Both the position numbers and the translations under genes were made by a program. The notes under the pieces are model-generated. The model did not search any database. It worked only from the letters and a program-made list of their open reading frames with translations, and was not told the origin of the DNA. This document shows, piece by piece, positions 1-64,000 of a stretch of DNA of 64,000 nt. The stretch comes from Halolamina pelagica (GTDB lineage: Archaea; Halobacteriota; Halobacteria; Halobacteriales; Haloferacaceae), in NCBI RefSeq assembly GCF_001307315.1, contig NZ_LGUC01000001.1:1302001-1366000 (forward strand). The letters run 5' to 3'. The stretch's first letter is position 1, and each line of letters starts with the position of its first letter.

Positions 1-404
1 TACGTCTCGCCGGACTCGTCGACGGCCTGTTCCTCGGTACACGGCCGCATCGGCGTCTCGTCCTCGCGTTTCGGGATCTCCTCGACCCCGTAGGCGTCGC
101 CGGAGGAGATGTACACGTACCCGTCCACGTCCGCGAACACGTCGGTCGCGATCGCCACGTCCGCGGGGTAGTACGCCACGCAGTCGATGACGATATCGGG
201 TTCGACCGACAGTTTGGCGGCCTTCAGGTCGGTCTCGTCCCGGCGGTCGCCCTCGACGTGGTCGACGTTCTCGCGGTCGGCGAACGGGTTGTCGTGGTTG
301 CCGCGGTTGAAGATGGTGACGTGGTAGTCGTGATCGAGCAGTTCCTCCACGGTGTGGCGGCCCACGAACCGGGTGCCGCCGACGACGAGCGCGCTGTCGG
401 ACAT
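1..404 (-). CDS. NAD-dependent epimerase/dehydratase family protein (3' part outside window)
   Basis: Only the N-terminal 134 residues are present; the gene runs off the left edge. It opens MSDSALVVGGTRFVGRHTVE, a Rossmann dinucleotide-binding start with a GGTxFVG glycine motif. The later segment YISSGDAYG matches the strand that carries the catalytic Ser in extended short-chain dehydrogenases. The family acts on nucleotide-sugar substrates or works as an RNA-binding/NAD protein in the cytoplasm; the catalytic YxxxK is not in the window, so the substrate cannot be inferred. The start is the ATG at 404-402, and there is no competing upstream ATG before the divergent gene at 553. Confidence 0.85.
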   Translation of the reverse strand, partial: MSDSALVVGGTRFVGRHTVEELLDHDYHVTIFNRGNHDNPFADRENVDHVEGDRRDETDLKAAKLSVEPDIVIDCVAYYPADVAIATDVFADVDGYVYISSGDAYGVEEIPKREDETPMRPCTEEQAVDESGET

Positions 405-552
405 GGCCGACCGTTCGTGGCCGAAGGGGAAAGCGTCCCGGAAGCCGGCCATCCGTTCGTGGGTCCGTTCGGGAGGGCCGACACTGACTGCTGTCGTGGT
501 GAATATACGGGGACCGCTGTTTTCTTGGTACGTGCCACCAAACGACAGTGTG

Positions 553-855
553 ATGGCCACCTACACGCTCGTCGTCCGCGAGACGAGTAGTCACGACGGC
601 GTCGACGCCGACATCCTCGACGAGGACGGGTTTATCGAGACGACTACCCAGTTCAGATACGGTGACTACGGCGTGGCCACCGACCGGGAGGACGGGCGGC
701 CGGACCGGATCGAGGAGGAGTTCACCGCCGACGCGAGCCGGATCGACATCCAACTCGAACGGAACGACGAGGCGTTCGCGTTCCGCGCCATCGTCGACGA
801 CGAGGAGGCTGCTCGGGTCGAGGTCGCCGACGACGACTGGGGACTCGAGGCCTGA
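553..855 (+). CDS. Small acidic haloarchaeal protein, function unknown
   Basis: A 100-residue acidic protein starting MATYTLVVRETSS and ending DDDWGLEA. It has no signal peptide, membrane segment, cysteine pair or motif I recognise. Predicted strands alternate with short acidic loops, and RIDIQLERNDEAFAFRAIVD looks like a compact beta-rich fold. Codon use is typical of the window (G/C third positions), which supports a real gene. It is divergent from the epimerase and its stop lies 14 bases before the stop of the convergent threonine-synthase-like gene. The family name and role are unknown to me. Confidence 0.7.
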   Translation: MATYTLVVRETSSHDGVDADILDEDGFIETTTQFRYGDYGVATDREDGRPDRIEEEFTADASRIDIQLERNDEAFAFRAIVDDEEAARVEVADDDWGLEA

Positions 856-869
856 TCAGTCGGGGCCGG

Positions 870-2063
870 TCAGACGCCCTGCCCCATCAGGTGGCTCCGG
901 AGCACGTCCGGCGCCTTCGTCGCCGCTTCGGTGTTCACGACGACCGCCTCGTCGGCCGCGCCGAGGGGCCCGTCCTCGGCGAGCGCCCACAGGCCGGCCG
1001 CGGCGACGCCGCCGGCCAGCCCCACCTCCACCGTCTCCGTCGACGCCACGGCGACTGCACTCTCCAGCGCGTCGGCGTCCTCGACGGTCAGCACTTCGCC
1101 GCCGGTCTCCGCGACGGCCGCAAGCGCGGGCGCGCCGCCCGGCGGGTCCGCGACTTCGAGTTCGCCGACGATCGTGTCCGGGGTCTCCCAGGGCTCGGTC
1201 TCGGTTTTGCCGGCCTGCCACGCGGCCGCGATGGGCGCACAGCCTTCCGCCTGGACGGCGTACACTGGGGGAAGCTCGTCGACCAGCCCCAGTTCGACAC
1301 ACTCCCGGAGCCCGTCGACGACGCCGACGACGAGTTCGCCCGTGCCCGCGGGGACGACGACGGCGTCCGGCACGTCCCAGCAACGGTCGGCGAGCAGTTC
1401 GTAGGCGACGGTTTTCAGCCCGTCGTGGCGGAACGGGGTCGCGAACGCCCCCAGATCGACGTAGTCGGACTGCAGTTGCTCGGCGAGCGCGTCGACGGCG
1501 TCGCCCAGCCGGCCCGGTACGACCTTCATCTCGCCGCCGTGGACGTTCACCATCGCCTTGTTCGAGAACGGCGAGCGCGTGGGGACGAACGCGTACGAGC
1601 GCAGGTCCACCTGGCCGGTGTAAGCCGCCATCGACTGGCCGGCGTTACCCGGCGACGCGCAGGCCACGAGGTCGGCGTCGGCGGCGTCGGCCGCGGTCAC
1701 GGCCGCGGAGAGCCCACGATCCAGCACCGAGCCGGTCGGGTTGCGCGCTTCGTCTTTGATGGCGACGCCGGCGAGGCCGAGCTCGTCGGCGACTCGCGGC
1801 GCGTCGACGCTCGGCGTGCCGCCCTCCGCGGCCGAGAGCGCCGCGTCGGCGTCGAACGGAAGCACCGCGTCGCGATCCCAGGCGCGCAGTCCCGCGCTGA
1901 CCGCGTCGGGGTCGACGGCGTCGAGGTCGTACTCGGGCGTCCGGGGGGCGCCACAGTCCGGGCAGGGCCCCGCGCCGGCGATGGTCTCGAGGTCGGCGTC
2001 CTCGACGGCGAGGGTGGCGCCGCAGTCGGTGCAGGCGAGTCCGACGAACGCGTCGCTGAACAT
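870..2063 (-). CDS. Threonine synthase-like PLP-fold protein lacking the PLP lysine
   Basis: A 397-residue fold-type II PLP protein with the threonine-synthase layout. An N-terminal zinc ribbon (CTDCG near residue 10, CPDCG near 37) precedes the catalytic domain with GGTPSVDAPRVADELGL. Normal family members bind PLP through the Lys of the NPTGSFKDR motif; here the sequence reads NPTGSVLDRG, with Leu at about residue 114 (codon at 1722-1724). The phosphate-binding loop region CASPGNAGQSMAAY and the C-terminal substrate domain are intact, and the reading frame is uninterrupted. It may be a pseudoenzyme or may bind ligand without a Schiff base. The ATG at 2063 directly precedes the zinc ribbon. 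It is divergent from the thiolase gene. Confidence 0.85.
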   Translation of the reverse strand: MFSDAFVGLACTDCGATLAVEDADLETIAGAGPCPDCGAPRTPEYDLDAVDPDAVSAGLRAWDRDAVLPFDADAALSAAEGGTPSVDAPRVADELGLAGVAIKDEARNPTGSVLDRGLSAAVTAADAADADLVACASPGNAGQSMAAYTGQVDLRSYAFVPTRSPFSNKAMVNVHGGEMKVVPGRLGDAVDALAEQLQSDYVDLGAFATPFRHDGLKTVAYELLADRCWDVPDAVVVPAGTGELVVGVVDGLRECVELGLVDELPPVYAVQAEGCAPIAAAWQAGKTETEPWETPDTIVGELEVADPPGGAPALAAVAETGGEVLTVEDADALESAVAVASTETVEVGLAGGVAAAGLWALAEDGPLGAADEAVVVNTEAATKAPDVLRSHLMGQGV

Positions 2064-2160
2064 AGTTCGAGCCTGGAACCGGCGCGGGAAGGGCTTGCCG
2101 GAACGCGCCTGCGCTGTCGACTCCGGCAGGCCTTTAGCTGAACCGTGCCAACGGCTGGGC

Positions 2161-3339
2161 ATGACTGGCGTGCGCGTAGCCGGCGTGGGACTCACTCACT
2201 TCGGCTCGCACCCCGACCGAACCGGCCGCGACTTGTTCGCCGAGGCGGCGCTGAACGCGCGGGAGGACGCGGGCGTCCCGCTCGACGACATCGAGCAGTT
2301 GAACGTCGGCAACTTCGCCGGCTCGCTGCTCGAGGAGCAGGGCCACATGGCACCGCTGCTGGCCGAGGCTGCCGGCCTCGACTGTCCGGCGACGCGCTAC
2401 GAGGAGGCCTGCGCGTCGGCGGGCGTCGCCGTCCGCGAGGCGGTCCGGACCGTCCGCTCGGGCGAGGCCGACGTGGTGCTCGCCGGCGGGATGGAGCGCA
2501 TGACCAACAACGACACGCCGGAGACGACAGAGGCGCTCGCGATCGCCGCCGACGAGCTGTTCGAGATCCGCGCCGGGGTCACGTTCCCCGGGGCGTACGC
2601 GCTGATGGCGACGGCGTACGCCGACGCGTTCGACGTGGACGAGGACGAGCTGAAAACCGACCTGGCGAACGTCGCCTCGAAGAACCACGACAACGCCATC
2701 CCCAACGAGTACGCCCAGTACCAGCGCGAGATCAGCGTCCAGCAGGCGCTCGATGCGCCCCCGGTCGCGGAGCCGCTGGGGCTGTTCGACTGCTGTCCGG
2801 TCACCGACGGCGCCTCGGCGATCGTGCTCGTGAGCGAGGAGTACGCGGCCGAGCACGACCTCTCGGCGGAGGTGGCGGTCGTCGGCACCGGCCAGGGCAC
2901 CGACCGGATGGCGCTGCAGGATCGCGAGTACCTCGCCCGCACGCCCGCGGCCGACGACGCCGCGGCGATGGCCTACGAGGAGGCGGGCATCGACGCCACG
3001 GACGTGGATCTGGCGGAGGTCCACGACTGCTTCACGATCGCGGAGGTGCTCGCGATCGAGTCGCTCGGCCTCTACGAGCCGGGCGAGGGCCTCGGCGCTG
3101 CGCGGCGCGGTGAAACGCGAGCGGACGGGAAGCGCCCCGTCAACCTCTCGGGCGGCCTGAAGGCGAAGGGCCACCCCGTCGGCGCGACCGGCGGCTCACA
3201 GATCGCTGAGATGACCCGGCTGCTCCGGGGTGACCACCCCAACAGCGACCACGTCGCGGACGCCGAGGTCGGCGTCACCCACAACGCGGGCGGGACCGTG
3301 GCCTCTGCAGTGGTTCACGTCCTGGAGGTGGCAGAATGA
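2161..3339 (+). CDS. Thiolase family protein (SCP2/acetyl-CoA acetyltransferase type)
   Basis: A 392-residue thiolase-fold enzyme that condenses or cleaves acyl-CoA in the cytoplasm. The catalytic Cys lies in YEEACASAG (about residue 84). The C-terminal half carries EVHDCFTIAEVL, GHPVGATGG and HNAGGTV, the His-containing motifs of the SCP2-type thiolases found in archaea. Its stop overlaps the start of the DUF35 protein by ATGA, so the two are cotranscribed and probably form one complex, as in the archaeal thiolase/DUF35 assemblies. A TATA-like TTTAGC at about 2132 lies 27 bases before the ATG, giving a probable leaderless mRNA. Substrate chain length cannot be read from the sequence. Confidence 0.92.
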   Translation: MTGVRVAGVGLTHFGSHPDRTGRDLFAEAALNAREDAGVPLDDIEQLNVGNFAGSLLEEQGHMAPLLAEAAGLDCPATRYEEACASAGVAVREAVRTVRSGEADVVLAGGMERMTNNDTPETTEALAIAADELFEIRAGVTFPGAYALMATAYADAFDVDEDELKTDLANVASKNHDNAIPNEYAQYQREISVQQALDAPPVAEPLGLFDCCPVTDGASAIVLVSEEYAAEHDLSAEVAVVGTGQGTDRMALQDREYLARTPAADDAAAMAYEEAGIDATDVDLAEVHDCFTIAEVLAIESLGLYEPGEGLGAARRGETRADGKRPVNLSGGLKAKGHPVGATGGSQIAEMTRLLRGDHPNSDHVADAEVGVTHNAGGTVASAVVHVLEVAE

Positions 3340-3707
3340 GCGACGCCGGCTTCGACGAGTGGCTGCACGCGTTCGCCGCCGAGGACGGCTACTACCTCGA
3401 GTGCGCGAACGGCCACGGGCTGCTGCCACCGCGGCGGATCTGTCCGGACTGCGGCTCGACCGAGTTCTCCGAGGAGTCCCTGCCCGAATCGGGCACGGTC
3501 GCAGCGGTCACGACCGTCCACGTCCCGGCGCCGTCGTTCGACGCCGACGCGCCGTACGACACCGTCGTCGCCGACTTCGGCGCCATCAGGCTGACCGGCG
3601 TCGTCGACGCCGAGCCGGGAACGGTCGAGATCGGCGACGACGTCGAACCCGCCGTGGGTGCGAGCGAGACCACCGGGAACGACGTGCTGATGCTGCGTCC
3701 GGTGTAG
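3336..3707 (+). CDS. DUF35 Zn-ribbon/OB-fold acyl-CoA-binding partner protein
   Basis: A 123-residue protein with a rubredoxin-like zinc ribbon followed by an OB fold. The first Cys is in LECANGHG, then a PPRRICPDCG knuckle near residues 33-39 completes the metal site. The OB segment includes VAAVTTVHVPAP and VVADFGAIRLTG. Family members bridge thiolase and HMG-CoA synthase in archaea and shuttle CoA. Here there is no HMG-CoA synthase neighbour, only the upstream thiolase with which it overlaps by 4 bases. The ATG at 3336 is fixed by that overlap. Confidence 0.92.
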   Translation: MSDAGFDEWLHAFAAEDGYYLECANGHGLLPPRRICPDCGSTEFSEESLPESGTVAAVTTVHVPAPSFDADAPYDTVVADFGAIRLTGVVDAEPGTVEIGDDVEPAVGASETTGNDVLMLRPV

Positions 3708-3862
3708 GCGATCGTCGAAGACAGACGGGGACCCAAGTATCGGTTCGGGGCGCAGTGTCGGATCCGGCATCGGAGCTGAAAGCGGGGGGGTGGCTGACAC
3801 CTTCGACGACCATGGTCCCCGACGCGGCGGTCGTTCCTCTCGGCTGCGCAACAGCTACCTGC

Positions 3863-3868
3863 TTTATC
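3863..3868 (+). promoter_or_regulatory. TATA-box-like element for the DUF2892 gene
   Basis: TTTATC lies 33-38 bases upstream of the ATG at 3901, preceded by the purine/pyrimidine mix typical of archaeal BRE sites. The predicted start of transcription leaves a leader of roughly ten bases containing GGGGAGA. The rest of the 3708-3900 gap shows no gene. Confidence 0.5.
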
Positions 3869-3900
3869 TATCGAGAGCCCGTAGCTGTAGGGGAGAGATT

Positions 3901-4179
3901 ATGCAAAAGAACGTCGGAGGCACTGACCGCATCGCCCGGCTCGTCCTCGGCCCCGCCCTGATCCTCGCAGGAGTCGCTGGCTATGCCGGCCTGTTCACCC
4001 TCGCAGTCGGCCCGCTACCTCAGGCACTCACCGCCGTGGCCGTGTTCCTCGTCGGGGCCGTACTGCTGGTCACTGGACTCGTGCAAAAATGCCCGCTGAA
4101 CCGGCTCCTCGGGTTCGACACGCTCGGCCAACAGCGAGCCGAGGGGGCGGACGACCCGACAGTTACGAATCGGAAGTAA
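3901..4179 (+). CDS. DUF2892 (YgaP-type) small membrane protein
   Basis: A 92-residue protein with the family's N-terminal motif NVGGTDRIARLVLG and two predicted membrane helices (about residues 17-35 and 41-60). These are followed by KCPLNRLLGF, the conserved Cys-Pro turn that ends DUF2892 domains. Relatives occur alone or fused to rhodanese domains and are thought to act in the membrane near sulfur transfer; here no rhodanese is adjacent. The last 17 bases overlap the 3' end of the convergent alpha/beta-hydrolase gene. Confidence 0.9.
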   Translation: MQKNVGGTDRIARLVLGPALILAGVAGYAGLFTLAVGPLPQALTAVAVFLVGAVLLVTGLVQKCPLNRLLGFDTLGQQRAEGADDPTVTNRK

Positions 4180-5203
4180 CCGCGTCCTCGGCGTCGGCCT
4201 CGTCGGCGTCGTTCTCGACTGCCGGCTCCGCGTTTTCGCTCGGATCGTACTCCCGAACCACCGAGTAGTCGTCGGGGAGCTCGCCGTCGAGCACGTAGTT
4301 CAGGAACGCGTCGGCGCGCTCGACGTGGGGGAGCAGCTTCGCGCGGTCGAACACGAGCAGTTCGGCGCCCGCGTCGCGGGCGAGCGCCTCGCCCTCGGCG
4401 ACCGGGGTCATCTCGGTCTCGCGGCCCCAGACGATCGTCGTCGGCACGTCGAGGGCGGCGAGCGTCGCGCCGAGATCGCGGTCGGTGTCGAGGTCCCCGG
4501 CGAGGAAGCCGGCGGGGGCGAACCGCGCGTTCTCCTGGTGGGCGGTTCGCCACTCGTACTCGGCCCACTCCTCGTCGGGGCCGTCCGGGTCGGCGTAGCC
4601 GTGGTCGGCGTTGAAGTAGTCGATCGCGGGCTTGGAGGTGACGGCGTTGAACAGCGCCTCGCCCACCAGCGGCGCTCGGACCAGTTCACGTACCCACGTC
4701 CCGCCGCCGGGCCCGGTGGTGGTCGTCGGGCAGACGAGCACGAACCGCGAGACGGGGACGGTTTGGGCGGCCTCGGCCGCGTAGGCGGCCGAGAGCGAGG
4801 AGGCGATCACCGCCGGCCCCTCGTCGTCGCCGAACTCGCCGAGGAACGACTCGACGAACGCTTCGTACAGCGCCGCGGAGTACCGAACCGGCGGCCGATC
4901 CGAGCGCCCGTAGCCCGGGAGATCCGGCGCGATCACGTGGTACGATTCGGCGAGTTCCTCGAACACCGCGCGCCACTCGCCCGACGAGCCGGCGGCGTTG
5001 ACCCCGTGGAGGAGGACGAGATCCGGATCCGCCGGATCCCCGGCCTCGGTGTAGGCGACGTTCATGCCGCGCCAGCGGTAGGTGCGCTGCATCCCGTCGA
5101 GCGCCGGTGGGAGGTCGCCGGCGTCGCGTCGGAGGAGGGCGTTCGTGGCCGCGGCGGCGCCGATGCCGAGAGTCGCGAAGCTGAGGGCGCGTCGGAGTTT
5201 CAT
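4163..5203 (-). CDS. Alpha/beta hydrolase
   Basis: A 346-residue alpha/beta-hydrolase fold protein. The N-terminal hydrophobic stretch (LSFATLGIGAAAATNALL) could be a membrane anchor. The fold starts with VLLHGVNAAGSSGEW (oxyanion HG motif) and APDLPGYGRSDRP. The nucleophile elbow reads ASSLSA instead of G-x-S-x-G, with the central Ser retained. IVWGRETEMTP holds the likely acid region and LLPHVERADAF the catalytic His. An acidic tail of about 30 residues follows. The substrate is unknown. It converges on and overlaps the DUF2892 gene by 17 bases. Confidence 0.88.
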   Translation of the reverse strand: MKLRRALSFATLGIGAAAATNALLRRDAGDLPPALDGMQRTYRWRGMNVAYTEAGDPADPDLVLLHGVNAAGSSGEWRAVFEELAESYHVIAPDLPGYGRSDRPPVRYSAALYEAFVESFLGEFGDDEGPAVIASSLSAAYAAEAAQTVPVSRFVLVCPTTTTGPGGGTWVRELVRAPLVGEALFNAVTSKPAIDYFNADHGYADPDGPDEEWAEYEWRTAHQENARFAPAGFLAGDLDTDRDLGATLAALDVPTTIVWGRETEMTPVAEGEALARDAGAELLVFDRAKLLPHVERADAFLNYVLDGELPDDYSVVREYDPSENAEPAVENDADEADAEDAVTSDS

Positions 5204-5306
5204 TCAGCGCCAACTACGTGTTCCGGGTGCTTAACTCCACAGTTCCCGGCCGCGGCCCGGCGGTTCGACCGTGGTTCTTTTGACGCGGTGAAACGTAGCG
5301 TTCGAC

Positions 5307-5980
5307 ATGCTAAGTGACGCGATGGAGGACTATCTCAAAGCGATATACGTCCTCCAACGCCAGGAGGGGCCCCCGTCTCTACCTCTGCCGTCGCGGAGTA
5401 TCTCGACAAGACGTCGCCGACGGTGACGAGCATGATGGAGAAGCTCGACGAGCGCGGGCTGATCGACCGCGAGAAGTACCGCGGCGTCGAGCTCACCGAA
5501 GAGGGCCAGACGGTCGCGCTCGAAGTGGTCCGCCACCACCGCCTGTTGGAGGCGTATCTCGCCGAACATCTCGACTTCGACTGGACCGAGGTACACGACG
5601 AGGCGGACACGCTCGAACACCACATCAGCGAGGACCTGGAGCGCCGGATGGCCGAGGCGCTCGACGACCCTGCCGTCGACCCCCACGGCGATCCGATCCC
5701 GACCGAGACGCTCGAACCGGTCGACGAGGCGGCCGGCGAGCGGCTGAGCAGTTTTGCCGTCGGCGATCGGGTCGTCGTCTCCCGGGTGCACCACCGCGAG
5801 CAGGACGAACTCGACTACCTCGCGGCGGCGGGGCTCACGCCGAACACCACGATCGAGATCGTCGACGTGGCCCCGTTCGGGATGGTGACGGTCCGCCTCG
5901 CGGACGGCGACGAGCAGAGCCTCCCCGAGGACATCGCTGACGCGATCCGAGTCAGGTCGGCGACGGAGGAGGTCGCCTGA
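5307..5980 (+). CDS. DtxR/MntR-family metal-dependent transcriptional regulator (frame break in sequence)
   Basis: After restoring one base in the GGGGCCCCC stretch at 5366-5374, a 224-residue DtxR-type repressor results. It has an N-terminal winged helix starting MLSDAMEDYLKAIY, with recognition helix around TSPTVTSMMEKL. The dimerisation/metal domain has RHHRLLEAYL and LEHHISEDLERRM, and a C-terminal FeoA/SH3-like domain is GDRVVVSRVHHRE to ADAIRVR. It would bind DNA when loaded with Mn or Fe. The position equivalent to MntR Asp8 is kept, but Glu11 aligns with Lys, so metal choice is uncertain. It ends 2 bases before the GDT1-like exporter, indicating an operon. Confidence 0.88.
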
Positions 5981-5982
5981 GC

Positions 5983-6755
5983 GTGCCGGGGGCGATCGCG
6001 CTGCCGCTACAGTCGGGGCTGGACGCCGTCGTCGGTCGCTACGCCGAACACGGGCCGCTGGCGGCCGCGTTCCTGGCGAACCTGCTCGCCACGTTCGGCG
6101 ACAAGGGGCAGTTGGTCGTCATCACGCTCGCGACCCGGTACGACGCGAAGAACGTGTTCGTCGGCGCGATGGGGGCGTTCGCGCTCTGGTCGGCGCTCGA
6201 AGTCGCGTTCGGCCAGTACGTCGTCTCGATACTGCCCGCGGGCGTGGTGACGCTGCTCACTGGGGGCTGTTCATCGTCTTCGGGGTCTGGACCGCTCGAT
6301 CGTCGATCCAGGGGTTCCGCGACGGTGACGTGTCGGAGTCCCTAACGTCGGGCACGGGTCTCGACATGGGGCTCACCGGGATGATCGTCCCGGACGCGTT
6401 GCTCGCGCGGATCGGCCGCTACGGCGGCCTGCTGACGGGGTTTCTGTTCGTGCTGTTCGCCGAGTTCGGTGACAAGACCCAGCTACTGACGATCAACCTC
6501 GCGGCGACGTTCCCCGACGCGCCCGTGTCGGTGTTCGTCGGCGTCGTCGGCGCGCTGGCGCTCCGGACCGGCGTCGACGCCGTCATCGGCGAGCGAGTGG
6601 AGGCCGTACTGCCGACACACTACATCGAAGCCGGCGCCGCCGTCGTCTTCCTCGCGTTCGGGGCCGTCGTGCTCGGCGCGCCGACGGTGGTGCTCTACGC
6701 CGCGATCGCGGCGCTGGCCCTCGCAGCGATCGTCGGCGTCTTGCGCCGCCGGTGA
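5983..6755 (+). CDS. GDT1/TMEM165 (UPF0016) family cation exporter (frame break in sequence)
   Basis: One missing G in the run at 6262-6266 splits this gene; repaired it encodes 257 residues with about six membrane helices in two repeats. UPF0016 repeats carry an E-x-G-D-(K/R)-(T/S) signature. The second copy is canonical (AEFGDKTQ), while the first reads ATFGDKGQ, lacking the acidic residue and the Thr. The family exports Mn(II) or exchanges Ca(II)/Mn(II) for protons in the cytoplasmic membrane. The GTG start is 2 bases after the DtxR/MntR-type regulator, so the pair is probably a metal-responsive efflux operon. Confidence 0.9.
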
Positions 6756-6798
6756 GGAATCAGGCGGTTTTTTCGCAGTTCCTGCCCTCCCTCCGACC

Positions 6799-7554
6799 GT
6801 GATCGATGTCGTTCCGTCGCTCGTCGCCGGCGCCGCGTTCGGCCTCGCCCTCGCGGCGCCGCCGGGCCCGATGAACGCAGTCATCGCCGAGGAGAGCGTG
6901 CTCCGTGGCTGGGCCGCCGGGCTGAAAGCCGGGCTCGGCGCGGGGCTGGCCGATTTCGTCTTCTTCCTGCTCGCGCTGGCCGGGGTGGTCAGCGTCGTCC
7001 AACAGTACCCGACCCTCCAGGGCGTGCTGTTCGGGGTCGGCGGCTTGCTGATGATCTACTTCGCCTACGGCGCCGCGAACAGCGTCAGGGCGACGTTCGC
7101 GCCGTCGTCGGTCGGCGACGACGCGGTCGGGACGGACGGCGAGGGAGGCGCCGACGCCGACGCGACCGACGACACGGGCGCGCCGGTCGACCTCGGCGAA
7201 TCGACCGGGTTCCGCCGCGCGTTCGTGCTCGCGCTCACGAACCCCTACCAGATCCTGTTCTGGCTGACCGTCGGCGTCGGGCTGCTCGACCCCGGACGGT
7301 TGGACGTGCTCGCGGTTGTCCCCTTCGTCGGCGAGGCGCTGACGGGCGTGTTCGTCGTCGAGACGGGCAGCCCCGCGCTGATCGTCGGCCTGTTCGGCGG
7401 GATCGCCCTCTGGCTGGCCTGTTTTCCGGCCGCGCTCGTCCAGGCCGGCCGCCGGGTCGACTCGTTTGCCCCCGCCGTCGCCGCTCTCAGTGCGCTGGTG
7501 CTCGGCGGGTTCGGCGTCAGTTTCCTCCTCGAAGCGTGGCGCGTGCTCGCCTGA
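6799..7554 (+). CDS. LysE family exporter
   Basis: A 251-residue membrane protein of the LysE/RhtB fold. It begins with AAPPGPMNAVIAEES, the conserved P-P-G-P motif at the end of helix 1, and has a later ALTNPYQILFW (NP motif). Between helices 3 and 4 there is a long acidic insert (DDAVGTDGEGGADADATDD), probably cytoplasmic or surface-exposed. Family members export basic or neutral amino acids, and a few export metals. The GTG start at 6799 lies 43 bases after the GDT1-like gene on the same strand, so cotranscription with the metal operon is possible. Confidence 0.88.
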   Translation: MIDVVPSLVAGAAFGLALAAPPGPMNAVIAEESVLRGWAAGLKAGLGAGLADFVFFLLALAGVVSVVQQYPTLQGVLFGVGGLLMIYFAYGAANSVRATFAPSSVGDDAVGTDGEGGADADATDDTGAPVDLGESTGFRRAFVLALTNPYQILFWLTVGVGLLDPGRLDVLAVVPFVGEALTGVFVVETGSPALIVGLFGGIALWLACFPAALVQAGRRVDSFAPAVAALSALVLGGFGVSFLLEAWRVLA

Positions 7555-7605
7555 TCGGCGACGACTGACGAACCGCTTTTCACGACTGCACCCGACCTCC
7601 GGTGC

Positions 7606-8652
7606 ATGTTTGACAAATCGAAGTGGATCCGGCTCCCCCGGAACGTCGTCGTCGGCCACGGCATGCTCGACGAGCTCGGTGCCGCCGTCGGTGAGCTCTA
7701 CCTCACCGGTACCCCGCTGATCGTCACCAGCCCCTCGCCGAACCGGATCGTCGGCGACCGCGTCCGCGACCAGCTTCCGGCGTCCGAGACCGTCGTCGTC
7801 GAGGAGGCGAGCTTCGCGCAGGTCCAGAAAGTCATCGACGCCGCCGAGGACGCCGAGGCGGGCTACCTCGTCGGGCTCGGCGGCGGCAAGCCCATCGACA
7901 CCGCGAAGATGGCCAGCGACGAACTCGGCGTGGGGTTCGTCTCGGTACCGACCGCCGCGAGCCACGACGGGATCGTCTCGGGCCGGGGCTCGATCCCGGA
8001 GGGCGACACTCGGCACTCCGTCGCCGCCGAGCCGCCGCTGGCGGTCGTCGCCGACACCGAGGTGGTCGCCGACGCGCCGTGGGAGCTCACGACCGCCGGC
8101 TGTGCGGACATCATCTCGAACTACACTGCCGTCGCGGACTGGAAGCTGGCCAAGCGACTGAAAGGCGTCGAGTACTCCGAGTACGGCGGCGCGCTCTCCC
8201 AGATGACCGCGGAGATGCTGGTCGACAACGCCGACCTGATCCGGCCCGGCTTGGAGGAGTCGGCGTGGATCGTCGTGAAGGCGCTGGTCTCCTCCGGCGT
8301 TGCGATGTCGATCGCCGGCTCCTCGCGGCCGGCCTCGGGCGCCGAACACCTGATCTCCCACCAACTCGACCGGATCGCCCCCGGCCGGGCGCTTCACGGC
8401 CATCAGGTCGGCGTCGCGTCAATCATGACGGCGTACCTCCACGACGGGCCGGGCGGGCTGTGGCAGGACATCCGGGCCGCGCTCGATAGCCTCGGCGCGC
8501 CGACGACGGCGGCGGATCTGGACGTGAGCGAGGCGGAGCTGCTGGAGGCGATGACCAGCGCTCACGAGATCCGTGACCGCTACACGGTGCTGGGCGACGG
8601 CATCACGGAGAAGGCGGCCCGCGACGTGGCCGAGACGACCGGCGTCATCTAG
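7606..8652 (+). CDS. egsA: sn-glycerol-1-phosphate dehydrogenase
   Basis: A 348-residue enzyme that reduces dihydroxyacetone phosphate to sn-glycerol-1-phosphate with NAD(P)H, the first step of archaeal ether-lipid backbones. The sequence shows LGGGKPIDTAKM (dinucleotide loop), PTAASHDGIVSG with the Asp zinc ligand, and the zinc-binding His residues in GAEHLISHQLD and LHGHQVGVASIMTAYL. Length equals the archaeal family norm. The ATG at 7606 follows a TTTTCACG promoter-like element. Its TAG stop shares a CTAG palindrome with the stop of the convergent Nudix gene. Confidence 0.96.
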   Translation: MFDKSKWIRLPRNVVVGHGMLDELGAAVGELYLTGTPLIVTSPSPNRIVGDRVRDQLPASETVVVEEASFAQVQKVIDAAEDAEAGYLVGLGGGKPIDTAKMASDELGVGFVSVPTAASHDGIVSGRGSIPEGDTRHSVAAEPPLAVVADTEVVADAPWELTTAGCADIISNYTAVADWKLAKRLKGVEYSEYGGALSQMTAEMLVDNADLIRPGLEESAWIVVKALVSSGVAMSIAGSSRPASGAEHLISHQLDRIAPGRALHGHQVGVASIMTAYLHDGPGGLWQDIRAALDSLGAPTTAADLDVSEAELLEAMTSAHEIRDRYTVLGDGITEKAARDVAETTGVI

Positions 8653-9179
8653 AGCGGGAGGTCCGTCACGCCAGCGTATCGCAGGGGTTCTGGAAACTCG
8701 GCCAGCCACGCCGCCTCGTCGACTCCGTCGTCCCGCGGCTGTGGCTCCCCGCGGAGGTGTTCGGCGTCGAATACGACGATGAGCCGTGGGAGCGGGGGCC
8801 GATCACCCCCGTCGGTCACGTGGACCGCGCGTTCAGCGCGCAGGAGGCCGGTCAGCCGGCACTCGACGCCAGTCTCTTCGTACGTCTCACGGCAGGCAGC
8901 CGCGCCCAGTGACTCCCCCGGCTCCTGCTTGCCCGCCGGCTCGGACCAGCCACCGTGGTCGGTTTCGCGGACCATCAGGGCCTCTGTCGTCCCACCACAC
9001 TCCCGGCGAACCCACGCGCCGGCGCCGCCTATGGTTCCCGCTGCTGCGCGCTCGGCGGTGGCGTCGTATGTCGCGGTGTCGACGTGCCATTCGGACTTCT
9101 GTACGGTGATTGGCCCCCACCGCTCCTGCAGCCGTACGACGGCGTCGTCGACGGCACGGGCTGCCTCTTCGGTGTCCAC
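8649..9179 (-). CDS. Nudix hydrolase
   Basis: A 176-residue Nudix protein. The Nudix box begins at GKQEPGESLGAAACRETYEE and continues TGV, matching G-x5-E-x7-R-E-x2-E-E-x-G with all catalytic acids. It hydrolyses a nucleoside-diphosphate-linked substrate; which one cannot be deduced. An N-terminal domain of about 45 residues (WGPITVQKSEWHVD) precedes the fold. The start is GTG at 9179, just after the structured non-coding stretch. The stop codon overlaps the egsA stop by 4 bases (CTAG). Confidence 0.9.
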   Translation of the reverse strand: MDTEEAARAVDDAVVRLQERWGPITVQKSEWHVDTATYDATAERAAAGTIGGAGAWVRRECGGTTEALMVRETDHGGWSEPAGKQEPGESLGAAACRETYEETGVECRLTGLLRAERAVHVTDGGDRPPLPRLIVVFDAEHLRGEPQPRDDGVDEAAWLAEFPEPLRYAGVTDLPL

Positions 9180-9224
9180 ACGTGGCCGCTCGTAGTGGTT
9201 CGTGAAGAATCCTGTCGATGGTCG

Positions 9225-9480
9225 GTAGTGAAACGTCCCCGAGCGTGGAGCGAGCGCTCGGGAACTGAGAACCGCCGCGTGACCTGTCCTTGGGGCACGC
9301 GGCGAGAGTGGTCGGCCGGGCCGGTGGCGCCAGTCTGCCGCGCCGTGGGGGCCACCCCGTCGCGGCGGGAGTCGGCCCGGCCGACCGGAGACGGGTGCGT
9401 CGCCATCACCCGTACGACTGCGTTGCTCGTTATCCGTGATAAACCCCCGGACTTCGGCCCGGCGGCCGCCGGGCCGGAAC
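9225..9480. other. GC-rich hairpin-dense non-coding region, candidate structured RNA
   Basis: The 338-base gap 9180-9517 has no plausible gene. It holds four consecutive strong inverted repeats. An 8-bp stem CCCGAGCG pairs at 9238-9262. A 9-bp stem CGCCGCGTG pairs at 9273-9304. A perfect 13-bp stem GTCGGCCGGGCCG (9311-9323) pairs with 9373-9385 around a 49-base interior. A 7-bp stem ACGGGTG pairs at 9391-9413. A perfect 22-bp palindrome follows at 9455-9476. I could not match the conserved motifs of SRP RNA or RNase P RNA. The strand and transcription status are unknown. Confidence 0.4.
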
Positions 9481-9517
9481 CCGAACCGCCTTGTCGCTTC
9501 GGACCCTGCGCTCGCGT

Positions 9518-10123
9518 ATGCTGGACCCCCTCCGGTCGCGCGCGCGGGATCGGCCGCTGGCGACCGTCGCGGTGCTCTCGGTGCTCGGGTACGCGCTGGT
9601 GATCGGGACGTTCGCGGGCGCGATCCCCGCGGCCGCCTTTCCCGACCTGACGAACGCGCAGGTGAACCTCTTCTCTCACGCCATCGCCGCGATCAACACC
9701 ACGGCGACGCTGCTGCTCGTCTTCGGCTGGAAGTGGATCCGCGACGGCAAGGTCGAGAAACACCGGAAAGCGATGGGGAGCGCCTTCGGACTCATCATGG
9801 TGTTCCTCGTACTCTACCTGTGGAAGATCGGCGGCGGCGGCACGAAAGAGCTCGTCGGCGCGCCCGACCCGGTGTACTACGCCTACCTGCTGATGCTCGC
9901 GATTCACATCATCCTCTCCGTGGTCGCGGTCCCGGTGGTGCTGTACGCGCTGGTGCTCGGGCTGACCCATACCCCGCGCGAACTCCGCGAGGAGACGCCG
10001 CACAGGAAGGTCGGCCGTATCGCCGCCGGGTCGTGGATCCTCTCGCTCTCGATGGGCGTGCTGACGTACGTGATCCTCAACTGGATCTACAGCTACGAGT
10101 TCGCCGCCGGCACCGGGATGTAG
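9518..10123 (+). CDS. DUF420 family membrane protein
   Basis: A 201-residue integral membrane protein with five predicted helices. The DUF420 pattern is clear: FSHAIAAINTTATLLLVFGW, EKHRKAMGSAFGLIMVFLV and AIHIILSVVAVPVVLYALVLG carry the conserved His residues, two of which could bind metal or heme. The family is often encoded beside haem-copper oxidase or cytochrome genes, and here the cytochrome b cluster begins 2 kb downstream. The ATG at 9518 was chosen because the predicted first helix follows shortly after it. A 22-bp palindrome ends 41 bases upstream. Confidence 0.9.
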   Translation: MLDPLRSRARDRPLATVAVLSVLGYALVIGTFAGAIPAAAFPDLTNAQVNLFSHAIAAINTTATLLLVFGWKWIRDGKVEKHRKAMGSAFGLIMVFLVLYLWKIGGGGTKELVGAPDPVYYAYLLMLAIHIILSVVAVPVVLYALVLGLTHTPRELREETPHRKVGRIAAGSWILSLSMGVLTYVILNWIYSYEFAAGTGM

Positions 10124-10199
10124 GCCCCGGCGGCACCAAGCGGTTTCGCGGACGACTCCGGACCGAACCGTTCAACCGCCGGGGAACGAAACGCCGCGT

Positions 10200-10883
10200 A
10201 TGGGCGAGCCACTCGAACCCCGTCGCGAGCAGGCCGAGACGGTCATCGACCGCCTCGACGCCGAGTACCCCGACTCCACTATCTCGCTGAACTTCGAGAC
10301 CCGACTCGAACTGCTGATCGCGGTCGTGCTCTCGGCGCAGTGCACCGACGAGCGCGTCAACGAGGTGACCGCGGAGCTGTTCGAGAAGTACCAGTCCGCG
10401 GCGGACTTCGCCGCGGCCGACGAGGAGGAGTTGGCCGAGGATATCTATGGGATCACGTTCCACAACTCCAAGGCGGGCTACCTCAAGAGCATCGGCGAGA
10501 CGCTCGTCGAGGACCACGACGGCGAGGTGCCCGACACCATGGACGACCTTACCGACCTCTCGGGCGTCGGCCGGAAGACGGCCAACGTCGTGCTCCAGCA
10601 CGCCCATGACGTGGTCGAGGGGATCGTCGTCGACACCCACGTCCAGCGGATCAGTCGCCGACTCGGGCTGACCGAGCAGGAGCGCCCCGAAGCGATCGAG
10701 ACGGATCTGCTCGACGTGGTGCCGGAGGCGCACTGGCAGCAGTTCACTCACCTGTTGATCGACCACGGGCGCGCCGTCTGTACCGCCCGGAACCCCGACT
10801 GTGGCGACTGCGTGCTGGCCGACATCTGCCCCTCGGCGAAGGGCGACAGCGAGATCGATCTGGCCAGCGGCGAGGCGTGGTGA
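10200..10883 (+). CDS. nth: Endonuclease III (DNA glycosylase/AP lyase)
   Basis: A 227-residue HhH-GPD enzyme that removes oxidised pyrimidines and cleaves the AP site. The helix-hairpin-helix LSGVGRKTANVVL contains the catalytic Lys, VVDTHVQRISRRLGL the catalytic Asp. The C-terminal C-x6-C-x2-C-x5-C pattern (CTARNPDCGDCVLADIC) binds a 4Fe-4S cluster. Length matches E. coli Nth closely. A second, more divergent Nth-like protein is encoded at 34130-34963. Confidence 0.96.
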   Translation: MGEPLEPRREQAETVIDRLDAEYPDSTISLNFETRLELLIAVVLSAQCTDERVNEVTAELFEKYQSAADFAAADEEELAEDIYGITFHNSKAGYLKSIGETLVEDHDGEVPDTMDDLTDLSGVGRKTANVVLQHAHDVVEGIVVDTHVQRISRRLGLTEQERPEAIETDLLDVVPEAHWQQFTHLLIDHGRAVCTARNPDCGDCVLADICPSAKGDSEIDLASGEAW

Positions 10884-10890
10884 CCGTGGC

Positions 10891-11369
10891 TCAGAACACG
10901 TAGTCCATCAGGAACCGGTAGATCCCGACGAGGTACGCCAGGATCCAGAGGATCAGATAGCCGAACACGCCGACGCGGAGCCGTCGACGCCACCCGCTCA
11001 TGTTCTCGTGGAGCTCGCCGATGTCGGCGTCTGGATCGGGGTCGCGGTAGAGATCCGCCGCTCGTTTGGCCTGGAAGATGCGCACGATCCCGGTAAGCGC
11101 GACCACCAGCAGCGCGTAGGCTTGGAGGCCGAGGAAGGCGTGTAACGCCGCCAACCCCGTGAAGCGGCCGAACAGCCGGGGAGCATCCACAGGAGTATCG
11201 GCGCCGTCGTCAGCACGAGCCCGGTGAGGACGAACTTCAGGTGATGCACCAGGCGATCCCACGTCATCACCTCCGTCTCGATCGCGTACCACGCGCCGTA
11301 GAGGAAGAAGGGGAGGCTGAGCGTGACCGACACCGCCGCGAGCGTCGCGGCCGTCGACTCCGAGACCAT
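10891..11369 (-). CDS. Four-helix membrane protein of the cytochrome b cluster (frame break in sequence)
   Basis: Adding one C in the run at 11178-11181 joins two frames into a 159-residue protein with about four membrane helices (TLAAVSVTLSLPFFLYGAWY, FVLTGLVLTTAPILLWML, FLGLQAYALLVVALTGIVRI and FGYLILWILAYLVGIYRFLM). Conserved-looking His residues occur in VHHLKF and LHAFLG, so heme binding is conceivable. I recall similar proteins beside haloarchaeal cytochrome b genes under DUF73xx names, but the family number is not certain. It is divergent from the 11473 gene. Confidence 0.75.
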
Positions 11370-11472
11370 TCACCGAGAGTTGGCGCCCGCCCTGCCTAAA
11401 GGGTACGACTCCGGCGCGTCGCCAGTGGGCCGCTCGCGAAGCGCTTAACGGCACGCCAGTCCAACCTCGACT

Positions 11473-12306
11473 ATGGCCGACCCCTCCGACGACGACGCTG
11501 CGCCGGGGCGGACCCGCGCGGACGCCGACGACCGAGCGGCCGCGAGCGACGAGGCCGCCGACGGCGACCGCGAGTCCACCGATCTCGACGCGCTGCGTGA
11601 GGAGGTCGAGGAGAAGTACGACTTCGACGAGTTCGGCCCCGCGGACATGGCCGAGATGGAGCGCGAGGAGTGGGAGGCGGTGTTCGACCCGGACACGTGG
11701 ATCACGGGGCGGAGCTGATCGACCGGGTCGAACAGGATCTCGAAACCCGGATCGCCACCCGGGAGGTGTTCGCGCGACTCGAACGCCACCCCGGACCGGA
11801 CGGCGACCGGCTGCTTGCGTACTCCGACGAGGGGTACGCCATCGTCAACCCCGACGGAAGCGTCGAGGGGAGGGGACCGTACTCCGGGACGTGGAGCCGA
11901 CGGTGGCGCTGTGCTCGATGGAGAAGTACGAGGTGGCGACGCCGCCGGAGAACCCGAGTCTCCCCGACCCGAGGACGTGGAGTCCGGCTCCGGCCAGCTC
12001 GGCAACAACATGCTTCAGCTGATCGCGGCCGCCCAGATTCTCGCCGGGATCGGGCTGATGGTGGGATCGCTCGTCTGGGACCTCCAGCCCGACGTTCCGC
12101 AGGGGGGTGTGATCGGTCCCGTCGTGGGACTCCTGTTCGTGGCGATCGGCGTGTTCCTGTTCGCCGTCGTCGCGAACGCGCGGCTCTCGGACCGGTTCCG
12201 CGCGGCGGAGTACCGCGACCGACTTCGGGCCGTCGACGAGGCCGGCGAGCGCCCGGAGTTCGTCCCACAGCTGAGCGACGAGGCTGACGAGGACCGGGGC
12301 GACTGA
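11473..12306 (+). CDS. Acidic protein with C-terminal membrane hairpin, cytochrome b cluster (three frame breaks)
   Basis: Three single-base losses, in the runs at 11706-11709, 11867-11870 and 11968-11970, fragment this gene. Repaired it encodes 278 residues. The first 75 are highly acidic (AAASDEAADGDRESTDLDAL). A soluble middle contains VARLERHPGPDGD-like and YEVATPPENPSLPDPEDVES segments. Two membrane helices lie near the C-terminus (MLQLIAAAQILAGIGLMVGS and VVGLLFVAIGVFLFAVVANA). No enzyme motif is visible. The same strand and short spacing before the halocyanin suggest it accompanies the cytochrome b complex as an assembly or accessory subunit. Confidence 0.72.
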
Positions 12307-12372
12307 TCGGCGGGCTGCATCGGCGCCGTCTTTCGGTCAAGACGCCCCTGCTGGGTGGCATGAAACGGTGGG

Positions 12373-12378
12373 TTTAAG
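12373..12378 (+). promoter_or_regulatory. TATA-like element for the halocyanin/cytochrome b operon
   Basis: TTTAAG is centred about 29 bases before the halocyanin ATG at 12405, the spacing expected for a leaderless haloarchaeal transcript. Confidence 0.5.
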
Positions 12379-12404
12379 CGCTGGCCGTCCCACCTTTTGG
12401 CCGT

Positions 12405-13039
12405 ATGAAGAGGCGGGATTTTCTCCGAGCGACAGGCGGCTCCGGCGGTGCCGTCGCCCTCGGATCGGGGGTCGCAGCCGGGCAGGAAGGCACCGGCACG
12501 GCCACCGGGACGGAGGGCGGCGGTGGCGGCGGGACCACACACACTGTCGACATGACTGACAGCCTCGTTTTCGACCCCGCGGAACTAACCATCGAGGTCG
12601 GCGACACCGTCGTCTGGGAAAACGTCGGCTCGGTCGGGCATAGTGTGACGGCCTACGAGGACGGCATTCCGGAAGAGGCGGAGTTCTTCGCCTCCGGTGG
12701 CTTCGACGCCGAACAGCCAGCACGGGACGCGTACCCCGAACAGGGGACATCCCCGGCGGCGAGAGTTACGAGCACACGTTCGACACCCTCGGCACGCACG
12801 AGTACTTCTGTATCCCCCACGAGAGTGTGGGGATGATCGGGAGCATCGAGGTCGTCGAGGAGATCGAAGCCTCCGGCGGCGGCGGGGAACGAGAGCTCCA
12901 CGAGATCGGCGCGCCGATCCACCCCCACTGGGTGGGTGCGGCGACGATCCTGATGATGTTCGTCAGCCTCGTGTTCACGTTCTACGTCCTCAAGTACGGC
13001 GAATCACCCAACACCGGCAACACTGGAGGTGGTGACTGA
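12405..13039 (+). CDS. Membrane-anchored halocyanin-like blue copper protein (frame break in sequence)
   Basis: A missing G in the run 12743-12746 (within PEQGDIPGG) splits it; repaired length is 211 residues. It starts with a twin-arginine signal (MKRRDFLRATGG) followed by a Gly/Thr linker. The cupredoxin domain has copper ligands in GHSVTAY (His) and HEYFCIPHESVGM (Cys, His, Met). A C-terminal helix (WVGAATILMMFVSLVFTFYV) anchors it to the membrane. It would carry electrons on the outer face next to cytochrome b. Its stop overlaps the next gene by one base (TGATG). A close paralogue lies at 47745-48441. Confidence 0.9.
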
Positions 13040-13428
13040 TGTCGACGTCAGGCTCCACCTACGGTGACATCCACCGGTACGAGCCAGCGCGTGAGAGCAC
13101 GGCCGCGGCGATCGCGATCGTGCTCCTGACGCTGCTGGAGATCGTGTTCGTGTTCATGTTCTCCTGGGGGCTGGTCTCCGGCTGGGGACTGACCGCCGAC
13201 GGGAACATGTTCCTCGGCGGTCTGCTCGCCGCCGTGTTCATCGATCTGGCGTTCATCCTCGCCCTCTACCGGAAGGAGTTCCTGCCGGACGTGATGGTCG
13301 TCAAGAAGCGCCGACGCAAGTGGGAGGACCTCTACATCCGCGGCGACCAGGCCGACGGCCAACAGTTCGAGGGTGCCGGCGTCTGGGATCAGCTCAAGCG
13401 TGCTGTCTACCCGTACTACAAACGATAA
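13039..13428 (+). CDS. Two-helix membrane protein of the cytochrome b operon
   Basis: A 129-residue protein with a short N-terminal segment GDIHRYEPARES, two membrane helices (AIAIVLLTLLEIVFVFMFSW and FLGGLLAAVFIDLAFILALY) and a basic-then-acidic cytoplasmic tail with VVKKRRRKWEDLYIRGDQ. There is no Cys-His pair, so it is not a Rieske protein. It overlaps the halocyanin stop and ends 3 bases before cytochrome b, so it is surely a subunit or assembly factor of that complex. I believe this is the haloarchaeal DUF7318-type family, named from memory. Confidence 0.8.
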   Translation: MSTSGSTYGDIHRYEPARESTAAAIAIVLLTLLEIVFVFMFSWGLVSGWGLTADGNMFLGGLLAAVFIDLAFILALYRKEFLPDVMVVKKRRRKWEDLYIRGDQADGQQFEGAGVWDQLKRAVYPYYKR

Positions 13429-13431
13429 CCA

Positions 13432-14232
13432 ATGAGCCTCAAAGAGAAAGACGAACACGACCATCTCGGCTGGATGGAGGAGAAGCAGCTCTCCCCCATC
13501 GAGAAGGGGTACCTGTTCACCCTCATCTGGCTCGACAAGCGGTTCCGGGTCGTCGACTACCTGGAGCTTCTGGAGACGATGTACTACCGCGTCAACCTCC
13601 AGATGCCCAAGAGCCACACCGAGCAGTACAACCTCGACAACAAGTTCTGGTACTGGTACCCGCTGTACGCGCTGGGGTCGTTCTCGACGCTCGCGTACGT
13701 CGTCGCCGCCCTCTCGGGCGCGTTACTGGGGTTCTACTACACCCCGTCGGCGGCGTTAGCGGAGACCGGGACCGTCGCCTACTCCCAGATCGCGATGATC
13801 ATGCAGGACCTCCAGTTCGGCTTCATGCTGCGCTCGATCCACCGCTGGTCGGCGCAGGTGATGACCGCGGCGGTGTTCCTGCACATGCTTCGGGTGTACT
13901 TCACCGGCGCGTACAAGGAGCCACGCGAGCTCAACTGGCTGCTCGGGATCGTCCTGATCAGCCTCACGATGGGCTTCGGGTATACGGGCTACCTGCTGCC
14001 GTGGGACCAGCTCGCCTACTGGGCGGGACAGATCGGCGTCGAGATGGCGCTGTCGATCCCGATCATCGGCGAGTGGGTCGCCCAGCTGGTGTTCGGCGGC
14101 TTCTCGCTCGGCGCACCGACGCTCCAGCGAATGTACATCCTCCACGTGTTCCTGCTCCCCTTCGTGGTGACCTCGCTGATCGCGATCCACATCGCGATCG
14201 TCTGGATGCAGGGCATCGCGGAACCCCACTAA
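13432..14232 (+). CDS. petB: Cytochrome b N-terminal subunit (b6-type) of a quinol oxidising complex
   Basis: A 266-residue cytochrome b with the four-helix heme-binding core. The heme His ligands are in LRSIHRWSAQ and FLHMLRVYFTGAYKEPRE on one helix pair, and in LHVFLLPFVV and IHIAIVWMQG on the other. The conserved turn GYTGYLLPWDQ is intact. It is the catalytic membrane core that takes electrons from menaquinol. The protein ends before the C-terminal half of a full cytochrome b, which is encoded next (4-base gap), the split b6/subunit IV arrangement. An N-terminal soluble extension of about 70 residues is present. Confidence 0.94.
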   Translation: MSLKEKDEHDHLGWMEEKQLSPIEKGYLFTLIWLDKRFRVVDYLELLETMYYRVNLQMPKSHTEQYNLDNKFWYWYPLYALGSFSTLAYVVAALSGALLGFYYTPSAALAETGTVAYSQIAMIMQDLQFGFMLRSIHRWSAQVMTAAVFLHMLRVYFTGAYKEPRELNWLLGIVLISLTMGFGYTGYLLPWDQLAYWAGQIGVEMALSIPIIGEWVAQLVFGGFSLGAPTLQRMYILHVFLLPFVVTSLIAIHIAIVWMQGIAEPH

Positions 14233-14236
14233 CACA

Positions 14237-14997
14237 ATGAGCGACGACAACCAACCCGACGCACGAACCGACGGCGGAACCGGCATCGTTCCCCCGGACG
14301 ACGAGACGCCCACGTGGAGCGAGCGCAAGAGTCGCCGGGCGGGACTCCCCCGTCTCACGTACGAGTACTTCGAGCGGGCCCGCCGCGAGGACCAAGACCT
14401 GCGCGAGCAGTCCACGTACGTCGAGCGCGACGTGCTGGGGTTCCCGACGTGGCCCCACGAGCTGATCCGCAACCTCGCGCTGACGAGCTTCTTCGTCGGC
14501 ATGCTGCTGCTGCTGTCGGCGACGCTCCCGCCCCACATCGGCAACCCGGCGAACCCGAGTTCGACGCCGGCGATCATCCTGCCGGACTGGTACCTCTACT
14601 GGTCGTTCGGCCTGCTGAAGCTGGGTGACCTCAACCCCGCCCTCTCGCTGCTTGGCGAGCAGAAGCTGATGGCCGACCGCACGTACGGCGTGCTCGCGAA
14701 CGTCGTGATCGTCGGCGCCATCGCGATCGTCCCCTTCCTCAACAAGGGGAGCGCTCGACGACCGGTCGAGCAGCCGTTCTGGGCCGCAGTCGGGATGGGT
14801 GGCGTGACGTTCGCGTTCACCATGTCGATGCTGTCGATCCAGAACATCATGCCGATGAACGTCAGCCTGCTGTTCGACCTGACGTTCCTGGCTCCGATCG
14901 TCGTGGGCGCCATCACCTACGCGGTGCTGAAGACGATGCGGGAGGGGTACATGTACGACCTCAACCGACGCTACTACCGGCTGCGGCCCCCAAATAG
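14237..14997 (+). CDS. petD: Cytochrome b C-terminal subunit (subunit IV-like) (frame break near the stop)
   Basis: A 253-residue partner of the preceding cytochrome b. Three membrane helices follow a 75-residue soluble N-terminus, and the quinol-site motif is seen as LPDWYLYWSFGLLK (PDWY, a variant of PEWY). One C is missing in the run 14987-14991; with it the protein ends RRYYRLRPPK and stops at the TAG 14995-14997, three bases before the next GTG start. Without it the frame would run on into the next gene. Confidence 0.9.
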
Positions 14998-15000
14998 GCC

Positions 15001-15333
15001 GTGGCCGACGACGACCACCGTACCGACGGCCGCGAGGGGCGCGACGTGGAGGTCCCGCTGCGGCTCTACAAGACGGTTACCGTGTTCTCGACGCTGATCG
15101 CGGTGTTCGCTGTGGTGTTCGGCTTCCTGTTACTCGACGCCGCCGCGCTCGGGACGGGCCTGCTCCGCCAGCTGGCCCGCTCGGTGCTGGGCGCGCTGTC
15201 GCTTTCACCCGCGGACTCGCTTCTCTCCGGGCTGTTCGCCGTCGCCGGACTGCTGTCGATCGCGTTCGGCGCCGCCGTCTACGTGCTCGGTACGCGGTTC
15301 AAGGCGACGGAGATGAGCGCCGACCAGGAGTGA
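15001..15333 (+). CDS. Small two-helix membrane protein of the cytochrome b operon
   Basis: A 110-residue protein from a GTG start 3 bases after the repaired cytochrome b C-subunit stop. A charged N-terminus (DDHRTDGREGRDVEVPLRLY) is followed by two helices (TVFSTLIAVFAVVFGFLLLD and SGLFAVAGLLSIAFGAAVYV) and a short polar tail. The translation start is set by the operon spacing. It matches the type of small haloarchaeal DUF73xx protein found in this cluster; no function is known to me. Confidence 0.75.
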   Translation: MADDDHRTDGREGRDVEVPLRLYKTVTVFSTLIAVFAVVFGFLLLDAAALGTGLLRQLARSVLGALSLSPADSLLSGLFAVAGLLSIAFGAAVYVLGTRFKATEMSADQE

Positions 15334-15441
15334 GGATCGGTCGACGCCAGTCCCGACCCGTCGCCGGTGCCGATCGCGAACCGACGTTCGGGCGGCCGGG
15401 ATGGGAAACGCTGAAGAGGGCTCGCGGCCCAAATCCAGGTA

Positions 15442-15711
15442 ATGGCTGACGAGTTCATGAAAGGGTTCGGGCTGTTCAGCGTGGCTGCCCTCGTCTGGAT
15501 GATCTCCGCGAGCTGGTACCGCACGCCCAGTTTCGAGAGCACCCGACAGCTGGTTGCGGCGCCGCCGGAGGAGCCCGGCACGGTGTTCGACACGCTGGGG
15601 ATCTTCCTCGGCGACCTGATGTTCTGGACCGCGCTGCTGGGCGCGTTCACGTTCTGGGTCATCATCCCCGCCGGCCGTCAGGCCCGCGAGGCGCTGGTCG
15701 TCGACGAGTAG
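15442..15711 (+). CDS. Small two-helix membrane protein of the cytochrome b cluster
   Basis: An 89-residue protein with one helix at the N-terminus (GLFSVAALVWMISASWY) and another near the C-terminus (LMFWTALLGAFTFWVIIPAG). They are separated by a polar loop with TPSFESTRQLVAAPPEEPG. There are no cofactor motifs. It lies 108 bases after the preceding gene on the same strand, so it may have its own promoter or belong to the same transcript. The conserved-looking loop suggests a structural subunit rather than an enzyme. Confidence 0.72.
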   Translation: MADEFMKGFGLFSVAALVWMISASWYRTPSFESTRQLVAAPPEEPGTVFDTLGIFLGDLMFWTALLGAFTFWVIIPAGRQAREALVVDE

Positions 15712-16029
15712 TTTTCCAACGAGTTTTCTCCGGTTCTCAGCCGCCGCCGGCAGTCACGACATCGAGAAGCGAACGCCGCGCCTGCTGCTGTGGCCGAAGC
15801 TCACAGAGCGTCATCACTCGGCTCTTGGCTCCCGTCGACGAACAGCGAGTGCCTCCGAGCGAGCACGCTCGCAGTGGCTCGCCGGCTCAGTCGCTGCGTC
15901 CGCCCGCGGTGGAGGAGCGTCCCGGACGGGTGAGCCCGTCAGTGGAGCGTCCCCGGCCTACAGGTCGCGTGGACGCCGAAGCAACCGCTACGGTGCTGTC
16001 GTGCTCCGTCGAAAAAGCGTCGGCGCCGA
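15712..16029. other. Non-coding gap between convergent genes
   Basis: This 318-base gap lies between the 3' ends of the cytochrome b cluster and the 16030 gene. No frame looks protein-like. It contains a 10-base direct repeat GGAGCGTCCC at 15914-15923 and 15944-15953. Between the copies is a perfect hairpin, GACGGG/CCCGTC with loop TGAG, at 15925-15940. A TTTTCC-rich stretch follows the upstream stop codon and may help end transcription. Confidence 0.5.
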
Positions 16030-16469
16030 TCAGACGATCGCTTCCCAGGGCCCCTTGATGACCCAGAACAGGGAGATGTACAGCGCGTACAGTAGCGCGA
16101 GAAGCGAGGCGGTGATGGCGCCTTTGGGCTTCTCGATATCCAGGTTGTTCCGGGCCTCGACCTGCCGGGCCTCGAACTCGAAGAGGTCGGCCACGAACGT
16201 CCCGACGACGAGCGTGGAGATCACCATCCCGGAGTGTGGTTCGATCACGAGGTACAGAAGCGAGACGAGGATCGCCAGCGAGGAGATCGCTACGTGGGGC
16301 GTGTAGCGACTCAGCGTCTCGGCACCCCCTCGGCGGCTCGCTTGTAGCTCCGGAAGGCGAGATGCCGAGTGAGGAGGTTTGCGACGACGAGTGCTAGAAT
16401 CACGTAGGGGAACGCCCCAGAGATCGACTCGAGCGCCCCGATCGGGACGGCGAACTGCAGTGGGGTCAT
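16030..16469 (-). CDS. Three-to-four-helix membrane protein (frame break in sequence)
   Basis: Restoring one base in the C run 16325-16329 fuses two frames into a 146-residue membrane protein. It starts MTPLQFAVPIGALESISG with a helix FPYVILALVVANLLTRHLAF. Next come ISSLAILVSLLYLVIE, MVISTLVVGTFVADLFEFEA and a final helix LLALLYALYISLFWVIKGPW. It has no catalytic motif. It points toward the cytochrome b cluster and resembles the small haloarchaeal proteins associated with it (possibly DUF7313, from memory). Confidence 0.7.
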
Positions 16470-16493
16470 ACCCGCATATCGGCACAGGACGGT

Positions 16494-17201
16494 TTAGTGC
16501 TTTTCCAATTCCGGCGACCCCGCGACCAGCGGCCGGAGGCAGGTGAACTCGTCGACGACGCTGATCTCCACGGGCTCGGCCGGGCCCAGCTGACGGCGCT
16601 GTTCGCCGTCGAGGAACAGCGAGACGGCGCCTTCGTCGCGTTCGACCTGTAGCGACAGCGGGCCGGGCACGACCCACGGGCTCGCCCGCGTCGAGAACGG
16701 GGCGACCGGAACGACCGAGAGCCCGCCGCCGGGGGCGACGATCGGCCCGCCGGCCGCGCGACCGTACCCCGCCGAGCCCAGCGGCGTCGAGACGACGACG
16801 CCGTCGGCACGCACGTCGAACAGGCGCTCCGCTGTGGCCACGAGCGCGTACTCGGAGATCCGGGCCGGCTCGCTGGTCATCAGCGTCGCGTCGAAGACGG
16901 CACGGCCGACTCGTTCGCCCTCGACGGCCACGCCGATGACGGGGTGGCTGACGCGGCGGTACGACCCCGCCGCGAGCGCGGCGGCGGCGTCGGCGAGTCG
17001 GTCGCGGGTCGTTCCGTGGCGGCCGTCGTCCGCGTCGACCGCGAGGATCGGCCGGTCGGCGTCTGCGAGCGCGGCGGCTTCGACGGCGTCGGCGCCGACG
17101 GCGACGACCGCATCCGGATCGTCGTCGTCGAGCGAGAGCGGAGCGAGGTCGGCGTCCGCGCCGCGGAGGCTGACCCGACTGATCGGCGTCGACTGGGTCA
17201 T
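16494..17201 (-). CDS. NAD kinase-like protein with degenerate nucleotide motif
   Basis: A 235-residue protein whose C-terminal half matches NAD kinases. STPLGSAGYGRAAGGPIVAP corresponds to the NAD-binding TPTGSTAYSLSAGGP region, and VPVAPFSTRASPWVV to the beta-sandwich that follows. The N-terminal half lacks the invariant GGDGT motif; the matching strand reads VVAVGADAVEAAAL. The protein is also shorter than usual. NAD kinases phosphorylate NAD to NADP; without GGDG this one may be inactive, regulatory or use another phosphate donor. The frame is unbroken and the ATG at 17201 is clear. Confidence 0.75.
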   Translation of the reverse strand: MTQSTPISRVSLRGADADLAPLSLDDDDPDAVVAVGADAVEAAALADADRPILAVDADDGRHGTTRDRLADAAAALAAGSYRRVSHPVIGVAVEGERVGRAVFDATLMTSEPARISEYALVATAERLFDVRADGVVVSTPLGSAGYGRAAGGPIVAPGGGLSVVPVAPFSTRASPWVVPGPLSLQVERDEGAVSLFLDGEQRRQLGPAEPVEISVVDEFTCLRPLVAGSPELEKH

Positions 17202-17270
17202 GATCGCGTCCTCGGACGGCGCGGGTAAAACGACGGTGGTCTGTTCACGGGACGGTGGCCGGGCGGGTCG

Positions 17271-18587
17271 CTACTCGAAGTCGTACGGCCAGCCGTTCGT
17301 TTTCTTCATGCCGATCGCCTGATCCTCCTCTTTCAGGTAGCCCGCCATCGTCTCGGGCTCCTCGTGAGGGATCTCGACCGAGTCGTCGGCGACCTCGACG
17401 ACGAGCTCCGTCAGGAGGATCGCCTGTTCGCGCAGGTTCCGGCCCTCCAGTTTGTCGAGCGTGTCCGCGGCGGTGTGGCCCCAGCCGCGGCCGGCCGATT
17501 CGGACTTGCTGGAGACCATGTAGCCCGGCACGCCCCAGCGCACGAACGGCCAGTGATCGGAGTGGGGCACCATCCGCGGCACCGTCGCGATCGGGTGGTC
17601 GAAGCGCTCGCTCACCCGCGTTGCGGCCGCGTCGAGCTCGTCGAAGCGGTGGGTAGTCAGTTCGAGCGTGCGCTCGCCCATGTTCGAGTCGACGTTCACG
17701 ATCCCTTTGATCGCGTCGAGGTCGGCGTTCTCGGCTTCCAGCTCCGAGCCGACGAGCCCCACTTCCTCGGCGCCGTAGGCGATGCACTTCACACGTGTGT
17801 CGAGGTCGTCCTCGCGGGCCGCGAGCGCGTTCGCGACCTCGACGATCGTCGCCGTGCCGGCGCCGTTGTCCCGCGCCCCCTCTGCGATGTCGTGGGCGTC
17901 GACGTGGCTCGAGAGGATCACCATCTCCTCGGTGTCGGGGCCGAGTTCGGCGACCGCGTTCCCGGACTCGGTTTCGGGCGTCTCGCAGTCGACGCGCACG
18001 GTCACCTCGTCGCCGTCGAACCGCCGGGCGAGGCGTGCGCCGGTCTCCGCGGAGACGCCGACCGCGGGGATGTCGCCGTAGGGGCCGCCGTCGCTGCCGT
18101 TGACGCTCCCCGTCGGCGGGAGCTGGCCGGGGACGTGGTTGGCGTAGACGAACGCCGCAGCACCGCCCTCGACGGCGTACTGGTACTTCTCGGTCCGGTG
18201 GATGTAGCGATCGAAGTAGTCCGGCACGTCGGAGGTGGCGAGCACGATCTTCCCTGCCACGTCGTGGCGCTCGAAGTCCGCGGGGAGGCCGGCGCCGAGA
18301 TCGATCAGCTCCGCGGTCACCTCGCCCTCGGGGCCGCGCGGGAGACCGATGCACTCCTCCTCGGTTTCCGGGGTGGCGATCGAGCTACTGCCCCGCTCCC
18401 AGCCCGCGAGGTCGAACGTCTCCACGCGGGCGTCGCGGGCGCCGGCGTCGGCGAACGCGTCGCGCGTGGCTTCGAGCCCCGCCGTCTCCCCGGGCTGGCC
18501 CGCCATCCGGTTGCCGATGTCGACGAGCGTCTCGAGGTGGTCCCAGCCGGCGTCGCTCCTGAACGTCTCCGCGATCCAGTCTGCCAT
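17271..18587 (-). CDS. M28 family zinc aminopeptidase
   Basis: A 438-residue protein of the M28 family, which uses two zinc ions. Zinc and catalytic residues are visible in SSHVDAHD (His, Asp), ARDNGAGTA (Asp), GAEEVGLVGS (Glu-Glu), NVDSNMG (Asp) and GWGHTAADT (His). A protease-associated domain is inserted before them, around AAAFVYANHVPGQLPPTG. No signal peptide is present, so it is probably intracellular. It begins MADWIAETFRSDAGWDH at the ATG 18587 and is divergent from the FAD protein at 18692. Confidence 0.93.
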   Translation of the reverse strand: MADWIAETFRSDAGWDHLETLVDIGNRMAGQPGETAGLEATRDAFADAGARDARVETFDLAGWERGSSSIATPETEEECIGLPRGPEGEVTAELIDLGAGLPADFERHDVAGKIVLATSDVPDYFDRYIHRTEKYQYAVEGGAAAFVYANHVPGQLPPTGSVNGSDGGPYGDIPAVGVSAETGARLARRFDGDEVTVRVDCETPETESGNAVAELGPDTEEMVILSSHVDAHDIAEGARDNGAGTATIVEVANALAAREDDLDTRVKCIAYGAEEVGLVGSELEAENADLDAIKGIVNVDSNMGERTLELTTHRFDELDAAATRVSERFDHPIATVPRMVPHSDHWPFVRWGVPGYMVSSKSESAGRGWGHTAADTLDKLEGRNLREQAILLTELVVEVADDSVEIPHEEPETMAGYLKEEDQAIGMKKTNGWPYDFE

Positions 18588-18691
18588 ACCGCGTCGGTCG
18601 CGTGGGAGCCGTTATCACCTGTCGGCTCCGGCCGACTTCGCCGCTTCTCCGGCGGCACCGGAGCTTTGTGGCCGCCGGTCGAACGGCGGGT

Positions 18692-19963
18692 ATGCACACG
18701 ACCGCTGTCGTCGGCGGCGGGCTCGCGGGGCTGGTCGCGGCTCGCCGGCTCGCCGAATCCGGGCACGACGTGACGCTGTTCGAGGAGCGGGCGGAACTCG
18801 GGGGCCGGGTCCGGAGCCGGACCGTCGACGGGTTCACCTGTGACCGCGGGTTCCAGGTGCTGTTCGACGCCTACCCCGCGGTCGAGCGGGAGCTCGATCT
18901 CGACGCACTCTCGCTGCGGCGGTTCGCGCCGGGCGGCGTGATCTGCCGGCCCGGCAGCCGGTCGACGCTCTCGGACCCGTTTCGCGACCCGGCAGGTCTC
19001 CTCCCCTCGGCGTTCTGCCGGGAGGTCACACTGTCCGACAAGCTCCGAACGCTCCGGCTCCGTCGGCGGCTGACCGGCGCTGACTGGCCCGAGTTCGAGA
19101 CGCCGGACCGCTCGATCCGTGAGTACCTCCGGGAGGCCGGGTTCTCCGAGAAGTTCATCGATCAGTTCGCCGCGCCGCTGTACGGCGGCATCACGCTGGA
19201 CCGCTCCCTATCGACCTCCGCGAACGTGTTCGAGTACACGTTCCGTGCGATGTCGCTCGGCAACATCGTCGTCCCCGCGGAGGGGATGGCCGCGATCCCG
19301 GCTCAGCTGGCCGAGCGCGCGCGGTCGGCGGGCGTCGACGTACAGGCCGGCGTCGCCGTCAACGACCTGGAGACGGCTGGCCAGGCCGTGACACTCGCCA
19401 CCAAGTCCGGCGATTGGGAGTTCGACGCCGCCGTCGTCGCGACGGACCCGCCGACGGCCCGCGAGCTCACCGGCGTGGCATCGATCCCGACCGAGGGTGC
19501 GGGCGTCGTGACCCAGCACTACCGGCTGCCGGGGCCGGCGCTCGATGCCGGCACGCGGATCATGCTCAACGCCGGCGACGAGGCGCCGAACACCGTCGCC
19601 CAGCTCTCGGCGGTCGCGCCGGAGTACGGCGACGGGAGCGACGACGCGCTGCTCGCGGCGTCGTTCGTCGACGACGGCGCGCAGGACCGGCCCGCCGACG
19701 AACTCGCGGCCCGGACCCGCAAGGCGCTCTCGTCGTGGTACCCCGAGCGGGACGTGTCGGGGCTGGAGCCGATCGCGACCGACCGCATCCCGTTCGCACA
19801 GTTCGCCCAGCCGCCGGGGACCCACGCGCGGCTACCGGACGCCGACGACCCGTCGGGGCCGGTGTATCTCGCGGGCGACTACACACGCTGGTCGTCGATT
19901 CAGGGCGCACTGGAGAGTGGGCGGCGCGCGGCGGCCGCCGTCACCGCCGCGTTCGACGCCTGA
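18692..19963 (+). CDS. FAD-dependent amine oxidase/phytoene desaturase-like oxidoreductase
   Basis: A 423-residue FAD protein. The N-terminal Rossmann motif is VVGGGLAGLVAARRLAESGH, followed by FEERAELGGRVRS, the second FAD contact typical of amine oxidases and carotenoid desaturases. The C-terminal motif VYLAGDYTRWSSIQGALESG closes the FAD site. The middle domain includes FAAPLYGGITLDRSLSTS. It may act on an isoprenoid or amine; no carotenoid cluster is adjacent. The ATG at 18692 was preferred because the dinucleotide motif starts five residues later. Confidence 0.88.
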   Translation: MHTTAVVGGGLAGLVAARRLAESGHDVTLFEERAELGGRVRSRTVDGFTCDRGFQVLFDAYPAVERELDLDALSLRRFAPGGVICRPGSRSTLSDPFRDPAGLLPSAFCREVTLSDKLRTLRLRRRLTGADWPEFETPDRSIREYLREAGFSEKFIDQFAAPLYGGITLDRSLSTSANVFEYTFRAMSLGNIVVPAEGMAAIPAQLAERARSAGVDVQAGVAVNDLETAGQAVTLATKSGDWEFDAAVVATDPPTARELTGVASIPTEGAGVVTQHYRLPGPALDAGTRIMLNAGDEAPNTVAQLSAVAPEYGDGSDDALLAASFVDDGAQDRPADELAARTRKALSSWYPERDVSGLEPIATDRIPFAQFAQPPGTHARLPDADDPSGPVYLAGDYTRWSSIQGALESGRRAAAAVTAAFDA

Positions 19964-19982
19964 GTCCCTGACAGGTCGGGCG

Positions 19983-19990
19983 GTTTATGT
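19983..19990 (+). promoter_or_regulatory. TATA box for the COG1497-type regulator
   Basis: GTTTATGT is centred 27 bases before the ATG at 20014 and nothing resembling a ribosome binding site lies between, so a leaderless transcript is likely. This argues against the alternative upstream ATG at 19987, which would lie inside the promoter. Confidence 0.6.
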
Positions 19991-20013
19991 GCCAGCCAGC
20001 CCACACCCCGGCC

Positions 20014-20793
20014 ATGAGCGACGCGCTGGCGGACAAACGCACCGCGAGTCGGTTCCGGATCCTCGCGGAGATCGCCGACCGCCAGCCGGCGGTGAGTCAG
20101 GGGGAGATCGCCGACGCCGTCGGCGTCACGAGCCAGGCGGTCAGCGAGTACATCCGGGAGCTGGTCGACGACGGCCTCGTCGAGAAGGAGGGGCGCTCGC
20201 GCTACCGCGTCACCAAGGAGGGCGTCGACTGGCTTTTCCGCGAGGCCAAATCGCTCCGGCGCTACGTCGATCACGTCACCGACGACGTGCTGGAGAGCCT
20301 CCAGGAGGACGCCGCTATCGCCGTCGAGGACGTGACCGCGGGCGACACCGTCTCCCTCTCGCTCCGGGACGGTCTGCTCCACGCGGCCCCCGGCGAACAG
20401 GGGGCGGCGACCGGCGTCGCGACGACCGACGCCGAGGCCGGCACCGACGTGGGCGTCACGGGGTTCGAGGGCGTCATCGACATGGCGCCCGGCACGGTGA
20501 CGGTGTATCAGATCCCGCCGGTCAGAGCCGGCGGCAGCCGCGGCATCGACGACGCGGCGCTCGCTGCCGCCTGCGAGGCGGCGGATCTCGTGCTTGCAAG
20601 CGGCGTCGAGGCCGTCGTCGCCCTCCAGCAGGTGGATCACTCGCCCGCGGTCAGCGCGGCGGCTGGTGAGGTCGCGGCGGCGGCCGCGGGACGCGGGCAG
20701 GAGGTCGTGGTCGCGGTCACGCGCGACGAGGTCGGTCGGGTCACTGACGCGCTCCGGGACGGTGACACCGAGTACGTCGTCGAAGGAAGCTAG
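20014..20793 (+). CDS. Winged-helix transcriptional regulator (COG1497-like)
   Basis: A 259-residue protein with an N-terminal winged helix. SQGEIADAVGVTSQAVSEYI is the helix-turn-helix and SRYRVTKEGVDWLFREA the wing. A larger C-terminal domain contains GFEGVIDMAPGTVTVYQIPP and an alpha/beta segment ending EVGRVTDALRDGDTEYVVEG. The C-terminal part is probably a ligand-sensing domain. I recognise the layout of an archaeal predicted-regulator family (COG1497) whose targets are not established. The stop codon shares CTAG with that of the convergent amphi-Trp gene. Confidence 0.85.
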   Translation: MSDALADKRTASRFRILAEIADRQPAVSQGEIADAVGVTSQAVSEYIRELVDDGLVEKEGRSRYRVTKEGVDWLFREAKSLRRYVDHVTDDVLESLQEDAAIAVEDVTAGDTVSLSLRDGLLHAAPGEQGAATGVATTDAEAGTDVGVTGFEGVIDMAPGTVTVYQIPPVRAGGSRGIDDAALAAACEAADLVLASGVEAVVALQQVDHSPAVSAAAGEVAAAAAGRGQEVVVAVTRDEVGRVTDALRDGDTEYVVEGS

Positions 20794-21071
20794 TCGATCC
20801 GGAGTTCGCCGTCACCCTCGCCGCCGGCGTCGCCTTCCTGCCACTCGATCTCGAACTCGACGCTCTTCTCGGGGCGGTCGGCCGGCCCCTCGCGTTCGAC
20901 TTTCACTTCGAACGTCGCTCCCTCGGGAGGATCGACCGTCACCGACTCCGAACCGGTCTGGAGGCGCAGTTCGCCCCCGCTCTCGAGGGAGTCGGCGACG
21001 CGTCGGAGGTAGTCGGCGATCTCGCTGCGACTCTGGGTGCTCTCAGTCTTGAAGAGGACTTCTTCGGGCAT
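20790..21071 (-). CDS. Amphi-Trp domain protein
   Basis: A 93-residue protein beginning MPEEVLFKTESTQSRSEIAD, the recognisable start of amphi-Trp domain proteins, with LRRVADSLESGGELRLQTGS and the closing strand VEFEIEWQEGD containing the family's Trp. An acidic Gly-rich tail follows. The role is unknown; members are small cytoplasmic proteins in haloarchaea. A TTTATC element on the minus strand about 20 bases upstream of the ATG fits a leaderless promoter. Confidence 0.87.
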   Translation of the reverse strand: MPEEVLFKTESTQSRSEIADYLRRVADSLESGGELRLQTGSESVTVDPPEGATFEVKVEREGPADRPEKSVEFEIEWQEGDAGGEGDGELRID

Positions 21072-21119
21072 AGTTGGTGTACGGGGCTGGCGGGGATAAA
21101 CGTACGTGCGGCCGGCGGC

Positions 21120-21838
21120 TCAGCTCGCGTACTCCTTCGCGGTGGTGTACGCCTCCTGCAGCCGTTTGAACTCCTCCTCGCTGCCGCCCTGGTCCGGGTG
21201 GAGCTCCTTCACCTGCTCACGGTAGGCCGACTGCACCTCGTCGGCGTCGGCGTCGCGGCTCACGCCCAGGAAGTCGAACGCGTCGCCGACGGGATCACGC
21301 CCGCCGGCGCCGGCCCCCGGATTGCCTCGTGACCCCGTGCCGCTGGAGGGACCAGCGCGAGCACCGCGCGGGCCGGCACGCCGCTCGCGCCCGCGCGAAC
21401 CGGCACGCCCGCCACGCGGGCCGGCACCTGTGGCTCGACGGCCGCCGCCGAGGCCGAGGTCGAAGGGGAGCCGTCGACCGATCGTGGCCCCAGGCACCCC
21501 GTGTTCACAGAGCACGACGTGGGTCGGGCCGTCGACGAGACGGAGGTACGCCCGCGGGTCGAACGTGATCGCGACGTCACGATCCGGCAGGTAGAACGCG
21601 ATCGTCGTCGTGCCGAGTTGGTAGTCTTCGAGGAACGGCTCGTCGGCTTCGTCGAAGATCTCCCGGAGCTCGGCGCGCTGCTGGCCGAGCCCCCGACCCG
21701 CCGCCCGCTGCGGTCGGGGTCGGGGATGTAGCGCTCGCCGAGAGCGAACACGACGGCGACGACGACGGAAGCGGCGACGCCGAGCAACAGCCCGGAGATC
21801 AGCCACGACGGGAGCCCGGTCTGAACGGCGGGAAGCAC
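21120..21838 (-). CDS. Membrane-anchored DnaJ-domain protein with Arg/Gly-rich linker (frame break in sequence)
   Basis: One base missing in the C run 21690-21694 splits it; repaired length is 239 residues from a GTG start. It has one N-terminal membrane helix (WLISGLLLGVAASVVVAVVF) and a soluble domain with LREIFDEADEPFLEDYQLG. Next is an Arg/Gly-rich linker of about 50 residues (for example RGGRAGSRGRERRAGPRGAR). The C-terminal J-domain runs DAFDFLGVSRDADADEVQSA and carries HPDQGG, a conservative HPD motif. The HPD is needed to stimulate Hsp70 ATPase, so it may recruit DnaK to the membrane. Confidence 0.85.
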
Positions 21839-21955
21839 GTCTCCCCGTTGGGCGGCACCCTCTTCAACGACTCTCTTCCGACTCGCCGCCGGCGACTCCG
21901 CGAGCCATCACCGGGACCCGAACTACCTTTGTGTCCCACTGCGAACAGGTGACTC

Positions 21956-23756
21956 GTGACAACGTACGACATCGAGCGGTACCTGAACATCCGGAGCGCC
22001 TACGGGGGCTCGTTCGGGCCCGACGGCGAGCGACTCGCGTTCCTGATGGACACCACCGGCACCGCACAGGTCTGGACTGTCGACGGCCCCGGCGAGTGGC
22101 CCGTCCAGCGCACGTTCTACGACGACCGCGTGACGTTCGTCGACTACTCCCCGGAGCGGCAAGAGCTGGCGTTCGGCAAGGACCAGGGGGTAACGAGCGG
22201 GCCCAACTGTTCACGCTCGACGTGACGACCGGCGAGATCATCAACCGGACGCGCCACCCCGACGCCAAGCACCGCTGGGGTGGCTGGGACAGCGACGGCG
22301 AGCGCTTCGCCTTCGCGTCGAACCGGCGGGACCACACGGTGTTCGACATCTACGTCCAGGACCGCGACGCGGTCGGCAACGACGCGGAGCTGGTGTACGA
22401 GGGCGACGGCTGGCTCTCGCTGTCGGGCTGGTCGCCCGAGGACGACCGGCTGCTGGTCCACGAGGCTCACTCCAGCTTCGACCACGACGTGCACGTGCTC
22501 GACGTGAGTGACGGCGGCATCAGCCACGTCACGCCCCACGAGGGCCGCGCCCGCTACAGCAGCGTCGAGTGGGGCCCGGATGGCGAGTCGCTGTACATGG
22601 TCACCGACCACGACTCCGACACGCTCCGGCTCGAACGGCTGGATCTCTCGGCGGGCGAGTTCTCGGTCGTCGAGGACGGCGGCGAGTGGAACGTCGACGG
22701 CGTCACCATCGACGAGGAGAGCCGCCGGGTCGCGTACTCGCGGAACGTCGACGGCTACACCGACCTGACGATCGGGGAGCTGGTCGACGCCGACCGGATC
22801 GACGCCGTGGAGTCGCCCGAATACCCGGACGGCGTCGTCGGCGGCGTCTCCTGGGGCCCCGACGGCGACCGCTACGCGCTTACGGTCACCGCCAGCTCGG
22901 ACAACACGAACGTCCACGTGGGCGACGTGCCCACGGGCGAGAGCGAGCGCTGGACTGACGCCGCCACCGCGGGGATCCCCGCGAGACGTTCGTCGAGCCC
23001 CAACTGGTTCACGTGCCGAGCTTCGACGGCCGGGAGATCCCCGGCTTCCTCTCGGTGCCGGAGGACGCCGAGGGCGAACTGCCGGTCATCGTCGATATCC
23101 ACGGCGGCCCGGAGAGCCAGCGCCGCCCCTCGTTCCGCGCGGTGAAGCAGTACTTCCTCAACAACGGCTACGCGGTGTTCGAACCGAACGTCCGGGGCTC
23201 CTCGGGCTACGGGAAGGAGTACGCCAGCCTCGACGACGTGCGCAACCGCATGGACTCGGTGAAGGACTTGAAGGCGGGCGTCGAGTGGCTGCAGGACCAC
23301 CCGGACGCCGACGCGGACCGCATCGTCGCCTACGGCGGCTCCTACGGCGGGTTCATGGTGCTCTCGGCGCTGACGGAGTACCCCGACCTCTGGGCCGCGG
23401 GCGTCGACGTGGTCGGCATCGCGAACTTCGTCACGTTCCTCGAGAACACCAGCGACTGGCGACGATCGCTGCGGGAGGCCGAGTACGGGAGCCTGGACGA
23501 GGACCGGGAGTTCCTCCAGGAGATCTCCCCGACCAACAACATCGAGAACATCTCGGCGCCGCTGTTCGTGCTCCACGGCGAGAACGACCCGCGCGTGCCC
23601 GTGAGCGAGGCCGAACAGATCGTCGACGACGTGCGCGACCAGGGCGTGCCCGTCCGGAAGCTGATCTTCGACGACGAGGGCCACGGGTTCTCCAAACTGG
23701 AGAACCGCAAACAGGCGTACTCGGCGGTCGTGGAGTTCCTCGACGAACACGTCTGA
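21956..23756 (+). CDS. S9 family peptidase (prolyl oligopeptidase/acylaminoacyl peptidase type), two frame breaks
   Basis: Missing Gs in runs 22186-22190 and 22971-22974 split this gene into three; repaired it encodes 600 residues from the GTG at 21956. The N-terminal two-thirds is a TolB/beta-propeller domain with repeated WGPDG-type blades (YSSVEWGPDGESLYM, GGVSWGPDGDRYAL). The C-terminal alpha/beta-hydrolase domain holds the catalytic triad: Ser in YGGSYGGFM, Asp in HGENDPRVP and His in DDEGHGFSK. The oxyanion region is DIHGGPESQ. It is likely a cytoplasmic oligopeptidase. Confidence 0.92.
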
Positions 23757-23846
23757 GGCCCCACTCGCCGCGGCGGGCCCCAACTCGCCGCCGAAACCCG
23801 AGAAACCGGGCGTTTCCTTTTCACCTCGGCTCCCGTACAGGTCGGT

Positions 23847-24295
23847 ATGAGCGCAGATCAGCCCAACGAGATGGACGAGGACGAACGGGACGCGTTCCTG
23901 GGATCGGGGGGACAGGCGTCCTCTCGCTCAGCACGCCGAGCGACGAGTCACCGTACGCGGTTCCGGTGTCCTACGGCTACGACCGCGAGACGGGAACGTT
24001 CTACTTCCGCCTCGCGGTCACCACCGGGAGCGAGAAGGGCGAACTCGACGACCGCCAGGCGACGTTCGTGACCTACGACCAGCCCGAGGATCGCTGGCAG
24101 AGCGTCGTCGCCGAGGGGAAACTGGAACCGACGAGCAAGGAGTCCATCGCGCTCGAGACGCTCGAAGGGCTCGGCAACGTCGAACTTCAGTACGTGGACA
24201 TTTTCGACCAGCCGATCGAGAGCGTGCCGTTCGAGTTCTACCGGCTCGTTCCGGACCGCATCGGTGCCCGACGGGAGTTACGAACCAGTCGGTAG
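23847..24295 (+). CDS. Pyridoxamine 5'-phosphate oxidase-like flavin-binding protein (frame break in sequence)
   Basis: Adding one G to the run 23906-23911 gives a 149-residue split-barrel protein. It reads ERDAFLGSGGTGVLSLSTPS, then SPYAVPVSYGYDRETGTFYF, the family pattern seen in haloarchaeal F420/FMN split-barrel proteins. The C-terminal part has VDIFDQPIESVPFEFYRLVP. It may bind FMN or F420, or be a sensor; the catalytic role is unassigned. A related protein of similar length lies at 51777-52232. Confidence 0.85.
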
Positions 24296-24391
24296 GGACT
24301 GAGAGCGCCCTTACGTGGCGACGGGGGCGTTCTCAAAACTGGCAACGTAGTGGGAATCGTTAAGTTGGTGTCGGTGGCTGTTTCGGCCGAT

Positions 24392-25114
24392 ATGTTAGAA
24401 GAGGGACTTTCGTACCCGTTCAACGGCGACAGTGCGCTCGGTCGGATCATCATCGGTGGGCTGCTCGGCTTCGGTAGCTTCCTGATCGTTCCGGCGATCG
24501 CGCTGATGGGATATCTGGTCTGGGTTCTCGACGGCGCCGCACGCGGGGAGGAAGAGCCCCCCGCCTTCGAGAACTGGGGCGACATGATCGTCGACGGGCT
24601 GAAAGCGACCGCGGTGACGATCGTATACGGGATCGTTCCGTTCGTGTTGATGCTCATCAGCATCTTTGTCGCCGGTAGTGGCGGTACCACCGGAAACGAA
24701 ACTGCAACAGGAATATTGGGGGGTATCGGCCTTCTCGGACTGCTTCTAAGCTTCGTCGCGTTGTTCGTCCTCTACTACCTCATCCCGGCGGCACTCACCA
24801 ATATGGCGCTCGAAGACGATTTCGGGGCCGCCTTTGATTTCAACACGATTAAACAGGTAATTCTCTCTGGAGACTACCTCGTCGCGTGGCTGATTCCGTT
24901 CGTACTTGCGGCGGGAGTCCAAATCTTGCTTACCGCCGTGACTTTCGTCCTCGTCCTCTCGATCGTCGGAATCCTCGCACTCCCACTGCTCCTGATCGTC
25001 GGACCGTTCATCCAGTTCTACGTGCAGGTTGCCGCGTTCTACATGTTCGGCGTCGCCTTCGGGAAAGTCGTCGACGTGCCGGGCGCAGTGACCGAGGACA
25101 GCGCCGCGCTCTGA
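24392..25114 (+). CDS. DUF4013 membrane protein
   Basis: A 240-residue integral membrane protein with the DUF4013 start MLEEGLSYPFNGDSALGRII and about six helices. The loop LDGAARGEEEPPAFENWGDM is characteristic of the family. Its codons contain more A/T third positions than those of its neighbours (for example the stretch around 24700-24860). The ATG at 24392 was chosen over upstream GTG codons because the family motif starts there. Function is unknown; relatives are common in archaea. Confidence 0.88.
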   Translation: MLEEGLSYPFNGDSALGRIIIGGLLGFGSFLIVPAIALMGYLVWVLDGAARGEEEPPAFENWGDMIVDGLKATAVTIVYGIVPFVLMLISIFVAGSGGTTGNETATGILGGIGLLGLLLSFVALFVLYYLIPAALTNMALEDDFGAAFDFNTIKQVILSGDYLVAWLIPFVLAAGVQILLTAVTFVLVLSIVGILALPLLLIVGPFIQFYVQVAAFYMFGVAFGKVVDVPGAVTEDSAAL

Positions 25115-25127
25115 GCCCCGTTTCGGC

Positions 25128-25592
25128 TCACTTCGTCTCCACGACGACCGTTCCCCCGGCGAGGTCGCCGACTCGCTGGCCGCGCTCGGTGACGACGATC
25201 AGCGCCGCGCCGAGCAGGAAAAACGCCGGCAGCGCGTCGGCGACCCGGAGTAGGTTCCGCACCAGCGCGTCCCAGTAATCGATCTCGTCGCCGTCCTCGG
25301 TGACGACGACGAGTCCCACGGCGCGCTTTCCCAGCGTCTGGCCGTACTTGCCCTCCGTGAGCACGAAGTACCCCAGGCCGGCGACGACGGTGAACGACTG
25401 GAGGACCAGCACCGCGAACTCGACGGCCACTGGCCCGGTCGGGTCGGCGACGAACACGAACGTGAACGCGGCGACGAGTCCGGAGACGACGCCGAAGACG
25501 GCACCCACCAGGAGCGTATCGAGGAGAAAGGCGCCCACGCGCTGGCCGAACGTCTTGCTCTCGGTGCCGAGCCGCGGGGCAGGACGGGTCAT
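25128..25592 (-). CDS. RDD family membrane protein
   Basis: A 154-residue protein with three or four helices. The RDD hallmark is visible as FGQRVGAFLLDTLLVGAVFG near the N-terminus (Arg-Asp), then YGQTLGKRAVGLVVVTEDGD between helices. A C-terminal pair around RNLLRVADALPAFFLLGAAL and RVGDLAGGTVVV follows. Some RDD proteins are Na+(Li+,K+)/H+ antiporters, but most are uncharacterised. The ATG at 25592 follows a plausible promoter gap; longer in-frame extensions add a region without conserved character. Confidence 0.87.
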   Translation of the reverse strand: MTRPAPRLGTESKTFGQRVGAFLLDTLLVGAVFGVVSGLVAAFTFVFVADPTGPVAVEFAVLVLQSFTVVAGLGYFVLTEGKYGQTLGKRAVGLVVVTEDGDEIDYWDALVRNLLRVADALPAFFLLGAALIVVTERGQRVGDLAGGTVVVETK

Positions 25593-25785
25593 GTGGCCAC
25601 GGTCGACGGCACGTCCCTTCACCGTTGTGACCCGCCTCGGGGTCGGCGGTCGGTCCATCGCCCGCGGGGATTTTGGAAAGGAAACTGAGAATTGGCCCGA
25701 ATCCGGGTGAACGAGGTCCGGCTGGGTTGATAACCATAGTTACCGAAGAGAAAACGTGGTAAAGCATGGACACGTATCGTTACCC

Positions 25786-26160
25786 ATGTCCTCGAACACT
25801 GACGGTCGACAGCTCGCCGTGGTACTGCTGGCCGTCGTCGTCGCGCTCATTGTCTTCCCAGCGTTGTTCATGGGAATCGGAATGATGGGCGTCGGCGGGA
25901 TGATGGGCGGCGCGTGGGGCGGACACATGTGGGACGGCAGCGCCACTGGCGGCTTGTTCCCGCTGCTGGGGTTGGCGATGCAACTCCTGTTCCTGCTCGC
26001 CTTCCTCGGTGGTGCCTATCTGTTCTACCGGGCCGTCGCCAGTGGCGGCGGAGACGATCCGGCGATCGAGGAACTCCGCTCGGCGTACGCCCGTGGCGAA
26101 CTGACCGACGAAGAGTACGAAACCCGCCTGGAAGCCCTCGGCGGTGACCGGGAGGGGTGA
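25786..26160 (+). CDS. SHOCT-domain membrane protein
   Basis: A 124-residue protein with two helices (LAVVLLAVVVALIVFPALFM and LAMQLLFLLAFLGGAYLFYR). They are separated by a Met/Gly/His-rich loop (MGVGGMMGGAWGGHMWDG). The C-terminal SHOCT motif is IEELRSAYARGELTDEEYET. The Met/His-rich external loop resembles copper-binding segments. The next gene begins only 6 bases after its stop, so the two are probably cotranscribed, possibly in metal or stress handling. Confidence 0.85.
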   Translation: MSSNTDGRQLAVVLLAVVVALIVFPALFMGIGMMGVGGMMGGAWGGHMWDGSATGGLFPLLGLAMQLLFLLAFLGGAYLFYRAVASGGGDDPAIEELRSAYARGELTDEEYETRLEALGGDREG

Positions 26161-26166
26161 TCAGCT

Positions 26167-26837
26167 GTGAGTGGACGACAGCCGGATGGACCTTCGCTCC
26201 CGCGGTGGATTGACCGGTACGCGACACTTGGCCTGTACGGGCTCCTCGTCGGCGCCGGCCTCTCGCTGCTTGCGCTGTTTACCAACCCCGTCCCCGACCC
26301 GTCGTTCCCGTGGGCGACGTTGCCCGCGTCGCTTCGACTGCCGGTGACCCAGCCCCGGATCGAACACTGGCCAGTCACGTACACGGTGGGAATCTGGCTG
26401 TGGGTGTGGTTGTTGCCGGCGCTGTTCCTCGCAGGGTACCGACGGTACCACGACACGCTCGGCGCGACGGGCTGGCTCGTCGGGCTCCCGACGGCGTCAA
26501 TGGGTATGTTGACGACGTACTGTCGATTTTTCTGGCCGAAGCTCCAGCCCCCACGTGGAACGCACCGTCCTACACGCTCGTCTGCTGGCTGTACTGCTCC
26601 TCCTACGAGCCGGTTTGGAGTAACCTGGCGTACGCTGTCGCCGGCGTCGGTGTCGTCGCAACGGTTCTCGCGGCTCGGCGACTTCGCCGGGACGTGGCTG
26701 CACTCGCGGCGTTCGGCATTCTGGCGTTTCCGTTGGGGCTGCCGGCGCTAGTCGCCGCGTGGCGTCGACGCGCGATGCGGCATGGCACCGCCCGACCGGC
26801 CGGAGGTGTGAGTGCTACTCCGCCCGGTCCTTCGTGA
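26167..26837 (+). CDS. Membrane protein of unknown family (frame break in sequence)
   Basis: One C missing in the run 26548-26552 separates two frames; repaired it is a 223-residue protein with about five helices (LGLYGLLVGAGLSLLALF, WLWVWLLPALFLAGY, WLVGLPTASMGMLTTYCRFF, NLAYAVAGVGVVATVLAARR, LAAFGILAFPLGLPALVAAW). The joined middle reads KLQPPTWNAPSYTLVCWLYC. It starts at GTG 26167 just after the SHOCT protein. I do not recognise the family. Its last 23 bases overlap the convergent rubrerythrin-like small gene. Confidence 0.7.
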
Positions 26838-26964
26838 GGTTCTCGACCCGACCGCCACACGCCGGACAGACCGTGAGCCCGCCGTCGGCCGTGTGGTGTT
26901 CGAGGCAGTCTGTACATTCGTACACTTTTCTCTCCGATCGGTACTCGTTCAACGACTTCTTCAT
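26815..26964 (-). CDS. Small rubrerythrin-like zinc-ribbon protein
   Basis: A 49-residue protein that starts MKKSLNEYRSERKVYECTDC and carries two cysteine knuckles, C-x2-C near residue 17 (CTDC) and CPAC near residue 37, for one zinc or iron site. Such rubrerythrin-like domain proteins are common in haloarchaea and their role is unknown. The stop lies inside the 3' end of the convergent membrane protein gene (23-base overlap). It was found by eye on the minus strand. Confidence 0.8.
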   Translation of the reverse strand: MKKSLNEYRSERKVYECTDCLEHHTADGGLTVCPACGGRVENLTKDRAE

Positions 26965-27076
26965 CGTTACGTGTTACCAATAGTCACTCACAGTATTCAA
27001 CCCTTCGGCGATGTGGCTCTCGACGGGTGATGTCGACCCGTTAGAGTGAAACCGCGGCCGGGCGAAGTAGCTCCCA

Positions 27077-27493
27077 ATGAGCGCAGATCAGGAGCAACGC
27101 ACCATCCGCTGTCTCGTCGCCAAGGTCGGGCTCGACGGCCACGACCGCGGCGCACACGTGATCGCGCGTGCGTTCCGCGACGCCGGCTTCGAGGTCATCT
27201 ACTCCGGACTCCACCGCGCGCCCGAGGAGATCGTGCAGGCGGCGGTCCAGGAGGACGTCGACGTGCTCGGGATCTCCATCCTCTCGGGCGCCCACAACAC
27301 GCTGGTCCCCAAGGTGATCGAGGGGCTGAAGGAGTACGACGCGTTCGACGACACGCTGGTGCTCGTCGGCGGCATCATCCCCGACGAGGACAAGGAGGAG
27401 CTGCTGGAGCTGGGCGTCGCCGAGGTGTTCGGCCCGGGGACGCCGATGGAGGAGACCGTCGAGTTCGTCGAGGCGAACGCGCCCGAGCGATGA
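27077..27493 (+). CDS. mcmA2: Methylmalonyl-CoA mutase, cobalamin-binding subunit
   Basis: A 138-residue B12-binding domain. The cobalamin lower-ligand motif D-x-H-x2-G appears as GLDGHDRGAH, with ISILSGAHNTLVPKVIEGLK and VLVGGIIPDEDKEEL completing the Rossmann-like B12 fold. It pairs with the catalytic subunit to interconvert methylmalonyl-CoA and succinyl-CoA. The catalytic subunit is encoded 26 kb away (53614-55314), a split arrangement. Its TGA overlaps the ATG of the MeaB-type GTPase (ATGA), coupling the two translationally. Confidence 0.95.
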   Translation: MSADQEQRTIRCLVAKVGLDGHDRGAHVIARAFRDAGFEVIYSGLHRAPEEIVQAAVQEDVDVLGISILSGAHNTLVPKVIEGLKEYDAFDDTLVLVGGIIPDEDKEELLELGVAEVFGPGTPMEETVEFVEANAPER

Positions 27494-28562
27494 ACGCCGC
27501 CGCCGAGACCGAGCTGGTCGAGGAGCTGCTCGCGGGCAAACACCGCGCGCTGGCCCGCGTCATCTCGAAGGTCGAGAACCGCCAGCCCGGCTACCGCGAC
27601 ATCGTCTCCCGGCTCCACGAGCACACCGGCCACGCCGACGTGATCGGCGTCACCGGCTCCCCGGGCGCGGGGAAGTCGACGCTCGTCGACAAGCTGGCCG
27701 CACACTACCGCGAGCGGGGGAGACCGTCGGCGTGATCGCGGTCGACCCCTCCTCGCCGTACACCGGCGGCGCCGTTCTCGGTGACCGCATCCGGATGGCG
27801 AGCAACGTCGGCGACATGGACGTGTTCTTCCGGTCGATGTCCGCCCGCGGGACGTTGGGCGGACTCTCGACGGCGACCGCGGACGCCGTCAAAGCGCTCG
27901 ACGCGTTCGGCAAGGACCGAATCATCGTCGAGACCGTCGGCGCCGGCCAGAACGAGGTCGACATCGTCCGGACCGCCGACACCGTGGTCGTGCTCGTGCA
28001 GCCGGGGTCGGGCGACGACGTGCAGATGCTCAAAGCGGGGATCCTGGAGATCGGCGATCTGTTCGTCGTCAACAAGGCTGACATGGAGGGCGCGAGCCGG
28101 ACCGTCGCGGACTTAGAGGAGATGCTCCACATGGAGCGCGATCCGACGGCGAAGCTGAACACCGGGAGTTTCGAGAAGCCCGACCACCCGGACCAGGAGG
28201 AGATCGACGCGAACGGGAGCGCCCCGACCGAGGACGACGACGAACACTGGGAGCCGATGGTGCTCGAGACGGTCGCGAAAAGCGGTGAGGGCGTCGAGGA
28301 ACTGATCGAGACGCTCGACGAGCACTCGGCGTGGATGGACGAGACAGGGCGCCGCGAAGCGAAGGCGAAACAGCGCTACGCCGCGGAGATCCGCCAGCTG
28401 CTCCGGGCCGACGCCGCCGACCTGATCGACGACGAGCTCGACCGCTGCGGCGGCGTCGAGGCGATGGCCGAGCGCGTGCTCGACCGCGAGACCGACCCCT
28501 ACACGGTCGCCGACGAGGTGCTCGGTCCGATCGAGGACTGCGTCCGCCAGCAGCGGGAGTAG
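27490..28562 (+). CDS. meaB: MeaB/ArgK-type GTPase, methylmalonyl-CoA mutase chaperone (frame break in sequence)
   Basis: One G missing in the run 27716-27720 breaks it; repaired length is 357 residues. P-loop VIGVTGSPGAGKSTLVDKL, then ETVGVIAVDPSSPYTGGAVL and switch region IIVETVGAGQNEVDIV, with NKAD for guanine binding. The C-terminal half has the family's dimerisation helices. An acidic insert (SAPTEDDDEHWEPM) is a haloarchaeal feature. MeaB guards adenosylcobalamin loading and reactivation of the mutase, fitting its overlap with the B12-binding subunit gene. Confidence 0.93.
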
Positions 28563-29300
28563 CTACGACCTCTCCTCGCCGACCGGAACGCGTTCGCGGA
28601 GCCACGCGACCCCCTCCGCGACGCGTTCCGCGTCGTCGCCGGTCACCTTCAGCCGGTTCCGCCCCTCCGTCGAGGGGTAGCTCCCGACGGCGAGGTCGAA
28701 CCGGCCGCGGAACGTCGCGAGCGTGTCGGTCAGCGACCCCTCCGGCGCGGTCGTCTCGAACGTCTCGCTCACGGCGTCGCCGCCGAACTCCTCGGCGACC
28801 GAGTCGAAGGTCGCCTCGAACTCCGCGGGCGGGCCGGGGAGCACGTAGACGTTCTCGACGACGGCGCCCGGGGAGAGCCCCTCGGGGTTCGAGAGCGGCC
28901 GCCCGCCGGCGGGCGTCGCGCCCCACGCCGCCAGGTCGAGGTCGATCTCCTCGGGGTCGAGAGCGTCGGCGTCGACGCCGCGGTAGTCGGCGAGGTGGGC
29001 GATCAGGTCCTCGCGAACCGCGTCTTCGAGGGTCAGTTCGCGGTCGAACGCCTCGGCGACGGCCGCCATCGTCACGTCGTCGTGCGTGCCGCCGAGCCCG
29101 CCGCCGACCACGACGGCGTCGAACCGCGCGGCCCAGTCGTCGACCGTGTCGGCGATCAGCCCGGCGTCGTCCGGGATCGTGAGCATCCGGGCGACCGACG
29201 CGCCGCGCTCGTCGAGCCGGCGCGCGAGCCACTCGGCGTTGGTGTTCCGGGTGTCGCCGGCGAGGATCTCGTCGCCGACGGTGACGATGGCCACGTCCAT
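28563..29300 (-). CDS. CinA-like molybdopterin-binding-domain protein
   Basis: A 245-residue protein with the MoCF/CinA N-terminal fold. It begins VAIVTVGDEILAGDTRNTNA, with GGLGGTHDDVTMAAVAEAF for the GGxGxTxDD motif and VLPGPPAEFEATFDSV later. The C-terminal nicotinamide-nucleotide amidase domain of bacterial CinA is absent. It could be an ADP-ribose pyrophosphatase-like CinA homologue. The stop codon (CTA on the plus strand) directly abuts the MeaB TAG with no space between. Confidence 0.88.
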   Translation of the reverse strand: MDVAIVTVGDEILAGDTRNTNAEWLARRLDERGASVARMLTIPDDAGLIADTVDDWAARFDAVVVGGGLGGTHDDVTMAAVAEAFDRELTLEDAVREDLIAHLADYRGVDADALDPEEIDLDLAAWGATPAGGRPLSNPEGLSPGAVVENVYVLPGPPAEFEATFDSVAEEFGGDAVSETFETTAPEGSLTDTLATFRGRFDLAVGSYPSTEGRNRLKVTGDDAERVAEGVAWLRERVPVGEERS

Positions 29301-29392
29301 GCGACCCCGGAGGCGGGCCAGCCCCCTGAGTCGTTCGCCTCCGGCCCGGCCGAACCGCGGGAGCTATGGCCGGCGGTCGTCCAGCCACGGGC

Positions 29393-29710
29393 ATGTCGTG
29401 GTACCTCCTGTTCGCCGCGGGGCTGTTCGAGATCGCGTGGGCGATCGGCCTTGAGTACTCCGAGGGGTTCACCGAGCCGGTCCCGACCGCCGGCACCGTC
29501 GTCGCGCTCGTGGCGTCGATGCTGCTGCTGGCGAAAGCGGTCGAGCAGCTGCCGGTCGGGACCGCCTACGCCGTCTGGACCGGGATCGGCGCCGTCGGGA
29601 CGGCGATTTTGGGGATCGCGCTGTTCGACGAGCCGGCGACGGCCTCGCGGCTGGGGTTCGTCGGCGTGATCGTCGTGGGAATCGTCGGTCTGCACGCCGT
29701 CTCGACGTAA
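29393..29710 (+). CDS. Small multidrug resistance (SugE-type) transporter
   Basis: A 105-residue four-helix SMR protein. The essential Glu is in WYLLFAAGLFEIAWAIGLEY, and YAVWTGIGAVGTAILGIALF is the conserved third-helix motif (W-x-G-x-G). The pattern GLFEIAWA/GLEYSEGF is closer to the SugE/guanidinium exporter branch than to EmrE. It exports small cations such as guanidinium in exchange for protons across the cell membrane. The ATG at 29393 precedes the first helix directly. Confidence 0.9.
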   Translation: MSWYLLFAAGLFEIAWAIGLEYSEGFTEPVPTAGTVVALVASMLLLAKAVEQLPVGTAYAVWTGIGAVGTAILGIALFDEPATASRLGFVGVIVVGIVGLHAVST

Positions 29711-29741
29711 AAACGAGCTTCGCGGGAGCGGCCGCGGGCGG

Positions 29742-31315
<1,574 letters not shown>

Positions 31316-31888
31316 TCACAGGGAGGGCGTCACGCCGGTCTCCATGCGTACCTCCCGAGGCTCGCCGTCGCTGTAGACGAACCGCCCGCGGAACGTGCCG
31401 CCGTCGAGGACGTGGGGGAGCCACTCGCGGTCGGTCTGCCACATCTCCGCGAAGGGGAGGTCGTCGACGGGGAACCACCGCGGGTCGGCCTCCGCGGTCT
31501 CCTCGGGCGTGCCAGCGTACTCGGTCGCGCGGAACACGTGGACGACGGCGTCCCAGCCGTCCGAGCGGTAGACGAACACGCCCGCCCGCTCCGGGTCCAG
31601 CACGTCGATCCCGACCTCCTCGCGCACCTCGCGGACGACGCACTCCTCGACCGTCTCGCCCGGCTCGACTTTCCCGCCGGGGCCGACCCACTGGCCGCTG
31701 CCGACGCCGCGTTTCTTGCGGATCAGCAGCGTCTCGTCGCCGGCTGCGCCGCCGTCGCCGCCCGGATCGTCGCCACGGTCGACGAGGTGGCAGAGCGTCG
31801 CCGCCGGCAGGTCGTCGACAGGGTCGTCCTCGAACACGGCCGGCGGTTCGTCGGTGGGCGAAAAAGTGTGTCGGCCAGTGGCGCGCAC
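31316..31888 (-). CDS. Nudix hydrolase (8-oxo-dGTPase-like)
   Basis: A 190-residue Nudix protein. The Nudix box GGKVEPGETVEECVVREVRE continues EVGI and fits G-x5-E-x7-R-E-x2-E-E-x-G. The preceding QWVGPGGKVEPGE and LLIRKKRGVGSGQW resemble MTH1-like enzymes that clean oxidised purine nucleotides. The start is uncertain: GTG at 31888, or an internal Val at about residue 18. It is divergent from the FttA gene at 32031. Confidence 0.85.
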   Translation of the reverse strand: MRATGRHTFSPTDEPPAVFEDDPVDDLPAATLCHLVDRGDDPGGDGGAAGDETLLIRKKRGVGSGQWVGPGGKVEPGETVEECVVREVREEVGIDVLDPERAGVFVYRSDGWDAVVHVFRATEYAGTPEETAEADPRWFPVDDLPFAEMWQTDREWLPHVLDGGTFRGRFVYSDGEPREVRMETGVTPSL

Positions 31889-32030
31889 CCGCTTTGGGAA
31901 GGTTTTTACGACCGCGCGGGAGTATCTCCTGGTAAGCGGGTTCTCGCTGTACTTTCCCGCGCGGCACCACCGAAGCGATAACCGCTACTCTCGCGTCGGG
32001 CAACGCCGCCGACGCGAGCGTCTTCGACAC

Positions 32031-33962
32031 ATGAGTCAAGTAGATACGCAACTCGAGGAGTTGAAAAGTGAGATCGAGGCCGAAATCCCGAGTACGATCT
32101 CCATCACCGACGTGAAGTACGAGGGGCCGGAGCTGGTCGTCTACACCCGGGACCCCAAGGAGTTCGCCGGCGACGGCAACCTGGTGCGCCAGCTGGCCTC
32201 CAAGCTTCGCAAGCGCATCACGGTCCGTCCCGACCCCGACGTGCTCTCCCGCCCCGCGGAGGCACGCGAGAAGGTCATGGACGTGATTCCGGAGGAAGCC
32301 GGGGTCCAAGATCTGGATTTCCACGAGGACACCGGCGAGGTCGTCATCGAGGCCGAGAAGCCCGGGATGGTGATCGGCCGCCACGGCTCGACGCTCCGGG
32401 AGATCACCCGCGAGGTCGGCTGGACGCCCGAAGTCGTCCGGACGCCGCCGATCGAGTCCTCCACCGTCTCGAACGTCCGGAACTTCCTGAAACAGGAGCG
32501 CCAGGAGCGTCGGGACATCCTCGAACGGGTGGGCCGACAGATCCACCGCGAGGAGATGCAGGACGAGCAGTGGGTCCGCATCACCACCCTCGGCTGCTGT
32601 CGGGAGGTCGGCCGCGCCGCCTTCATCCTCAACACCGCGGAGACCCGAGTGCTCGTCGACTGCGGCGACAAGCCCGGCGCCGAGGGCGAGGTTCCCTACC
32701 TCCAGATACCCGAAGCGCTCGGTGCGGGGGCACAGAACCTCGACGCGGTCGTCCTGACCCACGCCCACCTCGACCACTCCGCGCTGATCCCGCTGCTGTT
32801 CAAGTACGGCTACGACGGCCCGATCTACTGCACGGAGCCGACGCGTGACCTGATGGGGCTGCTCACGCTCGACTACCTCGACGTGGCGTCGAAAGAGGGC
32901 CGAACGCCGCCGTACGAGTCCGCACAGGTCCGTGAGGCGATCAAGCACTGCATCCCGCTGGAGTACGGCGACGTGACCGACATCGCGCCCGACCTCAAAC
33001 TCACGTTCCACAACGCGGGGCACATTCTCGGCTCGGCGGTGAGCCACTTCCACGTCGGCGACGGCCTCTACAACGTCGCGTTCTCGGGCGACATTCACTA
33101 CGACGACACCCGCCTGTTCAACGGCGCCGTCAACGACTTCCCCCGGGTGGAGGCGCTCGTGATGGAGTCCACCTACGGCGGGCGCAACGACTACCAGACC
33201 GACCAGGAGGACTCCGAGGAGGCGCTGATCGACGTGATCAACGAGGCCCACGAGAAGGGCGGGAAGGTGCTGATCCCCGCGTTCGCTGTCGGCCGGTCCC
33301 AGGAGATCATGCTCGTCATCGAGGAGGCGATGCGGACGGGGAAGATCCCCGAGATGCCGGTCCACCTCGACGGGATGATCTGGGAGGCGACGGCGATCCA
33401 CACCACCTACCCCGAGTACCTCCGTGACGACCTGCAGGATCGGATCTTCCACGACGACGAGAACCCGTTCCTCGCCGACCAGTTCAACCACATCGACGGC
33501 GGGGAGGACGAACGACAGGAGGTCGTCGACGAGGGGCCGGCGATCATCCTCTCGACCTCCGGGATGGTCACCGGCGGCCCGATCATGTCCTGGCTGCGCC
33601 ACCTCGGCAGCGACGAGGACTCCACGCTCACCTTCGTGGGCTACCAGGCCCAGGGGACCCTCGGCCGACGGATCCAGAACGGCTGGGACGAGATCCCGGT
33701 CTCGGACTTCGGCTCGGGCCGTGACGGCCGCGGGTCGAAGCTGACGCTGGAGATGGACGTCGAAACCGTCGACGGGTTCTCCGGCCACGCGGATCGCGAG
33801 GGGCTGATGAACTTCGTGCGCAACATGAGCCCCCGCCCGGAGAAGGTGCTCTGTGTCCACGGCGACGAGAGCTCCGTCCAGGACTTCTCCTCGGCGCTCT
33901 ACCACGAGTTCAACATGCGCACGTTCGCGCCGAAGAACTTGGAGACGTTCCGGTTCAAGTGA
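32031..33962 (+). CDS. fttA: aCPSF1/FttA transcription termination ribonuclease
   Basis: A 643-residue archaeal CPSF. N-terminal KH domains include GMVIGRHGSTLREITREVGW (GxxG loop). The metallo-beta-lactamase core has THAHLDHSALIPLL (HxHxDH), HNAGHILGSAVSHF and SGDIHYDDTR metal ligands. The beta-CASP region has STSGMVTGGPIMSWL and GFSGHADREGLM. The enzyme cleaves nascent RNA at U-rich sites and ends transcription in archaea. The ATG at 32031 directly precedes QVDTQLEELKSEIEAEI. The frame is intact. A second copy of its last 36 bases lies 107 bases downstream. Confidence 0.96.
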   Translation: MSQVDTQLEELKSEIEAEIPSTISITDVKYEGPELVVYTRDPKEFAGDGNLVRQLASKLRKRITVRPDPDVLSRPAEAREKVMDVIPEEAGVQDLDFHEDTGEVVIEAEKPGMVIGRHGSTLREITREVGWTPEVVRTPPIESSTVSNVRNFLKQERQERRDILERVGRQIHREEMQDEQWVRITTLGCCREVGRAAFILNTAETRVLVDCGDKPGAEGEVPYLQIPEALGAGAQNLDAVVLTHAHLDHSALIPLLFKYGYDGPIYCTEPTRDLMGLLTLDYLDVASKEGRTPPYESAQVREAIKHCIPLEYGDVTDIAPDLKLTFHNAGHILGSAVSHFHVGDGLYNVAFSGDIHYDDTRLFNGAVNDFPRVEALVMESTYGGRNDYQTDQEDSEEALIDVINEAHEKGGKVLIPAFAVGRSQEIMLVIEEAMRTGKIPEMPVHLDGMIWEATAIHTTYPEYLRDDLQDRIFHDDENPFLADQFNHIDGGEDERQEVVDEGPAIILSTSGMVTGGPIMSWLRHLGSDEDSTLTFVGYQAQGTLGRRIQNGWDEIPVSDFGSGRDGRGSKLTLEMDVETVDGFSGHADREGLMNFVRNMSPRPEKVLCVHGDESSVQDFSSALYHEFNMRTFAPKNLETFRFK

Positions 33963-34103
33963 ACCGTTTTTGCGGGGGCATGTCCTCGGCGGCGTAACCG
34001 CCGCCTGCGGCCAGACACCCGCAAAACCCGTTCATGCAAAAAACGCTCACTCGTTCTACGGACTCGCTCGCGCCGAAGAACCTCGAGACGTTCCGGTTCA
34101 AGT
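33925..34103 (+). repeat. Duplicated 3' end of fttA
   Basis: The last 36 bases of fttA before its stop (33925-33960) recur at 34068-34103 with two mismatches. Both copies encode APKNLETFRFK; the mismatches change only Leu TTG to CTC. The second copy ends in TAA rather than TGA. The 107 bases between contain GGCGGC/CCGCCGCC and no gene. The remainder of the gap up to 34129 is unremarkable. Confidence 0.85.
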
Positions 34104-34129
34104 AACCGCCAGAGACGCTCATTCCGCAG

Positions 34130-34963
34130 TTAGTCCTCGGCGACGACCTCCGCCGGATCGACGACCGCGCCCGACAGTTCGTCGATGCCCACCTGGTCGC
34201 AGTGCTCTACCAGCGGGCACGCCTCCGGGCCGTCGAGACACGCCGGCTCACGGGCGGTACAGTACTCCCGGCCGAACTGTATCATCGCCGTGTGGCCGAA
34301 GCCGCACTTCTCCGGCGGAACCGCGGCCTCGATCGCCTGCCGGACCTGCTCGTGGTCGGCGTCCGCGGGCGCGAGCCCCATCCGGCGCGCGATGCGGTGG
34401 ACGTGCGTGTCGACGGGGAAGACGCCGCCGCGGCCGCCCGAGAACAGCAGCACGCAGTCGGCGGTTTTCGGGCCGACGCCCTTCATCTCGAGGAGCACGT
34501 CCCGGACCTCGTCGGGGTCGCCGGTTTTGACGAACTCGTCGAAGCTCTCCTCACCGCCGTACTCGTCGACGACGCGGTTCGCGAGTCGGATGATCGTCTC
34601 GGACTTCTGGTTGTACAGCCCCGCGGAGGCGATCGTCTCGGCCAGGTCGTCCTGCGCGGCGTTCGCGAGCGACTCGGCGAGATCCCCACGCTCCCCGTAC
34701 CGACTCATCAGGCTGTCGTGGGCCGGCTGACTGGCTTTGTCGCTCGTGTTCTGACTCAGGACCGTCCGGACGAGACACTCGAAGCCGTCCTGGCCGCCGT
34801 AGGCCTTCTGCCAGTACATCGCGCCGAGTTCATCGACGACCGCCTCGGCGCGCGTCTCGGGCTCGCTGTCGTCGCCGGGCACGACCGTCTCGCCGCCGCC
34901 GCCGGGGCCGCCGCTGATGTTCCTCGACGGCTCGTCGGGTCGGTCGTCGGCGTCGTCGTTCAT
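34130..34963 (-). CDS. Endonuclease III-like DNA glycosylase
   Basis: A 277-residue HhH-GPD protein distinct from the Nth at 10200. It has LEMKGVGPKTADCVLLFSGG (HhH with Lys) and FPVDTHVHRIARRMGL (catalytic Asp). A C-terminal cysteine set CTAREPACLDGPEACPLVEH plus Cys follows; the spacing C-x6-C-x6-C-x5-C has a longer middle gap than Nth. The first 45 residues are a Gly-rich acidic extension. It probably excises damaged or mismatched bases. The ATG at 34963 gives MNDDADDRPDEP; an upstream start would add only a few basic residues. Confidence 0.9.
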   Translation of the reverse strand: MNDDADDRPDEPSRNISGGPGGGGETVVPGDDSEPETRAEAVVDELGAMYWQKAYGGQDGFECLVRTVLSQNTSDKASQPAHDSLMSRYGERGDLAESLANAAQDDLAETIASAGLYNQKSETIIRLANRVVDEYGGEESFDEFVKTGDPDEVRDVLLEMKGVGPKTADCVLLFSGGRGGVFPVDTHVHRIARRMGLAPADADHEQVRQAIEAAVPPEKCGFGHTAMIQFGREYCTAREPACLDGPEACPLVEHCDQVGIDELSGAVVDPAEVVAED

Positions 34964-35014
34964 GTACTGCCGTTGGCTCGTCTTCCGCAAAAAGCGCCCG
35001 GCAGCGGCGAACCG

Positions 35015-35533
35015 CTACCGCTCGACGGTGAGCGTCAGCGTCAGCGTCGCCCCCTCGGCGAGCGCGTCGATCAGGTCCCGGTCCAGATCGGCGGCCGCGC
35101 CGTCGGCGCCGACGAACACGGTCCGGTCGTCGACGTACTCGCTGGTCCGGCCGACGAGGCTGCGGTCGCCCTCGAAGGTGAGTTCCGGGTCGCCGCGAGC
35201 AGTGATGGTGTCCGTGTACGTTTCGCCGTCGAGTGCAGCCTCGAACTCGGCGGTGATCGTCGCCCCGGCGGACTGGCAGGCCGAGACGAAGGCGTCGTCG
35301 AACTCCGCGGGTGTCGTGTCGGCCTCGACGCCGACGATGCAGTCCCCGGCGGGGGTGAGCCAGTCGTCGCTGGTCAGTTCGACGGTGCTCCCGTGTGTGC
35401 CCGCGACGTGCTCGTGGCCGCGGGCGTGGATCCGTTCGACGGTGGATGTCCCAGGTGCGTCTTCGGCGGTCCCGGATGTGTCTTCGACTGTCTCCTCTTC
35501 GCCCGTGCCCGGGGCGCCGTCGGCGTCGCTCAT
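35015..35533 (-). CDS. DUF371 family protein
   Basis: A 172-residue protein. After an acidic leader (DADGAPGTGEEETVEDTSG) the DUF371 core starts at RIHARGHEHVAGTHGSTVEL, then SDDWLTPAGDCIVGVEADTT, the family's conserved block. The C-terminal strand is LAEGATLTLTLTVER. The function is not known; it is archaeal and cytoplasmic. The ATG at 35533 is chosen because the acidic leader starts there. The 281-base gap between it and the coiled-coil gene at 35815 holds only promoter-like elements. Confidence 0.88.
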   Translation of the reverse strand: MSDADGAPGTGEEETVEDTSGTAEDAPGTSTVERIHARGHEHVAGTHGSTVELTSDDWLTPAGDCIVGVEADTTPAEFDDAFVSACQSAGATITAEFEAALDGETYTDTITARGDPELTFEGDRSLVGRTSEYVDDRTVFVGADGAAADLDRDLIDALAEGATLTLTLTVER

Positions 35534-35738
35534 ACCCGTCGGTCGGCGACGCCGGCGGAAGTGCCTGCCGAACTGGAACGACCCTCCGGGCGGTGTGTGG
35601 GTCCGTGACGGCCGATAGAGACCGTGTGAAGCAATTACACCCACAATCCACCGAAGAATTTAACTACGCCAGTAGCATACGTTCAGGTACCAGAACGCCT
35701 CCGGCGCTGGTGGCACCGCACGCAGAATGATCGGGAAC

Positions 35739-35747
35739 TCTTATCCA
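35739..35747 (+). promoter_or_regulatory. TATA-like element upstream of the coiled-coil gene
   Basis: CTCTTATCC lies 68-76 bases upstream of the ATG at 35815, so the transcript would carry a leader of about 40-45 bases. A further AT-rich element (GAATTTAAC) lies at 35656-35664; no gene is visible in the 281-base gap. Confidence 0.4.
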
Positions 35748-35814
35748 CGATTTACTGCGGTCTCACGAGCGTCCGCTGTGTCCGGAGGGCGGATGGTACA
35801 GAGGTTCGATTAGC

Positions 35815-36738
35815 ATGGTAACGAAACAGGACGTACTCGAGAAGTACGACATCGAAGCACTGACCGAATCGGATAACGTCGACCTCGACGACGATAAACT
35901 CGAGGATGGTTCTAAGGGCGAACTGATCAAACTCGCCGGCCAGCTCCGCGACCGGCGGAACGATCTGAACCAGATCGCCTCCGAGCGCGCGTCCAAGCGG
36001 GACGACCTGAACGCCAAGACCCGGGAGAAGGTCGACGAGGCCCAGGAACACCGCGAGAAGCGCGACGAGCTCAACGAGCAGGTCCAGGAGCACAAGGAGA
36101 AGCGAAACGAGCTCAACGCCGACGCCAACGAGCTGTTCGACGAGGTCGAGGAGATGAAGGAGGACCTCGAGCTCGACGACGGCAAGGACGCCGAGGAGCT
36201 CCGCGAGGAGATCGAGGACCTCGAGTTCCGCCAGCAGACCGAGGTGCTCTCCGCCGAGGACGAGCGCGAACTCATCGAGAAGATCGAGGAGAAGCGCGAG
36301 CAGCTCGCCGAGCGCGAGGAGAAAGTCGACCAGAGCGACGAGCTCGAAGAGAAGATCGAGAAGGCGGAGGAGGTCCGCTCCGAGGCTAGCCAGCACCACC
36401 AGAAGGTGACGGAGCTGGCGGACAAGGCCCAGGAGCACCACAACGAGATGATCGAGGCCTACCGAGAGGCCGACGAGATTCGCGACGAAGCGGACGAGAT
36501 GCACGAGCTGTTCGTCGAGGCCCAAGAGGCCGCGGACCGCCACCACGAGGACTTCGTGCGCGTCCAGAAGCGCCTGCGCGAACTCGACAAGGAGGAAGAG
36601 GAAGAGCGCAAGGACGAGCGCGAGCAGAAGATGGAAGAGGAGAAGGAGGAAGCCGAGGAGATCTACCAGAAGTTCAAGGAAGGCGAGACCCTCGACACCG
36701 AGGACCTGATGAAGCTGCAGAAGACCGGCCTGCTGTAA
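35815..36738 (+). CDS. Archaeal coiled-coil protein (COG1340-like)
   Basis: A 307-residue, almost wholly helical and highly charged protein. After a 45-residue start (VTKQDVLEKYDIEALTESDN) heptad-like repeats of Glu, Lys, Arg and Leu run to about residue 285. The C-terminus is EIYQKFKEGETLDTEDLMKL. The layout matches uncharacterised archaeal coiled-coil proteins (COG1340). It may be a chromosome- or ribosome-associated scaffold, but nothing in the sequence proves that. Cysteine is absent and the frame is intact. Confidence 0.88.
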   Translation: MVTKQDVLEKYDIEALTESDNVDLDDDKLEDGSKGELIKLAGQLRDRRNDLNQIASERASKRDDLNAKTREKVDEAQEHREKRDELNEQVQEHKEKRNELNADANELFDEVEEMKEDLELDDGKDAEELREEIEDLEFRQQTEVLSAEDERELIEKIEEKREQLAEREEKVDQSDELEEKIEKAEEVRSEASQHHQKVTELADKAQEHHNEMIEAYREADEIRDEADEMHELFVEAQEAADRHHEDFVRVQKRLRELDKEEEEERKDEREQKMEEEKEEAEEIYQKFKEGETLDTEDLMKLQKTGLL

Positions 36739-36853
36739 CGTTCGACGCGACGGATCACACTTCGTTTTTCGCTGCCGCTATGCCGGTAGCCTCGGCGCCG
36801 TCGACGCCCGCGGCTGCCAGCATTTTTTGTACCACCCCGCCGCAGTAGCGCCC

Positions 36854-37858
36854 ATGTCCAACACCTCCGATCGACTCGGACAGCTGCTCGTGATCGCGGG
36901 CGTGACGCTGTTCGCGCTGCTCGCGGGCTGGCTGTTGTTCGTCGAGTTCGCTACGGATCTCGCGGATCTGTTTGGCGTGCTGCTCGTCTTCGCCCTCGGC
37001 GCCGCCGCCCTCCGGTTCGCGTCGGGACTGGCGGGGAGTCAGTTCCCCACGTACAACGTCGCCGAAGTCGGCGTCGAGGGGCCGATCACCCGCGACGGCG
37101 AGGGGAACAACCCCATCCCGACGGGGCCGGTCGGCGCCACCGCCGACGAGATCGCCGAGCAGATCGACACCGCCGACGGGGATCCCGCGGTCGACGCGCT
37201 GCTGGTCAAACTCAACACGCCCGGCGGCGAAGTGGTGCCGAGCGAGGACATCCGCAACGCGGCCGAATCGTTCGACGGCCCAACGATCGCCTACACGACC
37301 GACGTGTGCGCCAGCGGCGGCTACTGGATCGCTTCCGGCTGTGACGAGATCTGGGCGCGGGAACCCTCCATCGTGGGCTCGATCGGCGTGATCGGCTCCC
37401 GGCTCAACGTCGCCGACCTCGCGGACCGACTGGGCGTGAGCTACGAGCAGTTCACCGCTGGCGAGTACAAGGACGCCGGCACCTCCCTGAAAGATATCGA
37501 CGAGGACGAACGGGAGTACCTCCAGGGGATCATCGACGGACTGTACGACCGCTTCGTCGGCCGCGTCGCCGAGGGACGAGCCCTCGACGAGAGCGAGATC
37601 CGCGACACCGAGGCACGGATCTACCTCGGTGACGAGGCCGTCGAACTGGGGCTCGTCGACGAGATCGGCACGCGCGAGGACGTGATCGACCGCCTCGAAG
37701 ACGAACTCGACGAGGAAGTGAGCGTCCGCGAGTTCGAGCCCCAGCGCGGCGCGCTGGCCCGCGTGGGCATGGGCGCCCGTGCGGTCGCCTACTCCTTCGG
37801 TGCGGGAATCGCCAGCCACGTCGACACGGACGGACTCGGCGTGCGGTTCCGGACGTAA
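36854..37858 (+). CDS. sppA: Signal peptide peptidase SppA-type S49 peptidase
   Basis: A 334-residue membrane peptidase. Two N-terminal helices (LLVIAGVTLFALLAGWLLFV and LFGVLLVFALGAAALRFASG) precede the crotonase-like domain. KLNTPGGEVVPSEDIRNA, CASGGYWIASGCDEIWA with the catalytic Ser, and EYKDAGTSLKDIDEDER with the catalytic Lys form the Ser-Lys dyad expected for S49. It degrades cleaved signal peptides in the membrane. Length fits the half-size archaeal SppA. The ATG at 36854 opens MSNTSDRLGQLLV. Confidence 0.92.
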   Translation: MSNTSDRLGQLLVIAGVTLFALLAGWLLFVEFATDLADLFGVLLVFALGAAALRFASGLAGSQFPTYNVAEVGVEGPITRDGEGNNPIPTGPVGATADEIAEQIDTADGDPAVDALLVKLNTPGGEVVPSEDIRNAAESFDGPTIAYTTDVCASGGYWIASGCDEIWAREPSIVGSIGVIGSRLNVADLADRLGVSYEQFTAGEYKDAGTSLKDIDEDEREYLQGIIDGLYDRFVGRVAEGRALDESEIRDTEARIYLGDEAVELGLVDEIGTREDVIDRLEDELDEEVSVREFEPQRGALARVGMGARAVAYSFGAGIASHVDTDGLGVRFRT

Positions 37859-37939
37859 GGCCGGTGGTCGCCTCGGCCCCCCGAGTCGCTGGCGGGGGCT
37901 GACCAGAAGCTTAACGTCCCGGGGCCCGTCCCTCCCGGC

Positions 37940-39087
37940 GTGAGCACGCTGGTCCTCTGTGTGGACCGCTCGAACGACGTCGGTGCCAAGACGGGCGCGT
38001 CGATGCCCGTCGCCGGCTGGGAGGCGGTGCGCTCGCTCGTCACCGACGTGGGGCTGGCAGACCCCGAAGACGCGAGCGTGAACTGCCTGCTCGAGGCGCT
38101 GCGTGTCGCCCGTGATCTGACCGACAGCGGCGACGACGCCACCGTCGCGGTGGTCTCCGGCGGCGGCGACTCCCGAGTCAACGCCGACCGCGCGATCGCC
38201 CGGCAGATCGATGACCTCCTGGAGCGCTACTCCCCCGACTCGGCGATCGTCGTCGTCGACAGCGCCGAAGACGAACGCGTCGTGCCGATCGTCGAGTCAC
38301 GCATCGGCGTCGACGGCGTCGACCGCGTCGTGGTGCGGCAGGCACGGGACATCGAGTCCACGTACTACCTGCTCAAGCAGTTCCTCGGCGACGAGGAGAT
38401 GCGCAAGACGGTGCTCGTACCGCTCGGGGTCGCCCTCCTGGTGCTGCCGGCGCTGGCGATCCAGTTCTCGCCCCAGATCGCGATGGCCGGCCTCGCGTCG
38501 CTTTTGGGCGCGGTGTTGCTGTTCAAGGGGCTCGCCATCGACGACCGGCTCGAGAACACCCCGAGCAGGTGCGCGAGGCGCTCTACTCCGGGCAGGTCTC
38601 CGTCGTCACCTACGTTGTCGGGGTCGGGCTTGCGCTCGTCGGCGCCTTCCTCGGCGGGCTCTCGGCGACCGAAGCGAGCGCCGAGCCCGCGCTGATCCGG
38701 TTCGTCCTGTTCGTCTACGACGCGGTGCCGTGGCTGGCGCTGGCGGCGTTGACCGCTTCTGCCGGCCGAGTGGTCGACGAACGCATTCGCGACGAGCGAC
38801 TCACCTCGCCCGTCATGAACCTCCCCTTCGGCGTCGTCGCCGTCGGGCTGGTGATCCGCGGGTTCGCGGGCTACTTTCTCGAACAGCAGGCCGACATCCC
38901 CCACCTGACGCTCTCGCTGTTGAACGTCGAGATCGTGTTCCAGCCGGGCCAGCGTCTGCTGGGGTTCATCGTCGCGGGGATCGTCGTCTCGCTGATCGGC
39001 GTCCGCGTCGCCTCACGGGTCACGGAAGAAGTCGAAGAAGATCCCGTTGCCACCGAGGAGTCCGACGGCGACGTAGAGCAGTCCTAG
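37940..39087 (+). CDS. DUF373 family membrane protein (frame break in sequence)
   Basis: One C missing in the run 38559-38562 divides it; repaired it is 382 residues from a GTG start. It begins STLVLCVDRSNDVGAKTGAS, the DUF373 signature, with a soluble N-terminal domain of about 150 residues (VSGGGDSRVNADRAIARQID). Six or so helices follow, including LVPLGVALLVLPALAIQF and YVVGVGLALVGAFLGGLSAT. The function is unknown in archaea. Its stop shares CTAG with the convergent membrane protein gene. Confidence 0.88.
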
Positions 39088-39847
39088 AACTGGCCGGCGC
39101 TCGAACTCGTCGACTGCTTTTCCTGCGGGCGGATCACGTCAGCCAGCGCGACGACGCCACCGAGCAGCCAGCCGAGGGGGACCGCGATCCCGAACCACAT
39201 CGCGACGTACGCCGGCCCCTCGAGCGCGAACCGGTCGCGGATGATCTGGTTCAGTCCGCCGACGGTCAGCACGTTGTCGAGGATCCAGATCGCGAGGTTG
39301 GTCGACCCCGTGAGCACGCCGGCGAGGGCGGGGGAGTACAGCGCCGCGACGACCGGGGGAGAAACAGCGCGGTCATCGCCGCCGGATACGCGAGCAGGAC
39401 GCTGGTCAGCCGGTCCCCGCGTCGGGAGAGCACGAACGCGAGCCCGGCCGAGACGGTCGCGACGGCGCCGGCGGCGCCGACGGCGATCAGCCCGTTCGTC
39501 GAGAACTGTCTGACCCAGGCGCCGACGGTCAGCAGCCCCCACGTGACCGCGGCGAGGCCGACGACGCCGACGATGCCCAGCCGGGTGGTCGCGGAGTCGA
39601 GTTTGGCCGCGTAGTACCGCGTCGCGAAGCCGAGCAGGAGGAGCGGGTAGCCGATCACGACGAGCGGGATGCCGATCGCCGCCCACGCGTAGTAGGCCGC
39701 CGTCTGTGGGCCGGTCTCGGGCTCCCAGCGGCCGAGCACGCTGCTAGGGTTGAGCTGTCGAGGAAACGCCAGCTCCATCCACGTCGCGTGGAGGCGCGCG
39801 ACGTCGATTCGGATCGCGTCGATCAGGCCGGTTCGTTGCCCTTGCAT
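39084..39847 (-). CDS. Yip1-like multi-helix membrane protein, function unknown (frame break in sequence)
   Basis: One C missing in the run 39355-39359 splits it; repaired it has 254 residues and about seven helices (AIGIPLVVIGYPLLLLGF, LGIVGVVGLAAVTWGLLTVG, LIAVGAAGAVATVSAGLAFV and others). The joined region reads TALFLPPVVAALYSPALAGV. The C-terminal tail is IRPQEKQSTSSSAGQF. I do not recognise a family with certainty. It begins MQGQRTGLIDAIRIDVARLH at the ATG 39847 and converges with DUF373. Confidence 0.7.
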
Positions 39848-39976
39848 TGAGCGAGTAGAGCAGTCCCGCCGAAGTGAAAGTTGCGGTGCGGCGAACGGCT
39901 AACTAATGACGCTCGTCAGACACCGTCGCCGACCCGGGTGTCGTGTTCGCGTGGGACGCCCAAGCCGGAACGGGGG

Positions 39977-41215
39977 TTATCGCGAGTCGGAGAAGCGCTC
40001 GCGGGCGAACTTCGCGAGCAGCGGCACGTCGCTCAGGCGGAGGAGATTGCGCATCGCGCCGAGGTTGCCGGCGTTGACCTTCGCCAGCGTCTCCTCCTCG
40101 GTCTCGTTCAGGTCGGCCATCAGCTTGTCGTAGCGGGAGTTGGGCGCGAGATAGAGTAGTTCGGTCATCAGCAGGCGCTCGCGCATCCGCGGCGCGACCT
40201 CGCTGTGCCAGAGCTTGTTGTACACCGCCATCGCCGACGCCGAGGTGTCCGGCTCCTCGGGGGTGAGACAACGGTCGGCCGTCGTCGCCGCGGCGCGCCC
40301 GGACTGCATCCCCTTGTGGATCCCCTCGCCCCAGAGCGGATCGATGGTGGGGACGGTGTCGCCGATCGCCATGAAGTTGTCCGTGCTCAGGTCGCCCGGC
40401 GTCTGGATGTGGGCCGAGCCGCGGTGGACTTTCCCCTCCAGTCGCTCGGCGTTCTCGAAGCGCGGGTCGGTGTCGAGCCAGTACTGGAGGTAGTCGTCGA
40501 TGCTCATCCCCTCCTTGCCGTGCTGACGGTGGCTGTCGTTCTGGATGTAGCACAGCCCAACCTTCGCCTGATCGTCGCCGGTGTGGAAGATCCACGAGTA
40601 GCCGCCGGGCGCGAGGTCGTGGTCGAGCCGCAGCATCATCGAGTCCGTCAGGTCGGCGAACTCGGGGTGGTCGATCTCGATCCCCTCCATCTCGTACTCC
40701 ACGCCGATGGCCTGCTTCTTCCGTTCGAGATCGCTGACGCCCAACTCTTTCGCCAGCGGCGCCGCGGGCCCGGTCGCGTCGACGATGATGTCGGCGTACA
40801 CCTCCTCGTCGCCGTTGTAGCGCACGCCGACGGGTTTGCCGTCGTCCATGATCGGGCGGGCGACGCGGGCGTCGAACCACACTTCCGCGCCCTTCTTGCG
40901 GGCGTCGGCGACGAGCCACTGCTTGAACTCGGCGAACTCCAGGACCGCCCCCGGCTGGTTCTGGACGTAGTGGTGGTTCGGCGACTCGAGCACTACGTCG
41001 TCGGTGTAGTTCATCACCACGTCGTCTGGGACGCCGAAGGCGGCCATCATCGACGGGAACGTGCCGGCGGTCGACTTGTTGCTCTGACGCGGGAACCCGT
41101 CCTCCGACTCCATCTCGAGGAGGACGACTTCGTAGCCTCGCTGGGCGAGGTCACGGGCACACTGTGCACCCGCCGGCCCCGCCCCCGCGATGACCACGTC
41201 GAAGCGCTCGGACAT
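39977..41215 (-). CDS. Geranylgeranyl reductase family FAD-dependent oxidoreductase
   Basis: A 412-residue flavoprotein. The FAD motif VVIAGAGPAGAQCARDLAQR starts at residue 6. FNSHED-like partner positions are VVDATGPAAPLAKELG, and GGYSWIFHTGDDQAKVGL and FMAIGDTVPTIDPLWGEGIH match the family's conserved blocks around the flavin. Members saturate geranylgeranyl chains of archaeal lipids. The PxxYxWxFP-type motif appears as GGYSWIF. It fits with egsA in ether-lipid synthesis, though other haloarchaeal paralogues exist. The ATG at 41215 is well placed; the MATE gene is divergent. Confidence 0.9.
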   Translation of the reverse strand: MSERFDVVIAGAGPAGAQCARDLAQRGYEVVLLEMESEDGFPRQSNKSTAGTFPSMMAAFGVPDDVVMNYTDDVVLESPNHHYVQNQPGAVLEFAEFKQWLVADARKKGAEVWFDARVARPIMDDGKPVGVRYNGDEEVYADIIVDATGPAAPLAKELGVSDLERKKQAIGVEYEMEGIEIDHPEFADLTDSMMLRLDHDLAPGGYSWIFHTGDDQAKVGLCYIQNDSHRQHGKEGMSIDDYLQYWLDTDPRFENAERLEGKVHRGSAHIQTPGDLSTDNFMAIGDTVPTIDPLWGEGIHKGMQSGRAAATTADRCLTPEEPDTSASAMAVYNKLWHSEVAPRMRERLLMTELLYLAPNSRYDKLMADLNETEEETLAKVNAGNLGAMRNLLRLSDVPLLAKFARERFSDSR

Positions 41216-41441
41216 GCACAGGAGAAGCGGCGTGTGGGTAATGAGTGTTGCTAACTCCGGAGTGCGAGTCAGTGGCTCACTCGGCGTGTTTTCCTCGCTC
41301 TGCCCCGGTCGGAAACGGCCTTCAGCCCCAGCTTGGCGACGGTCGGATCGCGGGCCAAACGCCGGCGCCACCGCGCGGAAACACCCGTAGTCTTGCTCCC
41401 ATCCGTGTATTGTTACCCCGCTCGCCCGTTGACCGACACCG

Positions 41442-42822
41442 ATGGAGCTGTTCGGCCGGCAGGTCGGCGGGGTCTGGCGACGTGCGGCGAGCCTCGGCTG
41501 GCCCGTCGCCGTCCAGCAGACGTTCACGACGCTGATGCGGACCGTCGACATCATCGTCACCGGGCTGTTCTCCCCGGCCGCCGTCGCCGCCGTCGGGCTG
41601 GCCGACCTCTACGCACAGCTCCCGCTTCGGGTTGGGCTCGGACTGGGCGCTGGCGCGATCACGCTCTCGAGTCAGGACACCGGCCGTGACGCCGAGGTGA
41701 GCCGAGACCGCGCGATCACGCTCGCGCTCGGACTCGGTGCGCTCTGTGGCGTGCCGTTGGTCGCCGCCGGCCTGCTGTTCGGGGGCCACTCATCGCGCTG
41801 TTGGGAGCCGAACCCGACGTCGTGCGGCTGGGCGGGCTCTATCTCACGCTCGTCTTCGGCGTCGCGCCGATGCGCATCGTCGGCCTCGTCGGCGCACGGG
41901 CGCTGCAGGGGGCGGGCGATACCCGAACGCCGATGCTGCTCAACGGTAGTGTCAACCTCCTGAACGCGCTGCTCACCGTCAGCCTCGGCCTCGGCCTCGG
42001 CCCGTTCCCCAGACTGGCCATCGTCGGTGTCGGCCTCGCGACGGCGATCAGCCGGACGATCGAGGCGGGGGTGGTGATCCTCGCGATCTGGACGCCGCGT
42101 GTCCCGCTCTCGCTCGACCCGACGTGGGACCCGACGATCGCCAAACAGGTGGTCTCGGTCAGCCTCCCGACGTTCGCGGAGGGATGAGCAGCTCGCTCGC
42201 CAACTTCCCGTTCAACTCGCTCATCCTGCTGTTCGGGACGGAAGCGAACGCGGCCTACCACATCGCCCGCCGGGTGTACCAGCAGTTGGCGGGGCCGTTC
42301 TACCGCTCGGCGAGCACGGTGACGAGCATCATCGTCGGCCAGACGCTGGGCGACGGCGCGGCGCGCGACGCCCACGACAACGCCGTCGCAGTGGTGGCGC
42401 TCGCGTTCGGCCTGCTGACGGCGGCGGGCGTGGTGATGTTCCTCGGCGCCGAGCGCCTCGTCGCGCTGTTCACGGACGACCCCACGACGCGTCGCCACGC
42501 CGTCGCGTTCACGCGCGTGTACGCCGTCTCGATGCCGCTGTTCGGGCTGTTCTTCCCCTTCTCGGGGGCGTTGCGGGGCGCCGGCGACACCCGGACGCCG
42601 TTCTACGCCCGGTTGGTCGGCGCGTTCGTGTTCATGCTCGGCGGCTCTTACCTGCTCGCGGTGCCGCTCGACTACGGGCTGGTGGGCGTCTACGCGGGGA
42701 TGGTGCTCTCCTACGCCTGCATGGCGGCGATCGTCGTCGTGGGGTTCTATCGCGGGGGCTGGGCGGCGACGGCGGCGTCGATGATCGCGGAACGAGAAGA
42801 GAGCGAGAGCGTCGACGACTGA
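41442..42822 (+). CDS. MATE family multidrug/cation efflux transporter (two frame breaks)
   Basis: Missing Gs in runs 41781-41785 and 42181-42183 split it into three; repaired it encodes 460 residues and 12 helices. The two MATE halves are marked by duplicated loops ALQGAGDTRTPMLLNG and ALRGAGDTRTPFYARL, the typical G-A-G-D-T-R motif. The N-terminus SLGWPVAVQQTFTTLMRTVD is the conserved first helix. It exports drugs or organic cations in exchange for Na+ or H+. The ATG at 41442 lies 226 bases from the divergent reductase. Confidence 0.92.
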
Positions 42823-42831
42823 CCTGTGCAG

Positions 42832-44175
42832 CTAGAGTGCGTCGAGGACGTTCAGGTAGCCGCTGCCGTAGTACTCCTTCCCGTACTCGTCGGGCACGTC
42901 GGCAGCGTCCTCGAGCGCCGAGCGGACCTCGTTGGCGTTGTAGTCGGGATTGTTACTCTTGACCAGCGCGGCGGCGCCGGCGACGTTCGGGGCAGCCATC
43001 GAGGTGCCGGCTTTCCAGCCGTAGCCGGGAGCGGTCTGGACTTCGCCGTCTTCGACGGATTCGATTTCCGTTACCGTGCTGAACACGAGGTCGTAGGCGT
43101 AGGCGGGGACGCCGCCGACTGGGTCCGTCAGGGTTGGATCGAAGTTGCCACCCGGCGCCGCGAGGTCGACAGCGTTGGTCCCGTAGTTGGTGTAGCGGGC
43201 CGGCGTCTCCGCCGGTTCGTTTACCGAGCCACCGAGGAGTTCGTTGGCGAACCCGATGGGGCCCGTTGCGGCGACGGACATGACGCCAGCGGCCTCGTTG
43301 GGGAGGCTGATCAGGCCGCCGTCGTGTTGGAGATCCGTGGCGTCGTTGCCGGCGGAAGCCACGACCAGCGTCCCCTCCTTCTCCGCGTAGTTCATCGTCT
43401 TGTTCAGGACGCCACCGTAGAAGCTCCCGTTGCCCTGCCGGGGGATCGGGTAGGCGCCCAACGAGAGGTTCGCGACGTCGCATTCCTTCTGTACCGCCTC
43501 CACAACTGCGGCGACGATGCTTCCGAACGACCCGCTAGTGCCGCCGAATTCCGAGAACACGCGGAAGTCGAGCAGGTCCGTCTCCGGAGCGGTGCCGGCG
43601 ACGCCGGCCGGGCTCTCGATGGCCGCGGCGGCGATGCCCGCGACGTGGGTGCCGTGGTCGCCGCCGCCGGGGACGCCGGCACCGAGGCCGTCACCGGTGA
43701 AGTCCTTCGAGTCTTCGACGTTCACGTCCAGGTCGGGGTGGCTGGCGTCGACGCCGCTATCGATGATGGCGAGCCGGGTGCCTTCGCCCTTGGTCGTCTC
43801 GTGGGCTGTGGGCACATCGAGGTCCTGCTTGTCCCACTGGTAGGCGTAAAACGCGTCGTCGAGTGCGTCACTGTCCTGCGGTTCGGTCTCCGCCACCGGG
43901 TCACCGACTTGGAGTTCGATGTCCGGTTCGAACGACTTCACCGCCTTGTCCCGCTTGAGCTGCTCCTCGCTGCCCCGCACGACCGCGTAGCCGATCTCCG
44001 GCAGGTCGTAGAGCAGTTCGGCTCCGATCGACTTCTTGCCGCGGCGCTTCACGATGAACCGCTCCGTCGACTCCGCGGCGACGACGCCGCCGAACGCCGA
44101 GAGCCCCAGGGCCGCACCGGTGAGTTTCGCGAACTGTCGCCGACCGACTGGTGTTCCTGTCGTATCGTCAGTCAT
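42832..44175 (-). CDS. Halolysin-like subtilisin family (S8) serine protease
   Basis: A 447-residue secreted protease. A twin-arginine signal GRRQFAKLTGAALGLSAFGG sits at residues 11-30, then an inhibitor-like prodomain (RFIVKRRGKKSIGAELLYD). The catalytic triad is AIIDSGVDASHPD (Asp), DHGTHVAGIAAAA (His) and AGTSMAAPNVAGAAALV (Ser), with the oxyanion Asn in VASAGNDATDL. It ends GSGYLNVLDAL with no long C-terminal extension of the kind seen in some halolysins. It would act outside the cell. The upstream region contains an inverted CTCAC/GTGAG (44185-44199). Confidence 0.94.
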   Translation of the reverse strand: MTDDTTGTPVGRRQFAKLTGAALGLSAFGGVVAAESTERFIVKRRGKKSIGAELLYDLPEIGYAVVRGSEEQLKRDKAVKSFEPDIELQVGDPVAETEPQDSDALDDAFYAYQWDKQDLDVPTAHETTKGEGTRLAIIDSGVDASHPDLDVNVEDSKDFTGDGLGAGVPGGGDHGTHVAGIAAAAIESPAGVAGTAPETDLLDFRVFSEFGGTSGSFGSIVAAVVEAVQKECDVANLSLGAYPIPRQGNGSFYGGVLNKTMNYAEKEGTLVVASAGNDATDLQHDGGLISLPNEAAGVMSVAATGPIGFANELLGGSVNEPAETPARYTNYGTNAVDLAAPGGNFDPTLTDPVGGVPAYAYDLVFSTVTEIESVEDGEVQTAPGYGWKAGTSMAAPNVAGAAALVKSNNPDYNANEVRSALEDAADVPDEYGKEYYGSGYLNVLDAL

Positions 44176-44279
44176 TGTGGGTTGCTCACACGACGTGAGT
44201 CACCAATTACCAATCTACGCGGGAGGTAAAAACTACTGAAACGTGAAAGAACGCAAAAACCGTGGAAACCGGCTGGGCC

Positions 44280-45140
44280 TCAGTAGAACTCGCGGACGAG
44301 GTCCGTCGCGTTCTCGGGAGCGCCGTCCGGGATGTCGGTCATGTCCTCGGTGACGCCGTGAGCCTCGTGGTACGGCACGGAGTCCTCGTTCTGGTAGAGG
44401 ATCCCCTGATACTCGTTGCCGTCCATGATGCGGTCGGTGGCCGCGTCCCTGTCGGAGGGGTCGTGGTCGGTCTCCGCCAGGTCGGTGAGGTTGTCGCGGA
44501 AGTAGTCGTACGTGTCCGTGTCGTTGAACGTGACACACGGCGAGAACACGTTGACGAAGCCGAACCCGTCGTGTTCGATTGCCTCCTGGACCAGCTCCGC
44601 GTGGCGCTGGGAGTCCGACGCGAACGACTGGGCGATGAACGTCCCGCCAGCCGAGAGCGCGAGCGCGAGGGGGTTGACCGGCGGCTGCTTCGGCCCGTCG
44701 GGCGTCGTCGACGTCTCGAAGTCCTCGCGCGAGGTCGGCGAGGCCTGCCCCTTGGTGAGGCCGTAGATGCGGTTGTCCATCACGACGTAGCTCATGTCGA
44801 CGTTCCGGCGCACCGCGTGGATGAAGTGGCCCGAACCGATCGAGTAGCCGTCGCCGTCGCCGCCCGCGACCATCACTTCGAGGTCGGGGTTGGCCATCTT
44901 CACGCCCGTGCCCACGGGCAGCGCGCGGCCGTGGACGCCGTGGAGCGCGTAGCTGTGCATGTACGTGCCGATCTTGCCCGAACAGCCGATGCCGGCGACG
45001 ACGAACGTGTTGTCGGGGTCGTTGCCCGTGTTCGCCAGCGCCTTCATCATGCCGTTCATCGTCCCGAAGTCACCGCAGCCGGGACACCAGGTGGGCTGCT
45101 TGTCAGATTTGAAGTCGATGAATCGAGTCTCGCTGCTCAT
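44280..45140 (-). CDS. korB: 2-oxoacid:ferredoxin oxidoreductase, beta subunit
   Basis: A 286-residue TPP-binding subunit. The start FKSDKQPTWCPGCGDFGTMN gives the Cys-containing CPGCG cluster ligands. VAGIGCSGKIGTYMHSYALH, GGDGDGYSIGSGHFIHAVRR (TPP GDG motif) and VVMDNRIYGLTKGQASPTS (NxxYGLTxGQ) follow. It decarboxylates 2-oxoacids and passes electrons to ferredoxin. Which acid (pyruvate or 2-oxoglutarate) is not decided by the sequence. Its ATG overlaps the alpha gene stop (ATGA), forming a two-gene operon. Confidence 0.95.
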   Translation of the reverse strand: MSSETRFIDFKSDKQPTWCPGCGDFGTMNGMMKALANTGNDPDNTFVVAGIGCSGKIGTYMHSYALHGVHGRALPVGTGVKMANPDLEVMVAGGDGDGYSIGSGHFIHAVRRNVDMSYVVMDNRIYGLTKGQASPTSREDFETSTTPDGPKQPPVNPLALALSAGGTFIAQSFASDSQRHAELVQEAIEHDGFGFVNVFSPCVTFNDTDTYDYFRDNLTDLAETDHDPSDRDAATDRIMDGNEYQGILYQNEDSVPYHEAHGVTEDMTDIPDGAPENATDLVREFY

Positions 45141-46887
45141 TGGAGCACCTCCGTGATCTCTTCGGCGAGCTCGTCCGCTTTGAACCCGACGCCGTTGTAC
45201 TTGTTCACCCGGTCCACGCGCTCGAGCGTGTCGTGCTCCAGCACGTCCGCGAACTGCCCCGTTGCGTTACACTCGACGACGACGACCTGCTCCGCCTCCT
45301 CGACCGCGTCGGTCAGGTCCGGGCGCGGGAACAGGTACGGCACCGACAGGAACTGGAAGTCGGGGCGTCCTCGTCCATCAGGTCCATCGCCTCGACGATG
45401 GTCCCCTCGTTGGACCCCCACGAGACGACGAGGTTGTCCGAATCGGGGTTCCCGAACTCTCGGGGGCTCCAGTCCTCCCGCTCTTTTGCGGTCTCAACCT
45501 TCCGCTGGCGCTTCTGGACCTGCTCGACGCGGATCTCGGTGTCCTCGGTCCGTCGGCCGAGCTCGTTGTGCTCGAGGCCGGTGGACATGTGCGCGCCGTC
45601 GGTCGTCCCCGGCAGCGCGCGCGGGCTGATGCCGTCCTCGGTGGCGGCGTGGGCCCGGAAGCGACCCTCGTCGTCGAGCCACTCGTCGATCTCGTCCTCG
45701 TCGACGATCTTCCCGCGGTCGATCTCGACGTCGTCCATGTCGAACGCTTCCGGCGGGAACGTCTGCTCGGTGACCGCCATCTCGAGATCGGCGATCAGGT
45801 ACACTGGCGTCTGGTACTTCTCGGCGAGGTTGAACGCCTCGACGGTCTTCCAGAACGCCTCCGAGATCGTCGTCGGCGCGACGACGAACCGCGGGATCTC
45901 GCCGTGGCCACCGAACAGCGCCATGTTGAGGTCGCCCTGCTCCTGCTTGGTCGGCATCCCCGTCGAGGGGCCCGAGCGCATCACGTCACAGATGACCAGC
46001 GGCGTCTCGCTCTGGGCCACGAGGCCGAACGTCTCGGCCATCAGGTCGATCCCGGGGCCGGAAGTCGCGGTCATCGACCGCGCACCCGCGCGGGCCGCAC
46101 CCAGCGCCATGTTGATCGCCGAGAGCTCGTCCTCGGCCTGCACGACGTGGCCGCCGTAGCGCTCCAGTCGCCCGGTCAGGTACTCCATCACGTCGGTCGC
46201 AGGGGTGATGGGGTAGCCCGAGTAGAAGCGACAGCCGGCGGCGAGCGCGCCCATACCGATGGCTTCGTCTCCGTTGATGAGGACGTAGTCCTCGTCGGTG
46301 GTCTCGAGCTCGTACTCGAACTCGGTGCTCTCGGCCTCGTAGTTCTCCGCGACGAACTCGGCGCCGAGTTCGGCCGCCGTTTTGTTGTTCTCGACGATCG
46401 ACTGGCCCTTGTCGCTGAAGCGTTTCTCCAGCGAGGAGCCCAGGTGCTCGATCGGGAAGTCCGTGACCTCACACGCGGCGCCGAGGGCGACGATGTTGCG
46501 CATGATGGCGCCGCCGGCCTCCTCGGCCAGCGACTTGAGCGGCACGTCCATCCCGACCATCCCGTCGGGGATCTCGAGATCGGCCATCGACGTTCGCTCG
46601 CCGTCGTAGATGATCACCGACCCCTCGTGGAGCTCGTCGATGTTCTCATCGACGGTGCGCTGGGTCAGCGCGATCAGGACGTCGAGGCGATCGACGGTAC
46701 TCTCGACCTGATCGATCGACGTTCGTACTTTGTACGCCGTGTACCCGCCGCGGATACGGGAGGCGAAATCTTTCGACGTGAACACGTGTCGACCGGCCCG
46801 GGAGAGTGCTCTCGCGAATATCTTCCCGGTCGAGTCGATGCCATCGCCGGCCTCACCGCCGATGGCCCAGTTGAAGTCCGCAGGCAT
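45137..46887 (-). CDS. korA: 2-oxoacid:ferredoxin oxidoreductase, fused gamma-alpha subunit (frame break in sequence)
   Basis: One base missing in the G run 45362-45365 splits it; repaired it encodes 583 residues. The N-terminal gamma domain (about 1-180) contains NWAIGGEAGDGIDSTGKIFA and FASRIRGGYTAYKVR. The alpha domain follows with GCRFYSGYPITPATDVMEYL, VVQAEDELSAINMALGAARA and TATSGPGIDLMAETFGL, then a C-terminal transketolase-like domain VVSWGSNEGTIVEAMDL. This gamma-alpha fusion is typical of haloarchaeal and some bacterial Kor enzymes. A 5-bp hairpin sits directly before its ATG. Confidence 0.95.
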
Positions 46888-46890
46888 GCT

Positions 46891-46905
46891 GGGGGAACTA
46901 CCCCC
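46891..46905 (-). promoter_or_regulatory. Inverted repeat immediately upstream of korA
   Basis: GGGGG and CCCCC flank AACTA, ending 4 bases before the korA ATG at 46887. A CTTTTGCGG promoter-like element lies just upstream on the minus strand. It could be an operator or leader hairpin controlling korAB. Confidence 0.35.
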
Positions 46906-47046
46906 GGCGCCCGCAAAAGCCTTCTGAAGCGCTGGGTCAAACGGTCAGTTACGACCGGCGAAAACCGGCAAAAGGTGACCGTACGTGTCGATTGTCGCCT
47001 CGTCGGAAGGGAAGCGGCTTTCCCCGCCGAGGTGGAACCTCGCGGC

Positions 47047-47688
47047 ATGGACGCCACTGTCGTCGACCGCGAGTCGGTCGGCCCCGACACGTTCACGCTG
47101 ACGTTCGAGACGCCGGCGGGGTTCGAGGGGCTCGCCGGCCAGTTCGTTCGACTCTCCGCGGAGATCGACGGCGAGAGCTACGCGCGGTTCTACACGCTCT
47201 CCTCGCCCGACACCGAGGACACCTTCGAGATCACCGTCGAAGTCGGCGAGGAGGGCGGCCCGTTCAGCGACTACCTCGCGGAGCTCTCGGCCGGCGACGA
47301 GGTCGCCGTCGCCGGACCGTACGGCGACGAGTACTACGACGGCGAGACGCGCGCGGTCGTGCTCGCGGGCGGGCCGGGCGTGGGCGCCGCCGTCGCGATC
47401 TCCGAGGCCGCGATCGCCAACGACGCCGAAGCCGCCGTCGTCTACCAGTACGACGGCGAGCCGGCACACACGGACCGACTCGACGCGCTCGTCGACGCGG
47501 GCGCCGACGTGACCATGCTCGATGCGGGCGACGACGCGTTCGCTGGCGCGGTCGAGGACGCACTGACGACCGCGGCGGGCGAAGGCGTGTTCGTCTACGG
47601 CTTCGCGGCGTTCGTGGAGACGGCGACCGACGCCATCGAAGCCGCCGGCGGCGACCCGGACGGGGCAAACGTCGAATCGTTCGGGTAG
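47047..47688 (+). CDS. FAD-binding oxidoreductase of the ferredoxin-NADP reductase fold
   Basis: A 213-residue single flavoprotein. The FAD barrel has QFVRLSAEIDGESYARFYTL then SSPDTEDTFEITV (RxYSxxS-like, here RFYTLSS). A nucleotide domain starts AVVLAGGPGVGAAVAISEAA and ends with VFVYGFAAFVETATDAIEAA. There is no 2Fe-2S domain. It may pass electrons between NAD(P)H and a carrier; the second membrane halocyanin is encoded 56 bases downstream. It starts at ATG 47047 (MDATVVDRESVGPDTF). Confidence 0.87.
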   Translation: MDATVVDRESVGPDTFTLTFETPAGFEGLAGQFVRLSAEIDGESYARFYTLSSPDTEDTFEITVEVGEEGGPFSDYLAELSAGDEVAVAGPYGDEYYDGETRAVVLAGGPGVGAAVAISEAAIANDAEAAVVYQYDGEPAHTDRLDALVDAGADVTMLDAGDDAFAGAVEDALTTAAGEGVFVYGFAAFVETATDAIEAAGGDPDGANVESFG

Positions 47689-47710
47689 CTCGGGGTCGGG
47701 ACCGAACCAA

Positions 47711-47719
47711 AGTATTCAC
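47711..47719 (+). promoter_or_regulatory. TATA-like element for the second halocyanin
   Basis: AGTATTCAC, preceded by purine-rich CGAACCAA resembling a BRE, is centred 30 bases before the ATG at 47745, consistent with a separate leaderless transcript rather than read-through from the FAD protein alone. Confidence 0.5.
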
Positions 47720-47744
47720 TATCGGGCGTCTACAACCCCGGTGT

Positions 47745-48441
47745 ATGGATAACGAGGACGCCCTTTCTCGCCGCTCGTTCCTCCGAGCAGGCACCGTCGG
47801 CGCCGCGACGGCGGCAGCAGCCGGGACCGCGACGGCACAGGAGGGGACCGAAACGGCAACCCCAACCGGCACGTCCAACGGCACGGCCACCGGGACGTCG
47901 ACGGGTAACGAGACCGCGACCGGAACGAGCACCGGTGGCGGCGGCGGTGGCGGCACGACCCACACCGTCGACATGACCGACGACCTGATCTTCGATCCCG
48001 ATGAGATCACGGTCGCAGTCGGCGACACGATCGTCTGGGAGAACGTCGGCTCGGTCGGCCACAGCGTGACCGCCTACGAGGACAACATCCCGGACGGCGC
48101 CGAGTTCTGGGCGTCGGGCGGGTTCGACAACGAACAGGCCGCGCGTGACAGCTACCCGAGCAGGGGACGTCCCGGGCGGGGAGAGCTACCAGCACACGTT
48201 CGAGACCCTCGGCACGCACGAGTACTTCTGTATCCCCCACGAGAGCGTGGGGATGGTCGCGTCGGTCGAGGTCGTCGAGGAACTCGAAGAGACCGAGGCC
48301 GCCGGCGGCGGCGGCCCCGCGGTGCCCGACAGTGCGAAGACCCTCGGCGTCGGCGCCGCGTTCGCGATGGTCGCGACGCTGCTGATCGCCTTTTTCTTCC
48401 TGAAGTACGGCGGCGACAACCCCGGCCACGAGGCCGAGTAG
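47745..48441 (+). CDS. Membrane-anchored halocyanin-like blue copper protein, second copy (two frame breaks)
   Basis: Two single-base losses, in runs 48155-48157 and 48163-48166, fall in the region encoding YPEQGDVPGG; repaired length is 232 residues. It has a twin-arginine signal (SRRSFLRAGTVGAATAA), a long Thr/Gly-rich linker, then a cupredoxin domain with GHSVTAYEDNIPDGAEFWAS and HEYFCIPHESVGMVAS giving the Cu ligands His, Cys, His, Met. A C-terminal membrane helix (LGVGAAFAMVATLLIAFFFL) anchors it. It is a close paralogue of the 12405 protein and lies after an FAD reductase gene. Confidence 0.9.
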
Positions 48442-48442
48442 G

Positions 48443-49498
48443 CTACAGCAGGCCGACGCCGCCGAGGCTCTCGTAGCAGTCCAGATACGTGTCGAGCACG
48501 GCGTCGTGATCGAACTGTCCGAAGGCGTCGTTGTACTCGCGACGCGGCACGTTTCCGGCCTCGGTGATCACGTCGGCCAGCCCCTCGGGGCTCGTCACGC
48601 GTCGCCCACGGTCGACTCCCTCGACGAGTTCGTGTGCGCTGGAGTCGGCCTGGTACTCGACGACGCCGAGACAGCCACACGCCAGCGCTCGGAGCAGTTC
48701 GGTCGCGAACACCTCAGTGGACGCTGTCTGGGCGAACACGTGTGCGCCCTTGTAGATACTGACGCGCTCGCGCTCGGAGAGCGAGCCGGTGAACGTGATC
48801 CGGTCGTCGATCCGGAGGTCACGCGCGGCGGCCTCGATCGACTCGCGCTCGGGGCCGTCGCCGATTATCGCCGCAGACCAGTCCCGTCGGCGCCGCTCGG
48901 CGAGGGCGAGTAACAGCGTACTGACGTTCGCGTGCTCGTCCAGCCGCCGGGCGTACACCACGTCGAACCGGTCGTCGGTCGGCGCCTCACGGATCAGGTC
49001 CACGTCGATGCTCTCCGGGACGATCCGGACCGAGCCGTCGTCGGCGCCGTGTTCGCGGACGCGCGTCCGAACCAGTTCGGAGGGGGTCGTCACCAGATCC
49101 GCCCCCGAGGCGACGCGGGACTCGCTCCCGGGATCGCTCGGTCCGTCACCGAACCAGTCGACCAGGACGGGCGTCCGGAGCATCGTCCCGACTTTCTCGG
49201 CGACGGCGACGTGCCGTGGCGGGCCGTGGACAGCGTGAACCACGTCGGGGCCGGTGCGCCACAACGCCGCCGGGAGCTTCGCGGCGAAGGCGCCGGCTGC
49301 GGGCTTGCTGGTCACCCGGCGGTACTCGATCCCCTCGTGTTCGAACGTCGGGACGGCCTCGCCGCCCCACCACTGCGCGCAGAGATACGTCACGTCGTGG
49401 CCTCGATCCGCCAGCATGCGCGCGGTTCGCTGCGCTCGCTCCAGCCCCCGCCGATCGACGTGGTGGGCGGTCTCCATGGAGACGAACGCGACGTGCAC
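48443..49498 (-). CDS. GT4 family glycosyltransferase
   Basis: A 351-residue GT-B glycosyltransferase. The N-terminus HVAFVSMETAHHVDRRGLER is followed by YLCAQWWGGEAVPTFEHEG. The C-terminal half has VYARRLDEHANVSTLLLALA, IIGDGPERESIEAAARDL and ASTEVFATELLRALACGCLG, the E-x7-E donor site region of GT4. It transfers a sugar from a nucleotide donor, probably to a surface glycan or glycolipid. The start is GTG at 49498. It converges with the halocyanin gene, whose stop is one base away. Confidence 0.9.
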   Translation of the reverse strand: MHVAFVSMETAHHVDRRGLERAQRTARMLADRGHDVTYLCAQWWGGEAVPTFEHEGIEYRRVTSKPAAGAFAAKLPAALWRTGPDVVHAVHGPPRHVAVAEKVGTMLRTPVLVDWFGDGPSDPGSESRVASGADLVTTPSELVRTRVREHGADDGSVRIVPESIDVDLIREAPTDDRFDVVYARRLDEHANVSTLLLALAERRRRDWSAAIIGDGPERESIEAAARDLRIDDRITFTGSLSERERVSIYKGAHVFAQTASTEVFATELLRALACGCLGVVEYQADSSAHELVEGVDRGRRVTSPEGLADVITEAGNVPRREYNDAFGQFDHDAVLDTYLDCYESLGGVGLL

Positions 49499-49610
49499 GC
49501 CGAGTGGTTGCTTCCCGGGGGTAAAAACTGCCCCGACTCAGTTCGCGAGGGGTCCCCTTGTAGCGGCTAGTCACCGGTAGCTAAGTAAGGGGGACCCGAT
49601 AGTACGGGTA

Positions 49611-49754
49611 ATGGCAAACACGACTTCGAACACCGACGGCGCCAACGGCACCACGGCGGAAGAGAAGTACTACGCCAACCGCCTCCTGCTCATCACCCTG
49701 CTGTGGCTCGTGCTGGTGCTGGGCGCCGGCGTAGTGATGATCTACTTCCTGTAA
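49611..49754 (+). CDS. Small single-helix membrane protein
   Basis: A 47-residue protein MANTTSNTDGANGTTAEEKY plus one C-terminal helix (LLLITLLWLVLVLGAGVVMI) and a YFL end. The Thr/Asn/Gly-rich N-terminus is polar and the helix is the only hydrophobic segment, so it is a single-pass anchor. It is not long enough to have an enzyme role. The gene ends CTGTAAC, the same 7 bases that border the hairpin repeat locus that begins ten bases later. Confidence 0.75.
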   Translation: MANTTSNTDGANGTTAEEKYYANRLLLITLLWLVLVLGAGVVMIYFL

Positions 49755-49763
49755 CAATCAGCC

Positions 49764-49938
49764 GTTGCCGGCGCACGGAGGCGCCGGCGGGTGTTCGCGG
49801 CGTTGAGTACAACACGACGACGGCAGAGTGTTCGAAGTCGAGACACGGAGGTCTCGACGGAACTTGGCGGTCCCGGTTACGACACGACCGCGGCGGAGTA
49901 ACAGTTGCCGGCGCACGGAGGCGCCGGCGGGTGTTCGC
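49764..49938 (+). repeat. Hairpin repeat locus 1: three ACGGAG-loop stem-loops at 70-base spacing
   Basis: Three perfect 8-bp stem-loops start at 49767, 49837 and 49907, exactly 70 bases apart. Arms are GCCGGCGC, GTCGAGAC and GCCGGCGC, each with its exact complement after the same six-base loop ACGGAG. The inter-hairpin 48 bases share patches such as TAC-ACACGAC and CGGC-GAGT. A 35-base direct repeat spans units 1 and 3 (49764-49798 and 49904-49938). It lies between convergent genes and is flanked by CTGTAAC (49750-49756) and GTTACAG (49944-49950). Confidence 0.9.
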
Positions 49939-49946
49939 CGCGTCGG

Positions 49947-50210
49947 TTACAGCATCCCCTGCGCTTCCAGCCCCGCCATCACGTCGTCGACGAGCGACTC
50001 GACGTCCTCGTAGGGGAACTCCTGTTCGCCACCGAGCTTCGCGGCCAGCTCCATCGCCGTGAACGACACGTCGCCGGCCTCGAACTTCGTGCTCGGCCCC
50101 TGGGGGAGCGCAGGCACGAGATCCATCTGGCTGTCGACCGGGAAGTCGGCGCCCTCGAAGGCGTCGGTGAGCTGTGCACGGAGTTCGGTTTCGGTTTCTT
50201 CGTCGGCCAT
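49947..50210 (-). CDS. DUF5789/MTH865-like small protein
   Basis: An 87-residue acidic protein, ADEETETELRAQLTDAFEGA, with SQMDLVPALPQGPSTKFEAG, SFTAMELAAKLGGEQEFPYE and VDDVMAGLEAQGML. The pattern fits the haloarchaeal DUF5789 family and resembles MTH865 proteins. It is cytoplasmic and of unknown role. The ATG at 50210 is preferred over an upstream Met because the conserved region starts there. Its final CTG-TAA (as TTACAG on the plus strand) forms the right border of repeat locus 1. Confidence 0.85.
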   Translation of the reverse strand: MADEETETELRAQLTDAFEGADFPVDSQMDLVPALPQGPSTKFEAGDVSFTAMELAAKLGGEQEFPYEDVESLVDDVMAGLEAQGML

Positions 50211-50350
50211 ACACCCCAATGCCGCCGAAGGCCGGATAAGCGTTTCCGAAACGTGGGAGAACGTCTCGTCCGTTCCCGACCCCTGGCGAGAAAACCCGCG
50301 TGGCTAGCCGGAACCGCCCGGTTTTAGGTCGCTGGGTCGGAGTTTCCGCC

Positions 50351-51396
50351 ATGGCGTTCGAGTTCGACTTCGACCTGCTGCGAGAGTTGACCGAGACCAG
50401 CGGCGTCCCCGGGTACGAGGACCGCGTGCGCGAACTCGCGCGCGACGAACTGGCGGCGAACACCGACCACGTCCGCACCGACGCCATGGGGAACGTCGTG
50501 GGGACGATCGAGGGCGATTCGGACTACTCCGTCGCCGTCGCCGCCCACATGGACGAGATCGGCTTCATGGTCAAACACATCGACGACGACGGCTTCCTCA
50601 AACTCGACGCGCTCGGGGGCTGGGACGCCCGCGTGCTTCGCGCCCAGCGCGTGACTGTTCACGGCGAGGAGGACATCACCGGCGTGTTCGGCTCGGTCCC
50701 GCCGCACACGCTCGACGATGCAGAGAGCGGCGAGGAGGAGGTCGGCGACCGCGTCGTCGATCTCGGCCGCGACGCCGAGGAAGTCGAGGAACTGGTGAGC
50801 GTCGGCGACGTGGTCACGATGAACCAGTCGACGATCGAGATGGGCGATTCAGTCACGGGGAAGGCGCTCGACGACCGCGTCTGTCTGTTCGCGATGCTCG
50901 AAGCGGCCCGTGAGATCGAGGACCCCGACGTGACGATCCACTTCTGTGCGACCGTCCAGGAGGAGGTCGGCATCCGCGGCGCGACCGCACTCGGCGTCGA
51001 CGTGGCCCCGACCTCGCGATCGCGCTCGACGTGACCGTCGCGAGCGACATCCCGGGCGTCAGCGAGGAGGACCACGTCACCGCGCTGGGCGACGGGACGG
51101 CGATCAAACTGAAAGACAGTTCGGTCATCACGACTCCGAAAGTTCACAAGCGCCTCCGTTCGGTCGCCGAAGATGCGGGAATCGAGCACCAACTGGAGGT
51201 ACTCCCCGCCGGCGGCACCGACACCGCCGGGTTCCAGAACACCAACGGCGCGATCCCCGTGGGCGCGATCTCGATCCCGACGCGCTATCTCCACACGGTG
51301 ACCGAGACGGCCAACGGCGACGACATCCGCGCCACGATCGATCTCCTGGCCGCGTTCCTCGAGAGTGAGGACGGCGAGCACGACTACTCGCTGTAA
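50351..51396 (+). CDS. M42 family metallo-aminopeptidase (frame break in sequence)
   Basis: One C missing in the run 51006-51009 breaks it; repaired length is 348 residues. Metal ligands are in VAVAAHMDEIGFMVKHID (His), ALDDRVCLFAMLEA (Asp), ATVQEEVGIRGA (Glu-Glu), LAIALDVTVASDIPG (Asp) and SIPTRYLHTVTE (His). It is a cobalt- or zinc-dependent aminopeptidase of the TET/glutamyl type, likely forming large cytoplasmic particles. The ATG at 51351-equivalent position is 50351 (MAFEFDFDLLRELTETSG). The gene ends CTGTAAC, adjoining repeat locus 2. Confidence 0.93.
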
Positions 51397-51510
51397 CCGA
51401 CTGCGGCAGGAGCCCTGTTCCAGCCTCCGTGCTGGAACGCCGAAACTGTTGCCGGAGTCGTGTGTAACACCAGCGGCACGAGACTTGTTCCAGCCGCCGA
51501 GGTGGACGCT
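51391..51510 (-). repeat. Hairpin repeat locus 2 (inverted): ACGGAG-loop stem-loop plus decayed copy
   Basis: On the minus strand a perfect 8-bp stem GTTCCAGC/GCTGGAAC encloses ACGGAG (51417-51438). Exactly 70 bases further (51487) a second copy keeps the left arm GTTCCAGC, but the loop and right arm have decayed. Spacer patches match locus 1, including TCGTGT followed by TAAC. The locus begins at the CTGTAACCGAC overlapping the M42 stop codon, the same 11 bases that border locus 1 on the DUF5789 side. The remaining gap to 51638 holds a small AGGAAA-CCCC-TTTCCT hairpin (51581-51596). Confidence 0.82.
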
Positions 51511-51638
51511 TCCGCACGCGCTTTGGCGCCGACGGACCGCGGTTCCTACTGGGTGGGATTTTCCGACACCCACTCCTAAGAGGAAACCCCTTTCCTAGGC
51601 AGGGTCGAACCAGTACCAACTCGACCGAGAGAAAACTG

Positions 51639-51776
51639 ATGAAGGAGTACGAGTACGTCTGTCAGGAATGCGGACAGCAGATCGAGGTCAACGGACCGAT
51701 GCGTGAGGCCATCCTCGAAAACGGCTGTCCGGTCTGCTCTGCGTCCGCGCAGTCCGCCCACTTTTCGGGCCAGTAA
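51639..51776 (+). CDS. Small zinc-ribbon protein (DUF7560-like)
   Basis: A 45-residue protein MKEYEYVCQECGQQIEVNGP, with a second knuckle CPVC near residue 31 (C-x2-C pairs for one zinc) and the end SAHFSGQ. It resembles the small zinc-ribbon proteins annotated DUF7560 in haloarchaea; the number is from memory. Its function is unknown. The stop TAA abuts the stop of the convergent PNPOx-like gene with no gap. Confidence 0.8.
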   Translation: MKEYEYVCQECGQQIEVNGPMREAILENGCPVCSASAQSAHFSGQ

Positions 51777-52232
51777 TCAGGCGTCGCGATCGACTTCCGT
51801 TCGCCGACCCGTCAGGTTCGTCGTCTCGAACTCGTACAGTCGGATGTCGAGGTCGTCTTTGGGCTCGCCCCAGATCTCGAACAGCGGTCGTTTTGCCTCG
51901 CCGTACTGCTCGATCTGGTCGACGGAGAGCTCGTTCGGATCGATCTCGGTGAGCGTTCCCTCGGCGACGACGCTCCGGTACACTTCCTCGCCCTCGTCGC
52001 CGTAGACGACGAAGCGAGCTGTCGCACTGGTGTCCAGAAACCGGCGTTTCTCGCTCTCTGGCGTCGACACTAATCGGAAGAAGAACGAACCTGTCTCAGC
52101 ACCGTAACCGTACGAGACCGGCGCCGCGTACGGGTCGTCGCCCTCCGCGAGCGAAAGCACTCCCGTCTCGTTCTCGCCGAGAAACGCGTCCGTCTCCTCA
52201 CGCGTCATCTCGGTCTCTCGGGCGAGTGGCAT
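51777..52232 (-). CDS. Pyridoxamine 5'-phosphate oxidase-like protein
   Basis: A 151-residue split-barrel protein. TREETDAFLGENETGVLSLA and PYAAPVSYGYGAETGSFFFR repeat the pattern of the 23847 protein. The C-terminal region is RPLFEIWGEPKDDLDIRLYE. It likely binds a flavin or F420. The frame is intact. It starts MPLARETEMTREETDAFL at the ATG 52232 and converges head-to-tail with the zinc-ribbon gene. Confidence 0.87.
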   Translation of the reverse strand: MPLARETEMTREETDAFLGENETGVLSLAEGDDPYAAPVSYGYGAETGSFFFRLVSTPESEKRRFLDTSATARFVVYGDEGEEVYRSVVAEGTLTEIDPNELSVDQIEQYGEAKRPLFEIWGEPKDDLDIRLYEFETTNLTGRRTEVDRDA

Positions 52233-52306
52233 CCTTACACCGACTCAACGGAGCGTCCGGTTAATCCATTACGATTGGCGTAGCTGAGCCGGTCGCCCCG
52301 GCGCCG

Positions 52307-53010
52307 CTAGCAATCGTCGAACACGTCGCCGAACAGCTTGCGCTGGGCGGCGGTGAGATGTTCGGCGAACGTCGACTGGGAGATACCCAGTTGCTCGGCG
52401 AGTTCGGTGGCGTTGGCGGCTCTGGGGCGCTCGAAGTAGCCTTCGCGGTACGCGGTCCGGAGAACCTCCTGCTGCCGGTCCGTGAGCTTCCCACAGTTGA
52501 CGAACCGCCGATCCTCGGGGGTTCCGGACAACGGCGGCTGCAGGAGCTGCTGTACGTCCATCGAGGGGAAGCGGTCACGCAGCGCGGCGGTCACCTCCTG
52601 GAGCTGCTCGAACGTCTCGGCGTGGAAGACGACGGTGAGCTCTCCCTCGCTAACGAGGTAGCGGTGGACCGGACAGTCGAACTGACCCAGACACGTACAC
52701 GGACAGTCGTCGGCGTGCTCGACCCGGTACACGTCGGCGCTGCCGTAGGAGAACACCGGCTCGGCGTTCGCGACCGGTTCGGACAGCGCCTGGTCTGCAG
52801 ACGGGTTCGCAGTGGCGTCCCCCCGGTCTCAGCTGTATCCGATTCGCCCGCCGGTGAAACGTCGACGAGAAACTCCGTCACGGGCGTCCCGGTTTTCGAG
52901 ACGCTCGTGGCGACGCTGTCGATCTCCTTGTCGGCCGCCGCCGAGAACTCGGCGACTGAACAGCCTGCCGGGCAATCGAACGTCACGGTGGCCCGGATAC
53001 CGGTGCTCAT
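52307..53010 (-). CDS. Bat-type (HTH-10) transcriptional regulator (frame break in sequence)
   Basis: One base missing in the C run 52819-52824 separates the N-terminal third; repaired length is 234 residues. The N-terminal half is a beta-rich sensor-like domain (ATVTFDCPAGCSVAEFSAAA) with a Cys-rich segment (ADDCPCTCLGQFDCPVHRYL). The C-terminal HTH-10 domain runs LTDRQQEVLRTAYREGYFER then ELAEQLGISQSTFAEHLTAA. Such proteins regulate haloarchaeal genes in response to light, redox or other cues. Its promoter is shared with the divergent small regulator at 53141. Confidence 0.88.
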
Positions 53011-53079
53011 CTCTGTCAGTTTCGTATCGTACTCGGACCCTCTTGAGTGCGGTGGTCGTCGCGACCTGCGTCGTTAGCT

Positions 53080-53085
53080 TATAAA
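53080..53085 (+). promoter_or_regulatory. TATA box of the 53141 regulator
   Basis: TATAAA, preceded by TTAGCT, lies 56-61 bases before the ATG at 53141. The predicted transcript starts near 53107-53110, leaving about 30 bases of leader. The divergent Bat-type gene starts at 53010, so the intergenic region of 130 bases serves both. Confidence 0.55.
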
Positions 53086-53140
53086 CCTCCCACGATATCG
53101 GTGCCCCACGCTTGTGGGGAAGCAGGTCCCAGAGTAGGGT

Positions 53141-53506
53141 ATGAGCTACGCCGTATCCGCCTCACAGAATCAGCGCCCAGGGAGCGACGCTGAGGAAGTC
53201 GTTCGATCCGAAAGCGAGATCACCGATCTGCTCGCCGCGCTCGACGATCCCGACTGCCGATCGGTGCTCGAGGTCACCGGCGACGAACCGCTGTCGGCGA
53301 AAGATATCGTCGACCGCTGTGACATCCCGTCGTCGACGGCCTACCGAAAGATCGAGCGACTGGTCGACCTCGGCCTGCTGGAAGAGGGCATCCGGATCCG
53401 GAGCTCCGGCAAACACGCGAGCGAGTACCGCCGCTGTATCGACGGCGTCGAGCTCTCCATCGGCGACGACGGAACCGAACTCCGCGTGGTCGGCTGCGAT
53501 CAGTAA
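53141..53506 (+). CDS. Small winged-helix transcriptional regulator
   Basis: A 121-residue DNA-binding protein. After a polar leader, SEITDLLAALDDPDCRSVLE precedes the helix-turn-helix LSAKDIVDRCDIPSSTAYRK and the wing IRIRSSGKHASEYRR. The C-terminus GTELRVVGCDQ carries a lone Cys. It resembles haloarchaeal ArsR-like single-domain regulators. It is divergent from the Bat-type protein; the two may regulate each other, but no operator is evident. Confidence 0.85.
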   Translation: MSYAVSASQNQRPGSDAEEVVRSESEITDLLAALDDPDCRSVLEVTGDEPLSAKDIVDRCDIPSSTAYRKIERLVDLGLLEEGIRIRSSGKHASEYRRCIDGVELSIGDDGTELRVVGCDQ

Positions 53507-53613
53507 CGCTATCGGTTTCGTATCGCGGTTAGTAGTTTATTCACTTCCTCCATCGGCGCCGTTGCCTCCCGGTACCCGAACCCTTCATAATCGTTCCGGC
53601 GAAACTCTGGACT

Positions 53614-55314
<1,701 letters not shown>

Positions 55315-55388
55315 TCGGCCAGTATTCACCCGGTTTTCCGCCGCCGGAGGTGGGTTTATGTCCGCGCCGACACACAGTAGTTGTGACT

Positions 55389-57377
55389 ATGTCGGACGAT
55401 GACACAGAACTCGAAGCGCGGCTCGAAGCACAGGACAGCTTCGAGCCACCGGAATCGTTCGTCGAGCAGGCAAACGTCTCCGATCCCGGAATCTACGAGC
55501 AGTTCGACGAGAACTGGCCCGAGTGCTGGGATGGAGCGGCGGACCTCCTCGACTGGGAGACCGAGTACGACCAGACGTTCGACGGCTCGAACCCGCCGTT
55601 TTTCGAATGGTTCACCGGCGGCGAACTCAACGCCTCGGCCAACTGTGTCGACCGCCACCTCGAGGACCGCGGCGACGAGGTAGCCATCGAGTGGGTCGGC
55701 GAGCCCACCGACGAGGCGAACCGAACGTACACCTACGAACAGCTTCATCGCGAGGTGAACGAGGCCGCCGCGGCGCTGCGGGAGATGGGTGTCGGCGAGG
55801 ACGACGTCGTCACGATGTACATGCCGATGATCCCGGAGCTCGCGATCGCCATGCTCGCCTGCGCCCGCATCGGCGCGCCCCACTCCGTCGTCTTCGCCGG
55901 ATTCTCCGCGGACGCGCTCGCGACGCGGATGAACGCCGCGGACTCGGAGTACCTGCTCACCTGCGACGGCTACTACCGCCGGGGCGACCCGCTCGACCAC
56001 CTCACGAAGGCCAACGAGGGGCTCGATGGCGTCGAACACGACACCGAGACGCTGGTCGTCAATCGACTGCCGGAGGCGGACTCGTTCGATCACGACCTCG
56101 ACGACTCGCAGACGCTCTGGGCCGACGCCGTCTACGCCCAGAAGGGCGCCGAGGTCGAACCGGTCGCCCGGGACGCCGAGGACATGCTGTTCCTCATGTA
56201 CACCTCCGGCACCACGGGCCAGCCGAAGGGGGTCAAACACACGACCGGCGGCTATCTCTCCTGGGCGGCGTGGACCTCCCACGCCGTACTGGACATCAAG
56301 CCCGAGGACACGTACTTCTGCTCGGCGGACATCGGCTGGATCACCGGCCACTCCTACATCGTCTACGGCCCGCTCGCGCTCGGGACGACGACGATGATGT
56401 ACGAGGGGACGCCGGATTATCCGGAGCGCGATCGCCTCTGGGAGATCGTCGAGGAGTACGAGGCGACACAGCTCTACACCGCGCCCACCGCGATCCGGGC
56501 GTTCATGAAGTGGGGAACGGAGTACCCCGATGCCCACGACCTCTCGAGCCTGCGGCTGCTGGGGACGGTCGGCGAGCCGATCAATCCGCGAGCCTGGAAG
56601 TGGTACTACAAGCACATCGGCGACGAGTCCTGTCCGGTCGTCGACACCTGGTGGCAGACCGAGACTGGCGGGATGATGGTCACCACGCTCCCGGGCGTCA
56701 AAGAGATGAAGCCGGGGTCGGCGGGCCCGGCGCTCCCGGGCGTTGACGCCGAGATCCTCGACACGACCGGCGAGAAAGTTGATGCTGGACGCGCGGGCTA
56801 TCTCACGATCCAGAAGCCGTGGCCCGGAATGCTCCGAACGCTGTACCAGAACGACGAGCGATTCGTCAACGAGTACTGGCGGGAGTATTCGGACACCGAC
56901 AGCGACGACTGGCGGGACTGGACGTACTTCCCCGAAGACGGGGCGAAGATCGACGAGGACGGCTACATCACGGTGCTCGGCCGCGTCGACGACGTGCTCA
57001 ACGTTTCGGGTCACCGGCTCGGGACGATGGAGATCGAGTCGGCGATCGTCGGCGTCGATGGCGTCGCCGAAGCCGCGGTCGTCGGCGGTGACCACGAGAT
57101 GAAGGGTGAGGCCGTCTACGCCTACGTCATCACCGAGGACGGCTACGACGAGACCGAGGCGCTCCGCGACGCCATCGTCGCCGGCGTCGAGGACGCCATC
57201 GGCCCGATCGCCCGCCCCGAGCAGGTGATCTTCACGCCCGAACTCCCCAAAACCCGCTCCGGCAAGATCATGCGCCGGCTGCTCGAGGACATCGCGAACG
57301 GCGAAGAACTCGGCGACACCTCGACACTCCGTAACCCCGACGTGGTCGCGTCGATTCAGGAGCAAGTCGGCGAGTAA
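55389..57377 (+). CDS. acs: Acetate-CoA ligase (AMP-forming)
   Basis: A 662-residue acyl-CoA synthetase. MYTSGTTGQPKGVKHTTGGY is the P-loop motif, VDTWWQTETGGMMVTTLPGV the Trp-containing substrate pocket, and NVSGHRLGTMEIESAIVGVD the hinge. PKTRSGKIMRRLLEDIANGE ends with the catalytic Lys near the C-terminus. The Trp in WWQTETGG favours acetate or propionate. It makes acetyl-CoA from acetate with ATP. The ATG at 55389 follows a TTTATG element near 55355. No frame break is present despite its length. Confidence 0.95.
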   Translation: MSDDDTELEARLEAQDSFEPPESFVEQANVSDPGIYEQFDENWPECWDGAADLLDWETEYDQTFDGSNPPFFEWFTGGELNASANCVDRHLEDRGDEVAIEWVGEPTDEANRTYTYEQLHREVNEAAAALREMGVGEDDVVTMYMPMIPELAIAMLACARIGAPHSVVFAGFSADALATRMNAADSEYLLTCDGYYRRGDPLDHLTKANEGLDGVEHDTETLVVNRLPEADSFDHDLDDSQTLWADAVYAQKGAEVEPVARDAEDMLFLMYTSGTTGQPKGVKHTTGGYLSWAAWTSHAVLDIKPEDTYFCSADIGWITGHSYIVYGPLALGTTTMMYEGTPDYPERDRLWEIVEEYEATQLYTAPTAIRAFMKWGTEYPDAHDLSSLRLLGTVGEPINPRAWKWYYKHIGDESCPVVDTWWQTETGGMMVTTLPGVKEMKPGSAGPALPGVDAEILDTTGEKVDAGRAGYLTIQKPWPGMLRTLYQNDERFVNEYWREYSDTDSDDWRDWTYFPEDGAKIDEDGYITVLGRVDDVLNVSGHRLGTMEIESAIVGVDGVAEAAVVGGDHEMKGEAVYAYVITEDGYDETEALRDAIVAGVEDAIGPIARPEQVIFTPELPKTRSGKIMRRLLEDIANGEELGDTSTLRNPDVVASIQEQVGE

Positions 57378-57436
57378 ACCGTATCGCGCAATACGGAATC
57401 CTCTGCTAACCGAATTTTCCGCCGGAAACCAGAACC

Positions 57437-57461
57437 GCTTTACATGTTTAGGCTGGCCTAA
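57437..57461 (+). promoter_or_regulatory. Promoter with DtxR-family iron-box palindrome (57448-57461)
   Basis: TTAGGC and GCCTAA form a perfect palindrome with a 2-base centre (TG) at 57448-57461, 5 bases before the ATG at 57467. It matches the TTAGG...CCTAA type of operator recognised by DtxR/Idr-family iron regulators. A TATA-like CTTTACATG (57438-57446) overlaps its left edge, so a bound repressor would block transcription start. Confidence 0.7.
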
Positions 57462-57466
57462 TTCGT

Positions 57467-58369
57467 ATGCCCACCGAGTCCGAGGAGCCAGCGTTCGACC
57501 ACGAGGTCGTGATCGTCGGTGGGGGCCCCGCCGGCTGTTCGGCGGGCGTGTTCACTGCACGCGCCGGCCTCGACACCGTCGTCTTCGACCGTGGTCGGTC
57601 CTCGATCCAGCGGTGTGCCCACATCGAGAACTACCTCGGCTTCCCGTCGGGCATCGACATCGGGACGTTCTACGACCTGATGCACGACCACGTCGAGGAG
57701 GCAGGCTGTACGCTCGTCCCCGATCTCGTGGAATCGGTCGAGCACGCCGCCGACACCGCGGGGTTCGTCGTTCGACCCCAGTCCGGAGAGCCAGTGACGG
57801 CCCGGCGTGTGATCGCCGCCACGCGCTATGACGCCGGCGAGTATCTCCGTGGGCTCGACGACGACGACGCGATGTTCGTGACCCGGGAGTACGAGGGGAG
57901 ACCCGAAAGCACCTCGACAAGGAGTACGCCGAGGAGGACGGCTCGACGCCCGTCGACGGCCTGTTCGTCGCGTCCCCCACGCCGCGACCAGCGCGCAGGC
58001 GATCGCGGCCGCTGGCCGCGGCGCCAGGGTCGGCGTCACCGTCGTCGAGGCAGCACGCCGCGCCCGGGGTACCCAGACAACGTCGCAGCGTACTACGACT
58101 GGCGGCGCCGTGAGCGCGACCGCACCGGCGAGTGGGAAGATCGCGACCGCTGGCGGGAGTTCTACGAGGGACGCTTCCCGGACGACCACGACCTCTCGGC
58201 GGAGCGGGTCGCCGAGATCCGCGAGCGGGAGATCGACCGCCGGCTCGACCAGTACATCACCGACGAGGCGGCCGAGCGACGGGCGAGGGCGGGCCAGCGC
58301 CGGCTCCTGAGGCACATCGACGACGACCTCGTGCTCGAAGCGGCCCGCGAGCTCGAGGGCTACCGATAG
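57467..58369 (+). CDS. FAD-dependent oxidoreductase under iron-box control (three compensating frame breaks)
   Basis: Losses in runs 57895-57898, 57974-57978 and 58066-58069 add to three, so the frame stays open, but residues of about 144-200 are scrambled as read. Repaired, the protein has 301 residues. It starts EVVIVGGGPAGCSAGVFTAR (FAD motif), then HIENYLGFPSGIDIGTFYDL, and the repaired middle VDGLFVASPHAATSAQAIAA matches the second FAD contact of thioredoxin-reductase-like proteins. There is no CxxC. The C-terminal third is Arg/Glu-rich (YYDWRRRERDRTGEWEDR). It may serve iron or siderophore reduction. Confidence 0.82.
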   Translation: MPTESEEPAFDHEVVIVGGGPAGCSAGVFTARAGLDTVVFDRGRSSIQRCAHIENYLGFPSGIDIGTFYDLMHDHVEEAGCTLVPDLVESVEHAADTAGFVVRPQSGEPVTARRVIAATRYDAGEYLRGLDDDDAMFVTREYEGRPESTSTRSTPRRTARRPSTACSSRPPRRDQRAGDRGRWPRRQGRRHRRRGSTPRPGYPDNVAAYYDWRRRERDRTGEWEDRDRWREFYEGRFPDDHDLSAERVAEIREREIDRRLDQYITDEAAERRARAGQRRLLRHIDDDLVLEAARELEGYR

Positions 58370-59707
58370 GCGTCGAACTCCGTCCCCGGAGGAGGAAGTA
58401 GCCCGTCCCGGCGACGCCGATGGCGGCGGCGATGGTGAACGCGAGCTCCGGACTCACGAAGTCCCAGAGATAGCCGCCGAGGGCCGCGCTCGGGATGACG
58501 ACGGTGTTCCGAACGAGATAGTACGTGCCCGTTACGCGCCCGCCGGCGCCCCGTTCGGCCGGGCCGACGATGAGCGCCTTGTGCGCGGGTAGCCCTGCGA
58601 ACCGCAGCCCCGAGAACGCGAACAGCAGCACCATCGCCCACTGGAGCGACAGCGCTGGCGCGAGCAGGTCCGGACCGTAGATCAGCACGATCGGGAACGT
58701 CCCGTAGACGAGAAAGCCCAGGGCGACGATCGGCTTGAGCCCGACGCGCTCAGCGAGTTTCGCGGCCGGCGCCATCGTCGCCAGCGCGACCAGCATCTCG
58801 ACGCCCAGCAGGTAGCCGAAGAAGGCTGCCGGGGAGAGGTCGACCGTGTAGGCGGCACCCGCCAGCCCGACGGTGGCGTCGAACCCGACTTCGTAGAACT
58901 GCGTGACCACCAGCACGAAGAACACGTACACCATCCCGTTGGCGAACCGGACGAGCGTGTCGCCGACGAGCAGCGGCCGGAGTTCGCCCGGCATCTCCCG
59001 GAGGTCGGCGCGGACCTGTTCGAGGCCCGCAAACGAACTCCCCATGCTGTCACCACTGGCGTCGTAGAGGACGTGCTGGACGACCGTCCCGACGGCGCCG
59101 AAGACGACGGCCACGGCGAGCACGTACTGGAAGCTCACCGTGAACTGGGGGTGGAGCCCGATCAACAGCGCCGCGAGCACCGGGCCGGCGAAGAAGGCGG
59201 TCCGGCGGAACGTCTCCGTGCTCGCGAACCCGGCGGCGAGCTTCGACGGCTCGGTCGCCTGCTTCACGACGGCGAAGGTGGCGCCGAGGCCGAACGACTT
59301 CCAGGCCTGGGCGAACAGCAGGCCGACGAAGATCCAGAGCCAGGGCTGGATCGTGACGCCGGCGACTTCGAACGTGCCGACGCTGGGTGCGAGCAACCAG
59401 ATGCCGAACCCGAGCGTCGAGAGCAGACCGAACAGGGTGAGCGCGTACCGCGAGCCGAGGCGGTCCGAGACAGCGCCGCCGGGGTACGGGTACACCGCCG
59501 AGATGACGTTACCGACGGTGCCGTACAGGCCGATGACGAACCCCGAAGCCCCGAGTGCGGCCATGTACTCGGGAGGTAGCGACTGGTCATCTGGAAGCCG
59601 AGGCTGAACGCGAACATCGCCAACGAGAGCACCAGCACGTCCCGCTCCAGCGCGAAGAACTGCCTGAACTGATCACGGACCGTCGGGTCGTCCTCGCCTG
59701 TGGCCAT
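58360..59707 (-). CDS. MFS transporter (two frame breaks)
   Basis: Losses in runs 58384-58387 and 59571-59573 displace the C- and N-termini; repaired it encodes 449 residues and 12 helices, ending LLRGTEFDAYR at 58360. The loop GGAVSDRLGSRYALTLFGLL is the MFS G-x3-D-R-x-G-R-R-type motif between helices 2 and 3. The first helix is LVLSLAMFAFSLGFQMTS. The substrate cannot be deduced. The stop lies inside the last codons of the iron-box-controlled flavoprotein gene (10-base overlap), convergent. Confidence 0.88.
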
Positions 59708-59746
59708 CGAGTCGCCGTTGTACCGACGCCGAGGAATAGCTGCTGC

Positions 59747-60745
59747 TTAGAACACCGTCTGGACCACCGCGAGCCCCGCCGTGGCCACCGTCAGTAGCGC
59801 GACGAGCACGACGAGTACCGGCCGGAACCCCGTCTCCCGGAGCTCGGCGACACGGATCTCCAAGCCCAGGCCGGCGAACGCCACCAGGAACAGCCAGTCC
59901 GCCGCGTTCGCGAGCGAGTCGATGTTGCCGGCGTCGAGCAGGCCGAGATTGGCGACCGCGACGACGGCGACGAAGCCGACGACGAACTTCGGGAACGGGG
60001 TCCAGAGCTGGGCCAGCGTACCGCGGTCGGCGTTCGGCCCACCCCCGCGGTGGCGTGCGTAGATCGCCGCGTAGGCGACGGCGACGACGCCGATGGCGGC
60101 GTTGCGCGTCAGCTTCACCAGCACCGCCCACTCGCCGGCGGTTTTCGAGACCGCGAAGCCGGCGGCGGCCACAGGGCCGGTGCTGAACATCGTGAGGCCG
60201 GCCCAGACCCCGAACACGCGATCCGGGAGGCCAATCCCGGCGGCCACGGCGGGGTAGGCGACCAGCGTCAGCGCGTCGAACAGCAGGATCGTGGTCGCGG
60301 CGTAGGCAACCGCCGTCTCGTCGGCGTCGATGCTCTCGGCGACGGCGACGACCGCGGAGACGCCACAGATCCCGGATCCCGCAGCGAGCAGCGACGCCGT
60401 TTCCCCCTCGATCCGGAACGCGACCCTGGCCAGCGCCTCGACGAGCAGGATCGTCGCCGCCACGATCCCGCCGACGAGCAGCAGGACCCGCGGCCCCGCC
60501 GCCACCACGCGATCGAGCGCGACGCTCGCACCCGTGACCACGATCCCGGTTTTGAGCCAGAGCTTGTGCGTGCCAACACCCGCACGGGCGAGCCCGGGGA
60601 TGCCGGCCGTGTTCCCTACGGCGGCGCCGAGCAAGATCGCCACGACCAGATGGTTTAGCGGGAAGACGGCCCCCAGAAGGCGGGCGACGAGGCCGAGCCC
60701 GAGCAGCAGCGCGAGTCCGGGAAGGAGCGGTCGGGACACGGTCAC
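59747..60745 (-). CDS. YeiH/PSE family putative sulfate/sulfite exporter
   Basis: A 332-residue membrane protein with about ten helices. It shows ILLGAAVGNTAGIPGLARAG, HKLWLKTGIVVTGASVALDR, and GSGICGVSAVVAVAESIDAD with DETAVAYAATTILLFD, matching the YeiH family (UPF0324, Pfam Cons_hypoth698). Members are proposed to export sulfonates or sulfite. The start codon is GTG at 60745, overlapping the stop of the small upstream gene (GTGA), hence translational coupling. Confidence 0.87.
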   Translation of the reverse strand: MTVSRPLLPGLALLLGLGLVARLLGAVFPLNHLVVAILLGAAVGNTAGIPGLARAGVGTHKLWLKTGIVVTGASVALDRVVAAGPRVLLLVGGIVAATILLVEALARVAFRIEGETASLLAAGSGICGVSAVVAVAESIDADETAVAYAATTILLFDALTLVAYPAVAAGIGLPDRVFGVWAGLTMFSTGPVAAAGFAVSKTAGEWAVLVKLTRNAAIGVVAVAYAAIYARHRGGGPNADRGTLAQLWTPFPKFVVGFVAVVAVANLGLLDAGNIDSLANAADWLFLVAFAGLGLEIRVAELRETGFRPVLVVLVALLTVATAGLAVVQTVF

Positions 60746-60861
60746 CACGGGATTGGAAGCCCGAGCCGGACGGCAGCAACGAGCAGGAGCCCCAGCAGGA
60801 CGGCCTGCCAGCCCTCGCCGAGATCCATCCAGCGGCGCGCCAGGTCGTCGGCGTCGATCAC
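60742..60861 (-). CDS. 39-residue membrane peptide upstream of the YeiH gene
   Basis: A short gene starting GTG at 60861: IDADDLARRWMDLGEGWQ then a single helix AVLLGLLLVAAVRLGLPIPW. Its TGA shares bases with the GTG of the YeiH gene (GTGA at 60742-60745). The tight overlap and hydrophobic helix suggest a genuine small subunit or leader, not random sequence. A TATA-like CGTATC about 30 bases upstream supports transcription from here. Confidence 0.6.
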   Translation of the reverse strand: MIDADDLARRWMDLGEGWQAVLLGLLLVAAVRLGLPIPW

Positions 60862-60938
60862 TGTTCCAGGGGATGTGGGAGAGGTAGATACGGTTTGTGT
60901 CTGCGGCCGGAGCCGCCGGATGGACACGCGCTCGCCGG

Positions 60939-61712
60939 TCACCCGCCGTAGACGGCGTCCCAGCGCATCGCCCGCCGGCGGTTCCCGCAGTCGTCACAGA
61001 CGAACTCGTCCATGGTGCCGACGTTCACGTCGAGGCTGCCACAGACGCTGCAGTACCAGCCGTAGTGTTCCGTTCGCTCCTCGTCGAGGTAGGTCGGGTG
61101 GAACGGCCCCTCGGAGCCGCGTTCGCTCTCGTCGTAGGCGATCACCACCGTCTCCCCGTCGCCGGTCTGTCGGCGCTCGGTCCGATCGTCGGACGCTGCC
61201 GGGCCACGGTCGCCGACGAGGGTCACCTCGGCGACTCGGTCGCCCGCGAGGCGCACGTGTCGCGTGTGTGCGGGATCGTACCCGTACTGTTCGTAGAACG
61301 CGACGCCCGCCTCGTTCGCCTCGATCACGCGGGCCTCGATCCGTTCGGCGCCGGCGTCGTGCAGTGCGGACTCGATCCGGTCGAGCAACTGATCGGCGGT
61401 CCCCTCGCTCCGCCGGTCTGGCCGGACGTGGAGCCACTCGATCTGGCCGACACGGGGCGAGTCGCCGGCGACGAACGCCTGGACGAAGCCGACGATCTCG
61501 CCGTCGTCCTCGGCGACGATCACGATCGTGTGGTCGTCGGCGAGCTCCTCGGCGATCGTGCCCGGCGAGGACTCCTCCGTTCCGTACCACGATTCGACCG
61601 CCATCTGACGGCTCTCGCTGTCGAGCACGTCGTCGTAGGAGGCGGCGAGCGAGCGGTTCGCCACGTCCCTGATGCCGGGGATATCGGTCTCACGTGCGGC
61701 TCGCAGGTGCAT
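60939..61712 (-). CDS. GNAT acetyltransferase fused to a C-terminal zinc ribbon
   Basis: A 257-residue protein. HLRAARETDIPGIRDVANRS opens the GNAT fold; the acetyl-CoA loop is LHVRPDRRSEGTADQLLDRI (R-x2-G-x-G/A variant, here RRSEGTA). A segment EAGVAFYEQYGYDP is the usual GNAT beta-6 region. A linker precedes the zinc ribbon CSVCGSLDVNV and CDDCGNRRRAMRWD at the end. The zinc ribbon suggests a protein or RNA target. The start is ATG 61712; extending upstream would use TTG. Confidence 0.86.
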   Translation of the reverse strand: MHLRAARETDIPGIRDVANRSLAASYDDVLDSESRQMAVESWYGTEESSPGTIAEELADDHTIVIVAEDDGEIVGFVQAFVAGDSPRVGQIEWLHVRPDRRSEGTADQLLDRIESALHDAGAERIEARVIEANEAGVAFYEQYGYDPAHTRHVRLAGDRVAEVTLVGDRGPAASDDRTERRQTGDGETVVIAYDESERGSEGPFHPTYLDEERTEHYGWYCSVCGSLDVNVGTMDEFVCDDCGNRRRAMRWDAVYGG

Positions 61713-61772
61713 ACCGACCTGTTCGTCGTGCGTGATGTTCAATCTATGCCCGGGTGAGGCGGCGGGCCGCCG

Positions 61773-63448
61773 CTACGCGGTCGCCGTGGTCTCGGCTGGG
61801 TCGGCTTTCGGCAGTTCGACGACGAACACCGCCCCTCGCGGGTCGTTGTCCTCGACGCGAACGTCGCCACCGAACTGCTGGGTTAATGTGTGGACGAGGT
61901 AGAGCCCGATCCCGGATCCGGGGCTGTCGAGCCCCTTCTCCCCCTTGCCGAAGATCCGCTCTTTTTCGTCGTCGGGCACGCCCGGGCCGTTGTCGGCGAC
62001 CCGCACCCGGACGGTATCGGCGTCCTCGATGGCCTCGACGGTGACTTCCGGCGAGTCCGAGTCGTTGTGCCGGACGGCGTTCTCGAGCAGGTTCCGGAAC
62101 ACCGAGGAGAGCATCTCGTTGCCCTGCACCGACACGGTCGGGATATCGCCGTCGAGGCGGCATTCGGCGTCGGGGTGGGTCTCGCGGACGGCCTCCAGTT
62201 CCGTCTCGAGGTGGCGTCGGAGATCAGTCGCCCCCAGGTCCGGGGTCTGTTCGCCCGAGAGCGACTCGACGAACTCGCGGGCGGTTTCGGTGAGCTCGAT
62301 CACGTGTTCGGATTTCCGAAGCACACGGTCCAGCGCCTCCTGTCCGGAGTCGTCGACGTGGGGCGGCAGCGTCTCGGCCCAGCCACGGATCACGGCCATG
62401 TCGTTCCGGATGTCGTGGCGGACGACGCGGTTCAGCGCCTCGAGCTGTTCGGTTTTCTCTTCGAGACGCCGACGATACGCCTCCTGTTCGGTCACGTCGG
62501 CGATCGTCACCAACTGTCCAGTCGTGACGCCGCCGGTGGTGAACGGGGAGACAGACAGCTGGTAGTAGTGCCGTTCGTCTTCCGGGCCGGTCGCGAACAC
62601 CCCCGGATCGTCGAGTCGAGCAGCGAACTCGGGATCGACGGTGTCGACGGGTTGGCCGATCGAGTTCTGGAGCGCCGGGAACAGCGTGGCCGCGGCCTGG
62701 TTGAAGTCCCGCACGCGCTCATCGCGGTCGAGGAAGACGGCGGGGGCGTCGCTCCCCCGGTGAGCTGGACGGCCTCGAACCGACGCACGTAGACGAACAG
62801 CGTCCCGACGGCGAAGACGGCGACGCCAGGCGGCTCGTACATCAGCGGGAGCAGCCAGTCGATCTGGTCGCCGAAGATGGTCACGACCGCCGGCACGCCC
62901 GTCACGGTCGCGAGCGTGATCAGCGGCCGGCTGTCGGTTCCGGTGTGGTAGAACCGCTCGAGCAGCATGAAGAAGCCGACGGCGATGACTGCGTAGGACA
63001 GCCCCAGCGTGACCCAGTAGAGGATGCCGTGCTGGATCGCGAGGTGGGGGAACGGATCTGTGGTCCACGCGGTCGTGAAGTAGAGATTGTGGAGCGGGTT
63101 CGTCAGTTTCAGGAGGACGAACAGGAGGAACACGCCGACCATGCTCCAGCGGTACGGCGCCTGCCGCGGGCGGCGACCGGTGTAGGCGGCACAGAAGTAC
63201 GTCCACGCCGCGACGGCGACGAACGCGAAGATGAACCCGATGGTGTAGGAGGTCAATCGCAGGCTGTCGGTCGGGGCGACCAGATAGCCGACGTAGCCAA
63301 GCGACCACAGCACCACCGCAAGCAGGAGGGCGACGAGCCCCTGTCGCGTGCCCGGGTGCTTGATCCGGAACGCTCGCGGGAGGCTCAGCAGACACGCGAC
63401 ACCGGAGACGCCGAAGAGGGCGACGTGGGCCAGAAGGAGCGGGTCCAT
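61773..63448 (-). CDS. Membrane sensor histidine kinase, 7TM-PAS-HisKA-HATPase (frame break in sequence)
   Basis: One C missing in the run 62754-62758 splits the sensor from the kinase; repaired it encodes 558 residues. Seven N-terminal helices (HVALFGVSGVACLLSLPRAF to PPGVAVFAVGTLFVYVRR) form the histidine-kinase 7TM sensor. A PAS domain follows (VFLDRDERVRDFNQAAATLF). HisKA contains VVRHDIRNDMAVIRGW with the phospho-accepting His. HATPase motifs are VADNGPGVPDDEKERIFG and GSGIGLYLVHTL. No response regulator is adjacent. It senses an unknown membrane signal. Confidence 0.92.
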
Positions 63449-63532
63449 CGCGAGTGTGTGTCACTCATTCGCGCTCGGCATAACTGCTTTGGAACCACTG
63501 GCGGCAGGTGTCACGGCGCGCCGTCGACGCGG

Positions 63533-64000
63533 CTACTTCCGGACGATGATGCGGAGTTCGTCCTCGTCGGCGAGTTCGTGCTCCAGTCCGACCTGCTGGT
63601 CGTCGTGCTTCGCCGAATCCCCGCGCACGCGGGCGAAGCGGAACCGGTTCAAGAACTCGTCGCCGCCGATGTCGAGGCAGGCGTCCTCGACGGTGGACTC
63701 GGGCGGCAGGACCAACGGTTCCTCGTAGTCGACGCCGCGGCCGGGCTTGTCCATGTAGACGCGGATCAGGCCCAGCTCCTCCCAGATCTCCTCTTTGAGG
63801 CCGTCAAGCCCCTTCTCCTCGACGGCGGAGATGAAGATCGCGTCCTCGGGGTCGATGTCGTGCTCCCGGAGGTCGTCTTTGACGGTGGGGAGGTAGCCGG
63901 GGTCGATCAGGTCGGCTTTGTTGACCGTCACGATCGAGGGGAGGTAGACGCGGTTGTCCATGATCGCGTCGATGAGTTCGTCGATGGAGGGGTCGCCGCG
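63533..64000 (-). CDS. DRG/Obg-type GTP-binding protein (5' part outside window)
   Basis: The C-terminal 155 residues are present; the N-terminal P-loop lies beyond the right edge. PSIVTVNKADLIDPGYLPTV carries NKxD for guanine binding and IFISAVEEKGLDGLKEEIW the SA motif. The TGS domain follows: KPGRGVDYEEPLVLPPESTV with GDEFLNRFRFARVRGDSAKH. This is the archaeal DRG (developmentally regulated GTP-binding) family, which associates with ribosomes. It ends ADEDELRIIVRK at 63533. Confidence 0.9.
   Translation of the reverse strand, partial: RGDPSIDELIDAIMDNRVYLPSIVTVNKADLIDPGYLPTVKDDLREHDIDPEDAIFISAVEEKGLDGLKEEIWEELGLIRVYMDKPGRGVDYEEPLVLPPESTVEDACLDIGGDEFLNRFRFARVRGDSAKHDDQQVGLEHELADEDELRIIVRK

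Follow-up and report, generated by a model that had tools for sequence, protein, structure and literature searches.

The hairpin array described here belongs to a dispersed repeat family that is nearly restricted to the genus Halolamina (Haloferacaceae). Each unit is a nested hairpin with covarying stems, a constrained loop and constrained feet. The units are placed at stop codons, they recur at orthologous positions in different species, and the same site can be occupied in one species and unoccupied in another. We consider it probable that this is a REP-like family of extragenic palindromic repeats that supplies or abuts the stop codons of its neighbours and is spread and rewritten by trans-acting machinery.

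The array in the window and its neighbouring genes

The window is the whole stretch of DNA that was analysed, 64,000 nt of Halolamina pelagica (GCF_001307315.1, NZ_LGUC01000001.1, 1,302,001–1,366,000); this genome is coded G000. The features are listed below in window coordinates. For the array, the plus strand is the strand on which the loop reads ACGGAG, and the owner gene lies on the minus strand.

49611..49754, plus strand: convergent gene, 47-aa protein with no Pfam match and an end that is hydrophobic by eye
49743..49955, plus strand: array of three head-to-tail hairpin units with a 70-nt period, from Tandem Repeats Finder and covariance-model matches (49883–49955 and 49743–49815, with the middle copy at G000:C1:1351813–1351885)
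49767..49788, plus strand: copy 1, inner hairpin GCCGGCGC-ACGGAG-GCGCCGGC, from the sequence
49837..49858, plus strand: copy 2, inner hairpin GTCGAGAC-ACGGAG-GTCTCGAC, from the sequence
49907..49928, plus strand: copy 3, the stop-proximal copy, inner hairpin GCCGGCGC-ACGGAG-GCGCCGGC, model score 86.6 bits
49885..49945, plus strand: full nested hairpin of copy 3, outer arms CGACCGCGGC (49885–49894) and GCCGCGTCG (49937–49945), from outer-stem covariation
49947..49949, minus strand: stop codon TAA of the MTH865-family gene, doubling as the foot tag (TRRC) of copy 3
49947..50210, minus strand: owner gene, 87-aa MTH865-like protein (PF07747, Pfam)
50351..51396, plus strand: owner of the second site, M42 glutamyl aminopeptidase, in two frames (50351–51034 and 51031–51396)
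51388..51462, minus strand: second site, one intact unit with its inner hairpin at 51417–51438, model score 66.1 bits
about 51487..51508, minus strand: degenerate second unit of the M42 site, from the sequence

The three stem-loops of the array start exactly 70 bases apart, and each has a perfect 8-bp stem and the loop ACGGAG, as the preliminary description of this DNA had reported; Tandem Repeats Finder returns a repeat of period 70 at 49764–49951. All three copies listed there are present, though the list was incomplete, with a fourth perfect copy (51417–51438) and a degenerate fifth (about 51487–51508) on the other strand. The hexamer ACGGAG occurs 44 times in the window, counting both strands, and four of these occurrences lie within stems of at least 8 bp. 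A control of 60 first-order Markov sequences of 64 kb gave no such hairpin in all. Copy 1 adjoins the convergent gene and its left outer arm is degenerate, and the stem of copy 2 recurs in the G004 orthologue of the array. As one and the same stem is present in copies 1 and 3, the three copies of the array give a single stem contrast and the claim that their stems covary depends on comparison beyond them; family-wide, the claim holds. The genes that flank the array are indeed convergent, but its anchor is the stop codon of the minus-strand one, at 49947–49949. No T-run follows directly behind the unit, which agrees with the first reading of the sequence.

The second site carries its intact unit directly behind the TAA stop codon of the M42 peptidase gene (51394–51396), and the M42 sites of G004 and G006 have three units each. 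Gene calling splits the M42 gene and a 2-oxoacid oxidoreductase-like gene (45137–46887, name assigned by eye) into two overlapping frames each, which suggests frameshifts, perhaps sequencing errors. The completeness of the G000 assembly is given as 79.9%.

Structure and distribution of the repeat family

The 8-bp inner stem that was first noticed is real, but it is the tip of a longer nested hairpin of about 65 nt, which is composed of a 10-bp outer stem, internal loops, the 8-bp inner stem and a loop, in most cases ACGGAG. Read in the sense of the owner gene, the order is 5'-TRRC, outer stem, internal loops, inner stem, loop CTCCGT, inner stem, outer stem and TG-3'. The units occur as singletons or as head-to-tail arrays with a spacing of mostly 67–74 nt. 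Pairing ends sharply past the tenth outer pair, as the next position is Watson-Crick in 4 of 84 cases, and the other outer arm is followed by T and then G, each conserved in 97% of 108 copies. The arms are highly variable, with 84 different ones among 120 distinct hairpins. The loop, which had been called invariant, is identical in the three array copies and constrained elsewhere, but reads ACGGAG in 69 of the 120 distinct hairpins of the family.

An alignment of 59 copies (A5) supports an outer stem of columns 4–13 with 58–67, a weak middle helix and the inner stem, with 91.0% of the cells paired. Its covariation score is 0.574 compared to 0.185 in shuffled alignments, none of 500 shuffles reaching the observed value, and shifting the partner by 1 to 3 columns reduces the score to 0.13 or less. 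An alignment of 25 copies scored 0.419, which was likewise reached by 0 of 500 shuffles. Examples from the outer stem are pair 5-66 (GC 22, AU 21) and pair 7-64 (CG 21, UA 16). The outer six pairs were not directly used to choose the rows of A5, whereas the CGGC/GCCG core and the inner stem were. Since copies were selected by their loop (allowing up to 2–3 mismatches) and by pairing, the 97% inner-stem pairing of A5, the invariance of CGGC/GCCG and the loop identity are partly due to construction. Stem letters vary between copies while the two sides still match, so the folded shape is maintained; the stems thus covary once more copies are aligned, as the preliminary description had proposed. 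Hairpins that the script found inside coding regions were left out by hand at 8 places for the orthologous pairs, 13 for the Markov and strand set and 7 for the foot-tag count.

Two further structural features were considered. Many copies have, upstream of the inner stem, a CTCCGT that is complementary to the ACGGAG loop. Where the loop varies, however, the flank does not vary with it (mean complementarity 4.257 of 6, compared to 4.259 with shuffled loops), which leaves a pseudoknot or switch unsupported. A middle helix CGTG/CACG, proposed by eye, was replaced by the A5 pairs 19-55, 20-54 and 23-51 following a mutual-information scan. Separately, there are clusters at L102 (4465–4566) and L131 (2661–2806) in which four and five different short hairpins, their loops 3 to 5 nt long, follow one another (for example GTCAGAACTC-GAA-GAGTTCTGAC). 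They adjoin main-repeat arrays of G003 and G005 or lie inside them. Similar single short hairpins were seen by eye in L109, L113, L117, L118 and L123. These clusters are possibly a second, multi-hairpin element.

Genome and covariance-model searches identified many other copies in the own genome and in related genomes. Two covariance models were used, R1 from 25 copies and R2 from the 59 copies of A5. R1 finds matches in all seven Halolamina genomes, and all 45 of its matches in the own genome at E <= 0.1 are on the main contig. R2 gives 481 matches at E <= 0.01 across the same seven genomes, with 21 to 105 in each (G000 78, G001 21, G002 67, G003 68, G004 105, G005 74, G006 68), a rough count for which the best 150 first-look candidates per genome were scored. 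Searches beyond the genus likewise scored the best first-look candidates only, so that the counts are approximate and some copies outside the genus may have been missed. Among 163 genomes from 27 other Haloferacaceae genera, R1 had no match at E <= 1e-5 among the best 28 first-look candidates per genome. Of 392 genomes drawn from the order (best 12 first-look candidates per genome), nine had a match at E <= 1e-4, consisting of six Halolamina genomes and G027, G416 and G459. A DNA search of 60 genomes gave matches in seven, six Halolamina (own genome included) and G043, and a lenient search of 29 genomes of other genera gave matches at E <= 0.01 in five (G027, G012, G031, G035 and G025).

Most of these outside matches were set aside. 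There is no convincing hairpin unit at the DNA match in G043 (L007), the matches in G416 and G459 (L164, L165) appear by eye to be coding sequence, those in G012, G031 and G035 (L167–L169) are weak, and G025 (L170–L173) carries a different repeat of about 350 bp. The array in G027 (L163, another Haloferacaceae genus) looks like a real relative and is the only convincing array outside Halolamina. It has two to three units at about 1429–1663 on the minus strand, with a loop near ACGAG, and is found at the 3' end of a 478-aa frame that ends within the arm of the last unit. The repeat of G025, from a Haloferacaceae genus other than Halolamina, is dispersed, extends up to about 350 bp and contains the invariant hairpin GGCGCGAC-ACGGAG-GTCGCGCC; it has the ACGGAG loop of the Halolamina family, but its stem is constant.

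Plasmid and phage collections contained no match to the 211-base array. A viral scan returned at least 120 stretches with a 15-base gapped pattern, which were judged to be chance matches and counted neither for nor against. Rfam gave two matches for window positions 49500–50350 at E up to 5, both far below the gathering score.

Stop codons and orthologous sites

The first unit of an array, read in the sense of the gene, coincides with the stop codon of the upstream gene, and the TRR of its foot is that stop codon. Among 75 script-cut array ends, a coding frame stops 29–37 nt from the loop in 54, and exactly 34 nt from it in 27; four of the remainder have a coding stop at another offset and 17 have none. 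This set was unfiltered, and the 17 without a coding stop include false hairpins in coding regions and array-internal units. Of the 64 array ends in 60 further stretches, 46 have the stop within this range, nine have it at another offset and nine have none. Convergence, which the preliminary description had given as the setting, does not define this placement, as 28 of the 54 owners have a same-direction gene next; the defining placement is the stop codon of one neighbour. TAA is the stop codon of 21 of the 54 owners compared to 44 of the 303 remaining genes of these stretches (p = 8e-5), and the 46 stops of the further set comprise 21 TAA, 19 TAG and 6 TGA. A TAA, TAG or TGA within 6 nt of the outer arm is found in 51 of 65 proximal units and in 37 of 62 array-internal units, the commonest foot hexamer of the latter being TGTGAC (7 of 62). 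As internal units also carry the stop tag, it seems to be part of the repeat.

Exceptions to this placement exist. At least three site groups, L078/L126, L088 and L090/L103, are upstream of a gene start, near sequence that is promoter-like by eye. The frame at L096/L110 runs into the arm and stops 17 nt from the loop, an offset that occurs three times more in the further set. L132 is an apparent exception that obeys the rule through a short frame, which is zinc-finger-like by eye.

Gene orthology defines 21 site groups that are shared by at least two species, with stems that differ between them. For 36 pairs of orthologous stop-proximal copies, loop identity is 87%, partly by construction as noted above, while the arms are 53% and 59% identical. 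At least one compensatory double change is present in 35 of the 36 pairs, with a mean of 3.1 of the 8 stem pairs. Identical arms are found in 31% of 132 within-array pairs compared to 2.4% of 208 orthologous pairs; at different sites they make up 1.1% of 2729 pairs within a genome and 0.6% of 7516 pairs between genomes. Our interpretation of these comparisons is that tandem duplication enlarges the arrays and that the stems are replaced almost entirely from species to species while the fold is kept. Dispersal of copies between sites is suggested, though not strongly, by one arm, GTGCCGAC, that is present at four sites of G005. Arm sharing within genomes is barely above that between genomes, which makes this evidence thin.

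The window's MTH865 site has the hairpin in all six Halolamina genomes compared; the flanks of G002 and G023 are left out of this comparison. The MTH865 frames of 13 other genera terminate no more than two residues from this position, and by eye no such hairpin is present there. Unoccupied orthologous sites within Halolamina are the L131 gene in G002 and G003, the L084 gene in G001 and the M42 gene in G005, and in each case where the element is absent the gene stops at the corresponding codon. The element therefore joins genes at their ancestral stop codon and does not shorten them. In G003, the L131 gene, which lacks the element, is separated from the convergent stop by only about 10 nt. The comparisons yielded neither an insertion junction nor a target duplication for the repeat copies. 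Two other features were seen in G001. A T-run is present at its L084 site, where the other six species have the repeat, and behind its L131 orthologue (L177) the repeat's place is taken by a sequence, TTGACATCCTC...GAGGATTCCCG, that by eye resembles the palindromic end of an IS200/IS605-type (TnpB) element.

Possible functions and relation to known repeats

A functional RNA of the 3' untranslated region would fold in the gene-sense transcript directly behind the stop codon (loop CUCCGU), be bound by a protein and control translation termination, mRNA 3'-end formation or mRNA stability. This explanation is possible but doubtful. It would account for the placement at stop codons in gene orientation and for the retention of the element at orthologous sites where the stem letters turn over and the loop is conserved, and an RNA effect is plausible given that the available part of PMC12306157, citing other work, describes bacterial REPs within 15 nt of a stop codon as stalling ribosomes. 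G-U pairs were counted on both strands. In the main strand test, for which inner stems were chosen on outer stem and loop, the inner stem had 20 G-U pairs in gene sense versus 8 on the ACGGAG strand (p = 0.036), and 18 versus 7 in a smaller set (p = 0.04). The same comparison in a looser set gave 35 versus 22 (p = 0.11), the outer stem was symmetric between the strands at 21 versus 21 (24 in gene sense versus 28 in the smaller set), and the sums were 41 versus 29 (p = 0.19) and 42 versus 35 (p = 0.49). The inner-stem counts lean towards an RNA in gene sense, but neither sum is significant. A first count, 33 to 30 between the strands with a filter that favoured G-U, was replaced by these. The absence of the element at a given gene in some species and the sites upstream of gene starts also argue against this explanation. 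Rather unlikely is a bolder version in which the element is coupled to translation through a stop codon of its own, the mRNA folds from that codon on, and a dedicated protein reads the CUCCGU loop and controls ribosome release or 3'-end fate for a few dozen genes, the stems being rewritten and the fold kept.

The array could also be a transcription terminator in which the hairpins end transcription in place of a T-run. A hairpin motif ended 59% of transcripts in a Haloferax assay (PMC7237163, in the portion available), and a run of at least four T in the first 60 nt past the stop is found in 0 of 54 element genes, a space that the element itself fills. Element-free genes have GTCTTTTCGC (L084 gene of G001) and GCGAAAAGCCTTTTTCG (L131 gene of G002) behind their stops. 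The regions beyond the arrays speak against this role, as a T-run is found within 60 nt of the distal end in 7 of 27 same-direction sites versus 28 of 120 control genes behind the stop, and in 1 of 25 convergent sites versus 6 of 60 controls. T-runs at a rate like that of controls weaken a terminator function; the array looks inserted between stop and terminator, and the conserved loop should be unnecessary, so that we regard the terminator as improbable. Least credible is neutral upkeep of palindromes, in which replication template switching and conversion between copies perfect the stems and the hairpin is unselected. It would fit the identical arms in 31% of the within-array pairs and the lack of significant overall strand asymmetry between G-U and A-C cells. 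However, it would not keep positions relative to stop codons, and the unpaired parts are conserved as well (loop, TRRC and TG feet), the loop also at cross-species sites.

In the REP-like reading, which we favour, trans-acting machinery would spread copies and rewrite them in place, and it would recognize the folded strand (the conserved loop, the CGGC/GCCG core and the feet) and not the stem letters. Stop codons would be the commonest TRR targets in GC-rich genomes. If transcribed, an array would put stable hairpins at the very start of the 3' untranslated region, the location at which bacterial REPs are reported to stall ribosomes. A search for the Y1 transposase domain (PF01797) gave matches in five of the seven Halolamina genomes and no match in G000 (79.9% complete) or G001, though both carry copies.

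To our knowledge, archaea lack tmRNA. If they are transcribed, the arrays are a ready test set for stop-proximal hairpins in archaea. The some 20 orthologous sites are natural replicates of compensatory evolution, and the repeats make it possible to study which machinery rewrites and spreads hairpins in genomes in which a RAYT-type gene is not found.

A search of the literature on haloarchaeal palindromic and intergenic repeats, Halolamina repeats and archaeal REPs, with a coverage that lay outside most subscription journals, found no description of a stop-anchored hairpin family in haloarchaea. The earlier statement that no repeat of this form is described thus stands for haloarchaea within the literature searched; it does not extend further, since bacterial REPs are close in kind.

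Integron attC sites form an imperfect nested hairpin right after the stop codon of an ORF. The Halolamina owners differ in that they include syntenic chromosomal genes, the conserved part of the repeat is loop and feet, and the R-box consensus of attC was not seen by eye in its units. The mycobacterial MIRUs are tandem, oriented with the gene and carry an ORF coupled to the next gene, and a covarying hairpin is not known as one of their hallmarks. They share with the Halolamina repeat the character of short, mobile-looking repeats at translation signals (PMC12548453, available part), whereas the Halolamina units do not have a constant length that is a multiple of three. The closest haloarchaeal elements we know of are the PATEs and SMRs of Haloquadratum walsbyi, which are small transposase-free repeats with inverted ends or palindromes and without target duplications, as far as the accessible text of PMC3119063 describes them. 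The SMRs are about 80–110 bp and commonly >95% identical, and SMR-A inserts into PATEs and IS605-type palindromes (PMC3119063, same text). The Halolamina units, in comparison, are about 65 nt in 67–74 nt arrays, very divergent and stop-anchored, though a 10-bp outer inverted repeat is present.

Hairpin repeats of the REP type are a feature of bacteria, their HUH transposase is known, and they are the closest kind of element that we know of. In the portion of PMC3733652 available, bacterial REPs (GTAG or CGTC types, including REPINs and BIMEs, mobilized by RAYT/TnpA-REP) are short stem-loops outside genes that number tens to hundreds and frequently cluster, with complementary stem changes within families, an unpaired tag at one end and, in some cases, restriction to a species or genus. 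The termini of GTAG REPs often supply stop codons to flanking ORFs (PMC3733652, same portion), as at 54 of 75 and 46 of 64 array ends in Halolamina, and an effect on translation is ascribed to REPs close to stop codons (PMC12306157, available part). TnpA-REP (RAYT) is an HUH protein that processes single-stranded REP with intact structure (PMC8266576, as far as available). The Halolamina repeat differs in its TRRC-like foot, which lacks the GTAG/CGTC tetranucleotide, in having two nested stems and a conserved loop of 6 nt in a unit of about 65 nt, and in its archaeal host. Its arrays are head-to-tail and do not alternate in orientation, whereas inverted (HH/TT) dimers predominate among bacterial REPs and head-to-tail pairs are rare (PMC3733652, in the part consulted). 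Bacterial REPs are also associated with RAYT/TnpA-REP (Y1 HUH), whereas two of the seven Halolamina genomes, the own genome included, are without a Y1 match. As tag, dimer orientation and the search for a RAYT in the own genome all came out differently, the repeat would work like a REP but is not filed as a member of a REP family. Set beside the RAYT-mobilized REPs of bacteria, it is a genus-wide haloarchaeal hairpin family with a stop-codon foot, head-to-tail arrays and near-complete turnover of its stems.
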